From Leucobacter zeae (lineage in GTDB: Bacteria > Actinomycetota > Actinomycetes > Actinomycetales > Microbacteriaceae), in assembly GCF_016758175.1 (NCBI RefSeq), contig NZ_QYAB01000001.1, positions 1,385,162 to 1,449,161 of the forward strand: a stretch of DNA of 64,000 nucleotides, given 5' to 3'. Under the pieces are notes generated by a model that worked only from the letters and a program-made list of their open reading frames with translations, ran no database searches and was not told the origin of the DNA. Each line of letters begins with the position of its first letter. The first letter of the stretch is position 1. The position numbers and the translations under genes are program-made. Below, in pieces: positions 1 through 64,000 of the stretch.

Positions 1-1029
1 GCTGGCGCGCGAGGCGCTCACGGTGACGAGGCCGGCCATCCCGCGCGCCCGATCGCGCCGCACCTCACGCGAGAGGCCGGAATCGACGACGAGCCGCACG
101 CCCGGGACGGTGAGCGAGCTCTCGGCGAGCGACGTGCTCACGACGATGCGGGGCGGTTCGGCGGGGCCGCGCCCGCGCACGGCGCGATCCTGTTCGCGCG
201 CCGGGAGCCGCCCGTGCAGCGGGAGGACGTCGACCGCCTCCGCGTTGGTCCCGACGCCCGCGCGCAGCAGCCGGACCACCTCGTCGACCTCGCCGGCTCC
301 CGGCAGGAAGACCAGCGCGTCCGTCCCCTCCGCGCGCTGGGCGGCACGCGCGACCTCGGCCACGTGCGCGAGGTAGCCGCGCGTGACGCCGCGGTCGTCG
401 AACCTCGCGCCGTCGAACGGGGCGTGCGCGATGCGCAGCGGGTGCAGGGCCGAGGGAACCTCGACGACCGGGACCGGGCCGCCGCCCGCGGCGCCCAGCA
501 GGTCGGCCGTGCGCGTCGCGTCGAGCGTGGCCGACATCGCGACCAGGACGAGGTCGTCGCGCAGGGCACGGACTTCGGCGAGCATGCCGAGCAGCAGATC
601 GCCGTCGACCGACCGCTCGTGCACCTCGTCGAGGATCACGGCGCCGACCCCGGGGAGCTCGGGGTCGGCCAGCAGCCGCCGCAGCAGGACTCCGGGCGTG
701 AGCGCCTCGATCCGCGTCGCTGCGCTCACGCGCCGCTCGCCGCGCACCGTGAAGCCGACGGCGCCTCCGAGCGCATCGCCGTCCAGGTGCGCGATGCGCG
801 AGGCGGCCGCCCGGACCGCCACGCGACGCGGCTGGGTGAGCAGGGTGAGCCCGGCCCGCCCGGGCTGCAGGTTCGCGACGAGCGGCGGCACGAACGTCGT
901 CTTGCCGGTGCCGGGCGGCGCGGTCACCACCATCGCGCCGGAAGCCGCGGCGCGCTCCAATTCCGCGCGGGCCCGGGAGACGACGAGGCCGGCGCCGATC
1001 CGGTCGAGGTCGAAGCGGTGCGGTTCCAC
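1..1029 (-). CDS. hrpB: HrpB-like ATP-dependent RNA helicase, 5' part (3' end outside window)
   Basis: DExH-box superfamily 2 helicase of the HrpB group. The 343 visible residues carry the first RecA-like domain, with a Walker A loop (PPGTGKTT, about residues 38-45), the Walker B/DExH box DEVH (134-137) and the SAT motif (about 163-166). The second RecA domain follows, with motif V/VI-like sequence near the window edge (VSTSLAESSLTVPGVRLVVD). HrpB proteins are usually about 820-850 residues, so roughly the last 480 lie beyond base 1. The start is GTG at 1029. A TAGGAT hexamer ends six bases upstream, which fits a leaderless mRNA. An ATG eight bases further upstream is out of frame. The cellular role of HrpB is poorly defined in actinobacteria; RNA binding or remodelling is inferred from the family. 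Confidence 0.9.
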   Translation of the reverse strand, partial: MEPHRFDLDRIGAGLVVSRARAELERAAASGAMVVTAPPGTGKTTFVPPLVANLQPGRAGLTLLTQPRRVAVRAAASRIAHLDGDALGGAVGFTVRGERRVSAATRIEALTPGVLLRRLLADPELPGVGAVILDEVHERSVDGDLLLGMLAEVRALRDDLVLVAMSATLDATRTADLLGAAGGGPVPVVEVPSALHPLRIAHAPFDGARFDDRGVTRGYLAHVAEVARAAQRAEGTDALVFLPGAGEVDEVVRLLRAGVGTNAEAVDVLPLHGRLPAREQDRAVRGRGPAEPPRIVVSTSLAESSLTVPGVRLVVDSGLSREVRRDRARGMAGLVTVSASRAS

Positions 1030-1035
1030 CCGATC

Positions 1036-1041
1036 ATCCTA
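1036..1041 (-). promoter_or_regulatory. -10 hexamer of the helicase gene
   Basis: TAGGAT on the minus strand, separated by exactly six bases from the GTG at 1029. The spacing fits transcription starting at the start codon. No clear -35 was found. Confidence 0.5.
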
Positions 1042-1059
1042 GGCGGTCGCGCGGTCCCC

Positions 1060-2464
1060 TCAGTCGGCGCGTTGCGGGGCCGGTGCGCGGGGGGAGGGCG
1101 CCGCCGGAGCCTGGTGCGGACTCGGTATCCCGCCCGTCATCGTCGGGGGCGCCATGCGCTGGGCCGCGCGAGCGGTGAGGCGCTCGAGAGGCCCTCGCCC
1201 GACCAGGATCGCCCACGCGGTGCACGCCACGAGCAGTCCCGCGATGAGGGCGGCGGTGAAGAACGGCAGCGTGTTCATGCCGCCGGGACCCAGCACGATC
1301 CAGATCACGATGACGTGCGCGCTGTAGGCGGTGAGCGGCATCGATCCGACCGCGGCGAGCGGCAGGAGCGCGTACCGGAGCGCGTTCCCGCAGAGCAGCA
1401 GCAGGCAGATGACGGCCAGCGCGAGGCCGCCCGAACCGAGGATCTCCATGGTCGCACCCGAGTGCGGGCTGCTCGAGAAGCCGGCGCGCAGCGCCGTCCC
1501 GCCGAGGTCCGCTTCGGCGATCCTCTCGGGATACGCGGCCCAACCGGATCCCTCTGCGACGGATCCGGAGCCCCGGTCGTCCGATCCGCCGCTCTCAACC
1601 CCGCTCTCCACTCCGCTCGCGCCCTCGGGGAAGCAGTGCAGGAAGCCGTCGCCGGAGTCCTCGCACACCTTCCCCTCGAGGTCCGCCTGCCCGGCGGGGA
1701 CGGTGTCGGCCGTGTACGCGCCGGTGGAGGAGTCGCCGTCGCTCGACACGGCGCTCCAGGAGCGCCGCCCGGTGTCGTGCTGCTGCGACTCCCATATCGC
1801 GCCCGCGGTGTATTCCGACGGCGCTGAGCGCGACCCCGACCGCGAGGCCGAGCGCGGCGGTGCGCCTGCGGGTGATATCGAGGCGCCCGAGCACCAGGCC
1901 GACGAGCATCAGCGCCGTCCATGCGACGATCGAGTACGCTCCGCCGAGCACGAACCCGACTCCGCCGCCCCAGGTCGAGACGCCGAGCGCGAGGAGCGTG
2001 CTCGAGAGCGCCGGCCCGGCGAGCGCCAGGCAGGCGGCCCAGATGAGCAGGGTGCGCACCCGCATGCCGACGAAGAGGATCGCGACCGCGTAGACGGCGC
2101 CGTAGAAGGTCAGGATCACCGCGATAGTGGTGCCCAGCAGCTCGAGCGCGATACCGATCGCGAAGATCACGATTCCGCGCGCGACCAGTCGCAGCCGCAT
2201 CCGCGCGAGGCGAGGGCCCTCCGGCACGACGCCGCGTCCGGTCATGAGCGCGATCGAGACGCCCGCGAGCACGCCGAACAGCATCGACGAGCGTCCGTTG
2301 ACGAGTTCGATCCAGGTCGCCGGGTCGTTCCAGATTAGGACGCCGGGGAGCTCCGCCGTGTGGGCGGCCACCATGCCGAGCACGGCGATCCCGCGCGCGA
2401 CGTCGAGACCGACGATCCGCGGCGGAAGGCCGAAGCCGCGGAGCCGCTGGAGCGGAGAGGACAC
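1060..2464 (-). pseudogene. Frameshifted DUF418/DUF1624-type membrane acyltransferase
   Basis: Multi-spanning membrane protein of the DUF1624 (heparan-alpha-glucosaminide acetyltransferase-like) plus DUF418 type. The N-terminal part starts at GTG 2464 and carries the family signature GLDVARGIAVLGMVAAH (about residues 19-35), then several membrane helices. That frame stays homologous-looking only to about base 1820 and then becomes arginine-rich noise. The protein clearly resumes in another frame: EYTAGAIWESQQHDTG reads through to the stop at 1060 and contains three hydrophobic helices with the DUF418 motif GSMPLTAYSAHV. One extra base, or two missing bases, near 1812-1825 (GTCGGAATAC) would explain it. 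It may be a real inactivating mutation, a sequencing error, or less likely programmed frameshifting. It lies 27 bases downstream of the 2492-3349 gene and is probably co-transcribed with it. Substrate unknown. Confidence 0.75.
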
Positions 2465-2491
2465 GGCCTCTCGGATCCCGAGGGGCGACCG

Positions 2492-3349
2492 CTACTCTGC
2501 CGGCACCTCGGACGCAGGGGCCTCTTCCGTCGGGGCCTCTTCGGCCGGAGCCTGGTCGGCGGGCGCGTCGGCCGCGCGTGCCGGGTCGACCGCGTCGACC
2601 TGTTCCTGCGTGAAGCCGCAGTACTTCACGGCCTCGCTCTGCCAGCGCTTGGTGAGGCGCTCCTTGCCAGCCGCGTGAGCCGCGGCGACCGTCCCCTCGT
2701 AGATCTGGCCGTCCTGGGATTCCTTGTTCACGTCGGGCACCGCTGCGCACACGTGGAACACCGACCCGCCCTTGACCCAGAAGACGTTGTCCACGCCCGT
2801 GAGCTGCTGCACGATGTTCGTCTCCTCCGCGTACTGCTCCTGCGAGGGGGACTGGTAACTGATGTTCAGCACCGTGGCGATCAGCATGATGACGATGCCG
2901 ATTCCCGCGGCGAGCGCCTTCTGCTTGCCGCTCATGTTCTTGTTGAGCAGGATCAGGACGATGAGCGGCAGGAAGGTCACAACGGTCATGATCGCGCCGA
3001 GCTGGTTCTGCACGAAGAAGCGCACGGTGTCGGCCTTCGACGCGGGGTCGAGGCGGTTCGCCTGCTTCCAGAAGTAGGATCCGGTCACCGAGAGCGCACC
3101 GGTCACGACGATCGCGCCGACGAGCAGCCACATGTTGATGGGCACCTGCTTGAGCACCCAGAAGATGGCGAACGCCTGCACGCCGATCGCGAGGATCCAG
3201 GCGACCCATGAGATCCAGCGCAGCTGCGTCGCCTTCGCCTTCGCGGCGGGTTCCGGGGTCCAGACCGGCCCGGAGTCCCGGGCGGTCGCGTCTCCTGAGG
3301 CCTGCGGCGCCTCGACGCGGACGACCTTCTTCTGGGGGGTTTCAGCCAT
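2492..3349 (-). CDS. Conserved four-helix membrane protein of unknown function
   Basis: 285 residues. The N-terminus is cytoplasmic and charged (1-42). It is followed by about four hydrophobic segments: 43-65 (WISWVAWILAIGVQAFAIFW), 70-93, 117-137 and 145-165. A soluble region from 170 to 250 contains two cysteines (HVCAAVPDVN and KYCGFTQEQ). The low-complexity Ala/Glu/Pro tail holds near-repeats of APAEEAP. I do not recognise a characterised family. Genes like this are seen in related Microbacteriaceae, but that is from general knowledge, not a search. The ATG at 3349 follows a purine-rich GAGAGAG stretch. The gene is divergent from the small membrane protein pair at 3445. Confidence 0.75.
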   Translation of the reverse strand: MAETPQKKVVRVEAPQASGDATARDSGPVWTPEPAAKAKATQLRWISWVAWILAIGVQAFAIFWVLKQVPINMWLLVGAIVVTGALSVTGSYFWKQANRLDPASKADTVRFFVQNQLGAIMTVVTFLPLIVLILLNKNMSGKQKALAAGIGIVIMLIATVLNISYQSPSQEQYAEETNIVQQLTGVDNVFWVKGGSVFHVCAAVPDVNKESQDGQIYEGTVAAAHAAGKERLTKRWQSEAVKYCGFTQEQVDAVDPARAADAPADQAPAEEAPTEEAPASEVPAE

Positions 3350-3382
3350 GGCAGCTCTCTCTCGAAGTGGACGCTGCGCACC

Positions 3383-3388
3383 AGTGTA
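3383..3388 (-). promoter_or_regulatory. Putative -10 of the 2492-3349 gene
   Basis: TACACT on the minus strand, about 34 bases upstream of the ATG at 3349. It is the first half of a divergent promoter region whose other half is TAGGGT at 3433. Confidence 0.4.
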
Positions 3389-3432
3389 GTACGGGGCAGG
3401 GCCCGCCCAGGGGGTTCCGAGACGCCCGCCGG

Positions 3433-3438
3433 TAGGGT
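3433..3438 (+). promoter_or_regulatory. -10 hexamer, leaderless spacing
   Basis: TAGGGT ends six bases before the GTG at 3445, consistent with transcription starting at the start codon. Confidence 0.5.
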
Positions 3439-3444
3439 GGTCTG

Positions 3445-3957
3445 GTGCGAAAGAAGAGGGGCGGCGAGGCGCGGGAGAGCGCGCTCGCGAGCGGCTGGAC
3501 GGTCGAGGGCGATCCGGACCCGGGCGGAGAAGATGCGACGTTCCCGGATCCGGCGGACACGGCGACGCCGGAGGCGCGCGCCGTCGAGTCCGCCGCGGCG
3601 GAGGCCGAGTCTGATTCCGCCGCGGGCACCGGAGCTGCGGAGCGCGCCGAGGTCTCGAACGCGATGCTCGTGCTGCTCGGCGTATTCGGCGGTCTGTACC
3701 TGCTCTACACCTGGGGATGGCTGGTCGTCGCGAAGGCCTACTCGACCGTCAACGCGCTCACCGCCGCCGGCAGCGGCAGCCTCGGGGGCGTGCTGCAGCA
3801 GATCGTGTTCTGGGCGGCGCCGCTCGCCCCGCTGCTGTGGTTCATCACGGCACTCGTGCTCAACCGGGGCGGCCGCACGGGCCGTCTCGCCGTCATGCTC
3901 GTCGTCGGCGCGGTCGTGCTCCTGCCGCTGCCCATGCTCATCGCCAGGGGGGCCTGA
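3445..3957 (+). CDS. Small membrane protein, three hydrophobic segments
   Basis: 170 residues. The N-terminal 70 residues are acidic, Ala/Glu-rich and probably disordered. Three hydrophobic helices follow at about 72-96 (NAMLVLLGVFGGLYLLYTW), 114-134 and 145-166, with the pattern WLVVAKAYSTVNALTAAGSG between the first two. Function unknown. It overlaps no neighbour and is one base from the next gene, with which it must form an operon. The GTG start is chosen because a TAGGGT -10 lies at leaderless distance. No catalytic motif is visible. Confidence 0.75.
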   Translation: MRKKRGGEARESALASGWTVEGDPDPGGEDATFPDPADTATPEARAVESAAAEAESDSAAGTGAAERAEVSNAMLVLLGVFGGLYLLYTWGWLVVAKAYSTVNALTAAGSGSLGGVLQQIVFWAAPLAPLLWFITALVLNRGGRTGRLAVMLVVGAVVLLPLPMLIARGA

Positions 3958-3958
3958 C

Positions 3959-4279
3959 ATGGCGAAGACCGTCATCGCGTGGATCGCCGGACTCCTCATC
4001 GCGCTCCTCTACGCCTACGCCGTCGTCACCGGCATCGGCAACCTCGTCGGCATGACCGGACTCGGCTCCGCGCTCGGGGGCGGCCTCAGCACCGTCGGCT
4101 GGTTCTGGCTCGGGTTCGGGATCGCGATGCCGGCGCTCGTATTCGCGCTGTGCCTGCTCGTGGCGCGCGGCCGCGGGAAGGGGATCCGGATCCTGATCCT
4201 CGCCGCGGGGCTCGCGCTCGTCGCGGCCGTGCAGCTCGACATCATGCACGTGGTGCCCGAGTCGCTCTATTTCGCGTGA
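3959..4279 (+). CDS. Small membrane protein, partner of the preceding gene
   Basis: 106 residues, almost entirely hydrophobic, with about three transmembrane helices at 4-30, 42-67 and 76-96, and a short basic cytoplasmic loop (ARGRGKGIR). The ATG starts one base after the stop of the previous gene, so translation is probably coupled. Function unknown. The tight pairing suggests the two proteins act together in the membrane, but this is inference from spacing only. Confidence 0.75.
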   Translation: MAKTVIAWIAGLLIALLYAYAVVTGIGNLVGMTGLGSALGGGLSTVGWFWLGFGIAMPALVFALCLLVARGRGKGIRILILAAGLALVAAVQLDIMHVVPESLYFA

Positions 4280-4305
4280 TGACGCGCCGGGCCGGGGCGC
4301 GACGG

Positions 4306-4311
4306 TAGACT
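4306..4311 (+). promoter_or_regulatory. Putative -10 of serA
   Basis: TAGACT just after the preceding stop codon. It would give a leader of about 50 bases ending with CGAAGGA as the ribosome binding site. Confidence 0.45.
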
Positions 4312-4368
4312 GGTGACTCGCGTGCCCACGCACGCGATTCCTTGCCGCTGACCCGAAGGATCCGCTTG

Positions 4369-5961
4369 ATGTCTGCGCCGGTCGTGCTGATCGCCGAACA
4401 ACTCTCGCCCGCCACCATCGCCGCGCTCGGCCCCGACTTCGAGGTGGTGCACGTCGACGGAACCGACCGCGACGCGCTGCGCTCGGCGCTCCAGGCCGCG
4501 GACGCGGTGCTCGTGCGCTCCGCCACTCAGATCGATGCGGAGGCGCTCGGCTGGGCTCCGAAGCTCAAGGTCGTCGCCCGTGCGGGCGTCGGTCTCGACA
4601 ACGTCGACATCAAGGCCGCGACGCAGGCCGGCGTCATGGTGGTCAACGCGCCCACCTCCAACATCATCAGCGCCGCCGAGCTCACGGTGGCGCACATCCT
4701 GGGCCTCGCCCGCCACCTGCCCCGGGCGCACGCCTCGCTGTCGGCCGGCGAGTGGAAGCGGTCCTCGTTCACCGGCACCGAGCTCTACGAGAAGACCGTC
4801 GGCATCATCGGCCTCGGCCGCATCGGCGCCCTCATCGCGGAGCGCCTGCGCGGATTCGGCGTCGAGCTGATCGCCTACGACCCCTACGTCACCGCCGCTC
4901 GCGCGCAGCAGCTCGGCGTCCAGCTCGTCTCCCTCGACGAGCTCGTCGAGCGCGTCGACTTCCTCACGATCCACATGCCGCGCACTCCCGAGACCCTCGG
5001 CATGATCGGCGCGGAGCAGCTCAAGGCGATGAAGAGCACCGCCTACGTCGTGAACGTCGCGCGCGGCGGTCTGATCGACGAGGCCGCACTCGCCGACGCG
5101 CTGGCCGCGGGCGAGATCGCCGGAGCCGCGCTCGACGTCTTCATGCAGGAACCGCCCGCCGATACCTCCCTCACGGGCCTCCCGAACGTCAACGTGACCC
5201 CCCACCTGGGCGCGTCGACCGCCGAAGCGCAGGAGAAGGCCGGCGTCTCGGTCGCGAAGTCGGTGCGCCTCGCGCTCGCGGGCGACCTGGTGCCCGACGC
5301 GGTCAACGTCGCGGGCGGTGCGATCGACGAGTACGTGCGCCCCGGGCTGCCGCTCACCGAGAAGCTCGGCCAGGTGTTCGCGGGCCTCGCCGACGGCCCC
5401 ATCGCCTCCGTCGACATCGAGGTGCACGGCGAACTCGCCGAGCGCAACGTCGCCGCACTCCGCCTCGCGGCGCTGAAGGGCATCTTCTCGAAGGTCGTGA
5501 GCGAGCCGGTCTCGTACGTCAACGCCCCGCTGCTCGCCGATCAGCGCAACGTCGAGGTGCGGTTCAGCGTCGACGGGGTCTCCGAGAGCTACCGCAACGT
5601 GATCACGCTCCGCGGAGCGCTCACCGACGGCACGCAGGTGTCGGTGTCTGGCACCCTGACCGGGCCGAAGCAGATCGAGAAGATCGTCGAGGTCAACGGG
5701 TACGAGGTCGAACTGCCGATCCCCGAGCACCTCATCGTCTTCAGCTACACCGACCGTCCGGGCATCGTCGCGAGCTACGGCAGCCTGCTCGGGGAGGCCG
5801 GGGTGAACATCGCCGGTCTGCAGATCGCCCGCGACGAGAAGAAGGGCACCGCGCTGTCGGTGCTCTCGGTCGACGCCCCGGTCGCCGAGACGCTCATCGA
5901 CGGGCTGCGCGACGCGATCGGCGCCGAGCGCCTCGTCACGATCGACATCGACGCACTGTAA
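4369..5961 (+). CDS. serA: D-3-phosphoglycerate dehydrogenase
   Basis: Catalyses the first committed step of serine synthesis, NAD-dependent oxidation of 3-phosphoglycerate to 3-phosphohydroxypyruvate, in the cytoplasm. 530 residues, the long actinobacterial (type 1) form. It has a split substrate domain, a Rossmann NAD site (IGLGRIGALIAERL, about 147-160), the catalytic arginine region NVARGGLID (about 229-237) and the histidine motif TPHLGAST (about 277-284). An intervening ASB domain (about 315-450) leads to a C-terminal ACT domain (about 455-530, YTDRPGIVASYG) that binds serine in the family. The start is ATG 4369 with CGAAGGA nine bases upstream; an in-frame TTG at 4342 is less likely. 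A strong terminator follows. Confidence 0.97.
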   Translation: MSAPVVLIAEQLSPATIAALGPDFEVVHVDGTDRDALRSALQAADAVLVRSATQIDAEALGWAPKLKVVARAGVGLDNVDIKAATQAGVMVVNAPTSNIISAAELTVAHILGLARHLPRAHASLSAGEWKRSSFTGTELYEKTVGIIGLGRIGALIAERLRGFGVELIAYDPYVTAARAQQLGVQLVSLDELVERVDFLTIHMPRTPETLGMIGAEQLKAMKSTAYVVNVARGGLIDEAALADALAAGEIAGAALDVFMQEPPADTSLTGLPNVNVTPHLGASTAEAQEKAGVSVAKSVRLALAGDLVPDAVNVAGGAIDEYVRPGLPLTEKLGQVFAGLADGPIASVDIEVHGELAERNVAALRLAALKGIFSKVVSEPVSYVNAPLLADQRNVEVRFSVDGVSESYRNVITLRGALTDGTQVSVSGTLTGPKQIEKIVEVNGYEVELPIPEHLIVFSYTDRPGIVASYGSLLGEAGVNIAGLQIARDEKKGTALSVLSVDAPVAETLIDGLRDAIGAERLVTIDIDAL

Positions 5962-5993
5962 GCGCCGCGCGTCCGCCCTGCGGCGGGGTGCTG

Positions 5994-6035
5994 CCGAAGC
6001 GCGGATCGGATCCCCGGATCCGGTCCGCGCTTCGG
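5994..6035 (+). terminator. Hairpin terminator after serA
   Basis: Two 20-base arms (5994-6013 and 6016-6035) with one G-T wobble and a two-base loop, beginning CCGAAGCGCGGA. It is followed by TGCTTCTC rather than a long T run. The rest of 5962-6214 holds no gene that I can see. Confidence 0.75.
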
Positions 6036-6202
6036 TGCTTCTCCGGGTGTGCGCCACCGCATTCCGGGCGATCGGACCCCGCACGGTGCGCTTCGAGCAC
6101 CGATCCACGGAAACGCACTCGATTTCGCCGGATCGTGTGCGTCGCAACGAGCATCGGTGTTCCAGACGCGCGAGAGGCGTTTGCCCGCGGCACGCGGGGG
6201 CG

Positions 6203-6208
6203 TAGGGT
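6203..6208 (+). promoter_or_regulatory. -10 hexamer, leaderless spacing
   Basis: TAGGGT ends six bases before the ATG at 6215. Confidence 0.5.
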
Positions 6209-6214
6209 CGGGGT

Positions 6215-6721
6215 ATGAGCAGCGACGCGAACACCGGCACCGCGCCGGACGGCACGGCCCTGACCGAACTCGAGTTCACCGTCTTCGGCTTCATCTCGAA
6301 ACCGCCGGAGGAGGTCTACGAAGCCGTCGCCGATCCCGCGGCGCTCAGCAGCTACTTCACCACGGCCGGGGCGGAGGGCCGGGTCGAGGCCGGCGCCACC
6401 GTGCAGTGGGACTTCGCCGATTTCCCCGGTGCGTTCCCCGTCGAGGTGCTCGACGCGGTCCCGCACGAGCGCATCGTGATCCGTTGGGCCGGGGACCCGG
6501 CGGCGACGGTCGACGCGCGCGGCACCGAGGTGGCGTTCGTCTTCGTCGCGGTCGACGAGGGCCGACGCACCGAGGTCCGGATCACCGAGCGCGCCTGGCG
6601 CCCGACGTCGGCCGGGGCCGCGGGCGCCTTCGGCAACTGCATGGGGTGGACGGGAATGCTCGCAGCGATGAAGGCCTGGCTCGAGCACGGGATCAACCTG
6701 CGCGAAGGCTTCTACCGCTAG
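6215..6721 (+). CDS. SRPBCC (AHSA1/START-like) domain protein
   Basis: 168 residues. It fits the activator of Hsp90 ATPase homologue 1-like branch of the SRPBCC superfamily: an N-terminal beta strand with the signature SKPPEEVYEAVADPAALSSY (about 29-48), a beta-grip centre, and a long C-terminal helix preceded by NCMGWTGMLAAMKAWLEHG. Such proteins bind hydrophobic ligands in a cavity. The ligand is unknown here. The gene is monocistronic, with a TAGGGT -10 at leaderless distance. It converges with the minus-strand gene at 6718, and the two stop codons overlap. Confidence 0.85.
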   Translation: MSSDANTGTAPDGTALTELEFTVFGFISKPPEEVYEAVADPAALSSYFTTAGAEGRVEAGATVQWDFADFPGAFPVEVLDAVPHERIVIRWAGDPAATVDARGTEVAFVFVAVDEGRRTEVRITERAWRPTSAGAAGAFGNCMGWTGMLAAMKAWLEHGINLREGFYR

Positions 6722-7044
6722 GGGGTTCGAGCGCTTGCGCCGAGGCGGTCCGCAGCGAGGACCGCGACCGCGGCGATCACGGCGACGCCGAGCAGCGACA
6801 TCGCGAGCGCGCCGTCGCTGAACTCGAGGAACGCGGTGAGCGCAGGATGCTCCGCGCGCGTGGCCGCGTCGAACACCCACCGTCCGTCGGAGCTCTTGGC
6901 GGTGGTCGTCGAGCGCATGCGCTCGCCGCCGAGGCGCTCGGCCAGCGCCGGTCGCACGAGCGCGTTCATGGCGATCGCGAGCCCGAGCGGGATCGCGACG
7001 GCCAGCACGAACGACAGCGGACGAGGCGATCGGCGGGGGCTCAC
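6718..7044 (-). CDS. Small membrane-anchored protein of unknown function
   Basis: 108 residues with a basic N-terminus (SPRRSPRPLS), a first hydrophobic helix at about 11-32 (FVLAVAIPLGLAIAMNALVR), an extracytoplasmic segment of about 45 residues (SSDGRWVFDAATRAEHPAL) and a second helix at about 80-98 (ALAMSLLGVAVIAAVAVLAA). I recognise no family. GTG 7044 is preferred over an in-frame ATG further upstream because TACACT lies exactly six bases before it. The stop codon shares bases with the stop of the convergent SRPBCC gene. Divergent from pnp. Confidence 0.65.
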   Translation of the reverse strand: MSPRRSPRPLSFVLAVAIPLGLAIAMNALVRPALAERLGGERMRSTTTAKSSDGRWVFDAATRAEHPALTAFLEFSDGALAMSLLGVAVIAAVAVLAADRLGASARTP

Positions 7045-7050
7045 ACCGGG

Positions 7051-7056
7051 AGTGTA
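7051..7056 (-). promoter_or_regulatory. -10 hexamer, leaderless spacing
   Basis: TACACT on the minus strand, six bases from the GTG at 7044. It decides the start of that gene. Confidence 0.5.
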
Positions 7057-7101
7057 GCGCCGTCCCGCGGATCGTTCCGGCGGTTCCGATGGGGCCGATG
7101 G

Positions 7102-7107
7102 TACTCT
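7102..7107 (+). promoter_or_regulatory. Putative -10 of pnp
   Basis: TACTCT. It would give a 5' leader of about 170 bases before pnp. Confidence 0.45.
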
Positions 7108-7114
7108 GGTCATG

Positions 7115-7287
7115 CGGGCGCATGCCCGCGTCAACGATGAACCGAGCGTGCCGACCGGCGGGCTGGTCTTCGGTGGTGGATCCCTCTGTCGGCAGAGTGG
7201 CCTTCTACTGAACATCAGCACCCGCGAAGCGCATGTCGCCTGCAGCGGGGCTGCCCGTCGCGCGCTCACGTGCAGTGAGGAGCACCC
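7115..7287 (+). promoter_or_regulatory. Long structured 5' leader of pnp
   Basis: About 170 bases without a convincing gene. Candidate helices include TGCCGAC (7149-7155) with GTCGGCA (7188-7194), and the competing small hairpin CTCTG/CAGAG (7184-7197). In other bacteria PNPase autoregulates through cleavage of its own leader. Whether this leader does so is inference. The region ends in GTGAGGAG, the ribosome binding site for the GTG at 7288. Confidence 0.35.
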
Positions 7288-9555
7288 GTGGAGGGTCCTG
7301 AAATCAAGTTCGCCGAGGCCGTTCTCGACAACGGCAAGTTCGGCAAGCGCACCATCCGGTTCGAGGCCGGCCGCCTCGCGCAGCAGGCGCAGGGCGCCGT
7401 CGCCGCGTACCTCGACGAGGAGACGATGCTCCTCTCGGCGACCAGCGCGTCGAAGCACCCGAAGGATCACTTCGACTTCTTCCCGCTGACGGTCGACGTC
7501 GAGGAGCGCTCGTACGCCGCCGGCAAGATCCCCGGCTCGTTCTTCCGTCGCGAGGGCCGCCCCTCGACCGAGGCGATCCTGGTGTGCCGTCTCATCGACC
7601 GCCCGCTGCGCCCGTCGTTCGTCGACGGCCTCCGCAACGAGGTGCAGATCGTCGTGACCGTGCTGTCGATCGCCCCGGGCGAGTACTACGACGCGCTCGC
7701 GATCAACGCGGCCTCGATGTCGACCCAGATCTCGGGTCTGCCGTTCTCGGGCCCGATCGCCGGCGTGCGCCTCGCCCTGATCCCGGGCGCGAACGGCTCG
7801 GACCAGTGGGTCGCGTTCCCGAACGAGGAGCAGCTCGCCGACGCCGTCTTCGACCTGATGGTCGCGGGCCGCGTGGTGACGCAGGCCGACGGGTCCGAGG
7901 ACGTCGCCATCATGATGGTCGAGGCCGAGGCCACCGAGGGCTCGTGGAACCTCATCAAGGGCGGCGCGACGAAGCCCGACGAGGCCGTCGTCGCGCAGGG
8001 GCTCGAGGCGGCCAAGCCGTTCCTCACCCAGCTCGTGAAGGCCCAGGAGCAGCTCGCCGCGCAGTCGGCGAAGGAGATCGCCGAGTACCCGGTCTTCCCC
8101 GCCTACACCGACGAGGTCTACGCCGCCGTCGAGCAGCTGGCCGAGGCCGAGCTCACCGGCATCTACCAGATCGCCGACAAGCAGGAGCGCCAGGACGCCG
8201 ACGACGCGCTCAAGGCGCGCGTCAAGGACGCCATCTCGGCGAAGGTCGCAGCGGGCGAGCTCGACGCCTCGGCAGAGGGCCAGGTCTCGGGCGCATACAA
8301 GTCGGTCACGAAGAAGATCGTCCGCGGCCGCATCCTCACCGAGGGCGCCCGCATCGACGGCCGCGGCCTGCGCGACATCCGCGCGCTCGACGCCGAGGTC
8401 CAGGTGATCCCGCGCGTGCACGGCTCGGCGATCTTCCAGCGCGGCGAGACCCAGATCCTGGGCGTTTCCACGCTGAACATGCTGAAGATGGAGCAGCAGA
8501 TCGACTCGCTGTCGCCCACGACCAGCAAGCGCTACATGCACCACTACAACTTCCCGCCCTACTCGACCGGTGAGACCGGCCGTGTCGGCAGCCCGAAGCG
8601 CCGCGAGATCGGCCACGGCTTCCTCGCCGAGCGCGCGCTCGTGCCGGTGCTCCCCGCCCGCGAGGAGTTCCCGTACGCGATCCGCCAGGTGTCCGAGGCG
8701 CTCGGCTCGAACGGCTCCACCTCGATGGGCTCCGTCTGCGCCTCGACGCTGTCGCTGCTCAACGCCGGTGTGCCGCTGCGCGCTCCCGTCGCGGGCATCG
8801 CGATGGGCCTCGTGTCGGACGAGGTCGACGGGGAGACCCGCTACGCGACGCTGACCGACATCCTGGGCGCCGAGGACGCGCTGGGCGACATGGACTTCAA
8901 GGTCGCAGGCACCTCGGAGTTCGTGACCGCGCTGCAGCTCGACACGAAGCTCGACGGCATCCCCTCGGATGTGCTCGCCGGCGCGCTGGCGCAGGCGAAG
9001 GAGGCGCGCACCGCGATTCTCGACGTCATGGGCCAGGCCATCGACACGCCCGACGAGATGGCGCCCACCGCGCCCCGCGTCATCAGCGTGCAGATCCCCG
9101 TCGACAAGATCGGCGAGCTCATCGGGCCCAAGGGCAAGACGATCAACGGGATCCAGGACGCCACGGGCGCCGACATCTCGATCGACGACGACGGCACCGT
9201 CTACATCGGCGCGGTCGACGGACCGTCGGCCGAGGCCGCACGCGCCCAGGTCAACGCCATCGCGAACCCGCAGAACCCGGAGGTGGGCGAGCAGTACCTC
9301 GGCACCGTGGTGAAGAACGCCGCCTTCGGCGCGTTCGTCTCGCTGCTGCCGGGCAAGGACGGCCTGCTGCACATCTCCGAGGTGCGCAAGCTCGCCGGCG
9401 GCAAGCGCATCGAGAGCGTGGACGACGTGCTCTCGGTCGGCCAGAAGATCCTCGTGAAGATCACGAAGGTCGACGATCGCGGCAAGCTCTCGCTCGAGCC
9501 CGTGATCGAGGACGCCGCGGCCGAGGCCCCCGCGGAGGAGGCCGCAGCGGAGTAG
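7288..9555 (+). CDS. pnp: Polynucleotide phosphorylase (GpsI type)
   Basis: 3'-5' phosphorolytic exoribonuclease of the mRNA degradation machinery. 755 residues, normal for actinobacteria. Domains in order: RNase PH 1 (about 15-145), the helical PNPase domain (about 250-330), RNase PH 2 (from about 350, beginning [16 protein letters not shown]), a KH domain (about 600-650, [19 protein letters not shown]) and S1 (about 667-740, [13 protein letters not shown]). An acidic Ala/Glu tail follows. The start is GTG with GAGGAG upstream. rpsO, often found next to pnp, is not adjacent here. A strong hairpin terminator follows. Confidence 0.97.
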
Positions 9556-9566
9556 TCCGCTCGGTC

Positions 9567-9613
9567 GACGCAGCGCCCGTCGTCCCCGTGCAGGGGGCGA
9601 CGGGCGCTGCGTC
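9567..9613 (+). terminator. Hairpin terminator after pnp
   Basis: Perfect 16-base arms (9567-9582 and 9598-9613, GACGCAGCGCCCGTCG and its complement) with a 15-base loop. No strong T tract. Confidence 0.75.
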
Positions 9614-9655
9614 GTTCCGTGCGGAGGCGCGTGTTGTGGCAATCGTCCGTCGCCC

Positions 9656-9684
9656 TTGACACGCGGTGGGCGGTGTGCTGGACT
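9656..9684 (+). promoter_or_regulatory. Putative promoter of the purine permease gene
   Basis: TTGACA (9656-9661) and TGGACT (9679-9684), 17 bases apart. This is the clearest -35 element in the window. A less GC-rich leader of about 75 bases follows. No purine riboswitch core was recognised in it. Confidence 0.5.
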
Positions 9685-9763
9685 CGGGATCTCAATAGAA
9701 AACTTCTTCCGCGATACGAAATCAATGACGATGTTCGCGGATCTTCGAGTGATGAGGTCCTCT

Positions 9764-11236
9764 ATGTCCGAAACCACCGAGCAGGTCGCAGGCGCTTCGC
9801 AGAAGCCGCAGCCGCCCCGCGGCGCCTTCGACCGGTTCTTCCAGATCACCGCGCGGGGCTCGACGGTGCGCCAGGAGGTGCGGGGCGGGATCGTCGCCTT
9901 CGTCGCCATGGCGTACATCGTCGTGCTCAACCCGCTCATCCTCGGCGGCACGAGCGACGTCGCGGGCAACTCGCTCGAGTTCGCCCAGCTCACCGCCGTC
10001 ACCGGCCTTGTCGCCGGCACGATCACCATCCTCTTCGGAGTCGTCGCCCGGCTGCCGTTCGCGCTGGCCGCCGGACTCGGTATGAACAGCTTCCTCGCGG
10101 TCGCGGTCGTGCAGGACGTCTCGTGGCCCGAGGCCATGGGGCTCGTGATGATCAACGGCGTCATCATCGTGCTGCTCGGAGCCACGGGCATCCGCACCGC
10201 GATCTTCCACGCGGTGCCGCAGGAGCTGAAGGTCGCCATCACCGTCGGCATCGGCCTGTTCATCGCCTTCATCGGCTTCGTGAACTCCGGGTTCGTGACC
10301 CGTACGGCCGGCGGCCCGCCGGTGCAGCTCGGGCAGGGCGGCTCCATCTCGTCGCTGCCGACGCTGGTGTTCATCTTCGCGCTCATCCTGATCGGCGTGC
10401 TGGTCGCGCGGCGCGTTCCTGGCGGCATCCTCATCGGCATGGTCGTCTCGACCGTGCTCGCCATCATCATCCAGGCCATCGCCCACCTCGGCACGGTCGG
10501 CAACCCCGAGAATCCCGACCCGAACGGCTGGAACCTCACGGCACCCGAGATTCCGACGAGCATCGTCGCGCTGCCGGACTTCGGCCTGGTCGGCGCGTTC
10601 GACCTGCTCGGATCCTTCGAACGCATCGGCGCACTGGCCGCGGTCATGCTCGTCTTCACGCTCGTCTTCACGAACTTCTTCGATGCGATGGGCACGATGA
10701 CGGGGCTCGCGCGCAACGCCGGTCTCTCGAAGCCCGACGGCACCTTCCCGAACATCCGCTCCGCGTTCGTGATCGAGGGGCTCGGCGCGGTCGCAGGCGG
10801 AGGCGCCTCCGCGTCGTCGAACACGGTGTTCGTCGACGCGGCCGCAGGTATCGCCGAGGGTGCGCGCACCGGCTTCGCGGCCTGCATCACGGGCGCCCTC
10901 TTCCTCGTCTCGATGTTCTTCTCGCCGCTCATCGCGGTCATTCCGATGGAGGCGGGCGCGGCTGCGCTCGTCGTCGTCGGCGCGATGATGGTGACGCAGG
11001 TGCGCGAGATCGACATGACCGACTTCCGCGTCTCGCTCCCGGTGTTCCTGACGATGGTCTCGATGCCGCTGACCTACTCGATCGCGAACGGGATCGGGGT
11101 GGGCTTCATCTCGTGGACCCTCATCCACGTCATGAGCGGCCAGGCCAAGCGCGTGCACTGGCTGCTGTGGGTGACCTCGTTCGGGTTCCTGCTCTACTTC
11201 GTGCGCGGACCGATTCAGGCGGTGCTCGGCGGGTAG
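9764..11236 (+). CDS. NCS2 family purine permease (AzgA-like)
   Basis: Membrane transporter, 490 residues, 12-14 hydrophobic segments. It matches the AzgA/GhxP branch (hypoxanthine, guanine or adenine with protons): N-terminal VRGGIVAFVAMAYIVVLNP (about 36-55), AAGLGMNSF (about 104-112), NFFDAMGTMTGLARNAGL (about 303-320) and SSNTVFVDAAAGIAEGARTG (about 348-367). The start ATG 9764 follows GATGAGG; an ATG at 9752 is possible. The genes that follow (xanthine dehydrogenase and guanine deaminase) make guanine, hypoxanthine or xanthine the likely substrate. That is inference. Confidence 0.92.
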   Translation: MSETTEQVAGASQKPQPPRGAFDRFFQITARGSTVRQEVRGGIVAFVAMAYIVVLNPLILGGTSDVAGNSLEFAQLTAVTGLVAGTITILFGVVARLPFALAAGLGMNSFLAVAVVQDVSWPEAMGLVMINGVIIVLLGATGIRTAIFHAVPQELKVAITVGIGLFIAFIGFVNSGFVTRTAGGPPVQLGQGGSISSLPTLVFIFALILIGVLVARRVPGGILIGMVVSTVLAIIIQAIAHLGTVGNPENPDPNGWNLTAPEIPTSIVALPDFGLVGAFDLLGSFERIGALAAVMLVFTLVFTNFFDAMGTMTGLARNAGLSKPDGTFPNIRSAFVIEGLGAVAGGGASASSNTVFVDAAAGIAEGARTGFAACITGALFLVSMFFSPLIAVIPMEAGAAALVVVGAMMVTQVREIDMTDFRVSLPVFLTMVSMPLTYSIANGIGVGFISWTLIHVMSGQAKRVHWLLWVTSFGFLLYFVRGPIQAVLGG

Positions 11237-11263
11237 CCGCGCAGGCACCGGTGCGGCGCGGGG

Positions 11264-11269
11264 TAGGAT
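11264..11269 (+). promoter_or_regulatory. Putative -10 of the xanthine dehydrogenase operon
   Basis: TAGGAT between the permease and xdhA. It gives a leader of about 110 bases. Confidence 0.35.
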
Positions 11270-11387
11270 ACGAGCCGTACCGTGAAACTCACGGGGCACT
11301 GTTCGCATGGATAACCAGCTGCCCTCGAGGAATCAGAACCAACCATGCACGAGGCGGCTCGACGACGAGCCGCTGGAGGTGAATGGA

Positions 11388-12989
11388 ATGACAGTGCGGT
11401 CAACCGACCCCGCGTCGATCGACGACGCGGCGGCGACCGGGGGCATCGGCCTCATCGTGAACGGCGAGGCGCTCAGCGCCCGCCCGTCGGCGCACCAGAA
11501 CGCGCTCGACCTGCTCCGGGCCCAGGGGCTCACCGGCGCGAAGGAGGGGTGCGCAGAGGGCGAATGCGGCGCGTGCGCCGTGCTCGTCGCGCGACCCGAT
11601 GGCGGGGGGACGCGATGGACCTCCGTCAACGCCTGCCTGATCCCCGCTGCGGCCCTCGACGGCCAGGAGGTCGTCACCGCCGAGGGACTCGGCTCCGCGA
11701 GCGATCTGCATGCGGTGCAGTCCGAGATGGCGCAGCGCGGCGGATCGCAGTGCGGCTACTGCACCCCCGGATTCATCTGCAGCATGGCCGCAGAGTACTA
11801 CCGCCCCGATCGCGCCGCCACGGCCGCCGAAGCGCCCGGTGCCGGGGGATCCTGCGCCGACCGGGAGGAGAGCGGGCACCCGGGCGCCGATGCGCACGAG
11901 ACGGGACCCAACGGCTTCGACCTGCACGCGCTCTCGGGCAACCTGTGCCGCTGCACCGGGTACCGCCCGATCCGCGACGCCGCGTTCGCGCTCGGCGCTC
12001 CGGAGCCCGGCGACGCCTTCGCCGAGCGGCGGGACCGGCCCGCGCCAGCGCCCGCGCACACCGACCTCGCTGCTGCCGACGGCCGTTACCGCAGGCCCGC
12101 CTCCCTCGGTGAGGCGCTCGGGATCCTCCGCGACGAGCCCGACGCCAAGCTCGTCGCCGGCGCGACCGACTGGGGTGTCGAGGTCAACATCCGGGGCAGC
12201 CGTGCGACGTCGACGGTGGCGATCGACCGCCTCCCGGAGCTGCGCAGGATCACCTGGTCCGACGACTCCGTCGAGTTCGGCGCCGCGCTGACGCTCTCGG
12301 AGCTCGAGCGCGAGCTGAGCGGCCGCGTGCCCCTGCTCAACGAGCTCTTCCCCCGGTTCGCCTCGCGACTCATCCGCAACAGCGCCACGGTCGGCGGCAA
12401 TCTCGGCACGGGGTCGCCGATCGGCGATACTCCGCCCGTGCTGCTCGCCCTCGAGGCGTCCCTCGTGCTCGCCTCTGCTTCGGGGGAGCGTGCGGTCCCG
12501 CTCGCCGAGTACTTCACGGGGTACCGCCAGACGGTGCGACGGGCCGACGAGCTGATCCGCGCGATCCGGATCCCGCTCCCGCTGAGCCCGATCGTGGCGC
12601 TGCAGAAGATCGCGAAGCGCCGCTTCGACGACATCTCGAGCGTCGCCGTCGCCATCGCCGTCGCGACGGACGGCGACGGGATCGTGACGCGGGCCAGGAT
12701 CGGCCTCGGCGGCGTCGCGGCGACCCCGTTGCGCGCGCTCGAGGCCGAGCGCGCGCTCGAAGGCCGACCGTGGTCGCTCGACACCGTGCGCGCCGCCGCG
12801 CCGGCGCTCGCGGCGGCGGGCACGCCGATGGACGACCACCGCGCCAGCTCGCGCTACCGCACGGCGATGCTGGCCGAATCCCTGGAGCGCTGCTTCTCCG
12901 AGCTGGCGGATGCCAGCGGAGCGAGCCCGGCAGGGTGCGGAAGCGGCGGGTCCTGCTGCCGCGCCGAGAGCGAGGGGAGCGCACGATGA
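11388..12989 (+). CDS. xdhA: Xanthine dehydrogenase small subunit (2Fe-2S and FAD)
   Basis: Electron-transfer subunit of xanthine dehydrogenase, passing electrons from the molybdenum site to NAD. 533 residues. The N-terminal ferredoxin-like 2Fe-2S domain has GCAEGECGACAVL (about 54-66). The second, helical 2Fe-2S domain has QCGYCTPGF (about 121-129) and NLCRCTGYRP (about 185-194). The FAD domain runs from about 230 (AGATDWGVEV; RNSATVGGNLGTGSPIGDTPP). About 30 extra residues, Ala/Gly/acidic, sit between the two halves of the second cluster motif. The tail is cysteine-rich (CGSGGSCC). Start ATG 11388 follows GGAGGTG; upstream in-frame codons lack such a site. The stop overlaps xdhB. Confidence 0.95.
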   Translation: MTVRSTDPASIDDAAATGGIGLIVNGEALSARPSAHQNALDLLRAQGLTGAKEGCAEGECGACAVLVARPDGGGTRWTSVNACLIPAAALDGQEVVTAEGLGSASDLHAVQSEMAQRGGSQCGYCTPGFICSMAAEYYRPDRAATAAEAPGAGGSCADREESGHPGADAHETGPNGFDLHALSGNLCRCTGYRPIRDAAFALGAPEPGDAFAERRDRPAPAPAHTDLAAADGRYRRPASLGEALGILRDEPDAKLVAGATDWGVEVNIRGSRATSTVAIDRLPELRRITWSDDSVEFGAALTLSELERELSGRVPLLNELFPRFASRLIRNSATVGGNLGTGSPIGDTPPVLLALEASLVLASASGERAVPLAEYFTGYRQTVRRADELIRAIRIPLPLSPIVALQKIAKRRFDDISSVAVAIAVATDGDGIVTRARIGLGGVAATPLRALEAERALEGRPWSLDTVRAAAPALAAAGTPMDDHRASSRYRTAMLAESLERCFSELADASGASPAGCGSGGSCCRAESEGSAR

Positions 12990-15349
12990 GCACGCTGAGC
13001 CGACGCCCCGCCGACCCCATCGTGGGCGAGCCGCTCCCGCACGAGAGCGCGGCGCTCCACGTCACGGGCCGCGCCCTCTACACCGACGATCTCGCCGGGC
13101 GCTACTCCCGTCTGCTGCACGCGTTCCCGGTGCAGTCGACCACCGCCCACGCGAGGATCCTGCGTCTGGACACGGCTGCGGCCCTCGCGGTGCCCGGCGT
13201 CGTCCGCGTGCTCACCGCGGGAGACATCCCCGGCCTCAACGACGCCGGGGTGAAGCGGGACGAGCCCCTGCTGCCCGTCGACGAGATCATGTTCTGGGGC
13301 CAGGCGCTCTGCTGGGTGCTCGCGGATTCCCTCGAGGCCGCGCGGATCGGGGCCTCCGCGGTCGTGGTCGAGGTCGAGGCGCTCCCGGCGCTGGTCACCG
13401 TGACCGAGGCGATCGAGGCCGGGAGCTTCCACGGCGTGCAGCCCACCATCGAGCGCGGCGACATCGCGGCGGGCTTCGCGGAGGCTGCGCACGTGTTCGA
13501 GGGCGCGATCGATTTCGCGGGTCAGGAGCACTTCTACCTCGAAACCCAGGCGGCCATCGCCGAGATCGACGAGAACGGGCAGATCTTCGTCCAGTCGAGC
13601 ACCCAGCACCCGACCGAGGCGCAGGACATCGTGTCGCACGTGCTCGACATCCCGGCGCACGAGGTCACGGTCCAGTGCCTGCGCATGGGCGGCGGATTCG
13701 GCGGGAAGGAGGCGCAATCGCACGGTTACGCCGCGATCGCCGCGCTCGGCGCGACGCTGACCGGGAGGCCGGTGCGCGTGCGGCTCACCCGCACGCTCGA
13801 CATCACGATGACCGGCAAGCGCCACGGATTCCACGCCGCCTGGCGGGCGGGCTTCGACTCCGACGGCCGGATCCTCGCACTCGAGACGACGCTCACCGCG
13901 GACGGGGGCTGGAGCCTCGACCTCTCCGAACCGGTGCTCGCGCGCGCCATGTGCCACGTCGACAACGCGTACTGGATCCCGAACGTCGTCGTCCACGGCC
14001 GCATCGCCAAGTGCCACAAGACCTCGCAGACCGCGTTCCGCGGATTCGGCGGACCGCAGGGCATGCTCGTGATCGAGGACATCATGGGTCGCGCCGCGCC
14101 GCTGCTCGGAGTCCCAGCGCGGGAGCTGCGCCGGCGCAACTTCTACGACCGCGGGCAGACGACTCCGTACCTGCAGCCGGTGCCGCAGGCCGACCGTCTG
14201 CGGGCGGCGTGGCAGCAGGTGCTCGGCGACGCCGGGATCGAGGCCAGGGAGGCCGAGATCGCCGAGTTCAACGCGTCGCATGCGCACGCGAAGCGCGGGC
14301 TCGCGATGACGCCGGTGAAGTTCGGCATCTCGTTCAACCTCACGGCCTTCAACCAGGGCGGGGCCCTGGTGCTCGTCTACAAGGACGGCTCGGTGCTCGT
14401 GACCCACGGCGGGACCGAGATGGGGCAGGGGCTGCACACGAAGATGCTGCAGGTGGCCGCGACGTCGCTCGGCGTCCCGCTCTCGAAGGTGCGCCTCGCC
14501 CCGACCCGCACCGACAAGGTGCCGAACACCTCGGCCACCGCGGCGAGCACCGGCAGCGACCTGAACGGCGGGGCGGTGAAGCACGCCTGCGATCAGCTCA
14601 TCGAGCGGCTCGCCGTCGTCGCCGCCGCGAAGCTCGGGGTGCCCGCCGGGGACGTACGGTTCAGCCGCGGGGTCGTGTCCGGCCTCGGATCCTCGCGGAC
14701 GCTCACCTGGGAGGAGGTCGTGGCCGCCGCGTATCTGCAGCGCGTGCAGCTCTCCGCGGCGGGCTTCTACCGCACCGAGGGTCTGCACTGGGACGCGGCG
14801 GCCATGCAGGGGGAGCCGTTCAAGTACTTCGCGCACGGCGTCGCCGCGAGCGAGGTCGAGGTGAACCGCTTCGACGGCTCGTACCGGCTGCGCCGGGTCG
14901 ACATCGTGCACGACGTCGGCGATTCGCTCTCCCCGCTGATCGATCTCGGCCAGATCGAGGGTGGCTTCGTGCAGGGCGCCGGCTGGCTGACCCTCGAGGA
15001 CCTGCGCTGGGACGCGGGGGAGGGCCCCGCGCGCGGGCGGCTCGCCACGCAGGCCGCGAGCACCTACAAGCTCCCGAGCTTCTCCGAGATGCCCGAGGTC
15101 TTCAACGTCTCGCTGCTCGAGCTCGCCCACGAGGAGGGCGCGGTCTACGGCTCCAAAGCGGTCGGCGAGCCGCCCTTCATGCTGGCCTTCTCGGTGCGGG
15201 AGGCGCTGCGGCAGGCCATCGCGTCGTTCGGGCCGGACGGGACCAGCGTGGACCTCGCCTCTCCGGCGACGCCTGAGGCCGTCTACTGGGCGGTCTCGGA
15301 GGCGCGGAGCCCGGCGGCCCCGGCCGGGGCCGCCGCAGCGGCATCATGA
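12986..15349 (+). CDS. xdhB: Xanthine dehydrogenase large subunit (molybdenum cofactor)
   Basis: Catalytic subunit that hydroxylates hypoxanthine and xanthine to urate. 787 residues, normal for the XdhB type. The N-terminal aldehyde oxidase/xanthine dehydrogenase a/b hammerhead domain spans about 20-135. Cofactor-contact motifs are MGGGFGGKEAQ (about 233-243), AFRGFGGPQG (about 350-359) and GGTEMGQGLHTKM (about 475-487). The GEPPFML motif (about 726-732) holds the active-site glutamate of the family. The ATG overlaps the xdhA stop (ATGA), so the subunits are translationally coupled. Cofactor maturation requires XdhC, encoded next. Confidence 0.96.
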   Translation: MSTLSRRPADPIVGEPLPHESAALHVTGRALYTDDLAGRYSRLLHAFPVQSTTAHARILRLDTAAALAVPGVVRVLTAGDIPGLNDAGVKRDEPLLPVDEIMFWGQALCWVLADSLEAARIGASAVVVEVEALPALVTVTEAIEAGSFHGVQPTIERGDIAAGFAEAAHVFEGAIDFAGQEHFYLETQAAIAEIDENGQIFVQSSTQHPTEAQDIVSHVLDIPAHEVTVQCLRMGGGFGGKEAQSHGYAAIAALGATLTGRPVRVRLTRTLDITMTGKRHGFHAAWRAGFDSDGRILALETTLTADGGWSLDLSEPVLARAMCHVDNAYWIPNVVVHGRIAKCHKTSQTAFRGFGGPQGMLVIEDIMGRAAPLLGVPARELRRRNFYDRGQTTPYLQPVPQADRLRAAWQQVLGDAGIEAREAEIAEFNASHAHAKRGLAMTPVKFGISFNLTAFNQGGALVLVYKDGSVLVTHGGTEMGQGLHTKMLQVAATSLGVPLSKVRLAPTRTDKVPNTSATAASTGSDLNGGAVKHACDQLIERLAVVAAAKLGVPAGDVRFSRGVVSGLGSSRTLTWEEVVAAAYLQRVQLSAAGFYRTEGLHWDAAAMQGEPFKYFAHGVAASEVEVNRFDGSYRLRRVDIVHDVGDSLSPLIDLGQIEGGFVQGAGWLTLEDLRWDAGEGPARGRLATQAASTYKLPSFSEMPEVFNVSLLELAHEEGAVYGSKAVGEPPFMLAFSVREALRQAIASFGPDGTSVDLASPATPEAVYWAVSEARSPAAPAGAAAAAS

Positions 15350-16146
15350 GGTGGTTGGCCGACGCCGCGCGATTGCGCGCGGCCCGACGGCCGGCGATCC
15401 TCGTCACGGTGATCGCCGGCCGCGGGCACGCCCCGCGCGAAGCCGGAGCGAAGATGCTCGTCGCGGAGGACGAGCTGCTCGGAACGATCGGCGGCGGGAA
15501 TCTCGAGATGCTCGCCGTCGACCGCGCGCGCGAGCTGCTCGCAGGACTGCGGGAGACCGAGTCCGGGGCCGTTCCGGAAACCCTGAAGTTCCGGCTCAAC
15601 GACAAGGAGTCGAACCCGTACGGGAAGCAGTGCTGCGGAGGGGAGATGACCGTGCTGCTCGAACCGATGCCGGTTCCGCCCGCGGTCGCCGTGTTCGGGG
15701 TCGGCAACGTGGGGCTCGAACTCGCGAGGATTCTCTCCCGGCACGAGCTCGACCTGCACCTGACCGACTCGCGAGCCGAGCATCTCGAACAGCTCGGCGT
15801 GCTCGATCCCGCGGTCGCGCGGATCTTCCCGCACCGCGCGGTGCTCGGCGAGCAGGTGCTGGCCGAGCTCCCCGAGGGGGCGCACGTGCTCATCATGACG
15901 CACGACCACGCCGAGGATCTGCACCTGTGCGACGCGGCCCTCCGCCACCCCGCGCTCGGGTCGATCGGACTGATCGGGTCCCGCGCCAAGTGGTCGCGAT
16001 TCCGTTCCAGACTCATCGAGGAGGGGCACGTCCCCGACCTCGTCGACACCATCCGATGCCCGATCGGCATCCCCGAGGTCGCGGGCAAGCACCCGGCCGT
16101 CATCGCGGTCAGCGTGGCGGCCGCCCTGCTCAGCAGCGCTCGATGA
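15346..16146 (+). CDS. xdhC: XdhC-type molybdenum cofactor insertion/sulfuration chaperone
   Basis: Binds and delivers sulfurated molybdenum cofactor to XdhB in the family. 266 residues. The N-terminal XdhC/CoxI domain has VIAGRGHAPREAGAKM (about 22-37), GTIGGGNLEM and KQCCGGEM (about 94-101). The C-terminal Rossmann domain has FGVGNVGLELARIL (about 117-130) and LIMTHDHAEDL (about 183-193). The start codon overlaps the xdhB stop. Position directly after xdhAB supports the assignment over a CoxI role. Confidence 0.93.
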   Translation: MRWLADAARLRAARRPAILVTVIAGRGHAPREAGAKMLVAEDELLGTIGGGNLEMLAVDRARELLAGLRETESGAVPETLKFRLNDKESNPYGKQCCGGEMTVLLEPMPVPPAVAVFGVGNVGLELARILSRHELDLHLTDSRAEHLEQLGVLDPAVARIFPHRAVLGEQVLAELPEGAHVLIMTHDHAEDLHLCDAALRHPALGSIGLIGSRAKWSRFRSRLIEEGHVPDLVDTIRCPIGIPEVAGKHPAVIAVSVAAALLSSAR

Positions 16147-16204
16147 CGGGGAGCGGCGCCGCCGCACTCCCCACGACACATACGCATCCCAGAAGGAGAC
16201 ACCC

Positions 16205-17497
16205 ATGATCATCTACCGTGCCCGCGTGTACGACACCCCGGTCGATCCGTTCGACGGCGGCGAGATCCGCGGCGATGCCGATGCGGGCATCGCCGTCGAC
16301 GGCGGTGCCATCGTCGCACGAGACGCGTTCGCCGCCGTGCGGGACCGCTGGCCCGAGGCGGACGTGGTCGACCTGCGCGACGGCGTCCTCATCCCCGGCA
16401 TGATCGACACGCACGTGCACTTCCCCCAGATCCGCGCGATCGGGCACCTCGGCCGGCCGCTGCTCGAATGGCTCGACCACTGCGCGCTGCCCGAGGAGGT
16501 GCGTCTCGGCGACCCCGAGTACGCCGCCGAGATCGCCGCCGAGTTCGTGCGCGGGCTCGTCTCCAGCGGCACGACGTCGGCGCTCGTCTTCGGTTCGCAC
16601 TTCGCGTCCGCCGTCGACGCGCTGTTCGAGGAGGGAGAACGGGTCGGCATGCGCATCACCTCCGGCCTCGTGACGAGCGACCGGATCCTGCCGGAGCCGC
16701 TGCTCACGACCCCCGATCGCTCCCGGGCCGAGGCCGCAGCCCTGATCGAGCGGTGGCACGGAACGGGCCGGGCGCGCTACGCGATCACACCGAGGTTCGC
16801 GTTCTCCGCCTCGGCGGAACTGCTCGCGAGCGACGCGTCGCTGCGCGAGCTCGCCGACGACCTCTGGTTCACCTCGCACGTGAACGAGAACGCCGCCGAG
16901 ATCGCAGGGGTCGCGGAGATGTTCCCCGACGCACGGGACTACCTCGACTGCTACGACCGCGCCGGCCTGCTCGGTCGCAGGTCGATCCTGGCGCACAACG
17001 TTGCGCCGACCGACGCCGAGCTCGCGCGGCTCGGAGAGCTCGGCGCCGGAGTCGCGCACTGCCCCACCTCGAACTCGGCGCTCGCGAGCGGCTTCTTCCC
17101 GCTGCGCCGCCACCTGGAGCACGGGGTCCGGGTGGCCCTGGGGTCCGACGTGGGAGCGGGCAACGGGTTCTCGCTCTTCAAGGAGGGCGCACAGGCCTAC
17201 TTCATGCAGCAGCTCGCCCCGACCGGCGGGCTGCCGCTCGCCGCAGCGCACCTGCTGCACCTCGCCACGTCGGCGGGGGCGGACGCCCTGGGGCTCTCGG
17301 ACCGGGTGGGCGTCCTCTCGGAGGGGATGCGCTTCGACGCAGTCTGGGTCCGCCCGGCCGACGGGGAGCCGCTCGACGTGGGGCTCCGCCATGCGCAGAG
17401 CGATGACGACGCCGTCGCGAAGCTGTTCGCGCTCGGCACGCCGGCGGACGTCGCGCGGGTGTGGATCGACGGGGAGCTCGTGACGAGCCGCCGCTGA
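16205..17497 (+). CDS. guaD: Guanine deaminase
   Basis: Zinc-dependent amidohydrolase converting guanine to xanthine and ammonia, so feeding the xanthine dehydrogenase encoded just upstream. 430 residues, usual length. Motifs: metal-binding DTHVHFPQ (about 68-75), the guanine deaminase signature around LLEWLDHCALPEE, TSHVNEN (about 223-229), ILAHNVAPTDAEL (about 261-273) and the metal aspartate in LGSDVGAGNGFSLF (about 312-325). Start ATG 16205 follows AGAAGGAGA. It lies 58 bases after xdhC and is probably in the same operon. No uricase or allantoinase gene is present in this window. Confidence 0.95.
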   Translation: MIIYRARVYDTPVDPFDGGEIRGDADAGIAVDGGAIVARDAFAAVRDRWPEADVVDLRDGVLIPGMIDTHVHFPQIRAIGHLGRPLLEWLDHCALPEEVRLGDPEYAAEIAAEFVRGLVSSGTTSALVFGSHFASAVDALFEEGERVGMRITSGLVTSDRILPEPLLTTPDRSRAEAAALIERWHGTGRARYAITPRFAFSASAELLASDASLRELADDLWFTSHVNENAAEIAGVAEMFPDARDYLDCYDRAGLLGRRSILAHNVAPTDAELARLGELGAGVAHCPTSNSALASGFFPLRRHLEHGVRVALGSDVGAGNGFSLFKEGAQAYFMQQLAPTGGLPLAAAHLLHLATSAGADALGLSDRVGVLSEGMRFDAVWVRPADGEPLDVGLRHAQSDDDAVAKLFALGTPADVARVWIDGELVTSRR

Positions 17498-17601
17498 GAT
17501 CGGCCCCGCAGGGGAGGGCCGCTGCGGAGCGGGCCTGCGCGACGTCTCGGAGCGTCACATTCGGGCGATTCGAAACATTCGTGTTCATAATGGGACACAT
17601 C

Positions 17602-18123
17602 ATGGAGTCGAATACCGCGTTGCTGATCCTCGTCGGCCTGGTCGCTCTGGCGACGTCGCTCGGCGTGCTGATCCGCCGCACGCAGACGCGCGTACGGCGG
17701 ATCGGCGCGAGCGCGGCCTCCGCCGCGAGCGCCGTGCCGCCCGAGGCGCTCGCGGCGGAGGGGGAGGCCCCGCCGGCGTTCGGGGAGCGCCTCACGGCGG
17801 TGCAGTTCAGCTCGGAGACGTGCGCGCGCTGCCCGGCCACGGCGCGCGCGCTCCGCGCCGCAGCGGGAGCGCACCGCGGGGTGGCCCACATCGAGGTCGA
17901 CGTGACGCACCGCGACGACCTCATCTCGCGCTTCGCCCTGCTCCGCACCCCGACCGTGCTGCTGCTCGACGCCGACGGCGGGCCGGTCGCGCGGGTGACC
18001 GGCCCGCTCGGCCTGCCCCAGGCGGCATCCCTGCTCGACGCGCATCTCCAGGCCGGCGGCGCATCGGCTGCCGCAGGGCCGGGGCGAACGGAGACCACCC
18101 CGCACGAACGGAGCCGAACATGA
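17602..18123 (+). CDS. Membrane-anchored thioredoxin-like protein
   Basis: 173 residues. One N-terminal transmembrane helix (about 4-24, ALLILVGLVALATSLGVLIR) is followed by a linker and a thioredoxin fold with a CxxC pair (CARC, 74-77) and a cis-proline loop RTPTVLLLDADG (about 115-126). Likely acts in thiol-disulfide exchange. The charged RRTQTRVRR after the helix suggests the domain is cytoplasmic, which is inference. Start could be ATG 17602 or 17590. A CATAAT hexamer at 17586-17591 would place transcription near 17602. It is coupled to the DUF4395 gene by a 4-base overlap. No separate gene is seen in 17498-17601. Confidence 0.8.
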   Translation: MESNTALLILVGLVALATSLGVLIRRTQTRVRRIGASAASAASAVPPEALAAEGEAPPAFGERLTAVQFSSETCARCPATARALRAAAGAHRGVAHIEVDVTHRDDLISRFALLRTPTVLLLDADGGPVARVTGPLGLPQAASLLDAHLQAGGASAAAGPGRTETTPHERSRT

Positions 18124-18665
18124 CCAGCACCGCCCCGCAGCACCGCGACGCCCCGCCGTCCCCGACGGGCGCCTCCGTCGATCCTCGCGGCCCGCGCTTC
18201 GCCGCATCCCTCACCGCGGCGCTGCTGTTCGCGGTCGTGGCGCTCGCGCTCCTGACGGGATCGTCGACCGATGCAGCGGCGCTCGCCGCAGCCGACCCGC
18301 TGCGGCGCGTCGCCGAACCGGCGGCGCTGATCCTCCTCGTGCTGTTCGCGCTCTTCGTCTGGGGCGCGGCTGCCGGGGTCAGGAGGCATCCGTTCGGGGT
18401 GCTCTTCGCGCGCGTCATCCGGCCGCGGCTCGCGCCTCCCGCCGAACTCGAGCCGGAGGCCCCGCCCACCTTCGCTCAGGGCGTCGGCGCCGCCGTCACG
18501 GGGATCGGGCTCCTGCTGCACCTCGCCGGAGTGCCCTGGGCGCTGCCGATCGCGGTTTCCGCGGCGTTCATCGCGGCGTTCCTGAACGCGGCGTTCGGAT
18601 TCTGCCTGGGCTGCGAGCTGTACCTGATCCTGCGCCGGCTCGGCGCGATCCGACCGGCCCGGTAG
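18120..18665 (+). CDS. DUF4395 membrane protein
   Basis: 181 residues with about four hydrophobic segments: 30-52, 70-92, 125-145 and 143-165. The DUF4395 hallmark is present: a DPRGPRFAA N-terminal motif, FARVIRPRLAPPAELE in the middle and FGFCLGCELYLILRR near the end, whose CLGC cysteines could be redox partners. DUF4395 genes very often sit beside thioredoxin or rhodanese-type genes. Here the ATG overlaps the stop of the thioredoxin-like gene. A membrane redox couple is inferred; the substrate is unknown. Confidence 0.85.
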   Translation: MTSTAPQHRDAPPSPTGASVDPRGPRFAASLTAALLFAVVALALLTGSSTDAAALAAADPLRRVAEPAALILLVLFALFVWGAAAGVRRHPFGVLFARVIRPRLAPPAELEPEAPPTFAQGVGAAVTGIGLLLHLAGVPWALPIAVSAAFIAAFLNAAFGFCLGCELYLILRRLGAIRPAR

Positions 18666-18678
18666 CCGAACCGCATCC

Positions 18679-18754
18679 GCGCCGCCGGGTCGCTACTGCG
18701 CCGCCGGGTCGCTACTGCGCCGCCGGGTCACTACTGCGCCGCCGGGTCACTACC
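18679..18754 (+). repeat. Four tandem 19-base repeats
   Basis: Units at 18679-18697, 18698-18716, 18717-18735 and 18736-18754. Units 1 and 2 are GCGCCGCCGGGTCGCTACT; units 3 and 4 have A for G before CTAC, and unit 4 ends in C. The run lies directly 5' of, and overlaps, the palindrome at 18748-18805. Confidence 0.85.
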
Positions 18755-18805
18755 GGCCCGCCGAGACGGCATCAGCCCGGATGCCGTCTCGGCGGGCCGG
18801 TAGTG
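18748..18805 (+). repeat. Palindromic element, copy 1 (perfect 26-base arms)
   Basis: Arms 18748-18773 and 18780-18805 are perfectly complementary, with loop AGCCCG. The core GAGACGGCATC / GATGCCGTCTCGGCGG also occurs in the element at 42130-42195. It may work as a terminator for the upstream operon or as an interspersed palindromic repeat. Confidence 0.8.
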
Positions 18806-18869
18806 GATCGGCGAGCGCGACGCGGATCCCCGCCCGACGCGGCCGGGCGCCCGGACGTGAACGGGGGCA

Positions 18870-18875
18870 TAGGCT
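18870..18875 (+). promoter_or_regulatory. -10 hexamer, leaderless spacing
   Basis: TAGGCT ends six bases before the ATG at 18882. Confidence 0.5.
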
Positions 18876-18881
18876 GGGGGG

Positions 18882-20282
18882 ATGCGCGAACCCATCCTCC
18901 TGCCCCTCGACCGCCCCGAGCTCTCGGCCGACCTGAGCGGCGGCGCGATGCGGCGCACGGTGCATCCGAGCGGACTGCGGATCCTGACCGAGCGCATGCC
19001 CGGCTCGCGGAGCGCGTCGATCGGCTTCTGGGTGGGCGTCGGCTCCCGCGACGAGCAGTCCGAGCGCGGCGACGCCCCGGGCAGCCTGGGGTCGACCCAC
19101 TTCCTTGAGCACCTGCTCTTCAAGGGGACGCCCACGCGCGACGCGTACTCGATCGCCACGAGCTTCGACCGGATCGGCGCCGAGCACAACGCGCTGACGG
19201 CGAAGGAGTACACCTGCTACTACGCGAAGGTCCGCGACGCCGACATCGAGGGCGCCGTCACCGTGCTCGCCGATATGGTGACGAACTCCGTGCTCGACAC
19301 GGGGGAGTTCGAGACCGAGCGCGGTGTGATCCTCGAGGAGCTCGCCATGGCGTCGGACGATCTCGCCGATGTCGCCAACGAGCGCTTCTTCGAGGAGGCG
19401 CTCGGATCGCACCCGCTCGGCCGCCCGATCGGCGGCAGCCCCGACACGATCCGCGAGGCCGTGCGAGACGACGTCGACCGTCATTACCGGGACCGCTACG
19501 ATCCCACGACGCTCGTCATCACGGCAGCAGGCGCGATCGACCACGACCGGCTCGTCGAGCAGGTGGTCGCGGCCCTCGACCTGTCCCCCGAGGAGCGCTG
19601 GCACACCGACCGTCCCGGCGTCGCCGTGCGACGTCCGATGGGGTCGGTGGACGATCCGCTGCTCGGACCGGGCGGGCCCGCCGCGACGGGGGCCGAGGCG
19701 CGCGTCAGCATCACGAACCGCCCGAGCGAGCAGCTGAATCTGCTCATCGGCACGGAGGGATTCCGCGGCAACGACCCGCGGCGCTTCGCGTTCGGGATCA
19801 TGAACTCCGTGCTCGGCGGCGGCATGTCGAGCCGCCTCTTCCAGGAGATCCGCGAGAAGCGCGGCCTCGCCTACACCGCGTACTCCTTCGGCGCGAGCTA
19901 CTCCGATGCCGGGCTGTTCGGCATGTACGCGGGATCGGCGCCCGAGAAGGCCGCAGAGGTGGTCGACCTCAGCCGGCTCGAACTGCAGCGGATCGCCGAC
20001 GGCGGCATCACCGAGGAGGAGCACGAGATGGCGCTCGGGCAGATCGCGGGCTCGTCGGCGCTCGCGCTCGAGGACTCCGACACGCGTATGGGGCGCCTCG
20101 CCCGCGCCGAGCTCGGCAGCGGCGAGCTCTACGATCTGGACGCCTCGCTCGAGCGGTTCGCAGCGGTCACCGCCGAGGAGATCCGCGCGGTCGCCGCCGA
20201 GCTCGCGGCGCGCCCGACGACGGTCGTCGCGGTCGGCGATGCCACCCGCTCGGGCCTCGTCGCCACTGAACCCGCGGAGTAG
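18882..20282 (+). CDS. M16 family zinc metallopeptidase
   Basis: Processing-peptidase-like (pitrilysin clan) protease, 466 residues, one-chain bacterial form. The inverted zinc motif HxxEH is HFLEH at 73-77, with the downstream glutamate in ERGVILEELAM (about 146-156). The second M16 half carries SSRLFQEIREKRGLAYTAYS (about 311-330). In actinobacteria a gene of this type commonly lies next to pnp and dapB; here the purine module separates it from pnp. Substrate unknown. The -10 of dapB overlaps its stop codon. Confidence 0.93.
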   Translation: MREPILLPLDRPELSADLSGGAMRRTVHPSGLRILTERMPGSRSASIGFWVGVGSRDEQSERGDAPGSLGSTHFLEHLLFKGTPTRDAYSIATSFDRIGAEHNALTAKEYTCYYAKVRDADIEGAVTVLADMVTNSVLDTGEFETERGVILEELAMASDDLADVANERFFEEALGSHPLGRPIGGSPDTIREAVRDDVDRHYRDRYDPTTLVITAAGAIDHDRLVEQVVAALDLSPEERWHTDRPGVAVRRPMGSVDDPLLGPGGPAATGAEARVSITNRPSEQLNLLIGTEGFRGNDPRRFAFGIMNSVLGGGMSSRLFQEIREKRGLAYTAYSFGASYSDAGLFGMYAGSAPEKAAEVVDLSRLELQRIADGGITEEEHEMALGQIAGSSALALEDSDTRMGRLARAELGSGELYDLDASLERFAAVTAEEIRAVAAELAARPTTVVAVGDATRSGLVATEPAE

Positions 20283-20285
20283 AAT
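20280..20285 (+). promoter_or_regulatory. -10 hexamer of dapB, overlapping the upstream stop codon
   Basis: TAGAAT begins with the TAG stop of the M16 peptidase gene and ends eight bases before the ATG at 20294. Confidence 0.45.
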
Positions 20286-20293
20286 CGGGCACC

Positions 20294-21073
20294 ATGGCAT
20301 CCTCCGGCACCTCAGTTCACCGCGTCGCCGTCTCGGGCGCGAGCGGCCGTCTCGGCTCCCTGGTCTGCGAGGTGGTGGAGCAGCGACCGGGCTTCGAGCT
20401 CGCCGCCCGACTGACGAGCGCGAGCCCTGAGGCCGCCGGGGCCGACGCCGACGTGCTCGTCGACGTCAGTCACCCGGACGCATCTCCCGGGATCGTCGCG
20501 CGCGCGCTCGAGCGCGGGCAGCGCGTCATTGTCGGCACGAGCGGGTGGAGCGCGGATCGCCTCGCCGCGCTGCGCGAGCGCGTGGAGGGCATCCCCGGTG
20601 CCGGCGTGATCGTCGTCCCGAACTTCTCGCTCGGCTCGGTGCTGGGCACGGCGCTCGCGCGCGTCGCGGCGCCCTACTTCGACGCGGTCGAGGTCGTCGA
20701 GGCGCATCACGAGCGCAAGGTCGACTCGCCGAGCGGCACCGCGGTGCGCACGGCCGAGCTCATGGCCGAGCGCAGGCGCGAGGTCGGGGCAGAGCCCATC
20801 GAGGCGCCGTTCGCCGATCAGCCGGCGCGCGGGCTGCTCGTCGACGGCATCCCGGTGCACAGCCTGCGGCTCTCGGGCGTCGTGGCGAAGCAGGAGGTGC
20901 GCTTCGGCGGACCGGGCGAGGTGCTCACCCTGACCCACGACACCCACTCGAACGAGGCGTATCGCGCGGGTATCGGGGCGGCCCTCGACGCGGTCATCGG
21001 CATCGAGGGGCTCACGGTCGGCCTCGATCGCGTGCTCGGCCTCGATCGCGTGCTCGGCGGGCGCGACGCGTGA
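20294..21073 (+). CDS. dapB: 4-hydroxy-tetrahydrodipicolinate reductase
   Basis: Second step of the diaminopimelate/lysine branch. 259 residues. NAD(P)-binding VSGASGRLGSLV lies at about 9-20; the catalytic region EAHHERKVDSPSGTA (about 136-150) has the family histidines and lysine. VGTSGWS and VVPNFSLGSVLG precede it. The C-terminal end contains an exact in-frame tandem duplication of 18 bases (21020-21055, unit GGCCTCGATCGCGTGCTC) that repeats GLDRVL. The following gene starts inside its stop codon (GTGA). Confidence 0.95.
   Translation: MASSGTSVHRVAVSGASGRLGSLVCEVVEQRPGFELAARLTSASPEAAGADADVLVDVSHPDASPGIVARALERGQRVIVGTSGWSADRLAALRERVEGIPGAGVIVVPNFSLGSVLGTALARVAAPYFDAVEVVEAHHERKVDSPSGTAVRTAELMAERRREVGAEPIEAPFADQPARGLLVDGIPVHSLRLSGVVAKQEVRFGGPGEVLTLTHDTHSNEAYRAGIGAALDAVIGIEGLTVGLDRVLGLDRVLGGRDA
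21020..21055 (+). repeat. 18-base tandem duplication inside dapB
   Basis: Two identical copies of GGCCTCGATCGCGTGCTC, adding six residues (GLDRVL) near the C-terminus without shifting the frame. Confidence 0.95.
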
Positions 21074-21534
21074 GCGCGCGCGCCAGGTCCATCGTCGGCG
21101 TCGCGATCATCAGCGCGCTGCTCGTGCTCTACTTCGCGTTCGCCGGGGTGCGCGCGATCGGACTCATCGCATCGGGGACCCCCGTCGCGGTGCTCATGGG
21201 CGTCGCCTACATCGTCCTCCCGCTCATCGGCGTGTGGGCGCTGCTGCGGGAGCTGGCGTTCGGCCGGCGCTCGACGGCGCTGGTCGACCGTCTCGACGCG
21301 GAGGGGCGTCTGCCCGACGATCTGGGCGAGGCGGGCCCCACGGGCCGCGTCTCGCGGGAGACCGCCGACGCCGCGTTCCCGCAGTACCGCGAGGCCGCCG
21401 AGGCCGCCCCGGGATCGTGGCGGGCGTGGATGCGGCTCGGCCTGGTCTACGACGCGTGCGGGGACCGCAAGCGCGCCCGGGCCGCGATCCGCGAGGCGAT
21501 CGCGCTCGAGCGGGCCGAGTCGAAGCGCGACTGA
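21070..21534 (+). CDS. Membrane protein with a TPR-like tail
   Basis: 154 residues. Two transmembrane helices (about 8-30 and 39-61) precede a linker and one to two helical repeats of TPR type (about 103-150, FPQYREAAEAAPGSWRAW and LVYDACGDRKRARAAIREAI). Probably a cytoplasmic adaptor at the membrane. GTG start with GTGA overlap with dapB. Related Microbacteriaceae appear to keep such a gene between dapB and thyA, from general knowledge. Specific function unknown. Confidence 0.8.
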   Translation: MSARARSIVGVAIISALLVLYFAFAGVRAIGLIASGTPVAVLMGVAYIVLPLIGVWALLRELAFGRRSTALVDRLDAEGRLPDDLGEAGPTGRVSRETADAAFPQYREAAEAAPGSWRAWMRLGLVYDACGDRKRARAAIREAIALERAESKRD

Positions 21535-21702
21535 TTCGGGCGGTGCCCGGTCGGGGGACCTCCGATTAGGGAAACGGTGCGGACGGGCATAGGATCATTG
21601 CCCGGAAGTTAGAGCGGACGAGGCCCAGAAAGACCTCGCGAGAATGCGTCGCTGCCGGATGAGACCCCATGCGCAACGACGCGCAGAAAGCACGGTTTTC
21701 AC
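21535..21702 (+). promoter_or_regulatory. Promoter and structured leader before the APC permease
   Basis: TAGGAT at 21590-21595 is a plausible -10. It would give a leader of about 100 bases with candidate helices GAGG/CCTC around a CCCAGAAAGA loop, then GCGA/TCGC, all enclosed by GCCCGG and GCCGG segments. The permease ATG lacks a strong Shine-Dalgarno sequence. I could not match the leader to a known riboswitch class, including ykkC/guanidine and glycine types. Confidence 0.3.
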
Positions 21703-23301
21703 ATGGCCAGATACGACCTCAACGCCGAAGCGCCGGCGACGCGCACCCTCGATTCCGTGACCGGGATCAGCAAGAAGGGGCTCCCGACCGGCACCGTCGG
21801 GGTGCTGGGAGCCCTCGTCATCGGACTCTCCACCTGCGCACCCGCGTACACGCTCACCTCGGCGGTCGGTCCGGCCGCGAGCGAGGTCGGGTATCAGACG
21901 CCCGCGATCTTCCTCATGGGCTTCATCCCGATGCTGCTCGTGGCGCTCGGCTATCGCGCCCTGAACGCGTCGATGCCCGATTCGGGCACGTCCTTCACCT
22001 GGGCGACGCGGGCGTTCGGTCCGTGGATCGGCTGGATGGCGGGCTGGGGCCTCATCGCCGCGACCGTGCTCGTGCTCTCGAACCTCGCGGGCATCGCCGT
22101 CGAGTTCCTCTTCCAGTCGATCGCGATCATGATGGACGATCCGGCGATCGCCGACATCGCGGGCAACCGGCTGATCAATATCGCGGTCTGCCTCGGATTC
22201 ATGGCGATCGCGACGTTCATCTCCTACCGCGGCATGACGTCGACCAAGATCTTCCAGTACCTCACGGTCGTCTTCCAGATGGCGATCATGATCTGGTTCA
22301 TCGTCGCGATGTTCATCGGCGCGGGGGATCCCGCGAACGCCGAGGGCCGGATGCCCGAGTTCTCATGGTTCAACCCCTTCGAGGTATCGAGCTTCAGCGC
22401 CTTCGCGGCGGGCATCGCGGTGTCCATCTTCGTCTACTGGGGCTGGGACACGATCCTCACCATGGGCGAGGAGACCAAGCCGTCGAAGGGCCGCCTCTCC
22501 ACGGAGAGCAAGGCCGCGATGATCCTCGTCGGGATCCTGGTCGTGCTCTACGTCGGCACCGCGACCGCGACGGTCGCGTACGCCGGTCTCGGAGACGGCC
22601 CGACCGGCCTCGGCAACGCGGACATCGTCGAGAACGTCTTCGCCGCGCTCGCCCACCCCGTCATGGGGGGCGCCGCGATCCTGCTCTCGCTCGCGATCCT
22701 CGTGAGCGCCATGGCCTCGATCAACTCGACCGCCATCTCGCCGGCGCGCACGCTCCTCGCCATGTCGCACTACGGGGCCCTGCCGCCCGCCATCAAGCGG
22801 GTGCACCCGAAGTACAAGTCGCCGCACGTCGCCCTGATGCTCTCGTCGATCGTCGCCTCGGTGTTCTACGCCGTGATGCGCTTCATCAGCGAGGACGTGC
22901 TGTGGGACACGATCACGGCCCTCGGCATGATGGTCTGCTTCTACTACGGCATCACGGCCCTCGCGAGCCCGTGGTACTTCCGCAAGACCGCGGCGAAGGA
23001 GGGCTTCGGCTCGGTCATGTCGAAGATCGTGCTGCCCGGCCTCGGCGGCGTGCTGCTGCTTATCGTGTTCGTGAAGACCACGATCGACTCGATGGATCCG
23101 GAGGCGGGATCCGGGAGCAACATCGGCGGGATCGGCCTCGTCGGCATCATCGGCGTCGCGGTGCTCGGGATCGGCGTCGTGCTGATGCTCCTGCAGGCGA
23201 AGGCCTCGCCCGAGTTCTTCCGCGGCCAGCGCCTCGCGATGACCGATGCGTCCAACGACACCTCGGCGCTCCAGGTCTTCGACGACGGGCTCGGCTCCTA
23301 G
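21703..23301 (+). CDS. APC superfamily amino-acid/polyamine permease
   Basis: Secondary transporter, 532 residues with about 12 hydrophobic helices. Typical APC features: TGTVGVLGALVIGLSTCAPAY (helix 1 with the unwound glycine-rich region, about 25-46), MPDSGTSFTWATRAFGPWIG (about 90-109) and GEETKPSKGRLSTESKAAM (about 258-276). Substrate cannot be read from sequence. It sits between the dapB operon and thyA, which in relatives are closer together, so it looks like an insertion into a core gene order. A strong terminator follows. Confidence 0.9.
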   Translation: MARYDLNAEAPATRTLDSVTGISKKGLPTGTVGVLGALVIGLSTCAPAYTLTSAVGPAASEVGYQTPAIFLMGFIPMLLVALGYRALNASMPDSGTSFTWATRAFGPWIGWMAGWGLIAATVLVLSNLAGIAVEFLFQSIAIMMDDPAIADIAGNRLINIAVCLGFMAIATFISYRGMTSTKIFQYLTVVFQMAIMIWFIVAMFIGAGDPANAEGRMPEFSWFNPFEVSSFSAFAAGIAVSIFVYWGWDTILTMGEETKPSKGRLSTESKAAMILVGILVVLYVGTATATVAYAGLGDGPTGLGNADIVENVFAALAHPVMGGAAILLSLAILVSAMASINSTAISPARTLLAMSHYGALPPAIKRVHPKYKSPHVALMLSSIVASVFYAVMRFISEDVLWDTITALGMMVCFYYGITALASPWYFRKTAAKEGFGSVMSKIVLPGLGGVLLLIVFVKTTIDSMDPEAGSGSNIGGIGLVGIIGVAVLGIGVVLMLLQAKASPEFFRGQRLAMTDASNDTSALQVFDDGLGS

Positions 23302-23325
23302 CGCCGCTCCGAACGCGTCGACGCG

Positions 23326-23369
23326 CCGAGGGGGGCTCCGGATCCGCGAGGATCCGGAGCCCCCTCGGC
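23326..23369 (+). terminator. Hairpin terminator after the APC permease
   Basis: Arms 23326-23345 and 23350-23369 pair around loop GCGA with one bulged G; the inner stem is GCTCCGGATCC and its complement. It lies between the permease and the thyA promoter. Confidence 0.75.
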
Positions 23370-23426
23370 CGTCGTGCGATGCGTTCGCGGGTGGCGGAGC
23401 GCGACCCCGCCCGGCAGACTCGGCGG

Positions 23427-23432
23427 TAGACT
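23427..23432 (+). promoter_or_regulatory. -10 hexamer of thyA, leaderless spacing
   Basis: TAGACT ends seven bases before the GTG at 23440. It decides that start over longer in-frame options. Confidence 0.55.
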
Positions 23433-23439
23433 GGTGGGC

Positions 23440-24249
<810 letters not shown>

Positions 24250-24768
24250 GTGGCCGCCGCGGCGCGTCTCGGCATGATCTGGGCCGAGGCCATCGGCGGA
24301 GCGATCGGACGCGACGGCGACATGCCGTGGCACCTCCCCGAGGACCTGGCCCACTTCAAACGGGTCACGATCGGAGCGCCCGTGATCATGGGCAGGCGCA
24401 CCTGGGATTCTCTGCCCGGGCGGTTCCGCCCGCTGCCCGGACGCGCCAACCTCGTGGTTTCGCGCGATCCGGCGTACGACGCGCCCGGGGCGGCGGTCGT
24501 CGCGTCGCTCGAGGAAGCGGTGGAACGCGCCGGGGCCGCGGATGCCCGGGCCTGGGTGATGGGCGGGGGCCAGCTCTACCGTGCGGGCATGCCGCTCGCG
24601 GACGAGCTCGTGGTCACCCGCATCGATCTGGAGGTGCCGGACGCCGATACCTTCGCGCCGGGGATCGGGCCGGAATGGACCCTCGTCGACCCGGGCGAAC
24701 CGCTCGAATCCCGGTCCGCGATCCGCTACCGCTTCGAACGCTGGGAGCGCGTGCCCGTCTCCGTCTAG
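24250..24768 (+). CDS. folA: Dihydrofolate reductase
   Basis: Regenerates tetrahydrofolate from the dihydrofolate made by ThyA, using NADPH. 172 residues. Contains GMIWAEAIGGAIGRDGDMPWHLPEDL (read as two parts, about 8-18 and 19-33) with the catalytic acidic residue in LPEDLAHFK, the NADPH-binding GRRTWDSLP (about 48-56) and WVMGGGQLYR (about 101-110). The GTG starts on the base after the thyA stop, so the two are one operon. The dapA promoter overlaps its 3' end. Confidence 0.96.
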   Translation: MAAAARLGMIWAEAIGGAIGRDGDMPWHLPEDLAHFKRVTIGAPVIMGRRTWDSLPGRFRPLPGRANLVVSRDPAYDAPGAAVVASLEEAVERAGAADARAWVMGGGQLYRAGMPLADELVVTRIDLEVPDADTFAPGIGPEWTLVDPGEPLESRSAIRYRFERWERVPVSV

Positions 24769-24774
24769 TACCCT
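24769..24774 (+). promoter_or_regulatory. -10 hexamer of dapA, leaderless spacing
   Basis: TACCCT directly after the folA stop ends six bases before the GTG at 24781. Confidence 0.5.
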
Positions 24775-24780
24775 AGTCAG

Positions 24781-25758
24781 GTGGCAACTCCAGACAATCC
24801 CTTCGGCCAGGTGCTCGTCGCGCTCGTCACGCCCTTCCAGGCGGACGGCGAAGTCGATTGGCCCGCCGTCGAGAAGCACATCGACGACTGCATCGTCAGC
24901 GGTGCCGACGGGATCGTGGTCACCGGGACCACGGGGGAGACCAGCACGCTGACCGACCCCGAGAAGATCAAGCTCGTCGAGGTCGCGAAGTCCGTCTCCT
25001 CCGGGCGGGCGAAGATCATCACGGGCGGCGGCTCGAACGAGACCGCGCACGCCATCGAGCTCTACCGGGCCAGCGAGAAGGCCGGGGCCGACGGCGTCAT
25101 GATCGTCACGCCCTACTACAACAAGCCGACCCAGGCCGGTCTGCTCACCCACTTCCGGATGGTCGCGGACGCCACCGATCTGCCGGTCATCCTCTACGAC
25201 ATCCCCGGCCGCACCGGCGTGCCCATCACGTACGAGACGATCCTGCGCCTCGCGAAGCACCCGAACGTGCTCGCGGTGAAGGACGCGAAGGGCGACCTCA
25301 GCGAGGTCAGCCGCGTGCTCAACCAGACCGATCTCATGTACTTCTCCGGTGACGACGCCAACGTGCTGCCCGAGCTCGCCATCGGCGCAACGGGCCTCAT
25401 CGGCGTCACCGCGAACATCGCGGCGGCCCCGTACCGCGCCATCATCGACGCGGTGAACGCCGGCGACCTGCACACGGCGCGCGAGGCGCATCAGCGCCTC
25501 GAGCCCCTGGTGCGCGCCGTCATGACCCACGTGCCGGGAACGGTCGCGGCCAAGTACATCCTGCACGGGCTCGGCCGCATCGGCAGCCCGCGCGTCCGGT
25601 TGCCGCTCGTCGGCCCGGAGGAGTGGGAGGCCGCCATCATCGAAGACGAGCTCGCGCTCGTCCACGACGTCCCCGGCGTCGATTTCTCGAACTTCAGGCC
25701 GGACCGCAACGCGGCTGCCGGCGGTGCCCTGCCCCAGATCGCAGGCACCACCCGCTAA
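24781..25758 (+). CDS. dapA: 4-hydroxy-tetrahydrodipicolinate synthase
   Basis: Condenses pyruvate with aspartate semialdehyde, the entry step to diaminopimelate and lysine. 325 residues, a TIM barrel. Motifs: GTTGETSTLT (about 44-53), the tyrosine in ILYDIPGRTGVP (about 137-148) and the Schiff-base lysine in VLAVKDAKGDL (about 163-173). TGLIGVTANIAAAPYR follows. GTG start at leaderless distance from TACCCT. rnj follows with its own ribosome binding site 15 bases downstream, an arrangement shared by many actinobacteria. Confidence 0.96.
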   Translation: MATPDNPFGQVLVALVTPFQADGEVDWPAVEKHIDDCIVSGADGIVVTGTTGETSTLTDPEKIKLVEVAKSVSSGRAKIITGGGSNETAHAIELYRASEKAGADGVMIVTPYYNKPTQAGLLTHFRMVADATDLPVILYDIPGRTGVPITYETILRLAKHPNVLAVKDAKGDLSEVSRVLNQTDLMYFSGDDANVLPELAIGATGLIGVTANIAAAPYRAIIDAVNAGDLHTAREAHQRLEPLVRAVMTHVPGTVAAKYILHGLGRIGSPRVRLPLVGPEEWEAAIIEDELALVHDVPGVDFSNFRPDRNAAAGGALPQIAGTTR

Positions 25759-25773
25759 CAAACAGGAGGCCCA

Positions 25774-27450
<1,677 letters not shown>

Positions 27451-27453
27451 GGC

Positions 27454-28563
27454 GTGACCGCTCCTGCCCTTCCGGTCGCGCGCCTCGCGACCGCAGACGA
27501 GCGCGCCCGCTGGGACGCGCTCGTCGCGGCGAACCCGGGCGGCGGCGAGGTCTGGATGGGCGACGCCTATCTGGGTCTGAAGCACCGCGAGGGCCGCTAT
27601 CGCGACGAACGGGTGATCGTCGAGCGCGGGGATCGCCCGAGCATCGCCGTCGGCGTGCTCGCGAAGCGCGTTCCGCTGCTCGGGGAGTGGTGGCATCTCC
27701 CCGCCGGACCTGCGGGGGAGGACGCGTCGGCCGTGCTCGAGACGGCCGCAGCGGTCGCCGATCTCGCACGCGCGCGCGGAGCGTTCCTGCTGAAGATCGA
27801 GCCGCGGACGGGCCTCGACTCGCGCGGCGCCTTCGCGGCGGCCGGATATCGCGACACCGTCAGGATCATCCCGAACCCCTCCACGATCGTCGTCGATGTG
27901 GCGACGGAGGCGGCGGCCGGTTCGGCCGAGGCCGTGCAGGAGCTGCTCGCCAAGCTCGGGAAGAAGGCCCGCAACGCGATCACCCGCGCCGGCAGGGACG
28001 GGATCGTCGCCACCGAGGTGCCGGCGACCGACGAGAACTGCGCCGCGCTGTACCGGCTGCTGCAGGAGACCGCCGAGGGTCGCTTCGTACTGCGCTCGGA
28101 GCGCTACTACCGCGAGTTCTGGCAGGGCTTCGAGCGCTCGGGCGACGGGCAGATGTTCTTCGCGCACCGCGAGGTCGACGGCGGCGAACCGCAGCTCGTC
28201 GCGGGAGCGTACGCGATGGGCCTCGGGGCGAAGACCACCTACAAGGACGGCGCATCCGTGCGCGCCAAGGCCGCGTACGGCGCCTCGCACGCCCTGCAGT
28301 GGGCGGTGCTGCGCTGGGCGAACGCCCGCGGCGCCGTGCTGCACGACCTGTGCGGCGCCCCGCCCGCCGACCGCGCCGACGACAAGACCCACCCGTTGCA
28401 CGGGGTCGGTCAGTTCAAGCGCTCCTTCCAGCCCGAGATCACCGACTACGCGGGCGCCTTCGATCTGCCGCTGCGCCCGCGCGCCTACGCGGTCTGGACG
28501 AGGCTCGGGGACCGCATCGCCCGGCGGGCGTCGCTCGCCCTCAAGAAGGACCCGTACTACTGA
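27454..28563 (+). CDS. FemAB-family peptidyltransferase (lipid II bridge-forming), first copy
   Basis: 369 residues with two GNAT-like halves, as in FemX/FemA/FemB proteins that add amino acids from aminoacyl-tRNA to lipid II. Visible signature: LAKLGKKARNAITRAGRDGI (about 167-186), followed by RLLQETAEGRFVLRSERYY and the second-half pattern AKTTYKDGASVRAKAAYGAS (about 259-278). Ends HPLHGVGQFKRSF...EITDYAGAFDLPL. Together with MurJ and a second FemAB gene it forms a compact cell-wall cassette. The amino acid added is unknown. GTG start three bases after rnj. Confidence 0.88.
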   Translation: MTAPALPVARLATADERARWDALVAANPGGGEVWMGDAYLGLKHREGRYRDERVIVERGDRPSIAVGVLAKRVPLLGEWWHLPAGPAGEDASAVLETAAAVADLARARGAFLLKIEPRTGLDSRGAFAAAGYRDTVRIIPNPSTIVVDVATEAAAGSAEAVQELLAKLGKKARNAITRAGRDGIVATEVPATDENCAALYRLLQETAEGRFVLRSERYYREFWQGFERSGDGQMFFAHREVDGGEPQLVAGAYAMGLGAKTTYKDGASVRAKAAYGASHALQWAVLRWANARGAVLHDLCGAPPADRADDKTHPLHGVGQFKRSFQPEITDYAGAFDLPLRPRAYAVWTRLGDRIARRASLALKKDPYY

Positions 28564-30191
28564 TGGCGGGGTCGCTGGCGCGCGCGAGCGCGGTGATGGC
28601 CTCCGGCACCATGGTGTCGCGGGTGCTCGGGTTCGTGAAGGTGATGGTGCTCGCATACGCGATCGGCGGCGCGATCACCCGCTCCGGCGACGCCTTCGCG
28701 ATCGGCAATCTGCTGCCGAACACCATGTACATGATCCTGCTCGGGGGCATGCTCAACGCCGTGCTCGTGCCGCAGATCGTGAAGGCCGCGAAAGACCCCG
28801 ACGGGGGAGCGGGGTACATCAATCGGGTGCTGACGCTCGTGCTCACGGCGCTCGGGGTCGGCACGGTTCTGCTGATGCTGATCGCTCCGTGGCTGATCTG
28901 GCTGCTGACCTCGCTGTTCAGCGACGACTGGACGGATTCGCAGCGTGCTCTCGCCACGGCGTTCGCCTACTGGTGCCTGCCGCAGATCCTGTTCTACGGC
29001 CTCTACACCGTGCTCGGGGAGGTGCTCAACGCGCGCAGCGTGTTCGGGCCGTTCACCTGGGCGCCCGTCGTCAACAACGTCATCGCGATCGCGGGCGTCG
29101 GGGTCTACATCTGGATGTACGGCGCCGATCCGAACGGGCTGATGAGCCCATCCGACTGGAGCGCGCTCGGCATCGCGGTCCTCGCGGGCAGCGCGACTCT
29201 CGGTGTCGTCGCACAGGCACTCATCCTCTTCGTCTCGTGGCATCGCGCCGGGATCCGGTTCCGTCCCGACTTCCACTGGAAGGGGATGGGCCTCGGACAG
29301 ACCGGGCGGATCGCCGGTTGGAGCCTCGCCGCGATCCTCGTGATGCAGCTCGGCGGCTTCGTCACCCAGCCCGTGATCAACACTGCGTCGGGTGCGGGGA
29401 TCTCGGCGACGGGCATGCAGAACGCGTGGCTCATGTTCATGACTCCGCACTCGATCATCGCCGTGTCGCTCGGCACGGCCTACTTCACTCGACTCGCCGG
29501 GTGGGGGCAATCGGGGCGCATGACCGAGTTCGTGGTCGACTTCTCCGCCTCGGTCCGTCAGATCTCCCTGGTCATGGTGCTCGCATCCGTCGCGATCTTC
29601 TCGACCGCACCGCTGCTCGCGCAGGTGCTCAACCCGGGAGCGAGCCAGGAGCGACTGGGCGAGTTCGCCATCGTGATCCAGTGCTACATCGTGGGTCTCG
29701 CGGCATACAGCTTCCTCTTCGTCGTGCAGCGCTCCTTCTACGCGCTCTCGGACACGAAGACGCCGTTCTTCTTCACACTGGCGCAGATCGTGCTGCTCGT
29801 CCTGATCTCGCTGGGGCTTCTCGTGCTCCCCAAGGACATGCTCGGTCCGGCATATGCCCTCGCGTTCGCGTTCACGACGATTCTGGAGGCGCTGCTCGCC
29901 GTATGGCTGCTGCGACGCAGGATCGGAGCGATCGATGGCGCGCGAATCCTGGCCAGCCTGCTGCTGTACGCCGTCGCGTCGATCCCGGCGCTGATCGTCG
30001 GATTGGCGCTGTTCTACACGGCATCCGCGCTGCTGCCGCATCGCGGATTCGCGCTTGCGATCGTGCTCGCCGGCGTCATCGCGGCGGCGGTGTCGGCGAC
30101 GTACCTCCTCGCCCTCAAACTGATCAAGTCGCCGGATTTCGCGGAGCTCTCCGCCTTCGTCTCCCGCAAACTCGGAAGGAACCGCTCGTGA
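28563..30191 (+). CDS. MurJ-like lipid II flippase
   Basis: MOP-superfamily membrane protein, 542 residues with about 14 hydrophobic helices. N-terminal MASGTMVSRVLGFVKVMVLA (about 11-30), then GDAFAIGNLLPNTMYMILLGGMLNAVLVP (about 40-68), match MurJ/MviN. The family moves lipid II across the membrane. Most actinobacteria carry a longer murJ near the chromosomal origin, so this could be the only copy or a specialised paralogue. Start ATG overlaps the previous stop (TGATG). Sandwiched between two FemAB genes, suggesting coupled bridge addition and flipping; that is inference. Confidence 0.9.
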   Translation: MAGSLARASAVMASGTMVSRVLGFVKVMVLAYAIGGAITRSGDAFAIGNLLPNTMYMILLGGMLNAVLVPQIVKAAKDPDGGAGYINRVLTLVLTALGVGTVLLMLIAPWLIWLLTSLFSDDWTDSQRALATAFAYWCLPQILFYGLYTVLGEVLNARSVFGPFTWAPVVNNVIAIAGVGVYIWMYGADPNGLMSPSDWSALGIAVLAGSATLGVVAQALILFVSWHRAGIRFRPDFHWKGMGLGQTGRIAGWSLAAILVMQLGGFVTQPVINTASGAGISATGMQNAWLMFMTPHSIIAVSLGTAYFTRLAGWGQSGRMTEFVVDFSASVRQISLVMVLASVAIFSTAPLLAQVLNPGASQERLGEFAIVIQCYIVGLAAYSFLFVVQRSFYALSDTKTPFFFTLAQIVLLVLISLGLLVLPKDMLGPAYALAFAFTTILEALLAVWLLRRRIGAIDGARILASLLLYAVASIPALIVGLALFYTASALLPHRGFALAIVLAGVIAAAVSATYLLALKLIKSPDFAELSAFVSRKLGRNRS

Positions 30192-31282
30192 CCTCCCTCA
30201 CCGTGACCCCCTGCACCGACCGTGCGCTGTGGGACCGGACCGTCAAGGACCTCGGCGGCCACCCGCTGCAGCTGTGGGGCTGGGGCGACCTGAAGTCGGC
30301 GCACCGCTGGAGCGCCGAGCGCGTGCTGGTCCGCGCGGGATCCTCAGAGGGAATCGCGTCAGCGATTCCCGGATCCCGTGCTGGCGCCGCTGCGCCAGGA
30401 TCCGACCAGGACGCCCCGGTCGTCGGCGCCTGCCAGCTGCTCACCCGTGCGCTGCCGGGTCCGCTCGGCGGATTCGTCTACGCGCCCCGCGGCCCGGTCG
30501 TGGCCAGGGACGGTGCGGATCCGGAGCGGCTCGCGGCTTCCCCGGCCCCCGCGGAGGTCTCCGATGCGGTCGCCGCGTACGTGCACGGCTCCCGGCGCGC
30601 CGTCGCCGTGTCGATCGAGCCCGATGAGGACGCGGGATCCTTCCCGCTCGGTGCGGGGTGGCGCGAGGCGAAGACCCCCGTGCTCCCCGCGCGCACCCTG
30701 ATCCTCGACCTGCGCCGCAGCGAGGACGAGCTCCTCGCCGACATGTCGAAGAAGCACCGCCAGTACGTGCGCAAGGCCGGGCGCGAGGAGTCGCTCGAGA
30801 TCCGGCCCGTCGAGACCCTCGAGCAGCTCGACGTCTGCCTCGACGTGTACCGCCAGACGAGCGAGCGCGCCGACTTCGGACTCCACGAGGACTCCTACTA
30901 CCACGACGCGTTCACCATGCTCGGCGACGACTCTCCCGTCTGGGCCGCCTACGTCGACGACCGACCCGTGGCGTTCCTGTTCATGGCGAAGTCGGATCGC
31001 ACGGCCTTCGAGCTCTACGGCGGCATGGACGAGACCGGCCAGCGGCTGCGCGCGAACTACGCGCTGAAGTGGCACGTGATCCGGCACATGAAGTCGCTCG
31101 GGATCGAGCGATACGACTTCGGCGGGCTCATCAACGACGGCGTGACCACCTTCAAGAAGGGCTGGGCGTCGCACGAGAACCTGCTCGCGGGCTCGTGGGA
31201 CCGCCCGGGGCCGGGCTACCGCATCTGGACCGAGGGCCTGCCCCTCGCGAAGACGCTCGTGCGCAAGCTGCGCCGGCGCTGA
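30188..31282 (+). CDS. FemAB-family peptidyltransferase (lipid II bridge-forming), second copy
   Basis: 364 residues. It carries the FemAB pattern LLADMSKKHRQYVRKAGREE (about 182-201) and the C-terminal motif GGLINDGVTTFKKGWASHEN (about 315-334), close to FemX/FmhB proteins. About 20 residues rich in Ala/Gly/Ser (about 52-76, GSSEGIASAIPGSRAGAAAPG) interrupt the N-terminal domain. GTG start overlaps the murJ stop (GTGA). The two FemAB proteins differ clearly, so they may add different residues. In group-B peptidoglycans of Microbacteriaceae the bridge starts at D-Glu; relevance here is inferred. Confidence 0.88.
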   Translation: MTSLTVTPCTDRALWDRTVKDLGGHPLQLWGWGDLKSAHRWSAERVLVRAGSSEGIASAIPGSRAGAAAPGSDQDAPVVGACQLLTRALPGPLGGFVYAPRGPVVARDGADPERLAASPAPAEVSDAVAAYVHGSRRAVAVSIEPDEDAGSFPLGAGWREAKTPVLPARTLILDLRRSEDELLADMSKKHRQYVRKAGREESLEIRPVETLEQLDVCLDVYRQTSERADFGLHEDSYYHDAFTMLGDDSPVWAAYVDDRPVAFLFMAKSDRTAFELYGGMDETGQRLRANYALKWHVIRHMKSLGIERYDFGGLINDGVTTFKKGWASHENLLAGSWDRPGPGYRIWTEGLPLAKTLVRKLRRR

Positions 31283-31288
31283 TCGGGG

Positions 31289-32794
31289 ATGGGAACCGGG
31301 AACAGCCGGGCGGAGGCCGCGTACCGGCGATCGATCGCCGCGTTCAAGAATCCGACGCTCGATCTGCTGCACGGCAGGTACGCGCCCTTCGTGGTCGCGA
31401 CGCTCTCGCTCGTGTTCACGGCGGACCGCCCCGCCGTGGCGGTCGCCGACGCGCACGTCGAGGTGGGGGAGATCGTCGAGGACCTCCGCGCGTCGGGGTT
31501 CGGGGATCTGGATCGCGGCCTGCCCGCGGGGAGCGGGCGCGAGATCTGCCGCTACTGGGTGCGCGTGGGCTGGCTCGTGCCGCAGATCGTCGACGACGCG
31601 GAGGTCTACCGCTTGTCGGCGCAGGCCGTCGGCGCCCTCGAGATCGCGGGCCGCGCGGGCGGCGGCAGGTCGCGCGTCTCGCGCTCGCGCGTGCGCACGC
31701 TGCTCGAGAGCATCGAGCAGCTCGTGCACGACTCCGAGGCCGACCAGGCGGAGCAGCTCGTGCGCCTGCGCGCCGAGCGAGATCGGCTGGACGCCGAGAT
31801 CGCCCGGATCGAGGCGCTCGAGCCCGGCGCGTACGAGCCGCTCGACGACGACCAGCTGCTCGAGGAGGCCGAGCTCGTGCTGCACCTCGCGCGCGAGCTG
31901 CCCGCGGACTTCTCGCGCGTCGCCGAGTCGATCGACGCGATGCAGCGCGACGTCGTCACGGAGCTGCGTCAGGATGTGCGTCCGGCAGGCGAGGTGCTGC
32001 GCGACTATCTCAGGCGCGGCCAGCACGTGATGCAGGCGACGCCCGAGGGTCGGGCGTTCGAGGGGGCGCTGCGCCTCATCGGAGACCCCGAGCACATCGA
32101 CCGGCTCACCGAGCAGTTGCGCTCCCTGCTCGGCCAGCCGTTCGCGCGGCTCATGGGCGCCGACCAGCGCGTCGAGCTCGACGCCATCGCGAAGCGCGTC
32201 GAGCAGGGCGTGCTCGAGGTGCTCGTCGCGCAGCGCCGCGCCTCGCAGGTGATCACCGCGCAGGTGCGCACGCACGACCCCGCGCGCGACCGCGAGGTCG
32301 ACGAGCTGCTGCGCGGCGTCATGGCGGGGCTCCAGCGCTGGGCGGGCGACGCGAAGGCGACCGACCGGGTCGAGCCCCTCCGCGGCTTCCCCGTGGCCCA
32401 CGTCGGGCACCTGCGCCAGACCCTCGGCGACGTGCGTCCGCCGCGTGCCCCGGCCCCGCTCGGGCTGTCCGCGGAGGACGCGGAGTTCGAGCAGGCGGAC
32501 ACGCGGGCCTGGGGCGGCCCGCACTACCGCGAGCTCGAGGAGCACGTCGCGGGGCTCGGCGGCCGCTTCGACCTCGCGGAGGCGTTCGCGCGAGGGCCGG
32601 AGGACGCCAGGCGCCCGGTCGATCTGCTCGGCCTGCTCGAGATCGTCCACCGGGACGGCATGGTCGAGGGCGAGGAGATCTCGATCGTCGAGGCGCTCAG
32701 GCCCGACGGCACCACCCGAAGATTCGCGTTCGGCTCGGTCACGGCCGGCGCGCACCCAGACACGGCAGAACACGAAGAAGGCGATGATGATTGA
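31289..32794 (+). CDS. jetA: JetA/MksF: DUF3375 kleisin-like subunit of a Wadjet/Mks SMC complex
   Basis: 501 residues, usual for DUF3375. N-terminal winged-helix region with the family start [20 protein letters not shown] (about 10-29) and [14 protein letters not shown]; a central coiled-coil (about 130-210, [20 protein letters not shown]); a C-terminal helical part with [18 protein letters not shown]. In characterised Wadjet complexes JetA is the kleisin that links JetC heads. ATG 31289 lies seven bases after the preceding stop with a weak ribosome binding site, so co-transcription with the FemAB gene is possible. jetB overlaps the end. Confidence 0.92.
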
Positions 32795-33470
32795 GACTGA
32801 CGATCCGTTCGTCGCACCGGTGGCGATGGAGGACGACCCGGGCGAGTACTTCGCGGGGGACCGCGGAGTGCTCGATCCCGCCGTCCGGCGCGCGCTCGTG
32901 CGCCTGCTGCAGCGGCGCTTCGTGCTCGCCGAGCGCAGCCCGGAGGACTGGAAGGCCATCGTCGAGAACCAGTCGGTCGTGGAATCGCGGCTGCACGACC
33001 TCTTCGTGCGCCTGATCGTCGACGTCGATCGCGGCGTCGCCTACAAGCAGCAGGTGCGCTCCGACGAGCTCGAAGTGCCGATCCTGCTGCGCGACGAGGC
33101 GTACACCCGGGCCGAGACGCTCGTGCTCGTGTACCTCCGCACCGTCTACCAGCGCGAGGCGACCGCGGGGGAGGCCTCGGCCCGCGTCGACGTCGAGGAG
33201 GTCGAGCAGACCGTGCTCAGCTACCTCGCCGAATCCGACGGGGACCAGGCGCGCAAGCAGCGCTCCGTACGCGCGGCGCTCGGCCGGCTGCGGCACGAGG
33301 GCATCGTCGACGAGGAGTCCGAGGGCCGCTACCGCATCAGTCCGCTGGTGGAGATCGTGCTCGGAGCCGAGCAGCTGCGCGAGCTCGACCGCTGGCTGCG
33401 GGCGCAGGCGGCCGAGCACGACGCCGGCACGGACGCACCGGCCGGCCGACCCGAGGAGGCGGCGCTGTGA
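32787..33470 (+). CDS. jetB: JetB/MksE: DUF4194 KITE-like subunit
   Basis: 227 residues, a DUF4194 protein of two winged helices. Visible features: [20 protein letters not shown] (about 32-51), the family-like loop [19 protein letters not shown] (about 72-90), [15 protein letters not shown] and the C-terminal winged helix [20 protein letters not shown]. JetB binds the JetA kleisin in known complexes. Start is ATG 32787 (AAGAAGG five bases upstream) or 32784; either overlaps the end of jetA. jetC starts within its stop codon. Confidence 0.92.
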
Positions 33471-36400
33471 CGATGCTCGATACCCTGTTCGGCCTGATCC
33501 CGGCCGAGTCCCGCGGCCAGCAGTGGGTCGCGGACGAGCTGCAGCTCGTCAACTGGGGCGGGTACGACAGCGGCCCGCACCGCGTGCGGTTCTCGCCGGC
33601 GGCGACCCTGCTCTGCGGCGGTTCGGGATCGGGCAAGTCGACGCTCATGGACGCCTACATCGCGCTCATGATGCCGCACACCACGCCGTTCAACGGCGCG
33701 TCGAACGGCGGGGTGACGGGGCGGCCGCGCGGCGAGGAGCAGCGCAACATCCTCTCGTACGGGCGGGGCAAGATCGATGAGTCCCGCACCGACGAGGGCA
33801 CGAAGGTGCGCGTGCTCCGCGGCGACGGCGAGGACACGTGGACCGCGATCGCCATGACCTGGCGCGATCACGACGGATCGCGCTTCACCGCCGTCCGAGC
33901 GTGGTACATCCCGGCGCACGCGCGCGTGCTCGAGGACACCGTGCGCGTGCGTGCGACCGCGGACGGCCCGTTCGACCTCGACGCGCTGGAGGGCGCAGCG
34001 GTGCAGCGCCTCTCGGACGCCGCAGTGCGCGCGACCGGCCTCGACACGGTCCCGACGGATCGCGAGTTCTCGGCGCGCCTGCACTCCGTGCTCGGGATCG
34101 GCGCTGCGGGCGCGGGCTCCCAGGCGATGAGCCTGCTCGCCCGGATCCAGGCGGGCCAGCAGATCACGACCGTCGACGAGCTCTACAAGCGCATGGTGCT
34201 CGAGGAGCCCGACACGATCGCCGCGGCCGAGGCCGTGGTGGAGCACTTCGACGAGCTCGAGGGCACGCGAACCCGGATGGTCACCGCGCAGAAGCAGGTG
34301 CGGGCCCTCCGGCCGATCCGCGAACTGCGCTCCAGGATCGTCGGCTACGCGGAGCGGCTGCGGTTGCTCGACGCCATCGGCACCTTCGCCGATCCCGATT
34401 CCCTCGCGTCGCTGTGGCGGGCCGAGCGGCGTCTCGAACTGCTGCGGGACGTCGAGGCCGAGCTGCAGCGCAGCACACGGGAGGCCGACGACGCCGTGCG
34501 CGCGTCGCAGGCGCTCGCCGAGTCGGCCGAGGCCGAGCGCGACGGCCTCGCGGAGGTGCTGCGCAGTTCGGGCGGCGACCGTCTCGAGGCCGCCGAGCGG
34601 GGCCTGCGCGACGCCGAGCGGCGACTCGAAGCCGTCGCCAGGGAGCGCGCGCGCTTCGACGCGGTCCAGCGCTCGCTGGGCGTCTCGGTCGCCGATGCCG
34701 CGGAGTTCGCACGACTCGCGGACCGGGCTCGCGCCGCGCTCGCGGATCCCGAGGCCAAGGCGCGGGCGAGGGACGCCTACGCCGCAGCGCGGGGGGAAGC
34801 GGCGTCGCTCGAGACCGAGCTCGCCGGCATCGAGGGCGAGCGCGCCCAGGCCGAGGACCGCGAGGACAGCATCCCGCAGTCGCTGCACGCAGCGCGCGCG
34901 AAGCTCGCCGCTGCCGCGGGGCTCCCGATCTCCGAGCTGCCCTTCGTCGGAGAGCTCGTGGAGGTGCGCACCGAGTTCGAGCCGTGGCGCGGCGCCTTCA
35001 ACCTGGCGCTCGGCGGTTTCGCCACGACCCTCCTGGTCGATGCGGCCCGCCTCGCCGACTTCCGTGCGGCGATCGACGCATTGCGATTGCCGGTACGCGT
35101 GCGCTTCGAGGGCGTGCACTCCGGTCTGCCGGTGCGCACGGGACTCGATCCCGCCCGTCTGCCCGGTCGACTCGACTACCGCGAGAGCGAGCTCACCGGC
35201 TGGCTGCAGGACCGCCTGGAACGGCGCTTCGACTTCGTCTGCGTGGACGTTCCGGCGGACCTCGCCGGGCACGAGCGCGCGCTCACGATCAGCGGCCAGC
35301 TCTCCCAGGGCGCCCGAGGGGCGCACGGCGGCCAGGGCTCCTCGAACGTGCTGGGCTTCTCGAGCTCCGCGCGCATCGCGGAGCTGGACGACGCCGTCGC
35401 GCGGGTCTCCGCGCGCCTCGAGCGCGCGAAGTCGGCCGCTCGGCTCGCCGCTGCGGAGCTCGATGCGCTCGACGCCGGTCACGCCGCGTACGCGAAGATC
35501 GCCGATCTCGAGTGGTCGAGCGTCGACGTCGCATCGGTCGAGCGCGAGCGCGAGCGATGGGAGGGCGTCATCTCCGAGATCTCCGCGGGGGACACGCAGG
35601 TGGCGTCGGTGCAACGGCAGATCGCGGAGGCGAAGCGCAAGATCGCGAAGCTGCAGCAGGAGACCGGCCGGCTGCGAGCCACTCAGGAACGCCTCGCCGC
35701 GCGCTGGGCCGAGGTCACGGACGAGGTCGACGAGGCCCAGGTCGTCATCGACCGCGCGGAGGATGCTGCGCTCGTGCTCACGGAGCAGCAGGCGGCCTAT
35801 CTGGACGCGCGCTTCACCGTGCCCGCCGGCGGCGCGGGAGAGGGGCGCACGGGCGACGGCGCGGCGCGGCGCTCGGACGAGCTGCTGCGCTTCGATGCGG
35901 CGCTCTCGGCAGCCGAGCGACGGTTCGTCGAGGATCGCAGGGCCGCGCAGCAGGCGCTCGTCGAGCAGCGGGAGGCGCTCAGGCGCACGCTCGAGAACTA
36001 TCTCGAGAGCTGGCCGAACCCGAGCCTGCTCGCCGACCCCGACACCTCGGTCGCCGACTTCGAACGGATCCTCATCGAGCTCGAGACGAGCGGGCTGCAC
36101 GAGCTCGAGGCCGAGTGGAAGGCGAGCCTGCTCACGCTCTCGGGCAACGATCTCACGAACCTCGAGTCGACCCTCTCGCGCTCGCTGCGCGAGATCCGCG
36201 ACCGGATCGAGCCCGTGAACCGGATCATGAGCGACCTGCCGTTCTCCGACGACGACCACCGTCTGCAGATTGTCGCGCGGGAGAACCAGTCCGAGGCGCG
36301 GCGCCGGTTCCGGCGCGAGCTGCGAGAGGTACGGGGGCTCGTCGACTCCGTCTCGGGCGATGAGGAGCGCGGTCGGGCCTACGACCGCATGGCGCGGCTG

Positions 36401-36853
36401 ATCGGCCGGATCAGGCGTACGGCGCCCGAGTACGCCGAACTCGTGGACGTGCGGCAGCACGTGCGCATCAGCGCCGAGAAGTTCGAAGCGGGCACGGGGG
36501 CGCACGCCGCGCTCTACGACCACATCGGCGAGAAGTCCGGCGGCGAATCCCAGGAGCTCATCGCGTTCATCGTCGGGGCGGCGCTCAGGTACCAGCTGGG
36601 CGACGCGGGGGCCGAGCGCCCCCGCTACGCGCCGGTGTTCCTCGACGAGGCGCTCATCAAGGCCGACGCGCACTTCACGCGTCGCGCGATCGGCGCCTGG
36701 CGGGGTCTCGGATTCCAGCTGGTCATCGGTGCGCCGAACGACAAGTACAGCGCGATCGAGCCCCACGTCGACGTCGAGTACGACATCCTGAAGGACACGA
36801 AGGGGAGGTCCTGGGCGAAACCCAAGGTCGGGCTGCAGGACGCGCATCGATGA
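33467..36853 (+). CDS. jetC: JetC/MksB: SMC-like ATPase of a Wadjet/Mks complex
   Basis: 1128 residues. N-terminal ATP head with Walker [10 protein letters not shown] (51-59) and the Wadjet-typical [16 protein letters not shown] long coiled coil (about 270-480) leads to a hinge-like domain (about 480-610, [19 protein letters not shown]), then a second coiled coil (about 620-880). The C-terminal head has the signature [14 protein letters not shown] (about 1021-1034), Walker [13 protein letters not shown] (about 1056-1067) and the switch region [13 protein letters not shown] (about 1087-1099). Matches COG4913 JetC rather than canonical SMC or RecN. GTG overlaps the jetB stop. The expected next gene, jetD, is absent. 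Confidence 0.93.
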
Positions 36854-36909
36854 CGTCCCGGATCTGAGCGTCGGCGGAGCGTCATCTGGCCATTGTCGGA
36901 GGGGGAACG

Positions 36910-36915
36910 TACCCT
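36910..36915 (+). promoter_or_regulatory. -10 hexamer of ftsK, leaderless spacing
   Basis: TACCCT ends six bases before the ATG at 36922. The 68 bases between jetC and ftsK hold only this promoter and a weak inverted repeat (GATGACG at about 36847, CGTCATC at about 36887). Confidence 0.5.
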
Positions 36916-36921
36916 CGTAGC

Positions 36922-39864
36922 ATGGCCAGTAAAGCTTCGTCGCGCGAAAAAACGGGAAAGACCTCGGCACGGGGTTCCCGTTCCGCGGGTTCCCGTGCGG
37001 CGGAGACCGGCTCGGCATCGACCCGTGCGACGACCCGCACGAAGGTGCTCGCCGAGCCCGAGCCGACCGAGGGCGTGTTCGTCCGCGCCTGGCGCGGCCT
37101 CGGCCACGCCGTCGGCGGCGCTGCGCGCGCATTCCGGGTCGAGCCGCTCGACCCGGCTGACCGCCGCGACGGCATTCCGCTGCTCCTGCTGCTGCTCGCC
37201 ATCACCGGCGCGGTGTTCGAGTGGTTCTTCATCGGGCAGACGTTCGCGATCTCGCTCGACGCCTACACCTTCGGCGGGCTCTTCGGGCGCGTGGCGTTCG
37301 GGCTTCCCATCATCATGGCGGGCTTCGCGCTGTGGCTCTTCAACCACCCCTCGAGCGTGAACGACAACCGCCGTATCGCGATCGGTCTGTTCCTCGCGAT
37401 CACGAGCATCTCGGGGCTGTCGCACGTCTACGGCGGCACGCCGAAGCCGCAGCAGGGGCTCCCCGCTCTCGCAGAGGCGGGCGGCCTGCTCGGGTGGCTC
37501 GTCGGCGCACCGCTCTCGGCGCTCACCGTCTGGGTCGCGACCCCGGTGCTCTCGCTCCTGCTGTTCTTCTCGGTGCTCATCGTCACGAAGACGCCTCCCG
37601 GTCGCATCGCACGTCGACTCAAGGAGGCGTACGCCTTCCTCTTCGGCGTCGTCGACTCCGAGGAGGAGGCTCCGCGGCAGGCCGCTGAGAAGGCGCCGCG
37701 GCGCAAGGCCCGCGACGACGACGCGCTGTTCGACCTCGAGGACCACGAGCCCGACGCATCGGAGGGCGGCTCGGTGCCCTGGTGGCGCCGCAACTCCTCG
37801 GGCCGGGAGGAGGACCCGGCGTACGCGCCGGATCCGAGCGCGCTCGACAGCGCCCTCGATCCCGCGGGGACCGACCCGAAGCGCGACGGCGCGTTCGAGT
37901 CCGCGCTCGCGACGGAGGAGCCGACGGACGCCTTCCCGTCCGACCTCTTCGACGACCTCGAGCACGCCGAGGCCGCGGTGGCCGCGGCGCAGACCTCGGT
38001 CGTTCCGGCCTCGGGGCTGGGCGACGACTCGTGGAACGACTTCGCCGACGCCGGCGCATCGGCCGACCCCGAGCCCGAACCGGCGCAGGCCGCGCCCACG
38101 ACCCCGTTCGCCGTGGCCCCGCCGCACGATCCTTCGGCGCATCTGCCCGACTACCGTCTGCCCGATCAGGGCACGCTCTCCGCAGGCGACGCCCCGAAGG
38201 CGCGCACCGAGGCCAACGACGCGATCATGGCCGCGCTCGCCCGCGTGTTCGAGGAGTTCAAGGTCGACGCGACGGTGACCGGATTCTCCCGCGGCCCCAC
38301 CGTCACGCAGTACGAGGTCGAGCTCGGCCCCGGTGTGAAGGTGGAACGCGTCACCGCGCTGTCGAAGAACCTCTCGTACGCCGTCGCCTCCAACGAGGTG
38401 CGCATCCTCTCGCCGATCCCGGGCAAGAGCGCGATCGGCATCGAGATCCCGAACAAGGATCGCGAGAACGTGGCGCTCGGCGACGTGCTGCGGTCGAACC
38501 GCGCTCAGCGCAGCGCGCACCCGATGATCGTGGGGATCGGCAAGGACGTGCGCGGCGGGTTCGTCGTCGCGAACCTCGCGAAGATGCCCCACCTGCTCGT
38601 CGCCGGTGCGACGGGCTCGGGCAAGTCGAGCTTCATCAACTCCATGATCACGAGCATCCTCATGCGGGCGACGCCCGCCGAGGTGCGCATGGTGCTCGTG
38701 GATCCGAAGCGCGTCGAGCTCACGATCTACCAGGGCGTTCCGCATCTCATCACCCCCATCATCACGAACCCCAAGAAGGCCGCCGAGGCGCTGCAGTGGG
38801 TCGTGAAGGAGATGGACATGCGCTACGACGATCTCGAGAGCTTCGGCTTCCGGCACGTCGACGACTTCAACGAGGCCGTGCGCTCGGGCTCCATCGTGCT
38901 CCCGCCCGGCAGCCAGCGCGTGCTCAAGCCGTACCCGTACCTGCTGGTCGTCGTGGACGAGCTCGCCGACCTCATGCTCGTGGCGCCGCGCGACGTCGAG
39001 GATTCGATCCAGCGCATCACGCAGCTCGCGCGCGCAGCGGGCATCCACCTCGTGCTCGCCACGCAGCGCCCCTCGGTCAACGTCGTGACCGGCATCATCA
39101 AGGCGAACGTGCCGAGCCGGTACGCCTTCGCGGTGTCCTCGGGCACCGACTCGCGCGTCATCCTCGACGAGGTCGGCGCCGAGCGGCTGATCGGCCAGGG
39201 CGATGGACTGCTGCTGCTCAACGGCGAATCGACGCCGACGCGCGTGCAGGGGGCCTGGGTGAACGAGGCCGAGATCTCGCAGGTCGTGGCGCACGTCAAG
39301 GCGCAGGCGCAGCCGGAGTACCGCGCCGACGTCGCCCAGGCCGCCGAGAAGAAGGAGATCGACGAGGACATCGGCGACGATCTCGAGGTCCTGCTCGCCG
39401 CGGTCGATCTGGTCGTCACGTCGCAGTTCGGTTCGACGTCGATGCTGCAGCGCAAGCTCCGCGTCGGGTTCGCCAAGGCGGGCAGGCTCATGGACCTCAT
39501 GGAGTCGCGGGACATCGTGGGGCCGTCGGAAGGCTCGAAGGCGCGAGACGTGCTCGTCTCGCCGGAGCAGCTGCCCGAGGTCATCGCGCGGCTCAAGGGC
39601 GGCCCCGCCCCGTCGGCTCCCGCGTTCGTCGCGCCGTCGGCCCCGGCGGCGGCGACGGCGGTGCCTCCCGAGCAGCCCGCCGCCCCGAGTGCGCGCGAGC
39701 AGCAGGGCGAGACGACCGACTCAGGCGCGCCTGGCGAGGCGCCTCGCGGCGACGGTTTCGGCGATGCGCGCTACGACGACCCCATCGCCGCGTACCAGGA
39801 GGGGCTCGAAGAGGTCGAGGCCGACGGCGACGAGGACGCCTGGCAGCTGACCGGGAGGGACTGA
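36922..39864 (+). CDS. ftsK: DNA translocase FtsK/SpoIIIE
   Basis: Septum-located DNA pump that clears and resolves chromosomes at division. 980 residues. A basic N-terminus and about four membrane helices (75-235) are followed by an acidic, Ala/Pro-rich linker (about 250-430), the alpha domain (about 430-545), and the motor with Walker [11 protein letters not shown] (about 561-570) and Walker [14 protein letters not shown] (about 672-684). The DNA-reading gamma domain occupies about 825-885 ([20 protein letters not shown]). A low-complexity acidic tail of about 85 residues extends past gamma, where many FtsK proteins end. Start by leaderless -10. Confidence 0.96.
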
Positions 39865-39869
39865 TCGAC

Positions 39870-40862
39870 ATGGACGGCGAGGTCGAGGCACCGCGCTCGC
39901 GCGGATGGATCTGGTGGGTCACCGGGCTGCTGGTGGTCGCGGTGCTCGGCGGGGCCGGGACCGTGATCGGCCTCGACGCCCGCACGCACAACCCGGCCGA
40001 TGTCCGCGCGATCGCCGAGGACTACGTCGACGCGATCTCCTCGGGCGACGCGGAGCGCGCGAACGGGATCGCCGTGATCGATCCCGCCACCGAGACGGAC
40101 GAGATCCTGGACTCGGGCGCGCTCGCGGAGGCCGAGCGCATCTCTGGCGCGGTCGTCGATCGGTTCCGGGTCGATTTCGACCGGGGCCGCGCGTTCGGGC
40201 GGGTGTCGTTCGAGCTCGAGGGCGCGAGCTACACCGACCGGATCGAGCTCGAGCGGGGCTCGAGCGGCAACTGGCGCGTCACCTCGGGCCTCCGCTATCA
40301 GCTGCCCTACGACTTCGGGGCGAGCGGAGCGGTCGCGTTCGCGGGGATGGACGAGGCGATCTCCGATGCGTCGACGGCGACGGCCTACGCCGGCGCCTAC
40401 CGCGTCGTCTCGCTGAACCCGCTCTACGAGCCCGAGGGATCCGGCCCCCTGCGCATGACCCCTGACACCTATCTGGACGACCGGGCCGCGCGGGTGCGCC
40501 CGTCGGAGCGCTTCGACGCAGCCGTCGGCGAAGAGCTCGCCGATCACTACGCCGGCTGCGCCGCCTCCCGATCGGCGGACGCGCTCTTCGACTGCGGCAT
40601 CGACATCGGCGGCGCGGTCGACGACCTGTCGGGCGACCTGAAGTTCTCGATCGACGTCGTGCGCATGCCCGAGTTCGAGGTGGAGCCGGCCGAACCCGGT
40701 TGGGGGACCGTGACGGGCGAGGGCGAGTTCGCGATCAGCGTCACCGGTCGCGATGCGCGCGGGCGCACCGTCGAACGCGAGACGACGGGACGCGCGACGT
40801 CCGCGGATCTCGAGATCTCGGTCTCGGGCACCGAGGTCTCGCTCGACCTGCTGCCCTACTGA
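39870..40862 (+). CDS. Single-span membrane protein with extracytoplasmic domain, unknown function
   Basis: 330 residues. Short cytoplasmic N-terminus, one transmembrane helix (about 17-38, WVTGLLVVAVLGGAGTVIGL), then an extracytoplasmic region. The segment DVRAIAEDYVDAISSGDAER (about 47-66) resembles NTF2/DUF4878-type fold starts, followed by beta-rich sequence. Two cysteines (about 229 and 239, YAGCAASRS and LFDCGID) could form a disulfide. ATG 39870 follows GGGAGG and lies five bases after ftsK, so they are one operon. I do not know its function; a cell-envelope role is inferred from topology. Confidence 0.75.
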   Translation: MDGEVEAPRSRGWIWWVTGLLVVAVLGGAGTVIGLDARTHNPADVRAIAEDYVDAISSGDAERANGIAVIDPATETDEILDSGALAEAERISGAVVDRFRVDFDRGRAFGRVSFELEGASYTDRIELERGSSGNWRVTSGLRYQLPYDFGASGAVAFAGMDEAISDASTATAYAGAYRVVSLNPLYEPEGSGPLRMTPDTYLDDRAARVRPSERFDAAVGEELADHYAGCAASRSADALFDCGIDIGGAVDDLSGDLKFSIDVVRMPEFEVEPAEPGWGTVTGEGEFAISVTGRDARGRTVERETTGRATSADLEISVSGTEVSLDLLPY

Positions 40863-40877
40863 GCGGCGGGCCTCCAG

Positions 40878-40883
40878 TAGGCT
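40878..40883 (+). promoter_or_regulatory. -10 hexamer of pgsA, leaderless spacing
   Basis: TAGGCT ends six bases before the ATG at 40890. Confidence 0.5.
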
Positions 40884-40889
40884 TCTGGC

Positions 40890-41480
40890 ATGACGAGCAG
40901 CGATCCGGCACACCCGAGACCGAGCAACTGGAACGCGCCCAACATCATCACGGCGGCGCGGATCATCGCGACGCCGTTCTTCGTCTGGATGCTCCTCGCG
41001 GACGGAGGCGCGGACGGCGCGCTGCGCTGGGCCGCGGCCGCGTTCTTCGTGCTCGCGATCGCGACCGACGCATGGGACGGTCACATCGCGCGTTCGCGGG
41101 GCCTCGTCACCGACCTCGGCAAGCTGCTCGATCCGATCGCCGACAAGTTCCTCACGGGCGCGGCGCTCGTCGGGCTCTCGATCCTCATGGAACTGCCGTG
41201 GTGGGTCACGATCGTGGTGCTCGTGCGCGAGGTGGGGGTGACGGTCCACCGCCTGGTGATCGCGAGCGACGTCGTCGTCGCCGCGGCGTGGATGGGCAAG
41301 CTCAAGACGGTCGCGCAATCGGTGGCCATCACGCTCGCACTGCTGCCGCTCGCGAGCGTGCTCGGCCCGGCCGCGCCGATCGCGGTCTGGGCGAACATCC
41401 TGACGATGAGCGTCGCCGTCGCGCTGACGATCCTGAGCGGGATCGACTACGTCGTCTCGCACGTCCGGTCGCGGCGATGA
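40890..41480 (+). CDS. pgsA: CDP-diacylglycerol-glycerol-3-phosphate 3-phosphatidyltransferase
   Basis: Membrane enzyme making phosphatidylglycerol phosphate. 196 residues with about five to six helices. The CDP-alcohol phosphotransferase signature is visible: DAWDGHIARSRGLVTDLG followed by KLLDPIADK (about 57-83), giving the D-G-x2-A-R-x8-G-x3-D-x3-D pattern. NAPNIITAARIIATPFFVWM opens the enzyme domain. cinA begins within its stop codon, the usual actinobacterial pgsA-cinA pair. Confidence 0.94.
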   Translation: MTSSDPAHPRPSNWNAPNIITAARIIATPFFVWMLLADGGADGALRWAAAAFFVLAIATDAWDGHIARSRGLVTDLGKLLDPIADKFLTGAALVGLSILMELPWWVTIVVLVREVGVTVHRLVIASDVVVAAAWMGKLKTVAQSVAITLALLPLASVLGPAAPIAVWANILTMSVAVALTILSGIDYVVSHVRSRR

Positions 41481-42064
41481 GCGCCGCTCCCGGCGGGGCG
41501 GCGCGCCTCGACGAGCTCGTCGCCGGCCTCATCGAGGCGGCTGCGGCGCAGGGGCTGCGGATCGCCGTCGCGGAGTCGCTCACGGGCGGCCGCCTCGCCG
41601 ACGCCCTCGTCTCGGTGCCGGGCGCCTCCCGAGTGTTCTCCGGCGGGATCGTGGCTTACGACACCGCGCTCAAGGAGAGCCTGCTCGGCGTCGATCCCGA
41701 CCTGCTGCGCGAGCGCGGCCCGGTCGACGAGCAGGTCGCGCGCCAGATGGCTGCGGGCGTGCGGGCCGTGTGCGCCGTTCCCCGCGCACCCGGCGGAGCT
41801 CCGGTGCCCGCCGACATCGGGCTCTCGACCACGGGGGTCGCCGGCCCGGACCCGGATCCGCAGACCGGCCTGCCAGCTGGCGTCGTCTGGGTCGGGGTCA
41901 GCTCCGGCCGGGGCACGACGGCGATCCGGCTCGACCTGGGGGAGCGGCGACCGGCCGACGCGCACGGGTCGGCTCGGCCGGATCGCGCGGCCATCCGCGC
42001 GGCCGCCGTCGCCGCGGCGATCGGGCTCCTCGGCGACGCCGTCGCACCGTCGTCGCGTCCCTGA
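41477..42064 (+). CDS. cinA: CinA C-terminal-domain protein (NMN deamidase type)
   Basis: 195 residues, only the C-terminal amidohydrolase domain of CinA, as usual in this position. It has IAVAESLTGGRLADALVSVPG (read as about 29-49), FSGGIVAYDTALKESLLGV (about 54-72), and STTGVAGPDPDPQTGLPAG (about 116-134). The family converts nicotinamide mononucleotide to nicotinic acid mononucleotide. An Ala/Pro insertion (VPRAPGGAPVPAD) lies before the STTGVAGP motif. ATG overlaps the pgsA stop. Confidence 0.92.
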   Translation: MSAAPGGAARLDELVAGLIEAAAAQGLRIAVAESLTGGRLADALVSVPGASRVFSGGIVAYDTALKESLLGVDPDLLRERGPVDEQVARQMAAGVRAVCAVPRAPGGAPVPADIGLSTTGVAGPDPDPQTGLPAGVVWVGVSSGRGTTAIRLDLGERRPADAHGSARPDRAAIRAAAVAAAIGLLGDAVAPSSRP

Positions 42065-42079
42065 GCCCGCCGCGCTCGG

Positions 42080-42136
42080 CCCGGCTCCGCCGCCCGGTCC
42101 CGGCCTCGCCGCCCGCTCCCGGCTCCGCCGAGCCAC
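42080..42136 (+). repeat. Three degenerate 19-base tandem repeats
   Basis: Units 42080-42098, 42099-42117 and 42118-42136, each starting CCCGGC. The first two differ at three positions. The run leads straight into the palindrome at 42130, as at 18679-18805. Confidence 0.6.
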
Positions 42137-42195
42137 TACCGGACCGTCGAGACGGCATCGGCCCCGATGCCGTCTCGGCGGAAGCGTAGTGGCTC
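42130..42195 (+). repeat. Palindromic element, copy 2
   Basis: Arms 42130-42159 and 42166-42195 around loop GGCCCC. The outer ten bases (GAGCCACTAC) and inner eleven (GAGACGGCATC) pair perfectly; the middle nine are mismatched. It shares the core and flanking CACTACCGG with copy 1 at 18748. Confidence 0.75.
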
Positions 42196-42235
42196 GGCGC
42201 GGCCGAGCGGTGTGCGCGGGGACCCTGCGTCTCGC

Positions 42236-42241
42236 TACGCT
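42236..42241 (+). promoter_or_regulatory. Putative -10 of the amino-acid ABC operon
   Basis: TACGCT. It would give a leader of about 50 bases ending with TGAGGAG before the GTG at 42299. Confidence 0.4.
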
Positions 42242-42298
42242 GGGAGGGAACGGTCGGCGCAGATCGCGGCGACCCACCTCTGATGAGGAGTTGACACA

Positions 42299-43768
42299 GT
42301 GCACAAGACGAGACGCACGGGTCGCCTGCGGGCGGTACTCGCGGCCGGGTTCGCAGCGACGCTGCTGCTGGGAACCGCCGCCGCCGCGACGGCGGCCCCG
42401 CCGGCCCCGGCCGAGGGGCAGAAGTACGTGATCGCGACCGACACCACGTTCGCACCCTTCGAGTTCAGGGACCCGTCCACGGGCGACCTGATCGGCATCG
42501 ACATGGATCTCATGAACACGATCGCCGAGCAGCAGGGCTTCGAGGTCGAGATCCGGTCCCTCGGGTTCCAGGCCGCGCTCTCGGCGGTCCAGTCCGGGCA
42601 GGCGGACGGCGTCATCGCCGGCATGTCCATCACGGACGAGCGCAAGGAGATCTTCGACTTCTCCGAGCCGTACTTCGAATCCGGCGTGCAGATGGCGGTC
42701 GCCGCAGACGACACGAGCATCTCGGGCTACGAGGACCTCGCCGGCGAGACCGTCGTCGCGAAGTCCGGTTCCGAGGGCCTGGCCGAGGCTGAGAAGCTCG
42801 CCGAGAAGTACGACTTCACGGTGAAGGCGCTCGACCAGTCCGCGACGATGTACGAATCGGTGAAGAACCGGTCGGCGGTCGCGGTGTTCGACGACTATCC
42901 CGTGCTCGCCTACGGCATCGACCAGGGCAACGGCCTGAAGGTGGTGACCGAGAAGATCCCCGGCGGCGAGTACGGCTTCGCGGTCGCGAAGGGCCAGAAC
43001 CCCGAGCTGATCGCGGCCTTCAACGACGGGCTCGCCGAGCTGAAGGCGGACGGCGGCTACCAGAAGATCCTCGACTCCTATCTCGGAGCCGCCGAGTCGG
43101 GAGGCGGTGCCTCCGGCGGCAACATCTTCCAGCTGGTGGGGCAGAGCTGGCCCGCGCTCTCGAAGGGCCTGTGGAACACGGTCTCGATCACCGTCGTCTC
43201 GTTCGTGATCGCCCTCGTCCTCGGCCTGATCTTCGGCTTCATGAAGATCTCGACGTCGCGCGTGGTCCGCGGGATCGCGTCGGTCTACGTCGCGATCTTC
43301 CGGGGCACGCCGATCCTGGTCTGGGCCTTCCTGTTCTACTTCGGCCTGCCGCAGCTCACCGGCGCGCCGGGCAACGTCTTCCTCGCGGGCGTCGCGACCC
43401 TCTCGCTCAACGCCGGCGCATACCTCACGGAGATCGTGCGCGGCGGTATTCAGTCGGTCGACCCCGGCCAGCTCGAGGCGGCGCGCTCGCTCGGCCTCGG
43501 CTGGGGGCGCTCGATGCAGCGGGTCGTGGTGCCGCAGGCGGTCAAGATGTCGATGCCCTCGATCATCAACCAGCTCGTCATCACGCTCAAGGACTCGTCG
43601 CTGCTGCTCACCATCGGCTTCGCCGAGCTGCTCTACCAGGCCCAGCAGATCTATGCGGCGAACTTCCGCACGACCGAGATGCTGATCATCGTCGGTGTCA
43701 TGTACTTCGTCGTCATCACGCTGCTGACCTGGCTCGCGAACATCGTGGACAAGAAGGTGAACAAATGA
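42299..43768 (+). CDS. Polar amino-acid ABC transporter, binding protein fused to permease
   Basis: 489 residues combining two usually separate proteins. A signal peptide (about 1-33, cleavage near AAAATAAPP) is followed by a family 3 solute-binding domain (about 40-265, [19 protein letters not shown] at the start, [19 protein letters not shown] in the ligand region). After a Gly-rich linker (ESGGGASGG) comes a HisM/GlnP-type permease (about 275-489) with the EAA loop [20 protein letters not shown]. Glutamine, glutamate or arginine are typical substrates; which one is not clear. GTG follows TGAGGAG. The ATPase gene overlaps its stop. Confidence 0.93.
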
Positions 43769-44523
43769 CCGGGAACACGGCATCGGCGGGCAACGGCCCC
43801 GCGATCGAGGTGACGGGCCTGCGCAAGTCGTTCGGCAGCAACGACGTGCTCAAGGGCATCGACCTCGTCGTCGCAGAGGGCGAGGTCGTCTCGCTGATCG
43901 GTCCCTCGGGATCGGGCAAGTCGACGATCCTCCGCTGCCTGAACCGCCTCGAAGAGCCGACCGGAGGGTCGGTGGTGGTGGGAGGCGTCGAACTCACGGC
44001 TCCGGGCACCGACATCAACGCGGTGCGTCAGAACATCGGCATGGTCTTCCAGCACTTCAATCTCTTCCCCAACATGACGGTGCTCGAGAACATCATGCTC
44101 GCGCCCGTCGATCTCAAGCGGAAGACGAAGGAGGAGGCCAGGCAGGCCGGCCTCGCGCTGCTCGAGCGCGTCGGGCTCGCGGAGAAGGCCGACGCGCGGC
44201 CGACCTCGCTCTCGGGCGGGCAGAAGCAGCGCGTCGCGATCGCCCGGGCGCTCGCGATGGAACCGCGCATCATGCTGTTCGACGAGGCCACGTCGGCGCT
44301 CGACCCCGAGATGGTGGGGGAGGTGCTGCAGGTGATCCGGGATCTCGCCGCCTCCGGTATGACCATGGTGCTCGTCACCCACGAGATGGGCTTCGCGCGG
44401 GAGGTCTGCGATCGGGTCGTGTTCCTCGCGGACGGCGTGGTGGTCGAGCAGGGTGCGCCCGAGCAGGTGTTCGGTTCGCCCCAGCAGCAGCGGACGCAGG
44501 AGTTCCTCTCGAAGGTGCTCTGA
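43765..44523 (+). CDS. Polar amino-acid ABC transporter ATP-binding protein
   Basis: 252 residues, GlnQ/HisP type. Walker [10 protein letters not shown] (about 44-52), Q-loop [10 protein letters not shown] (about 93-102), signature [15 protein letters not shown] (about 150-164), Walker [15 protein letters not shown] (about 170-183), and H-loop VTHEMGFA (about 206-213). Energises the fused binding protein/permease encoded upstream. ATG overlaps that gene's stop (ATGA). A 28-base perfect inverted repeat follows. Confidence 0.95.
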
Positions 44524-44540
44524 GCCCGCGATGGCCCGAG

Positions 44541-44601
44541 ATTCCTGAAACTTCTCTGAACCTGAGTCGGATCGACTCAGGTTCAGAGAAGTTTCAGGAA
44601 T
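44541..44601 (+). terminator. Perfect 28-base inverted repeat, probable terminator
   Basis: Arms 44541-44568 and 44574-44601 are exact complements around GGATC. The arm starts ATTCCTGAAACTTCTC and is only about 43% GC, far below the surrounding sequence. Position after the ABC operon suggests transcription termination. No T tract follows. Confidence 0.65.
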
Positions 44602-44735
44602 AGGGGCGCTAGTCTCTGGGTTACGTACAGTGACGCTCCGCGGGTTCGCGGACGGGCTCACCGGGACACCTTGTGATTCGGCGAGTATGGTGGAGGCACG
44701 ACCCCGGTCGTGCAGAGAACGTGAGGAGGGATCAC
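44602..44735 (+). promoter_or_regulatory. clgR upstream region with possible ClgR-type site
   Basis: GTTCGC at 44644-44649 followed by GGACG and GGC resembles the GTTCGC-N5-GCG box described for ClgR, with a mismatch in the last triplet; TATGGT at 44686-44691 could be the -10. Autoregulation is an inference. Confidence 0.25.
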
Positions 44736-45056
44736 ATGGTGCTGATGCGTCAGGAGATCGGCGATGTGCTGCGTGACTTCCGTTTGCAGAAGGGGCGCAC
44801 CCTGCGCCAGGTCGCGGGCGAGGCGAGTGTCGCGCTCGGGTACCTGAGCGAAGTGGAGCGCGGTCAGAAGGAGGCCTCGAGCGAGATCCTCGCCGCGGTG
44901 GCCGACGCGCTCGATACGCCCCTGTCGGTGATCATGGGCGAGGTGAGCGAGCGCCTGGCGGTGGTCGAAGGGCTGTCGCTGCCCCTCGGGGACCGCGTGC
45001 CGGACACGGTGCCCGCGGAGCTGGTGTCGGGCTACGCGCCCGCGCTGGTGCCCTGA
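44736..45056 (+). CDS. clgR: ClgR-like XRE-family transcriptional regulator
   Basis: 106 residues. One helix-turn-helix of the XRE/Cro type (about 12-65): IGDVLRDFRLQKGRTLRQVA, GYLSEVERGQKEASSEILAAV. The region between cinA and recA is where actinobacteria keep clgR, the activator of Clp protease genes. The sequence match and location both support this. ATG 44736 follows GAGGAGGG; longer in-frame starts lack such a site. The C-terminal 40 residues are less conserved. A hairpin terminator follows. Confidence 0.85.
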   Translation: MVLMRQEIGDVLRDFRLQKGRTLRQVAGEASVALGYLSEVERGQKEASSEILAAVADALDTPLSVIMGEVSERLAVVEGLSLPLGDRVPDTVPAELVSGYAPALVP

Positions 45057-45100
45057 TCCGTGCAACAGAACGACTTCTGCGCGGTTCCCGCGCATCGCGA

Positions 45101-45127
45101 GCGCCCGGCCCCCGGTGGGCCGGGCGC
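45101..45127 (+). terminator. Hairpin terminator after clgR
   Basis: Arms GCGCCCGGCCC (45101-45111) and its complement (45117-45127) around CCGGT, then TTCGG. Confidence 0.7.
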
Positions 45128-45184
45128 TTCGGCGTTCGGTCGACGATGCCCGGGCGCAGCGGTCGCAACGACGGGGGGAGTGCG

Positions 45185-45406
45185 ATGCGTCTGAGCGAGT
45201 TCATGCGGGCCTGCTCCGAGGAGTTCGGCGCCGACTACTCGGGCGTGCTGCTGCGGGATCACTGGCTCGCGGCGCTCGATGGGACCCCGAACGAGGCGCT
45301 CGAGCGAGGGGTGCCCGCCCGCGCCGTCTGGGAGGCGCTCTGCGCGGACCTCGGTGTGCCGATCGAGCGGCGCCATGGCAGGGGGCTGCGCGACCCTCGG
45401 GGCTGA
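45185..45406 (+). CDS. DUF3046 protein
   Basis: 73 residues, matching the small DUF3046 family found just upstream of recA in actinobacteria. Family-like features: MRLSEFMRACSEEFGADYSG at the N-terminus, LLRDHWLAALDGTPNEALERG and VWEALCADLGVP. Predicted all-helical and soluble. Function unknown. ATG 45185 follows GGGGGGAG. Its constant position beside recA and recX suggests a possible role in the DNA-damage response, but I see no direct evidence. Confidence 0.88.
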   Translation: MRLSEFMRACSEEFGADYSGVLLRDHWLAALDGTPNEALERGVPARAVWEALCADLGVPIERRHGRGLRDPRG

Positions 45407-45467
45407 GCGCTCCCGTCGTGCGCGCCCGCGCGCCGCCCGCCGGAGTGGGGACACGCCGAAGCCGCGT

Positions 45468-45483
45468 TCGAAGATGTGTTCGA
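45468..45483 (+). promoter_or_regulatory. SOS box (LexA operator) upstream of recA
   Basis: TCGAAGATGTGTTCGA matches the actinobacterial/Gram-positive consensus TCGAAC-N4-GTTCGA at 11 of 12 positions. A TAACTT hexamer at 45491-45496 would make it overlap the -35 region, a normal place for LexA repression. A second candidate -10 (TAGGGT, 45571-45576) lies downstream. Confidence 0.75.
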
Positions 45484-45684
45484 AGAATGCTAACTTCGTC
45501 AACAGGTGAGCCGGTCGGCTCTCCCATCCACGGATCTCCTGCCGCACCCCTGAATGTCGGCGGTCGGTTCTAGGGTGTGAAGCAACCGGCCACCCGATGC
45601 CTTGTCCGCCCTTTCCCGGGGCCGGGACAGACGGTAGGCAGCAGCGAAGCGGCGTGGCCGCGCACATCGAGAACGGAGCACGAC

Positions 45685-46812
<1,128 letters not shown>

Positions 46813-46816
46813 GCCG

Positions 46817-47782
46817 ATGGCGGTGCGTTTTCTGCCGGGCCCCGAGGAGCGGGGCCCGGCACCGGCCGAGGATTGGAAGGACCTGGCCGAGGTCATCGAG
46901 CTCCGGGGAGCGCTGATGCAGCGCGCCTGGGGCGATGCGCGGCCGTCGGCGTGGGAACGCCGACCCATCGGCGAGGCGTGGGCGGAGATCGATCGCACCG
47001 AGCCAGAGTCGGCCGAGCCGGAGTCTGCCGAGCCGGAGTCTGCCGAGCCGGGGTCATCCGAGCCGCAGTCCGCCGTCCCCGAATCGACCGAGCCGGAACC
47101 CCCTGGTGCCCTGCAGCCGGGTTCCGGCCATGACGAGCATCCGCCGGTGTTCTCGACGATGCGCGGCGCGATCGATCCGCGCATCATCGATATCGCTGCG
47201 TCCCTCCCGGGTGCGGCGCCTGCGGCTGCCGGGGCGTTCGCGAGCGATGCGGATACGTCGGCGGTCGATCCGGACCTGGAGCAGGACGATGGCCCCCAAC
47301 GTACGAGCTACGAGGACGGCGTGCGCTTGCTCGGCCGTCGCGCCCGGTCGAGCGGCGAGCTGCGGGAGGAACTGCTGCGACTGGGGCACGATGCGGCGGA
47401 GGTCGACGCCGTCATCGACGAGTTCGAGCGCGGCCTCTACCTCGACGACGTCGGGCTCGCCCGCAGCGTCACTGAGAAACTGCGCGGCACGAAGCGTTCG
47501 AGCCGATCGCAGATCCGGATGAAGCTCATCGGCCGGAAGCTTCCGGACGCGGCGATCGAAACCGCCCTCGGGGAGCTCGACGCCGACGAGGAGTTCGAGC
47601 TCCTCCGCGAGGCGGCTGCTGACCGTGCGAGGAGGCTCTCGGGACTCGACCGGCAGACCGCCGAACGCCGTCTGCTCGGGTTCCTGGCGCGGCGCGGGTG
47701 GTCGGGCGAGCCGGCGATGCGCGCCGCGCGCGCGGCCCTCGACGGCGCCGCGCGTTCCGCGGGCGGAGTGCGCTTCCGGTAG
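46817..47782 (+). CDS. recX: RecX regulatory protein with long N-terminal extension
   Basis: 321 residues. The RecX three-helix repeats occupy only about 165-315 (YEDGVRLLGRRARSSGELRE, FERGLYLDDVGLARSVTEKL, IGRKLPDAAIETALGEL), enough for the usual 150-190 residue protein that inhibits RecA filaments. The first 160 residues are an extension with five 15-base repeats (about 62-86) encoding EPESA-like units, followed by Pro/Ala-rich sequence. Probably disordered. Immediately downstream of recA. Confidence 0.92.
   Translation: MAVRFLPGPEERGPAPAEDWKDLAEVIELRGALMQRAWGDARPSAWERRPIGEAWAEIDRTEPESAEPESAEPESAEPGSSEPQSAVPESTEPEPPGALQPGSGHDEHPPVFSTMRGAIDPRIIDIAASLPGAAPAAAGAFASDADTSAVDPDLEQDDGPQRTSYEDGVRLLGRRARSSGELREELLRLGHDAAEVDAVIDEFERGLYLDDVGLARSVTEKLRGTKRSSRSQIRMKLIGRKLPDAAIETALGELDADEEFELLREAAADRARRLSGLDRQTAERRLLGFLARRGWSGEPAMRAARAALDGAARSAGGVRFR
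47000..47074 (+). repeat. Five 15-base tandem repeats in recX
   Basis: Units of GAGCCGGAGTCTGCC and close variants at 47000, 47015, 47030, 47045 and 47060. Each encodes five residues such as EPESA. Confidence 0.9.
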
Positions 47783-47805
47783 CGGGAGCCCTCCCAACGC
47801 GTCGG

Positions 47806-47811
47806 TAGAAT
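47806..47811 (+). promoter_or_regulatory. -10 hexamer of miaB, leaderless spacing
   Basis: TAGAAT ends six bases before the ATG at 47818. Confidence 0.5.
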
Positions 47812-47817
47812 ATCCCC

Positions 47818-49368
47818 ATGAGCGTCGTCACCGCCGAACCCACCGAGATCGCCCTCTCGCCGGCCGCCATCAGGCCGGACGGCACTCCGCGCAGCTTCAC
47901 CGTGCGCACCCTCGGCTGCCAGATGAACGTGCACGACTCCGAGCGCCTCTCGGGCTCGCTCGAAGCGGCCGGATACGTGGCCGCAGCGGCCGCGGACGAC
48001 GCCGACGTGGTCGTCATCAACACGTGCGCGGTGCGCGAGAACGCGGCGAAGAAGCTCTACGGCAGCCTCGGCGCCCTCGCCGGTGTGAAGCGCCATCGCG
48101 AGGGGATGCAGATCGCGGTCGGCGGATGCCTGGCCCAGAAGGACCAGGGAGAGATCGTCGAGCAGGCCCCGTGGGTTGATGTCGTCTTCGGCACCCACAA
48201 CATGGGGTCGCTCCCCGCGCTCCTCGAACGCGCCCGCCACAACGACGAGGCGCAGGTCGAGATCCTCGAGGCGCTCGAGGTGTTCCCCTCGACGCTCCCG
48301 ACGAAGCGCGACTCCGCCTCCAGCGGGTGGGTGTCGATCTCCGTCGGATGCAACAACACCTGCACCTTCTGCATCGTCCCGTCGCTCCGGGGCAAGGAGA
48401 AGGACCGTCGTCCGGGGGACATCCTGGCCGAGGTCCGGGCCCTCGTCGACGACGGTGCGATCGAGGTCACGCTGCTCGGGCAGAACGTGAACACCTACGG
48501 CGTCGAGTTCGGCGACCGTGCGGCGTTCGGCAAGCTGCTGCGGGCCATGGGAGACATCGAGGGCCTCGAGCGCGTGCGCTTCACGAGCCCGCACCCGGCG
48601 GCGTTCACCGACGATGTCATCGCGGCGATGGCCGAGACGCCGAACGTGATGCCGCAGCTGCACATGCCGCTCCAGTCGGGCTCGGACGCGGTGCTGAAGG
48701 CGATGCGCCGGTCGTACCGCTCGCGGAGGTTCCTGGGGATCCTCGACGCCGTGCGCGAGCGCATCCCGAACGCGGCGATCACGACCGACATCATCGTGGG
48801 CTTCCCCGGTGAGACCGAGGCCGATTTCGCGGAGACGCTGCGGGTCGTCGAGGCCTCGCGCTTCGCGAGCGCCTTCACCTTCCAGTACTCGATCCGCCCG
48901 GGCACCCCCGCCGCGACGATGGCGGACCAGGTGCCCAAGGCCGTCGTCCAGGAGCGCTACGAGCGCCTGATGGCCCTGCAGGAGCGGCTGTCTCTCGAGG
49001 AGAACGAGGCCCAGATCGGCCGCACGGTCGAGGTGCTCGTCTCCGGGGGAGACGGTCGGAAGGACTCGGCGAGCCATCGGCTTTCGGGCCGCGCCGAGGA
49101 CAACCGGCTCGTCCACTTCTCGGTGCCGGAGGGGGCAGCGGCTCCGCGACCCGGCGACGTCGTGACCGTCGTGGTCACCTCGGCTGCACCGCACTTCCTG
49201 CGCGCGGATCCGGGCGCGGGCGACCTCTACGCCGTGCGCCGCACACGCGCGGGCGATGCGTGGGATCGGCGGCAGGCGGACAGCTGCGGCGTGTCCGCTC
49301 CCGCGGTGGCCGCGGGCCCGCGGCCGGTCAGCCTCGGACTGCCCGCCATTCGCCGCGGCGGCGCGTGA
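47818..49368 (+). CDS. miaB: tRNA-2-methylthio-N6-dimethylallyladenosine synthase
   Basis: Radical SAM methylthiotransferase acting on tRNA A37 after MiaA. 516 residues. N-terminal UPF0004 domain with three cluster cysteines ([11 protein letters not shown] about 34-44, NTCAVRENA about 69-77, GGCLAQK about 101-107). Radical SAM site CNNTCTFC (178-185). A C-terminal TRAM domain (about 395-465, [11 protein letters not shown]) binds RNA. About 45 extra residues extend past TRAM. miaA starts within its stop codon, joining both steps of the same modification. Confidence 0.96.
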
Positions 49369-50297
49369 CGGGCGCGATCGCCGGCGCTGAGCCCCGGCTC
49401 TGGGCCGTCGTCGGGGCCACGGGCACCGGCAAGTCCGCCCTCTCGCTCGACCTGGCCGAAGCGCTCGCCGGACGCGGCAGGCCGGCGGAGATCGTGAACG
49501 TCGATGCCATGCAGCTCTACCGGGGCATGGACATCGGCACCGCCAAGCTGCCGGCCTCCGAGCGGCGGGGGATTCCGCACCACCTCTTCGATGCGCTCGA
49601 ACCGAGTGAGGAGGCGACCGTCGCGTGGTACCAGCCCCGTGCCCGAGCCGCCATCGCGGAGATCCATTCCGGCGGCAGCGACGCCATCCTAGTGGGCGGG
49701 TCCGGGCTCTACGCCTCGAGCGTGCTGTTCGACTTCCGTTTCCCGCCGCGCGACGACGCGCTGCGGGGGCGGCTCGAGTCCGAGCTCGCCGCACGCGGCG
49801 TCGACCCGCTGCTCGAACGGTTGCGCGGCATCGCCCCGGACGTCGCAGCGGCGGTCGACGCCCGCAATCCGCGTCGGGTGGTCCGCGCGCTCGAAGTGGC
49901 GCTGCTCGGCGGCGACGCGCAGGTGGTGCTCCCCGAGGAACCCCGTCCCTGGTTGCCCGGCACGGGGCGGACGCGGATCATCGGGGTCGCGTGCGATCGC
50001 GCGACGCTCGTCGAGCGGCTCGACCGCCGTGTGGAGGCGATGTGGGCAGACGGGATCGTGGACGAGGTGCGCCGGCTGATCCCGCACGGCATCGCGACCG
50101 GACCGACGGCGAGCCGCGCGATCGGCTACGCTCAGGCGCTCGCGCAGCTCGAGGGACGCATGAGCGCGGACGAGGCGATCGCCGAGACCCAGTCGCTCAC
50201 CCGGCGCTACGCCCGGAAGCAGGTCAGCTGGTTCAAACGCTATCCGGGCATCGCGTGGGTCGACGGCCCCGATCTCGCCGCGATCGTGCTCGGCTGA
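49365..50297 (+). CDS. miaA: tRNA dimethylallyltransferase
   Basis: Adds the dimethylallyl group to A37 of tRNAs reading UNN codons, making the substrate of MiaB. 310 residues. P-loop [10 protein letters not shown] (about 17-26), substrate motifs [19 protein letters not shown] (about 45-63) and [11 protein letters not shown] (about 112-122). Further on, [11 protein letters not shown] and [13 protein letters not shown] match the family C-terminal half. GTG start overlaps the miaB stop (GTGA). Confidence 0.96.
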
Positions 50298-50316
50298 GCC
50301 GTCCCGGCGTTCGTGC

Positions 50317-50856
50317 CTACTCCGCGGCCACGCCGTGCAGCCGCGCGTGCAGTGCGCGGACCTCGTCCGCGAACTCGGGGGAGGGCCCGGCGACCGGGAC
50401 GCCGGGCGCGACCGCGGTGATGGGGAGCGGGGCCACCGGCCCGGGGGCGATGCCCCAGCCCGCGCACCACTCGGAGAGCTGCGCGGTGCTCGTCGCGTAG
50501 ACGATGCGCCCGAGCCCGACCCAGGCGTGCGCCGCGGAGCACATCGCGCAGTGCTCGCCGGAGGTGTAGACCGTGCTCGCCGCACGCTCCGCAGGGGTGA
50601 GGTGCTCCGCCGCCCACCGGGCGATCTCGAACTCCGGATGCCGGGTCGCATCGCCGTCCCGCACGCGGTTGCGGTCCTCGAAGCGCACCGCGCCGGTCGG
50701 GTCGACGAGCAGGGAGCCGAACGGTTCGTCGCCGTCCTCCAGCGCCTCGCGTGCCAGGTCGACGCAGCGCCGCAGGTGCCGCAGGTCGTCCGGCGACAGG
50801 TCGGCTGGCGGAACTTCGGCGGGCGAGAGCGCGCGATCGGAAATGCTGGCGTCCAT
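50317..50856 (-). CDS. Nucleoside deaminase (CMP/dCMP deaminase fold)
   Basis: 179 residues, zinc-dependent deaminase of the guanine/cytosine/tRNA-adenosine deaminase group. Zinc histidine and proton-shuttling glutamate appear as HPEFE (about 71-75); the zinc cysteines appear as EHCAMC (about 100-105), where PCxMC is usual. This is not a canonical TadA by length or motifs. A second guanine-deaminase type, or a related base deaminase, is plausible given guaD elsewhere in the window. ATG 50856 is chosen because TACCGT lies six bases upstream. Confidence 0.82.
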   Translation of the reverse strand: MDASISDRALSPAEVPPADLSPDDLRHLRRCVDLAREALEDGDEPFGSLLVDPTGAVRFEDRNRVRDGDATRHPEFEIARWAAEHLTPAERAASTVYTSGEHCAMCSAAHAWVGLGRIVYATSTAQLSEWCAGWGIAPGPVAPLPITAVAPGVPVAGPSPEFADEVRALHARLHGVAAE

Positions 50857-50862
50857 GCCCAC

Positions 50863-50868
50863 ACGGTA
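50863..50868 (-). promoter_or_regulatory. -10 hexamer, leaderless spacing
   Basis: TACCGT on the minus strand, six bases from the ATG at 50856. Confidence 0.45.
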
Positions 50869-50884
50869 GCAGTCGCGCCGCCGC

Positions 50885-50890
50885 TAGACT
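50885..50890 (+). promoter_or_regulatory. Putative -10 of the acetyltransferase gene
   Basis: TAGACT, giving a leader of about 28 bases with GAGAGGAG before the ATG at 50925. Confidence 0.45.
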
Positions 50891-50924
50891 CGTGCGATCG
50901 GGCACGGCGAGAGGAGCGGGCGGC

Positions 50925-51353
50925 ATGGGACTCGAGATCAGGGCGTTCGCGCACGGGGACACCGACGCGGTCGTCGCGCTCTGGGAGACCTGCGGGCTCA
51001 CGCGCCCCTGGAACGATCCGCGCCGCGACATCGAGCGCAAGCTCCGCGTGCAGCCGGAGCTGTTCCTCGTCGCGGTCGACCCGGGCACGGCGGCGGTGAT
51101 CGGGTCGGTGATGGGCGGCTACGACGGGCACCGCGGCTGGATCTACTTCCTCGCGAGCGCACCGGACCGGCGCGGGGAGGGGATCGCCCGGGCGCTCCTC
51201 GCCGCGGTCGAGGCCGGCCTCCTCGAGCTGGGATGCCCCAAGGCCCAGCTCATGGTCCGCTCCGAGAACTCCGGGGTCGTCGACTTCTACGACCGTCTCG
51301 GATACGCGGGCTCCGACGTCCTCGTGCGGGGGAAGCGCTTGATCGAGGACTGA
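50925..51353 (+). CDS. GNAT family acetyltransferase (YpeA-like)
   Basis: 142 residues. GNAT fold with N-terminal IRAFAHGDTDAVVALWETCG (about 5-24), the WNDPRRDIERKL segment typical of YpeA-type proteins (about 29-40) and the acetyl-CoA loop APDRRGEGIARALL (about 78-91). Ends VDFYDRLGYAGSDV (about 118-131). Substrate unknown. ATG 50925 follows GAGAGGAGCG. It converges with the sensor kinase gene; only nine bases separate the two stop codons. Confidence 0.9.
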   Translation: MGLEIRAFAHGDTDAVVALWETCGLTRPWNDPRRDIERKLRVQPELFLVAVDPGTAAVIGSVMGGYDGHRGWIYFLASAPDRRGEGIARALLAAVEAGLLELGCPKAQLMVRSENSGVVDFYDRLGYAGSDVLVRGKRLIED

Positions 51354-51362
51354 GCGCGCCGA

Positions 51363-52889
51363 CTACGCGGCGTCGCCATCCCCGTCCCCAGCCTGCGGAT
51401 CCCCGGCGACCGGGAGACGCACCGCGAACACCGTGCGTCCGGGAGCGCTCTCGACCGTGATCTCCCCGTCGTGCGCGTGCACGATCGCCTGCGCGATCGA
51501 GAGCCCGAGGCCCGTGCTGCCCGCATCCCGGTTGCGCGACTGGTCGGCCCGGGCGAATCGCTCGAACAGCCGGTCGCGCAGCGCGGGGTCGACCCCTGGC
51601 CCGTCATCGCGCACCCGCAGCACGGCGTCGGCCCCGTCGCGCACCAGCGATACGGTCACCGTCGTCCCGGGCGGCGTGTGCGTCCGGGCGTTGCGCAGCA
51701 GGTTCGCCACGACCTGCCTGATCCGGTTCTCGTCTCCCGGGACGCTGATGAGCGCGTCGGACGCTTCGATCCGCCAGGTCCGGGCCGGGTCGGCCGCGTG
51801 CGCGTCGCTGACCGCGTCGACGGCGATCATCGTGAGCTCGACCGTGCCGGTTCCGAGACGCTGGCCGGCATCGAGCCGCGCGAGCAGCAGCAGGTCGTCC
51901 ACGAGCCCGGCCATGCGCTCGGACTCGGATTCGATGCGATCGAACGATCGTTCCTGGACCTCGGTCATCGTCCCGCCCTCGCGCAGCGAGAGCTGGGCGT
52001 ATCCGCGGATGGTCGCGAGCGGGGTCCGGAGCTCGTGGCTCGCGTCCGCGATGAATCGCCGCAGGCGCTCCTCGCTCTCCTGTCGCGCCGCGATCGACCG
52101 TTCCACATGGCCGAGCAGCCGGTTGAGCGACGCCCCGACCCGACCGACCTCGGTGCCGGGGTCGGTATCCCCGTCCGCGACGCGATCCGGGATCTCGACC
52201 TCGCCCTCGTTCAGCGGGATCTCCGAGACGCGGCCGGCCACCGCCGCGACGCGGTCGAGGGGGCGCAGTGAGCGCCGGACGAGCAGGAACCCGCCGATGA
52301 CGGCCGCGGACAGGATCACGGCACCCGTCGCCGTGATGATCACGACGGACGCGGTCGTGATCGCCGTCACGTCCTGCGTGGAGAGCCCCGCGATGACCGT
52401 CGTGGAACCGCTCGTCTCGACCGCGACCCTGAACGTGCCCAGATCGCCTCCCAGCGCCACGGTCACCGGTCGGCGCTCCCGGGGCGCGGCCGACAGGATC
52501 TCGTCGACCTGCTCCGAGGTGAGCCGGACCTCGGTGCCGTCGGGCCGGGCATAGCTCGATCCGAGGATCGCCCCGTCCGCCGCGACGAACGCCTGCAGGC
52601 TGCCGACGCGTGGCGCCGGCCCCTCGGACGCCGAGCCGCGGACCGGGCCGCGGTCGCCGGGGGACTCGGGGTCGCGACCCACTCCCGGCCCGCTCGCGAA
52701 CGCGAGTCCCTCGAGCACCTGCCCGTCGAGCCGGTCGAACGCGAAGGAGCGCAGCGCGAGCACCGTCGTGGCGCCCGTGACGATGAGCGCCGTCGCGACG
52801 AGCGCGCTCGACCCCACGACGAGCTTCCTCCTGAGTGTCCAGTCGCGGCGCGCCGATCGCCTCGGCGCCGGTGTCTCCGGCGACGTCAC
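51363..52889 (-). CDS. Two-component sensor histidine kinase
   Basis: 508 residues. Helix 1 at about 21-43 (VVGSSALVATALIVTGATTVLA), an extracytoplasmic sensor region of about 130 residues, helix 2 at about 170-195, then HAMP (about 195-265). The phosphoacceptor motif is FIADASHELRTPLATIRGY with His about 285. The ATPase domain has the N box LLRNARTHTPPG and G boxes DDGPGVDP and STGLGLSIAQAI. GTG start overlaps the stop of the response regulator gene. It presumably controls the divergent operon at 53753 or itself; the signal is unknown. Confidence 0.94.
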   Translation of the reverse strand: MTSPETPAPRRSARRDWTLRRKLVVGSSALVATALIVTGATTVLALRSFAFDRLDGQVLEGLAFASGPGVGRDPESPGDRGPVRGSASEGPAPRVGSLQAFVAADGAILGSSYARPDGTEVRLTSEQVDEILSAAPRERRPVTVALGGDLGTFRVAVETSGSTTVIAGLSTQDVTAITTASVVIITATGAVILSAAVIGGFLLVRRSLRPLDRVAAVAGRVSEIPLNEGEVEIPDRVADGDTDPGTEVGRVGASLNRLLGHVERSIAARQESEERLRRFIADASHELRTPLATIRGYAQLSLREGGTMTEVQERSFDRIESESERMAGLVDDLLLLARLDAGQRLGTGTVELTMIAVDAVSDAHAADPARTWRIEASDALISVPGDENRIRQVVANLLRNARTHTPPGTTVTVSLVRDGADAVLRVRDDGPGVDPALRDRLFERFARADQSRNRDAGSTGLGLSIAQAIVHAHDGEITVESAPGRTVFAVRLPVAGDPQAGDGDGDAA

Positions 52890-53620
52890 GGGAGCTCCTT
52901 GATCGTGTAGCCGACCCCGCGGACCGTGTGGATCAGGGGCCCTCCGAGCGGATCGAGCTTCTTGCGCAGGTACGAGATGTAGATCTCGACCACGCTCGAG
53001 GTGCCGCCGAAATCGAAGTTCCAGACGTGCTCGAGGATCTGGGTCCTGCTGAGGACTCGGCGCTCGTTCTGCATGAGGTAGCGGAGCAGGTCGAACTCCT
53101 TCGCGGTGAGGCGGACGGGGGTGCCCGCGCGTTCGACGTCGTAGGTCTCCTCGTCGAGCGTGAGGTCCCCGACTCGCAGCCGCGGATCCGATTCCGCGAG
53201 CGCGGCGACGTGCCTGCGCGCCATCCCGCGCAGTCGCGCGATGACCTCCTCGAGGTTGAAGGGCTTGGTCACGTAGTCGTCCCCGCCCGCGGAGATCCCC
53301 GCGATCCGATCCTCGACCGCGTCCTTGGCGGTGAGGAACAGCACGGGGACATCGTTGCCCCCGTCGCGCACCCGCTTGAGGAGCTCCATCCCGTCGAGCC
53401 CAGGCATCATGATGTCGAGGACCAGCAGGTCCGGTTCGAACTCGCGGATCACCTGCAGGGCGGTCTGCCCGTTCGTGACCGCGCGCGCATCCCAGCCCTC
53501 GTGCTGCAGCGCCATCCGCAGCAGTTCGCCGAGGTTCACCTCGTCGTCCACGACGAGCGCGCGGATGGGCGTCCCGTCGGGTCGGGACAGCTGCGATGCG
53601 CGGGGGAGGGCTGCGTTCAT
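52886..53620 (-). CDS. OmpR-family response regulator
   Basis: 244 residues. Receiver domain with acidic pocket VVDDE (about 23-27), phosphoacceptor Asp about 69 in VLDIMMPG, threonine in FLTAKD and lysine in VTKPFN. A C-terminal winged helix (about 150-242) ends in HTVRGVGYTIK. Located directly before its cognate kinase and divergent from the NAGPA-GT2-VTC operon. A 133-base divergent region separates them. The N-terminal 15 residues before the receiver are slightly longer than usual. Confidence 0.95.
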   Translation of the reverse strand: MNAALPRASQLSRPDGTPIRALVVDDEVNLGELLRMALQHEGWDARAVTNGQTALQVIREFEPDLLVLDIMMPGLDGMELLKRVRDGGNDVPVLFLTAKDAVEDRIAGISAGGDDYVTKPFNLEEVIARLRGMARRHVAALAESDPRLRVGDLTLDEETYDVERAGTPVRLTAKEFDLLRYLMQNERRVLSRTQILEHVWNFDFGGTSSVVEIYISYLRKKLDPLGGPLIHTVRGVGYTIKELP

Positions 53621-53752
53621 GCCTCCAGTCTCGCCGAATGCGCCCGTCCCGTCCGCTCAGCCGGGCGGACTCCAAGCGAAACCCGCGAATTCTTATGCTC
53701 CTCTTAGCTTCGGCTTCGCGGGGACTTATCCGGCGTGCGTATTCCTGGATGC
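53621..53752 (+). promoter_or_regulatory. Divergent control region with TTATGCTCC-TCTTAGCTT repeat and -10
   Basis: TATTCC at 53740-53745 ends seven bases before the ATG at 53753. The stretch TTCTTATGCTCCTCTTAGC near 53690-53708 contains imperfect direct repeats with roughly 10-base spacing, the usual form of OmpR-type regulator sites. It is less GC-rich than its flanks. Confidence 0.35.
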
Positions 53753-54817
53753 ATGGACATCGACATGACCCCAGCACCCGACGATCGGCGCGACCCCGTC
53801 GACCCGCAGCCCGCGCAGCAGGAAGCCGGGCCGGGCTCCCGGAAGGCCGATCGCGTCCGCGTCCGCCGACGCGGGATCATCCTCGCCGCATCCCTCGCGG
53901 TACTGCTCGGTACGACCGGAACCGCGGCGTGGGCCGCCGACCGCTACCTGGCGCCCCACGTCGAGGTGGCGGACGTCTCGGAGTACGAGGCGCAGCAGTC
54001 CGCGAGCGGGGCGGACGCGGACACCGGGTCGTCCGATGCCGCCGCGACGACGGAGGAGCCGCTCTCCGCAGACGGTTCCGCCCGCGGCGACACCGCGATC
54101 ACGGTCGAGCAGCGCACCGTAGGATCCGGCGACGACACCGTCGCCTACACCGTCGCCGACGTCGTGCTCGGAGACGCCACGGATCTCCGGTCCGCGTTCG
54201 CGAACGATCAGTTCGGCACGAACATCGTCGAGCAGACCAGCGAGATCGCCGCGGAGAACGGCGCCGTGTTCGCGGTCAACGGCGACTACTACGGCTTCCG
54301 CGACACCGGCATCGTCATTCGCAACGGCGTCGCCTACCGCGACGAGGGCGCGCGCGAAGGGCTCGCCTTCCGGCGGGACGGCAGCGTCGAGCTCTACGAC
54401 GAGACGGAGACGAGCGCCGATGCGCTGGTCGCCGACGGGGTCTGGAACACGCTGAGCTTCGGGCCGGGTCTCGTCGAGGGCGGCGAGATCGTCGCCGGGA
54501 TCGAGGACGCGGAGGTCGACACGAACTTCGGCAACCACTCGATCCAGGGCGAGCAGCCCCGGACCGCGGTCGGAGTGATCGACGAGAACCACCTGGTGTT
54601 CGTGGTGGTCGACGGGCGCGACCCCGGCTACAGCCGCGGGGTTACGATGACCGAGCTCGCGGAGATCATGCGCGACCTCGGCGCCGACACCGCGTACAAC
54701 CTCGACGGCGGCGGCTCCTCCACCATGTACTACGACGGAGCGGTGGTCAACCGGCCCTCGAACGGCGGCGAGCGCGGCACGAGCGACATCCTCTACATCG
54801 CGGGAGGCGCATCGTGA
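53753..54817 (+). CDS. Phosphodiester glycosidase (NAGPA/DUF2233) domain protein, membrane anchored
   Basis: 354 residues. A cytoplasmic N-terminus (1-37) is followed by one transmembrane/signal anchor (about 38-58, IILAASLAVLLGTTGTAAWA), an acidic Ser/Ala linker, then a NAGPA-type domain (about 115-352). Family motifs: VNGDYYGFRDTG (about 176-187), DTNFGNHSIQGEQPRTAVG and NLDGGGSSTMYYDG (about 315-328). The mammalian relative uncovers mannose-6-phosphate by removing GlcNAc from a phosphodiester; bacterial members act on sugar-phosphate envelope polymers. First gene of an envelope operon. ATG 53753 chosen by -10 distance; ATG 53765 is possible. Confidence 0.88.
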   Translation: MDIDMTPAPDDRRDPVDPQPAQQEAGPGSRKADRVRVRRRGIILAASLAVLLGTTGTAAWAADRYLAPHVEVADVSEYEAQQSASGADADTGSSDAAATTEEPLSADGSARGDTAITVEQRTVGSGDDTVAYTVADVVLGDATDLRSAFANDQFGTNIVEQTSEIAAENGAVFAVNGDYYGFRDTGIVIRNGVAYRDEGAREGLAFRRDGSVELYDETETSADALVADGVWNTLSFGPGLVEGGEIVAGIEDAEVDTNFGNHSIQGEQPRTAVGVIDENHLVFVVVDGRDPGYSRGVTMTELAEIMRDLGADTAYNLDGGGSSTMYYDGAVVNRPSNGGERGTSDILYIAGGAS

Positions 54818-55935
54818 TCATCCTGATCCCGGCATTCGAGCCGTCGGCGCGGCTGCCAGAACTCGTCGCCGAACTGCGGGCGGCCGATGGGGCGCTCCGG
54901 GTCGTCGTCGTCGACGACGGCTCCGGCGCACGATTCGCGAGCCGGTTCGCGGAGACCGCCGCCGCGGGCGCCGAAGTGCTGCGCCATCCCGTGAACCGCG
55001 GGAAGGGCGCCGCGCTGAAGACCGGGTTCCGCCACGTGGTCGGTCGGCACCCGGACGAGACCGTCGTCACCGCGGACGCCGACGGCCAGCACCTGGTCGA
55101 CGACATCCTGCGGGTGGGCGACGCATCTCGCCGGAGGTCCGCGACGGGCGACACGCGCACGATGGTGCTCGGCTGCCGCGCGTTCGACGGTGCGGTGCCG
55201 TGGCGGAGCCGTCTCGGCAACGACGGCTCGCGCGTCCTGTTCCGGATCGCCTCGGGCTGGTCGCTCTCGGATACGCAGACGGGCCTCCGGGCGATGCCGT
55301 GCGGCATGCTCGACTGGCTGCTCGAGGTGCCGGGCGAGCGCTTCGAGTACGAGCAGCGCGCGCTGCTGCGACTGCGGGGCGCGGGGTTCCGGGCGCACGA
55401 GGTGCCCATCCGCACGATCTACCTGGAGGAGAACGCCGCGAGCCACTTCCGCCCGCTGGCCGACTCCGTCCGGGTGCTGCTGCCCGTGCTGGCGTTCGCC
55501 GCGTCGTCGCTGGTCGCCGCCGTCGTCGACGCCGTCGCCCTGCTCGTCGGCACGGCGCTGACCGGAGCGCTGATCCCGTCGATCATCGCCGCGCGCGTGC
55601 TCAGCGCCGGAGTCAACTTCTGGATGAACCGGCGATTCGTGTTCCTGCGTCGGGGCCCGGCCGGTCTGCTGCGCGAAGCGGGCTCGTACGCCCTTCTCGC
55701 CGCGCTGCTGCTCGTATCGAACATCGTCTGGCTGTCGTTCCTCACGGAGCGGCTCGGCTGGCCGCTCTGGATCGCGAAGCTCGCCACCGAGCTCGTGCTC
55801 TGGTGCACGAGCTTCGGGGTGCAGCGGTCCGCGGTGTTCGGTCGACCCGACGCAGGGCCCGCACCCGTTCCCGCCTCGCCGCCTCGACCCGCTTCCGTCC
55901 CCGTCCCGTCCAGCGCCCTCAGGAGCCAGCCATGA
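54814..55935 (+). CDS. Glycosyltransferase family 2 fused to GtrA-like membrane domain
   Basis: 373 residues. N-terminal GT-A domain (about 1-215) with VVVVDDGSG, HPVNRGKGAALKTGF and the metal motif TADADGQH (about 89-96). Likely makes a polyprenyl-phosphate sugar, as in DPM1-like enzymes. The C-terminal GtrA domain (about 220-345) has four hydrophobic helices and the motif NFWMNRRFVFLR (about 268-279) typical of the family. Fusion of synthase and flippase suggests a supply of lipid-linked sugar outside the cell. GTG overlaps the upstream stop. Confidence 0.92.
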   Translation: MIILIPAFEPSARLPELVAELRAADGALRVVVVDDGSGARFASRFAETAAAGAEVLRHPVNRGKGAALKTGFRHVVGRHPDETVVTADADGQHLVDDILRVGDASRRRSATGDTRTMVLGCRAFDGAVPWRSRLGNDGSRVLFRIASGWSLSDTQTGLRAMPCGMLDWLLEVPGERFEYEQRALLRLRGAGFRAHEVPIRTIYLEENAASHFRPLADSVRVLLPVLAFAASSLVAAVVDAVALLVGTALTGALIPSIIAARVLSAGVNFWMNRRFVFLRRGPAGLLREAGSYALLAALLLVSNIVWLSFLTERLGWPLWIAKLATELVLWCTSFGVQRSAVFGRPDAGPAPVPASPPRPASVPVPSSALRSQP

Positions 55936-56507
55936 CCACCGCCCACCTCGCCCTCATCGCCGTCGACCTCGTCGCGGCCCTGATCCTGACCTTCGCCCTG
56001 TACTTCCCGCGCCACCGCAGGCGCGACCTCGTCGTCGCCTTCCTGGGCGTCAACGTCGGAGTCCTCGCGGTGACGAGCGTGCTCGGCTCCACCGAGATCG
56101 CCGCGGGGCTCGGGCTCGGGCTGTTCGGTGTGCTGTCGATCATCCGCCTCCGTTCCTCCGAGATCTCCCAGCGCGAGGTGGCGTACTACTTCGCCGCACT
56201 CGCGATGGGGCTCATCGGCGGCCTGTCCCCGGCGAGCTCCCCGCTTCCGGCGCTCCTGATCGCGCTCATCCTCATCGTCATGTGGGCGGCGGACCATCCC
56301 GCGCTGCTCAGCCGGAACCGGCATCAGCTGGTGCGGCTCGACCGGGGTCTCAGCGATGAGGACGAGCTGCGCGGTGAACTCGAACGGCGGCTCGGCGGTC
56401 GCATCACCGCGTTCACCGTGCAGGACCTCGACTTCGTGAACGACACCACGCTCGTCGATGTCCGGTACCGCCTGCCCCGCGAGGCGTCCGTGCGGAGCCT
56501 CGCATGA
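55932..56507 (+). CDS. DUF4956 membrane protein
   Basis: 191 residues. Four hydrophobic segments (about 4-24, 33-53, 56-80 with the conserved loop FGVLSIIRLRSSEISQREVAY, and 95-120). A cytoplasmic C-terminal tail (about 125-191) of ferredoxin-like composition ends DTTLVDVRYRLP. DUF4956 proteins are commonly encoded next to VTC-type polyphosphate polymerases, as here. Possibly the membrane partner or channel for the polymer; inference. ATG overlaps the preceding stop after an AGGAG site. The VTC gene overlaps its stop. Confidence 0.9.
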   Translation: MTTAHLALIAVDLVAALILTFALYFPRHRRRDLVVAFLGVNVGVLAVTSVLGSTEIAAGLGLGLFGVLSIIRLRSSEISQREVAYYFAALAMGLIGGLSPASSPLPALLIALILIVMWAADHPALLSRNRHQLVRLDRGLSDEDELRGELERRLGGRITAFTVQDLDFVNDTTLVDVRYRLPREASVRSLA

Positions 56508-57334
56508 GCGCCCTGCTGACCGAGGCGCTCGGCGGTCTCGCAGCGGTCGGCCTCGACGAGCTGAACGCGCGCGCCGAGCTGCTCACGCGCGTCGATCGGA
56601 AGTACCTGGTGCCCGTCACCGCGGCGGTCGACGGGCTGGAGGCGATGCGCGGCACCGCGCGTGCGCTCGACTTCGGTGCCGCGCGCTCGCCGCGCTACTC
56701 CTCGGTGTACTTCGACACCCCCGACCGGCTGAGCTACCGCCTCGCGGCGCAGGCGAGGCGGCGGCGGTTCAAGGTGCGCACCCGCTGCTACGAGGACACC
56801 GGCACCGCCTACCTCGAGATGAAGACGAAGGGCGGTCGCGGCGCGACGGTCAAGGAGCGGATGGAGATCGATCCGGGGGACGTCGCGCGCTTGACGGGGG
56901 CGGGCGGCGCGTACGTCTCGGAGGCGCTCGAGACGATCGGCTACGACCCGGGGCTCCGCGACGCGCTGCGGCCGGCGCTCGTCACCCGCTACCGCCGGGC
57001 CACGCTCCTCCTCCCCGACGACAGCCGGGCCACCGTGGATACCGACCTCGAATGGATCGATCCCATGGGGCGCTCGCTCACGCTGCCGGGATTCACGATC
57101 CTCGAGTCGAAATCCGCTGGGCGCGCGTCCGCCGTCGATCGCTGGCTCTGGCGCCGCGGCATCCGCCCGCAGAGCATCAGTAAGTTCGGCACGGGGCTCG
57201 CCGCGCTGCACCCCGAACTGCCCGGCAACAAGTGGCACCGGCTCATCGAGGGGCCGTTCGCGCAGGCGCCCCGCGTCTCCCCGGCCCCGTCGACCCGCCG
57301 CCTCCCGATCCACCGATCCACCCGTACCTCCTGA
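56504..57334 (+). CDS. VTC-domain polyphosphate polymerase
   Basis: 276 residues with the CYTH/VTC tunnel fold, related to the catalytic domain of yeast Vtc4. Basic and acidic tunnel residues are visible: RVDRKYLVP (about 29-37), YFDTPDRLSYR (about 70-80), RRRFKVRTRCY (about 87-97), LEMKTKGGRGATVKER (about 106-121), VTRYRRATLLLPD (about 163-175), DTDLEW (about 182-187) and ILESKSAGR (about 201-209). Predicted to make polyphosphate from ATP in the cytoplasm. It lacks an SPX domain, as bacterial forms do. Overlaps DUF4956 by four bases. Confidence 0.9.
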   Translation: MSALLTEALGGLAAVGLDELNARAELLTRVDRKYLVPVTAAVDGLEAMRGTARALDFGAARSPRYSSVYFDTPDRLSYRLAAQARRRRFKVRTRCYEDTGTAYLEMKTKGGRGATVKERMEIDPGDVARLTGAGGAYVSEALETIGYDPGLRDALRPALVTRYRRATLLLPDDSRATVDTDLEWIDPMGRSLTLPGFTILESKSAGRASAVDRWLWRRGIRPQSISKFGTGLAALHPELPGNKWHRLIEGPFAQAPRVSPAPSTRRLPIHRSTRTS

Positions 57335-57346
57335 AAGGGGAACCCC

Positions 57347-58756
57347 ATGCACACACTCGGACGCACCCGGCTCGCGGCGATCGCCGCGGTGGCCCTCACC
57401 GGAACGCTCCTCGCGGGATGCTCCGCGGTCTCCGCGGGCGACGCCGCAGCGCAGGCGACCTCGACGGCCGCGGCGAGCGCCGTCACCGGAGACCTCGCAC
57501 CAGAGTCGGTGCTCGGCGACAACACCGAGGCGTCGACTCTGGGCGACGACGAGTGGGACGCGGCGGACGCCGTCGCCGTGCGGCTCGACGGCGGCGACGC
57601 GACGACGGACGGCGCCGGCGTCGAGGTCGCGACCGGCACGATCACGATCACCGACGCCGGCGTCTACCGCCTGAGCGGCGACTTCGACGGGCAGGTCTCC
57701 GTGCAGGCCCCCGACGACGCGGAGGTGGTGCTGATCCTCGACGGCGCGACGATCACGAACGCGGACGGGGCCGCGATCGACATCGTGACGGCGGGCGACG
57801 CCGCGATCCACCTCGCAGACGGCAGCAGGAACGCCGTGACCGACGCCGAGTCCTACGCGGACGACGCGACGGCGAGCGCGGCGATCGCCGCCGACGCCGA
57901 TCTGACGATCTCGGGAACCGGCGCACTCGTCGTGAACGGCCGTGGAAACGACGGGATCTCCTCGACCGACGACCTCGTCGTCCTCTCGGGCGACGTCACC
58001 GTCACCGCGGCGGACGACGCGCTGCGCGGGAAGGACGCGCTCGTCATCGCCGGAGGGGACCTCGACCTCACCGCGACGGGCGGAGACGGGCTGAAGAGCG
58101 ACCAGGAGGACGACGAGGCGCGCGGATACGTGCTCGTGTCCGGCGGGAGCATCGGGATCACCGCTGGGGACGACGGCGTTCAGGCGCAGACGGACGCGGT
58201 CGTCACCGGCGGCGAGCTCACCGTCTCCGCTGCCGACGACGGCGTGAAGGCCGAGCAGATCGTCTCGGTCGGGGGCGGCCGGATCACGGTGACCGCCTCC
58301 ACCGAGGCGATGGAGGCGGTCGACGTCGCCGTCTTCGACGGGGTCCTCTCGCTCACCGCCTCCGATGACGGGATCAACGCCGCCGGTCTCAACGCGGGCG
58401 GTGCCGAGCGCGAGACCGACACCGGGGAGCGGCTCGAGGTGTCGGGCGGGGAACTGGTGATCGTCGCCGGGAAGGACGGGCTCGACTCGAACGGGGCGAT
58501 CTCGGTGACCGGAGGGACGCTGACCATCACGAGCGCGGACAACGGCGGAGACGCCCCGCTCGACGCGAACGGCACGGTCGCCGTGGCCGACGGCGTGGAG
58601 ATCACCGCGAACGGCGCCGCATACGATCCGACGGCGGCCCGGCGCGGCCCGGGCGGGTTCGGCGCCTCCGGCGGCGGGATGCCGGATGGCGGGGCGCCTG
58701 GCGGGGCGCCGGAGGGCCGTCCCGGCGGCGGAACCGAGGGCACCGCTGGCGCCTGA
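57347..58756 (+). CDS. DUF4353 (carbohydrate-binding-like) lipoprotein
   Basis: 469 residues. Lipoprotein signal with lipobox LLAGC (Cys about 25). The mature protein is built from repeating beta-rich units of DUF4353 type: YRLSGDFDGQVSV, AEVVLILDGATITNADGAAI, then runs of GDDGVQAQ, ADDGVKAE, SDDGINA and GKDGLDSNG, which suggest a calcium-rich beta-helix. Gly/Pro-rich tail. Highly acidic. In many Gram-positives DUF4353 genes accompany VTC and DUF4956 genes, often with a CotH kinase, absent here. Probably anchored on the outer face of the membrane, binding polysaccharide or ions. AAAGGGG site before ATG. Confidence 0.88.
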   Translation: MHTLGRTRLAAIAAVALTGTLLAGCSAVSAGDAAAQATSTAAASAVTGDLAPESVLGDNTEASTLGDDEWDAADAVAVRLDGGDATTDGAGVEVATGTITITDAGVYRLSGDFDGQVSVQAPDDAEVVLILDGATITNADGAAIDIVTAGDAAIHLADGSRNAVTDAESYADDATASAAIAADADLTISGTGALVVNGRGNDGISSTDDLVVLSGDVTVTAADDALRGKDALVIAGGDLDLTATGGDGLKSDQEDDEARGYVLVSGGSIGITAGDDGVQAQTDAVVTGGELTVSAADDGVKAEQIVSVGGGRITVTASTEAMEAVDVAVFDGVLSLTASDDGINAAGLNAGGAERETDTGERLEVSGGELVIVAGKDGLDSNGAISVTGGTLTITSADNGGDAPLDANGTVAVADGVEITANGAAYDPTAARRGPGGFGASGGGMPDGGAPGGAPEGRPGGGTEGTAGA

Positions 58757-58793
58757 CGGCAGCGCGCGCGAGCCGTGACCCCGGTGCGCTCGG

Positions 58794-58799
58794 TAGACT
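58794..58799 (+). promoter_or_regulatory. -10 hexamer of dapF, leaderless spacing
   Basis: TAGACT ends six bases before the ATG at 58806. Confidence 0.55.
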
Positions 58800-58805
58800 G
58801 GGGCC

Positions 58806-59699
58806 ATGGCGACGCTCGCATTCACCAAGGGACACGGCACCGGAAACGACTTCGTGCTCTTCACCGATCCCGAGGGGGAGCGCCCGCTGTCCCCGGATCA
58901 GATCCGCTTCCTCTGCGACCGCAGATTCGGGATCGGCGCCGATGGCGTGATCCGCGCGGTGCGTTCCCGCGCGATCCCCGAGGGCGCCGCGGTACTCGCG
59001 GAGGAGCCCGAAGCCGAGTGGTTCATGGACTACTGGAACGCCGACGGCACCCCCGCCGAGATGTGCGGCAACGGGATCAGGGTCTATGCGCACTATCTCA
59101 TCGGCGAGGGACTCGTCGCGCCCGGCGGCATCGACGCCGGCGCTGACACGCTTCCCATCGGGACCCGCTCGGGCGTCAAGGACGTGATCGCCGGCGCCTC
59201 GGGCTACACCGTCGACCTCGGCCGCTGGCGTCTCGCGCCGGAGCGCCTCGTCGCGGCGCACGGCCTCGACGTGGCGCGTCCGGGCCTCGGGATCGACCTC
59301 GGTAACCCGCACGTCGTGACGGCGCTCGCGCACGCGGGCGAGCTCGAGGGCATCGACCTGCACGCGGCGCCCGCGCTCGATCCGGCTCCTGCGGAGGGGG
59401 CGAACGTCGAGTTCGTGGTGCCCGAGGAGCCGCTCGTGCAGAACGGTGTCGCGCGCATCCGCATGCGCGTGCACGAGCGCGGCTCGGGCGAGACGCTCTC
59501 GTGCGGCACCGGCACCGCCGCTGCCGCGCTCGCGTTCCGGCACTGGGGCGGGGAAGGGATGCCGAACAGCTGGAGCATCGAGGTGCCCGGCGGGAGGCTC
59601 GGGGTGCGCATGTTCGCGACCGAGGAGGGCGAGCACGTCTCGCTGAGCGGACCCGCGGAGCTCGTGTACACGGGCACGATCGAGCTGCCCGAGGCCTAG
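58806..59699 (+). CDS. dapF: Diaminopimelate epimerase
   Basis: Interconverts LL- and meso-diaminopimelate, the last step before lysine. 297 residues. Two catalytic cysteines: [12 protein letters not shown] (Cys about 87) and [14 protein letters not shown] (Cys about 232). [11 protein letters not shown] (about 9-19) and [13 protein letters not shown] (about 38-50) are family motifs. Third dap gene in this window, after dapB and dapA. Its position between miaA and hflX is normal for actinobacteria; here four-gene and two-gene modules separate it from miaA. Confidence 0.96.
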
Positions 59700-59710
59700 C
59701 CGCCCGTCCG

Positions 59711-59745
59711 CCGTCGCGACGCACGAGGCGTCCCGGACGCGACGG
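59711..59745 (+). terminator. Possible bidirectional terminator between dapF and the methyltransferase
   Basis: Arms CCGTCGCG (59711-59718) and CGCGACGG (59738-59745). It lies between two converging genes. Confidence 0.45.
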
Positions 59746-59751
59746 TCGGGA

Positions 59752-60360
59752 TCAGGGGCGCACGGCGCCGATCACGTGGAAGCCCTTGTCGCGCGCGACG
59801 CGGTCGACCTCGAGATAAGGGAACTCGGCAGCGATCCACCGCTGCAGCGAGTCGGCGCCCAGATGCTTCGCCACCACGAGGTTGGCGATCCCGCCCTCGG
59901 CGAGGCGGGGGAGCCAGAGCGCCAACAGCGCGTGGAGCGCCTCCTTGCCGATGCGGATCGGGGGGTTGGAGCGGATCTCTCCGAACACGAGGTCCGCTGG
60001 CACGTCCTCCGGCGCCGCCACCCGCACGCGGGCGAGCCCGAGGCGCTCCGCGTTGCGCGCGGTGAGCGCTCGCGACCGTTCGTTCACATCGACCGCCCAG
60101 ATCTCGCGGTCGGGGTGCTCGAGCGCCGCGGCGAGCGCGATGGGCCCCCAACCGCAGCCCAGGTCGAGGATCGGGCCCTCGGTGTCGTTCCTGAACCGGG
60201 CGAGGGTGCGCAGCAGGATCTCGGTGCCCCGGTCGAGGTGCTCGGGGCTGAACACCCCGCCGGCAGTCACGACCGTTCGCGGGGCTCCAGCGAGTTCGAC
60301 CTCGATCTCGCGGGGCCGGAGGTCGCCGGCCGGGGTCTCGGAGAAGTAGTGCTGGTTCAC
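59752..60360 (-). CDS. RsmC-like class I methyltransferase
   Basis: 202 residues, the small MTS-domain form related to 16S rRNA guanine-N2 methyltransferase RsmC. SAM-binding motif DLGCGWGPIALAAA (about 66-79), acidic loop VDVNERS and the catalytic NPP motif in SNPPIRIGKEALHA (about 129-142). The N-terminal half (FSETPAGDLRPREIEV) matches the single-domain actinobacterial members. GTG start; GATACT ends six bases upstream, suggesting a leaderless mRNA. Divergent from hflX. Confidence 0.9.
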   Translation of the reverse strand: MNQHYFSETPAGDLRPREIEVELAGAPRTVVTAGGVFSPEHLDRGTEILLRTLARFRNDTEGPILDLGCGWGPIALAAALEHPDREIWAVDVNERSRALTARNAERLGLARVRVAAPEDVPADLVFGEIRSNPPIRIGKEALHALLALWLPRLAEGGIANLVVAKHLGADSLQRWIAAEFPYLEVDRVARDKGFHVIGAVRP

Positions 60361-60366
60361 CCCTCC

Positions 60367-60372
60367 AGTATC
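60367..60372 (-). promoter_or_regulatory. Possible -10, leaderless spacing
   Basis: GATACT on the minus strand, six bases from the GTG at 60360. It departs from TANNNT at the first position. Confidence 0.3.
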
Positions 60373-60461
60373 CCAGCCGCGCGGCGCCGCCCGCCGCGAG
60401 ACGCACCCGCTTCCGGGGTGCGCCCCTGGCGAACGCCCCGCACCGCGAGCCGCGCGCGACG

Positions 60462-60467
60462 TACACT
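60462..60467 (+). promoter_or_regulatory. Putative -10 of hflX
   Basis: TACACT, nine bases before the ATG at 60477, with GGAGG in between. Confidence 0.4.
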
Positions 60468-60476
60468 GGAGGCCAG

Positions 60477-62138
60477 ATGACGAAACGCTTCTCAGACGAT
60501 GCAGAACCCGCGACCGATGACGCCGTCGATGCCGACGGTGCGATGACCGGCGGGAACGACGATCCGCTCGAGCGGGTGCTCGCGCGCGCCGCCGGAGCCG
60601 GGTCGGCGACCGTGATCCACGGCGACGACGCTGCGATCCAGGGCGACGAGGATGCCGGATTCTCCCGCATCGGCCGCTCGGACCTGCTGTCGGGCGCCCA
60701 GGCGCTCGGCGACGACGCTCACGACGCCGTCGACGGCGGCCTCGATCTCATCCACCTCGAACGCGACGCCCGCTCCTCGTTGAAGCGCGTGGCGGGTCTG
60801 TCGACGGAGCTCGAGGACGTCACCGAGGTCGAGTACCGGCAGCTGCGCCTCGAGAACGCCGTGCTGATCGGCATCTACTCGCGTTCGGGCCAAACCGGCC
60901 TCGAGGATGCTGAGAACTCGCTGCGCGAGCTCGCCGCGCTCGCGGAGACCGCGGGGGCCACGGTGCTCGACGGACTGCTGCAGCGGCGCGCGAACCCCGA
61001 TCCGGCCACCTATCTCGGCAAGGGCAAGGCCCAGGAGCTCGCCGAGCTCGTCGCCGCGGTCGGGGCCGACACGGTCGTGGCCGACACCGAGCTGGCGCCG
61101 AGCCAGCGCCGCGCGCTCGAGGACGTCGTCAAGGTGAAGGTGATCGACCGCACCGCGGTGATCCTCGACATCTTCAGCCAGCACGCCAAGAGCCGCGAGG
61201 GCAAGGCCCAGGTCGAGCTCGCGCAGCTGCAGTACCTGCTGCCGCGTCTGCGCGGCTGGGGCGAGTCGATGTCGCGCCAGGCGGGCGGCCAGGTCGGCGC
61301 GGGCGGGGCTGGCGGCGCGGGCATGGGCTCCCGCGGCCCTGGCGAGACGAAGATCGAGCTCGACCGGCGCAAGATCCACACCCGGATGGCGAAGCTGCGC
61401 AAGCAGATCGCGGGGTTCGCCCCGGCGCGCGACGCCAAGCGGGCCAACCGCAAGCGGGGTGAAGTGCCGTCGGTCGCGATCGCCGGCTACACCAACGCCG
61501 GCAAGTCGAGCCTGCTCAACCGGCTCACCGGCACGCAGGAGCTCGTGCAGAACCAGCTCTTCGCGACCCTCGACACTGCGGTCCGCCACGCGGAGACCGA
61601 TGACGGCCGCACGTTCACCTACGCCGACACGGTCGGGTTCGTCCGCAACCTGCCGCATCAGCTCGTCGAAGCGTTCCGCTCGACCTTCGAGGAGGTGGGC
61701 GAGGCCGACGTGATCCTGCACGTGGTCGACGGCTCGCACCCCGAGCCGGAGGCGCAGTTGCGCACGGTGCGCGAGGTCATCGCCGAGGTCGACGCCCAGG
61801 GGATCCCCGAGCTCGTGGCGTTCAACAAGGCCGACCTCATCGACGAGTCGCGCAGGCTCGTGCTCCACGGGCTCGTGCCCGACGCCGTGTTCGTGTCCGC
61901 GCGCACGGGGGAGGGGATCGAGGAGCTGCGTCGCCGCGTCGACGCGGCGCTGCCCGTGCCGGACCAGGAGGTCACGGTCGTGGTGCCGTACGACCGGGGC
62001 GATCTCGTCGCGGAACTGCACGAGCGCAACCGCGTGCTCGAGACGGAGTACGCGGAGGACGGCACGCGCGTGCGCGCGTACGTGACCCCCGAGATGCACG
62101 CGAAGCTGGCACGCCTGCTCGACGGGACGCTGTCGTAA
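60477..62138 (+). CDS. hflX: Ribosome-associated GTPase HflX
   Basis: Binds the 50S subunit and rescues or splits stalled ribosomes. 553 residues. An acidic N-terminal extension (1-110) is typical of actinobacteria. The HflX domain (about 115-330) has NPDPATYLGKGKAQELAELV (about 172-191) and GRGPGETK-like GSRGPGETKIELDRR (about 283-297). The G domain has G1 GYTNAGKSS (about 337-345), G3 DTVGFVRNLP (about 382-391) and G4 NKAD (about 447-450). Downstream lie 20-base-phased direct repeats and metE. Confidence 0.96.
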   Translation: MTKRFSDDAEPATDDAVDADGAMTGGNDDPLERVLARAAGAGSATVIHGDDAAIQGDEDAGFSRIGRSDLLSGAQALGDDAHDAVDGGLDLIHLERDARSSLKRVAGLSTELEDVTEVEYRQLRLENAVLIGIYSRSGQTGLEDAENSLRELAALAETAGATVLDGLLQRRANPDPATYLGKGKAQELAELVAAVGADTVVADTELAPSQRRALEDVVKVKVIDRTAVILDIFSQHAKSREGKAQVELAQLQYLLPRLRGWGESMSRQAGGQVGAGGAGGAGMGSRGPGETKIELDRRKIHTRMAKLRKQIAGFAPARDAKRANRKRGEVPSVAIAGYTNAGKSSLLNRLTGTQELVQNQLFATLDTAVRHAETDDGRTFTYADTVGFVRNLPHQLVEAFRSTFEEVGEADVILHVVDGSHPEPEAQLRTVREVIAEVDAQGIPELVAFNKADLIDESRRLVLHGLVPDAVFVSARTGEGIEELRRRVDAALPVPDQEVTVVVPYDRGDLVAELHERNRVLETEYAEDGTRVRAYVTPEMHAKLARLLDGTLS

Positions 62139-62164
62139 CACTTCACCACACGCCGTAACACTTC
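62134..62164 (+). promoter_or_regulatory. Two direct repeats upstream of metE, possible operator
   Basis: CGTAACACTTC at 62134-62144 and again at 62154-62164, identical and exactly 20 bases apart (two helical turns). The first copy overlaps the hflX stop codon. A candidate metE -10 (TAGCTT) is at 62212-62217. No cobalamin or SAM riboswitch is recognisable in 62139-62276. Confidence 0.45.
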
Positions 62165-62276
62165 GTAGTTCATACGGAGCAATATCCGGGTGCCGACGGC
62201 CGGCATCGGGCTAGCTTGAGGGACGTCCGGCGATCACCGCCGCGCACCCGAGACGCACCCGAACCGAAGGACCCGC

Positions 62277-64000
62277 ATGACCGCGACGACTCTCCTGCCC
62301 CAGGCCACGATCCTCGGCTACCCCCGCATCGGAAGGAAGCGCGAGCTGAAGCGCGCTGTCGAGGCGTTCTGGAAGGGGCGCATCGACGAGGCGGAACTGC
62401 TCGAGTCGGCGCGCGCGCTGCGCGCCGCCACGCGCGCCCGCCTCGTCGAGCTCGGTCTGCCCGCTGCGGGCGGCGCCGTGCCCGAGAGCTTCAGCTTCTA
62501 CGACCAGGTGCTGGACGCGACTCTGGCACTCGGTGCGATCCCGCACCGCTTCGCGGACGTGGAGGGCGGGTCGCTCGCGACCTACTTCGCCCTCGCGCGC
62601 GGCGACGAGCGCCACCAGCCCCTCGAGATGACCAAGTGGTTCGACACCAACTACCACTACAGCGTGCCCGAGATCGACGAGCGGACCCCGTTCGCCGCGA
62701 ACCCGTCGGAGCTCGTCGCGCACCTGGCCGAGGCCAGGGAGCAGGGCATCGCCTCGCGCGCCCTCCTCGTCGGCCCGGTCACCTACCTGCTGCTCGCCAA
62801 GGCATCGGACGAGGCAGGCGACGGGTTCCGCCCGATCGACCGCCTCGACGAGGTCGTCGCCGTGTACGCGGAGCTGCTGTCCGCCGCGCGCGCCGCTGGG
62901 GCCGAGTGGATCCAGCTCGACGAGCCCGCGCTCGTCTCCGACTCGCTCGCGGTGCCGCGCGAGGAAGTGCTGGCGCTCGTCGAACGCGCGTACGCCGTCC
63001 TCGGCGGGGCGGCCGATCGTCCGGCGATCCTGCTCGCGGCGCCGTACGGCGACTCGTCCGCTGCGCTGGCGCGGCTCGGCGCGCTCCCGGTCGAGGCGGT
63101 GCAGGCGGATCTCGTGCGCGGCTTCGTGCCCCAGGAGGCGCTCGCTGACGGCAGCCTCGCCCGTGCCTTCGCCGGCACGCAGCTCGTCGCCGGCGTCGTG
63201 GACGGCCGCAACATCTGGCGCACCGACCTGCGCGCCGCGTTCGGCACCGTCGAGCGTCTGCACGCCGCAGGAATCTCGGCGGTGGTCGGCACCTCGAACA
63301 ACCTCCAGCACGTCCCGCACGACGTGGCCGACGAATCGAAGCTCGACGACCGGCTGCGCTCGTGGCTGGCGTTCGCCGACCAGAAGGTCGCGCAGGTCGC
63401 CGTGCTCGCGCGGGGCCTCGCCGAGGGAGCCGCGGCCATCGAGGCGGAGCTCGCGGAGACCGACCGCGTGCTCGCCGACCGCGCCGCCGCCCCGGGCGTC
63501 CGGGTGCCCGCCGTTCGCGACCGTGTCGCCGCAGTGACGGCCGAGGACCGCTCGCGGGCGTCCGAGGACGCCCGGCGCTCGGCGCAGGAGTCGCTCGGTA
63601 TCCCGCAGCTCGCGACGACGACCATCGGCTCCTTCCCGCAGACGAGCGAGATCCGGCGCGCTCGCGCCTCGTTCACGACGGGCGAGATCGACCAGGCGGC
63701 CTACGACGGCTTCCTGCGCGAGGAGATCGAGCGGGTGATCCGGCTGCAGGAGGAGATCGGGCTCGACGTGCTTGTGCACGGCGAGGCCGAGCGCAACGAC
63801 ATGGTGCAGTACTTCGCCGAGCACCTCGACGGATTCGCGGTCACCGAGAACGGCTGGGTGCAGTCCTACGGCACGCGCGCCACGCGGCCGTCGATCCTCT
63901 GGGGCGACGTCTCGCGCCCGGCCCCCATCACCGTCGCCTGGTCGGCGTACGCCCAGTCGCTCACCGACCGGCTCGTGAAGGGCATGCTCACGGGCCCCGT
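62277..64000 (+). CDS. metE: Cobalamin-independent methionine synthase, 5' part (3' end outside window)
   Basis: Transfers a methyl group from methyltetrahydrofolate polyglutamate to homocysteine. 574 complete codons are visible of a usual 750-780. N-terminal domain with GYPRIGRKRELKRAVEAFW (about 14-32), WFDTNYHYSVPE (about 121-132) and DEPALVSDSL (about 216-225). The C-terminal catalytic domain begins TTTIGSFPQTSEIRRAR (about 448-464) and contains VLVHGEAERNDMVQYFAEHL (about 497-516). The zinc-binding cysteine region lies beyond the window. ATG follows GAAGGA. hflX is 138 bases upstream on the same strand. Confidence 0.96.
   Translation, partial: MTATTLLPQATILGYPRIGRKRELKRAVEAFWKGRIDEAELLESARALRAATRARLVELGLPAAGGAVPESFSFYDQVLDATLALGAIPHRFADVEGGSLATYFALARGDERHQPLEMTKWFDTNYHYSVPEIDERTPFAANPSELVAHLAEAREQGIASRALLVGPVTYLLLAKASDEAGDGFRPIDRLDEVVAVYAELLSAARAAGAEWIQLDEPALVSDSLAVPREEVLALVERAYAVLGGAADRPAILLAAPYGDSSAALARLGALPVEAVQADLVRGFVPQEALADGSLARAFAGTQLVAGVVDGRNIWRTDLRAAFGTVERLHAAGISAVVGTSNNLQHVPHDVADESKLDDRLRSWLAFADQKVAQVAVLARGLAEGAAAIEAELAETDRVLADRAAAPGVRVPAVRDRVAAVTAEDRSRASEDARRSAQESLGIPQLATTTIGSFPQTSEIRRARASFTTGEIDQAAYDGFLREEIERVIRLQEEIGLDVLVHGEAERNDMVQYFAEHLDGFAVTENGWVQSYGTRATRPSILWGDVSRPAPITVAWSAYAQSLTDRLVKGMLTGP

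Follow-up and report, generated by a model that had tools for sequence, protein, structure and literature searches.

The accessory genes of Gram-positive pel loci are the closest described relatives of the system reported here; two reports describe them as coding for CotH, a polyphosphate polymerase and a DUF4956 protein (PMC7112168; PMC12345266). The latter report states that this three-gene arrangement was not encountered by its authors outside pel, that deletion of SIR_1592 in Streptococcus intermedius raised Pel and cut aggregation, and, in print in 2025, that SIR_1592 is related to MgtC (PMC12345266). MgtC is described as a modulator of PhoR and of ATP synthase (PMC12345266; PMC6658541). 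In yeast, the VTC complex couples polyphosphate synthesis with translocation along a positively charged path (PMC9911596).

In a 64,000-nucleotide stretch of the Leucobacter zeae genome (the window), we uncovered an operon at 53753-58756 that represents a variation on this published accessory module of CotH, polyphosphate polymerase and DUF4956. Open reading frames and Pfam agree with the sequence-only reading in placing five co-directional genes, coding for NAGPA, GT2-GtrA, DUF4956, VTC and Cthe_2159/DUF4353 proteins, opposite a divergent OmpR-type regulator and its kinase:

51363..52889, minus strand: sensor histidine kinase (HK), with a GTG start, two transmembrane segments, HisKA and HATPase_c domains, and a HAMP-like region below the cut-off
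52886..53620, minus strand: OmpR/PhoB-type response regulator (RR), Response_reg and Trans_reg_C by Pfam
53691..53707, plus strand: direct repeat TCTTATGCTCC/TCTTAG with an 11-base period, the proposed regulator site
53740..53745, plus strand: proposed -10 hexamer TATTCC, 7 bases before the ATG
53753..54817, plus strand: NAGPA-domain phosphodiester glycosidase (Pfam NAGPA 2.2e-42), with one N-terminal transmembrane anchor
54814..55935, plus strand: GT2 fused to a GtrA membrane domain, with a GTG start (Glycos_transf_2 1.5e-13, GtrA_DPMS_TM 1.8e-12)
55932..56507, plus strand: DUF4956 membrane protein (Pfam DUF4956 5.6e-64)
56504..57334, plus strand: VTC-domain triphosphate-tunnel enzyme, a predicted polyphosphate polymerase (Pfam VTC 1.7e-22)
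57347..58756, plus strand: Cthe_2159 (DUF4353) beta-helix lipoprotein (Pfam Cthe_2159 3.4e-74, PF14262)

Three of the four operon junctions are 4-base overlaps, the VTC and Cthe_2159 genes being separated by 12 bases, and RR (53620-52886) and HK (52889-51363) likewise share a 4-base overlap. Together, the operon and the two-component system (TCS) fill the whole 7.45-kb interval between a GNAT gene and dapF. The cluster shows no GC break, and Rfam has no match in the window. Like the pel accessory module, the operon features a VTC-type polymerase gene adjoining a gene for DUF4956 (described there as MgtC plus ACT) and a link to envelope polysaccharide; unlike it, CotH is missing (no match in this genome at E 0.001), as had been noticed from the sequence, and Cthe_2159, NAGPA, GT2-GtrA and the TCS are present instead (PMC12345266). 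Our literature searches found no paper naming DUF4956 together with either “VTC domain” or MgtC. We tentatively favor, while placing it somewhat below an even chance, a reading in which these genes constitute an envelope module under regulation, with VTC and DUF4956 at its center as a two-protein polyphosphate unit, joined by a sugar arm and a surface lipoprotein.

The conserved neighborhoods were counted with HMMs built from the window proteins and related loci, in 80 loci that are the best of 207 confirmed matches and hence near relatives. Among these best 80, DUF4956 is followed by VTC in 78 and VTC by Cthe_2159 in 68, while NAGPA and GT2-GtrA occur in the same 45, never one alone. The co-occurrence in relatives that the sequence-only reading had pointed to is thus conserved; as for the five genes forming one unit, this stands for a DUF4956-VTC-Cthe_2159 core, to which the NAGPA and GT2-GtrA pair is an optional addition. 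The latter two were not found in the DNA examined for 35 of these 80 loci (31 of them with more than 3 kb upstream), and Cthe_2159 went undetected in 10, some at contig ends. A chance neighborhood could be rejected: the miaA, dapF and hflX genes of the window lie beside none of the other 80 loci (best 80 of 207), where the operon order nevertheless recurs. The deaminase gene of the window is also seen beside a few of these, and in none of the 29 same-genus loci examined does Cthe_2159 adjoin dapF.

Across a sample of 246 genomes from the phylum, DUF4956 and VTC are found in an identical set of 25, a two-gene pair counted regardless of pel context, in contrast to the three-gene arrangement, which its authors report not having encountered outside pel. 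All 27 DUF4956 matches adjoin VTC (11 in the order DUF4956-VTC and 16 in the reverse), and 27 of the 28 VTC genes have DUF4956 next door; these counts take in a DUF4956 match at a contig end that is below the curated cut-off (G280), a genome with a stop in both matches (G155) and two VTC genes that were matched in two pieces and merged. Likewise, of 14 control genomes, the same three, Bacteroides ihuae, Corynebacterium glutamicum and Methanosarcina acetivorans, code for both. The gene set is hence more than a chance assembly, as its order recurs amid other flanks and the DUF4956 and VTC genome sets are identical. Moreover, with DUF4956 in 25 of the 25 VTC genomes and next to 27 of 28 VTC genes, any function assigned to one of the two should also cover its partner, and DUF4956, a family without a named function, thereby gains a specific partner hypothesis. 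Counting against the pairing are the VTC gene of G260, which has no adjacent DUF4956, the locus L091, which has DUF4956 without VTC, and the genome G057, where DUF4956 is present without a VTC match.

The membrane part of DUF4956 has five helices in the predicted model and four by a hydropathy scan, and is followed by a C-terminal alpha-beta domain. Profile-profile comparison to MgtC/SapB over both the transmembrane and C-terminal domains gave probabilities of 95.5% and 96.8% against at most 1.3% for controls (the E-values are those of single comparisons, and two of the eight MgtC/SapB rows in the profile are cut at an end). Most of the DUF4956 sequence can also be aligned to a profile built from Escherichia coli YhiD and its relatives. 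Searches with Pfam MgtC listed no match to the window protein up to E 10, under HMMER filters that drop most weak matches, and picked up two of three divergent DUF4956 relatives at 0.003 and 0.11, below the cut-off. By these profiles, DUF4956 is a remote relative of MgtC/SapB, distinguished from proteins such as YhiD by the absence of a Pfam MgtC match, its pairing with VTC and an invariant R-x-R where helix 3 ends. Among the 17 homologues in the alignment, of which 13 are divergent, Y24, R72 and R74 are present throughout. Of the basic residues, the divergent homologues retain R72 and R74 and have mostly lost R27, R30 and R31, which counts against the mechanism proposed below. A sequence search up to E 1 recovered no solved structure for DUF4956, Foldseek reached a best E of 0.06 with no confident PDB match, and VIA-align a best Z of 7.9, inside the range said to be common. 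MgtC is absent among these structure matches, an observation that carries no weight against the relationship.

This MgtC-like character also lends itself to a different interpretation, which we regard as possible though on the unlikely side: DUF4956 would regulate the balance of ATP or phosphate and both anchor and control VTC, and polyphosphate, as a store or a signal, would remain cytosolic; the genes for the sugar arm and the lipoprotein would have been recruited separately under the same TCS. The profile homology, the dearth of a confident PDB match, and the targeting of PhoR by MgtC (PMC6658541) are consistent with such a role. Against it, a lipoprotein-family gene follows VTC in those 68 of the best 80 of 207 loci, and deletion of SIR_1592, which its position and description lead us to regard as the counterpart of DUF4956, alters an exopolysaccharide phenotype (PMC12345266). 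Further, this genome also encodes a PPK1-type kinase; VTC would thus not be its sole polyphosphate enzyme, and PPK1 could already serve a cytosolic store.

Returning to the polyphosphate unit favored above, the VTC protein has 276 residues, with VTC as its only match at E 0.01 (80.6 bits against a curated cut-off of 23) and no transmembrane segment by hydropathy; neither the SPX domain nor the fused membrane domain of the eukaryotic VTC complex was found in it. A profile search matched Vtc4 at 6.1e-06, with Vtc4 chains leading by sequence, and the predicted model (pLDDT 94.3) was matched by Foldseek to the Vtc4 structure 3g3r at 5.5e-13. The latter is also its best structural match (Z 17.4 over 210 residues at 2.9 A), with non-VTC tunnel enzymes scoring lower (Z 13.9 or less). 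Vtc2, a subunit not known to be the catalytic one, has a tunnel domain that is a good match too (Z 15.6); hence, the fold alone is no proof of catalysis. Ten residues (K33, R92, R94, E105, K107, R165, R175, E201, K203 and K227) are invariant in 39 VTC sequences. The basic tunnel residues and metal-binding glutamate are kept (K33, R92, R94, K107, R165, R175, E201 and K227), where we presume the correspondence to individual Vtc4 residues by motif, rather than residue by residue. Thus, both points on which the sequence-only reading had staked itself, conserved linkage and the tunnel residues, were found in place, the latter by conservation among the 39 sequences, with Vtc4 as the best structural match of the predicted model. 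Polyphosphate is the predicted product. That the protein is instead a triphosphatase, or a phosphotransferase acting on a glycan or lipid carrier to prime or phosphorylate it, strikes us as improbable: tripolyphosphatases and thiamine triphosphatases do share the tunnel fold and match the model at Z of about 8 to 14, but Vtc4 chains lead by both sequence and structure, and the Pfam match is to VTC.

The enzymes of the sugar arm can be placed in known families. The NAGPA domain (145.6 bits) matches structures of N-acetylglucosamine-1-phosphodiester alpha-N-acetylglucosaminidases and their bacterial homologues, its NLDGGGS motif aligning to 6ozd and 6u11; the enzyme presumably sits outside the membrane. 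The known reaction of NAGPA is the cleavage of a sugar-1-phosphodiester. The GT2 is of the polyprenyl-phosphate sugar synthase kind, like PpgS (polyprenyl-phospho-GalNAc synthase), from which it differs in being fused to GtrA and in falling far under the equivalog cut-off (71.8 bits against 370). This arm suggests how polyprenyl-phosphate-sugars might be put to use with no need of a GT-C enzyme. In the genome G033, NAGPA, GT2, RR and HK form a separate locus. The match to phosphodiester glycosidases and the joint occurrence of NAGPA and GT2-GtrA in 45 of the best 80 of 207 loci could also speak for the making or trimming of a teichoic-acid-type sugar-phosphate polymer, with NAGPA trimming and VTC supplying phosphate, which is very unlikely given the 35 loci with neither gene in the DNA examined and a count of neighbor families within 8 kb, where the most frequent other family (ABC-ATPase-like ORFs, assigned by eye) recurs in 17 of 81 loci and the next in 10.

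The Cthe_2159 protein (249.9 bits, above the cut-off) has the lipobox LAGC and a Gly-rich tail, and is very acidic (76 D/E against 16 K/R); it would thus need cations to retain a polyanion, a point against the mechanism proposed below. Its family, PF14262, is presumably the former DUF4353. It matches the Clostridium thermocellum Cthe_2159 protein (4peu, 4phb) at 1.7e-37, differing from it in being a lipoprotein with a Gly/Pro-rich tail that is encoded with VTC and DUF4956. The earlier statement that DUF4353 has no agreed role is in part dated, as structures have been solved and the family is described as binding both cellulose and polygalacturonic acid (PMC6712302).

Under the envelope-module reading, the cytosolic VTC protein would build polyphosphate from the gamma-phosphate of ATP on the inner side of the membrane, where the MgtC-like DUF4956, its near-obligate partner, would hold and gate it, and the polyphosphate may pass to, or affect, the cell surface. 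There, the acidic lipoprotein could bind polysaccharide or polyanion, perhaps through calcium. GT2-GtrA would make a polyprenyl-phosphate-sugar and turn it outward; being itself a sugar-1-phosphodiester, this is a possible substrate for NAGPA, which may use that bond to release the sugar or transfer it to a surface acceptor. If the pair exports polyphosphate, it would represent a second, surface-aimed bacterial polyphosphate pathway that would influence biofilm, metal binding and adhesion. Several observations weigh against this mechanism: DUF4956 is similar to MgtC, for which a modulator role is described, and not to a known channel; NAGPA and GT2-GtrA, or Cthe_2159, are missing or undetected in the loci noted above; and loss of the polyphosphate polymerase gene did not abolish aggregation in S. 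intermedius, changes being reported for the SIR_1592 and CotH mutants alone (PMC12345266). We hold as doubtful a bolder version, in which VTC and DUF4956 together make up, in prokaryotes, a two-protein equivalent of the eukaryotic VTC complex. As one joint proposal, a soluble polymerase docked on an MgtC-like protein would thread polyphosphate outward while making it, bacteria and archaea would have a dedicated surface-polyphosphate route apart from PPK1, and NAGPA, in this variant, would act as a transglycosylase on the polyprenyl-phosphate-sugar, decorating the chain or its anchor. The window enzyme does share the triphosphate-tunnel fold and conserved tunnel residues of the Vtc4 catalytic domain; it differs from the yeast complex in having no SPX or membrane domain, an MgtC-like membrane partner and only putative export. 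As to the signal-controlled, phosphate-containing matrix of the sequence-only reading, the unit, the pairing and a promoter-proximal site stand; polyphosphate synthesis and its passage through the membrane, the NAGPA substrate, the sugar product and regulator binding are what we infer.

The divergent TCS would act on the promoter via the direct repeat at about -50/-61 from a putatively leaderless start, and the operon is probably switchable. The NAGPA transcript is possibly leaderless, with TATTCC 7 bases before the ATG; TANNNN lies 6-8 bases before 28 of the 44 NAGPA starts examined (window included), a count that is partly by construction, as the search sought TA near the start. The exact direct-repeat pattern occurs once in this genome, at the operon. 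With one mismatch allowed, it is found at 3 places against 7 for a reversed control, so that only the exact match stands, and a wide regulon was rejected. By its sequence, the repeat near the start codon is a proposed candidate regulator site, part of an element recurring at that distance: keeping 28 of the 44 NAGPA loci (16 had no start with TA nearby) and thinning at 70% identity left 22 non-redundant upstream regions, 14 of which carry YYHYAG at position -50/-51 relative to the ATG. None of 2000 rotations reached 14 (the highest was 7), a test that is post hoc, as the pattern was picked after looking. The -50 element is absent in the TCS-linked loci L071 and L080, which counts against this regulatory step. 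The divergent regulator and proposed operator offer a switch open to laboratory testing.

The linkage of the TCS to the cluster, also raised in the sequence-only reading, is borne out as a repeated one (15 of the best 80 of 207 loci, in four arrangements, at cut-offs of 300 bits for RR and 600 bits for HK, with models to which the linked genes themselves contributed). That the TCS is an exclusive partner was rejected: its family extends beyond the cluster, as related kinases and regulators are also found in genomes without DUF4956 (e.g., G004, G048 and G053), and neighbors inspected by eye around nine unlinked loci showed no plain common theme. In the kinase tree, the HK belongs to a grouping with 97/97 support that comprises 13 kinases linked to the cluster; accounting for all 17 linked kinases takes three gain or loss events, of which well-supported branches force at least two.

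Our analysis indicates that the five-gene set is a real and conserved operon, and the most useful result to emerge from it is the strict pairing of DUF4956 with VTC. Seven genes occupy the interval from the end of a GNAT-like gene (51353) to the start of dapF (58806):

53753-58756, + strand: rightward genes for NAGPA, GT2-GtrA, DUF4956, VTC and Cthe_2159 (DUF4353)
divergent from these, - strand: leftward genes for an OmpR-type response regulator and its kinase

The rightward genes overlap at junctions reading GTGA, ATGA and ATGA, and 12 bases separate VTC from Cthe_2159. Hydropathy points to one membrane segment in NAGPA, two in GT2-GtrA (both in its C-terminal half) and none in VTC, while Cthe_2159 bears a lipobox. 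When 37 same-genus genomes were searched for dapF, 35 gave matches, yielding 30 loci, 29 of them other than the window's; the GNAT gene lies within 100 bases of dapF in nine of these 29, and in no case does Cthe_2159 occur in the adjoining 1.5 kb. Thus, the operon and its two-component system sit here as a 7.45-kb unit. The closest named loci come from Leucobacter and Microbacterium, and the window's kinase clusters with 12 operon-linked Microbacterium kinases (support 97/97), apart from the linked kinases of three Leucobacter loci (L025, L029 and L121) in the same tree.

From 322 candidate stretches, 207 encoding a DUF4956 relative were recovered, and the best 80 of these were kept for counts. 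VTC is present in 78 of these best 80, always downstream of DUF4956, and Cthe_2159 in 70, immediately 3′ of VTC in 68. One locus without VTC (L047) is on a contig that stops right after DUF4956; in the other (L091), neither VTC nor Cthe_2159 was found in the 10 kb searched. In a sample of 60 relatives, with the window's own genome counted, DUF4956 occurs in 20 genomes, and all occurrences of VTC (19), Cthe_2159 (19) and CotH (4) fall among these; a NAGPA domain of any kind is seen in 18. Across 246 genomes of the phylum, DUF4956 and VTC are found in the identical 25 (kinship among them being uncorrected), and all 27 DUF4956 matches, one of which scores under the curated cut-off, have a VTC gene ≤360 bases away on the same strand, with DUF4956 first in 11 pairs and VTC first in 16. 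The one extra VTC gene lacking an adjacent DUF4956 is L175 (G260:C1:2974500-2979500), in a genome that also carries two paired copies. In the set of 14 named control genomes, the same three match DUF4956 and VTC; these belong to Bacteroidota, Actinomycetota and Archaea.

The sugar arm is itself strictly paired: NAGPA and GT2-GtrA occur in the same 45 of the best 80 loci, and immediately precede DUF4956 in 43 of these. The GT2 domain, which also carries GtrA, is closest to polyprenyl-phospho-sugar synthases, albeit with a score below cut-off. NAGPA enzymes cleave sugar-1-phosphodiesters, and relatives of the window's protein are found among them. A polyprenyl-phosphate-sugar is such a diester, and could be a candidate NAGPA substrate made by GT2-GtrA, which would explain the pairing.

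The set is probably a regulated envelope operon. The two-component system is linked in 15 of the best 80 loci (upstream on the same strand in six, upstream divergent in four, downstream on the same strand in four, downstream opposite in one). In genome G033 a separate NAGPA-GT2-GtrA-regulator-kinase locus (L114) lies distant from the DUF4956-VTC-Cthe_2159 core; hence, the two-component system can travel with the sugar pair. A TANNNN hexamer stands 6-8 bases 5′ of a start in 28 of 44 NAGPA loci, window counted, a tally that is partly a product of the search design. Further upstream, at -50/-51, 14 of 22 non-redundant NAGPA upstream regions (leaving out L029, whose start could not be anchored) bear TCTTAG, TCTCAG or TCATAG, a count matched by 0 of 2000 rotations for a pattern picked after inspection. 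In the window, the element makes up the latter half of a direct repeat (11-base period), and the repeat in its exact form occurs once in the genome. The element is absent from two loci with a linked two-component system (L071 and L080), and several loci without one retain it; therefore, a regulator encoded elsewhere may act on the latter.

The VTC model (pLDDT 94.3) has Vtc4 as its top Foldseek match (5.5e-13) and its best VIA-align match (Z 17.4, 210 residues, 2.9 Å), with non-VTC tunnel enzymes falling below it (Z ≤13.9). K33, R92, R94, E105, K107, R165, R175, E201, K203 and K227 are invariant in a 39-sequence alignment. The genome also encodes a PPK1-type kinase. The DUF4956 model (pLDDT 86.3) has five helices versus four membrane segments by hydropathy, and no confident PDB match was found for it. 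Residues invariant among near relatives concentrate at those termini of helices 1-2 and 3-4 that we take to be cytosolic. Y24, R72 and R74 are unchanged in all 17 aligned phylum-sample homologues, 13 of them divergent (<150 bits); two further loci, the truncated G280 match and the locus of the unpaired VTC gene, yielded no hit for DUF4956 in this search and were omitted. Profile-profile comparison relates DUF4956 to MgtC/SapB: 12 relatives against eight MgtC/SapB proteins gave 95.5% (E 1.5e-8), and with 18 relatives the figure was 96.8% across 219 columns (E 2.2e-10), these E-values applying to a single comparison, with GtrA and reversed-profile controls at ≤1.3%.

A 2025 paper (PMC12345266) describes SIR_1592 of the Streptococcus intermedius pel locus as an MgtC membrane domain joined to an ACT domain, and PMC7112168 places a DUF4956 gene with CotH and a polyphosphate polymerase adjoining pel; we take the two to be the same gene, matched by description, not sequence. 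In PMC12345266, deletion of SIR_1592 raises Pel and lowers aggregation, deletion of the CotH gene lowers Pel, and a strain without the polymerase gene retains aggregation. Compared to this published module, the window's operon is a variant with a CotH-free architecture.

Several loci depart from the common layout. In G008, a short DUF4956-like match (G008:C123:14190-16095; 25 bits, below cut-off) lies directly 5′ of a CotH gene, separate from that genome's main DUF4956-VTC pair. In L025, a faint NAGPA signal (23 bits) lies just upstream of DUF4956 at 10010, with the two-component system on its other side, as if the core had been retained and the sugar arm lost. VTC and Cthe_2159 in L098 (10624-13127), and VTC in L044 (10688-11481), are each matched in two pieces, reflecting either decay or sequencing errors. 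In Leucobacter sp. OH1287 (L068, 8261-11474) the order is Cthe_2159-DUF4956-VTC, with the lipoprotein gene shifted to the front. The core is also found in Leucobacter celer subsp. astrifaciens CBX151 and L. musarum subsp. musarum CBX152 (L022, L061), which we take to be the strains that glue nematodes together into "worm-stars", which raises the question whether the core has a link to surface stickiness.
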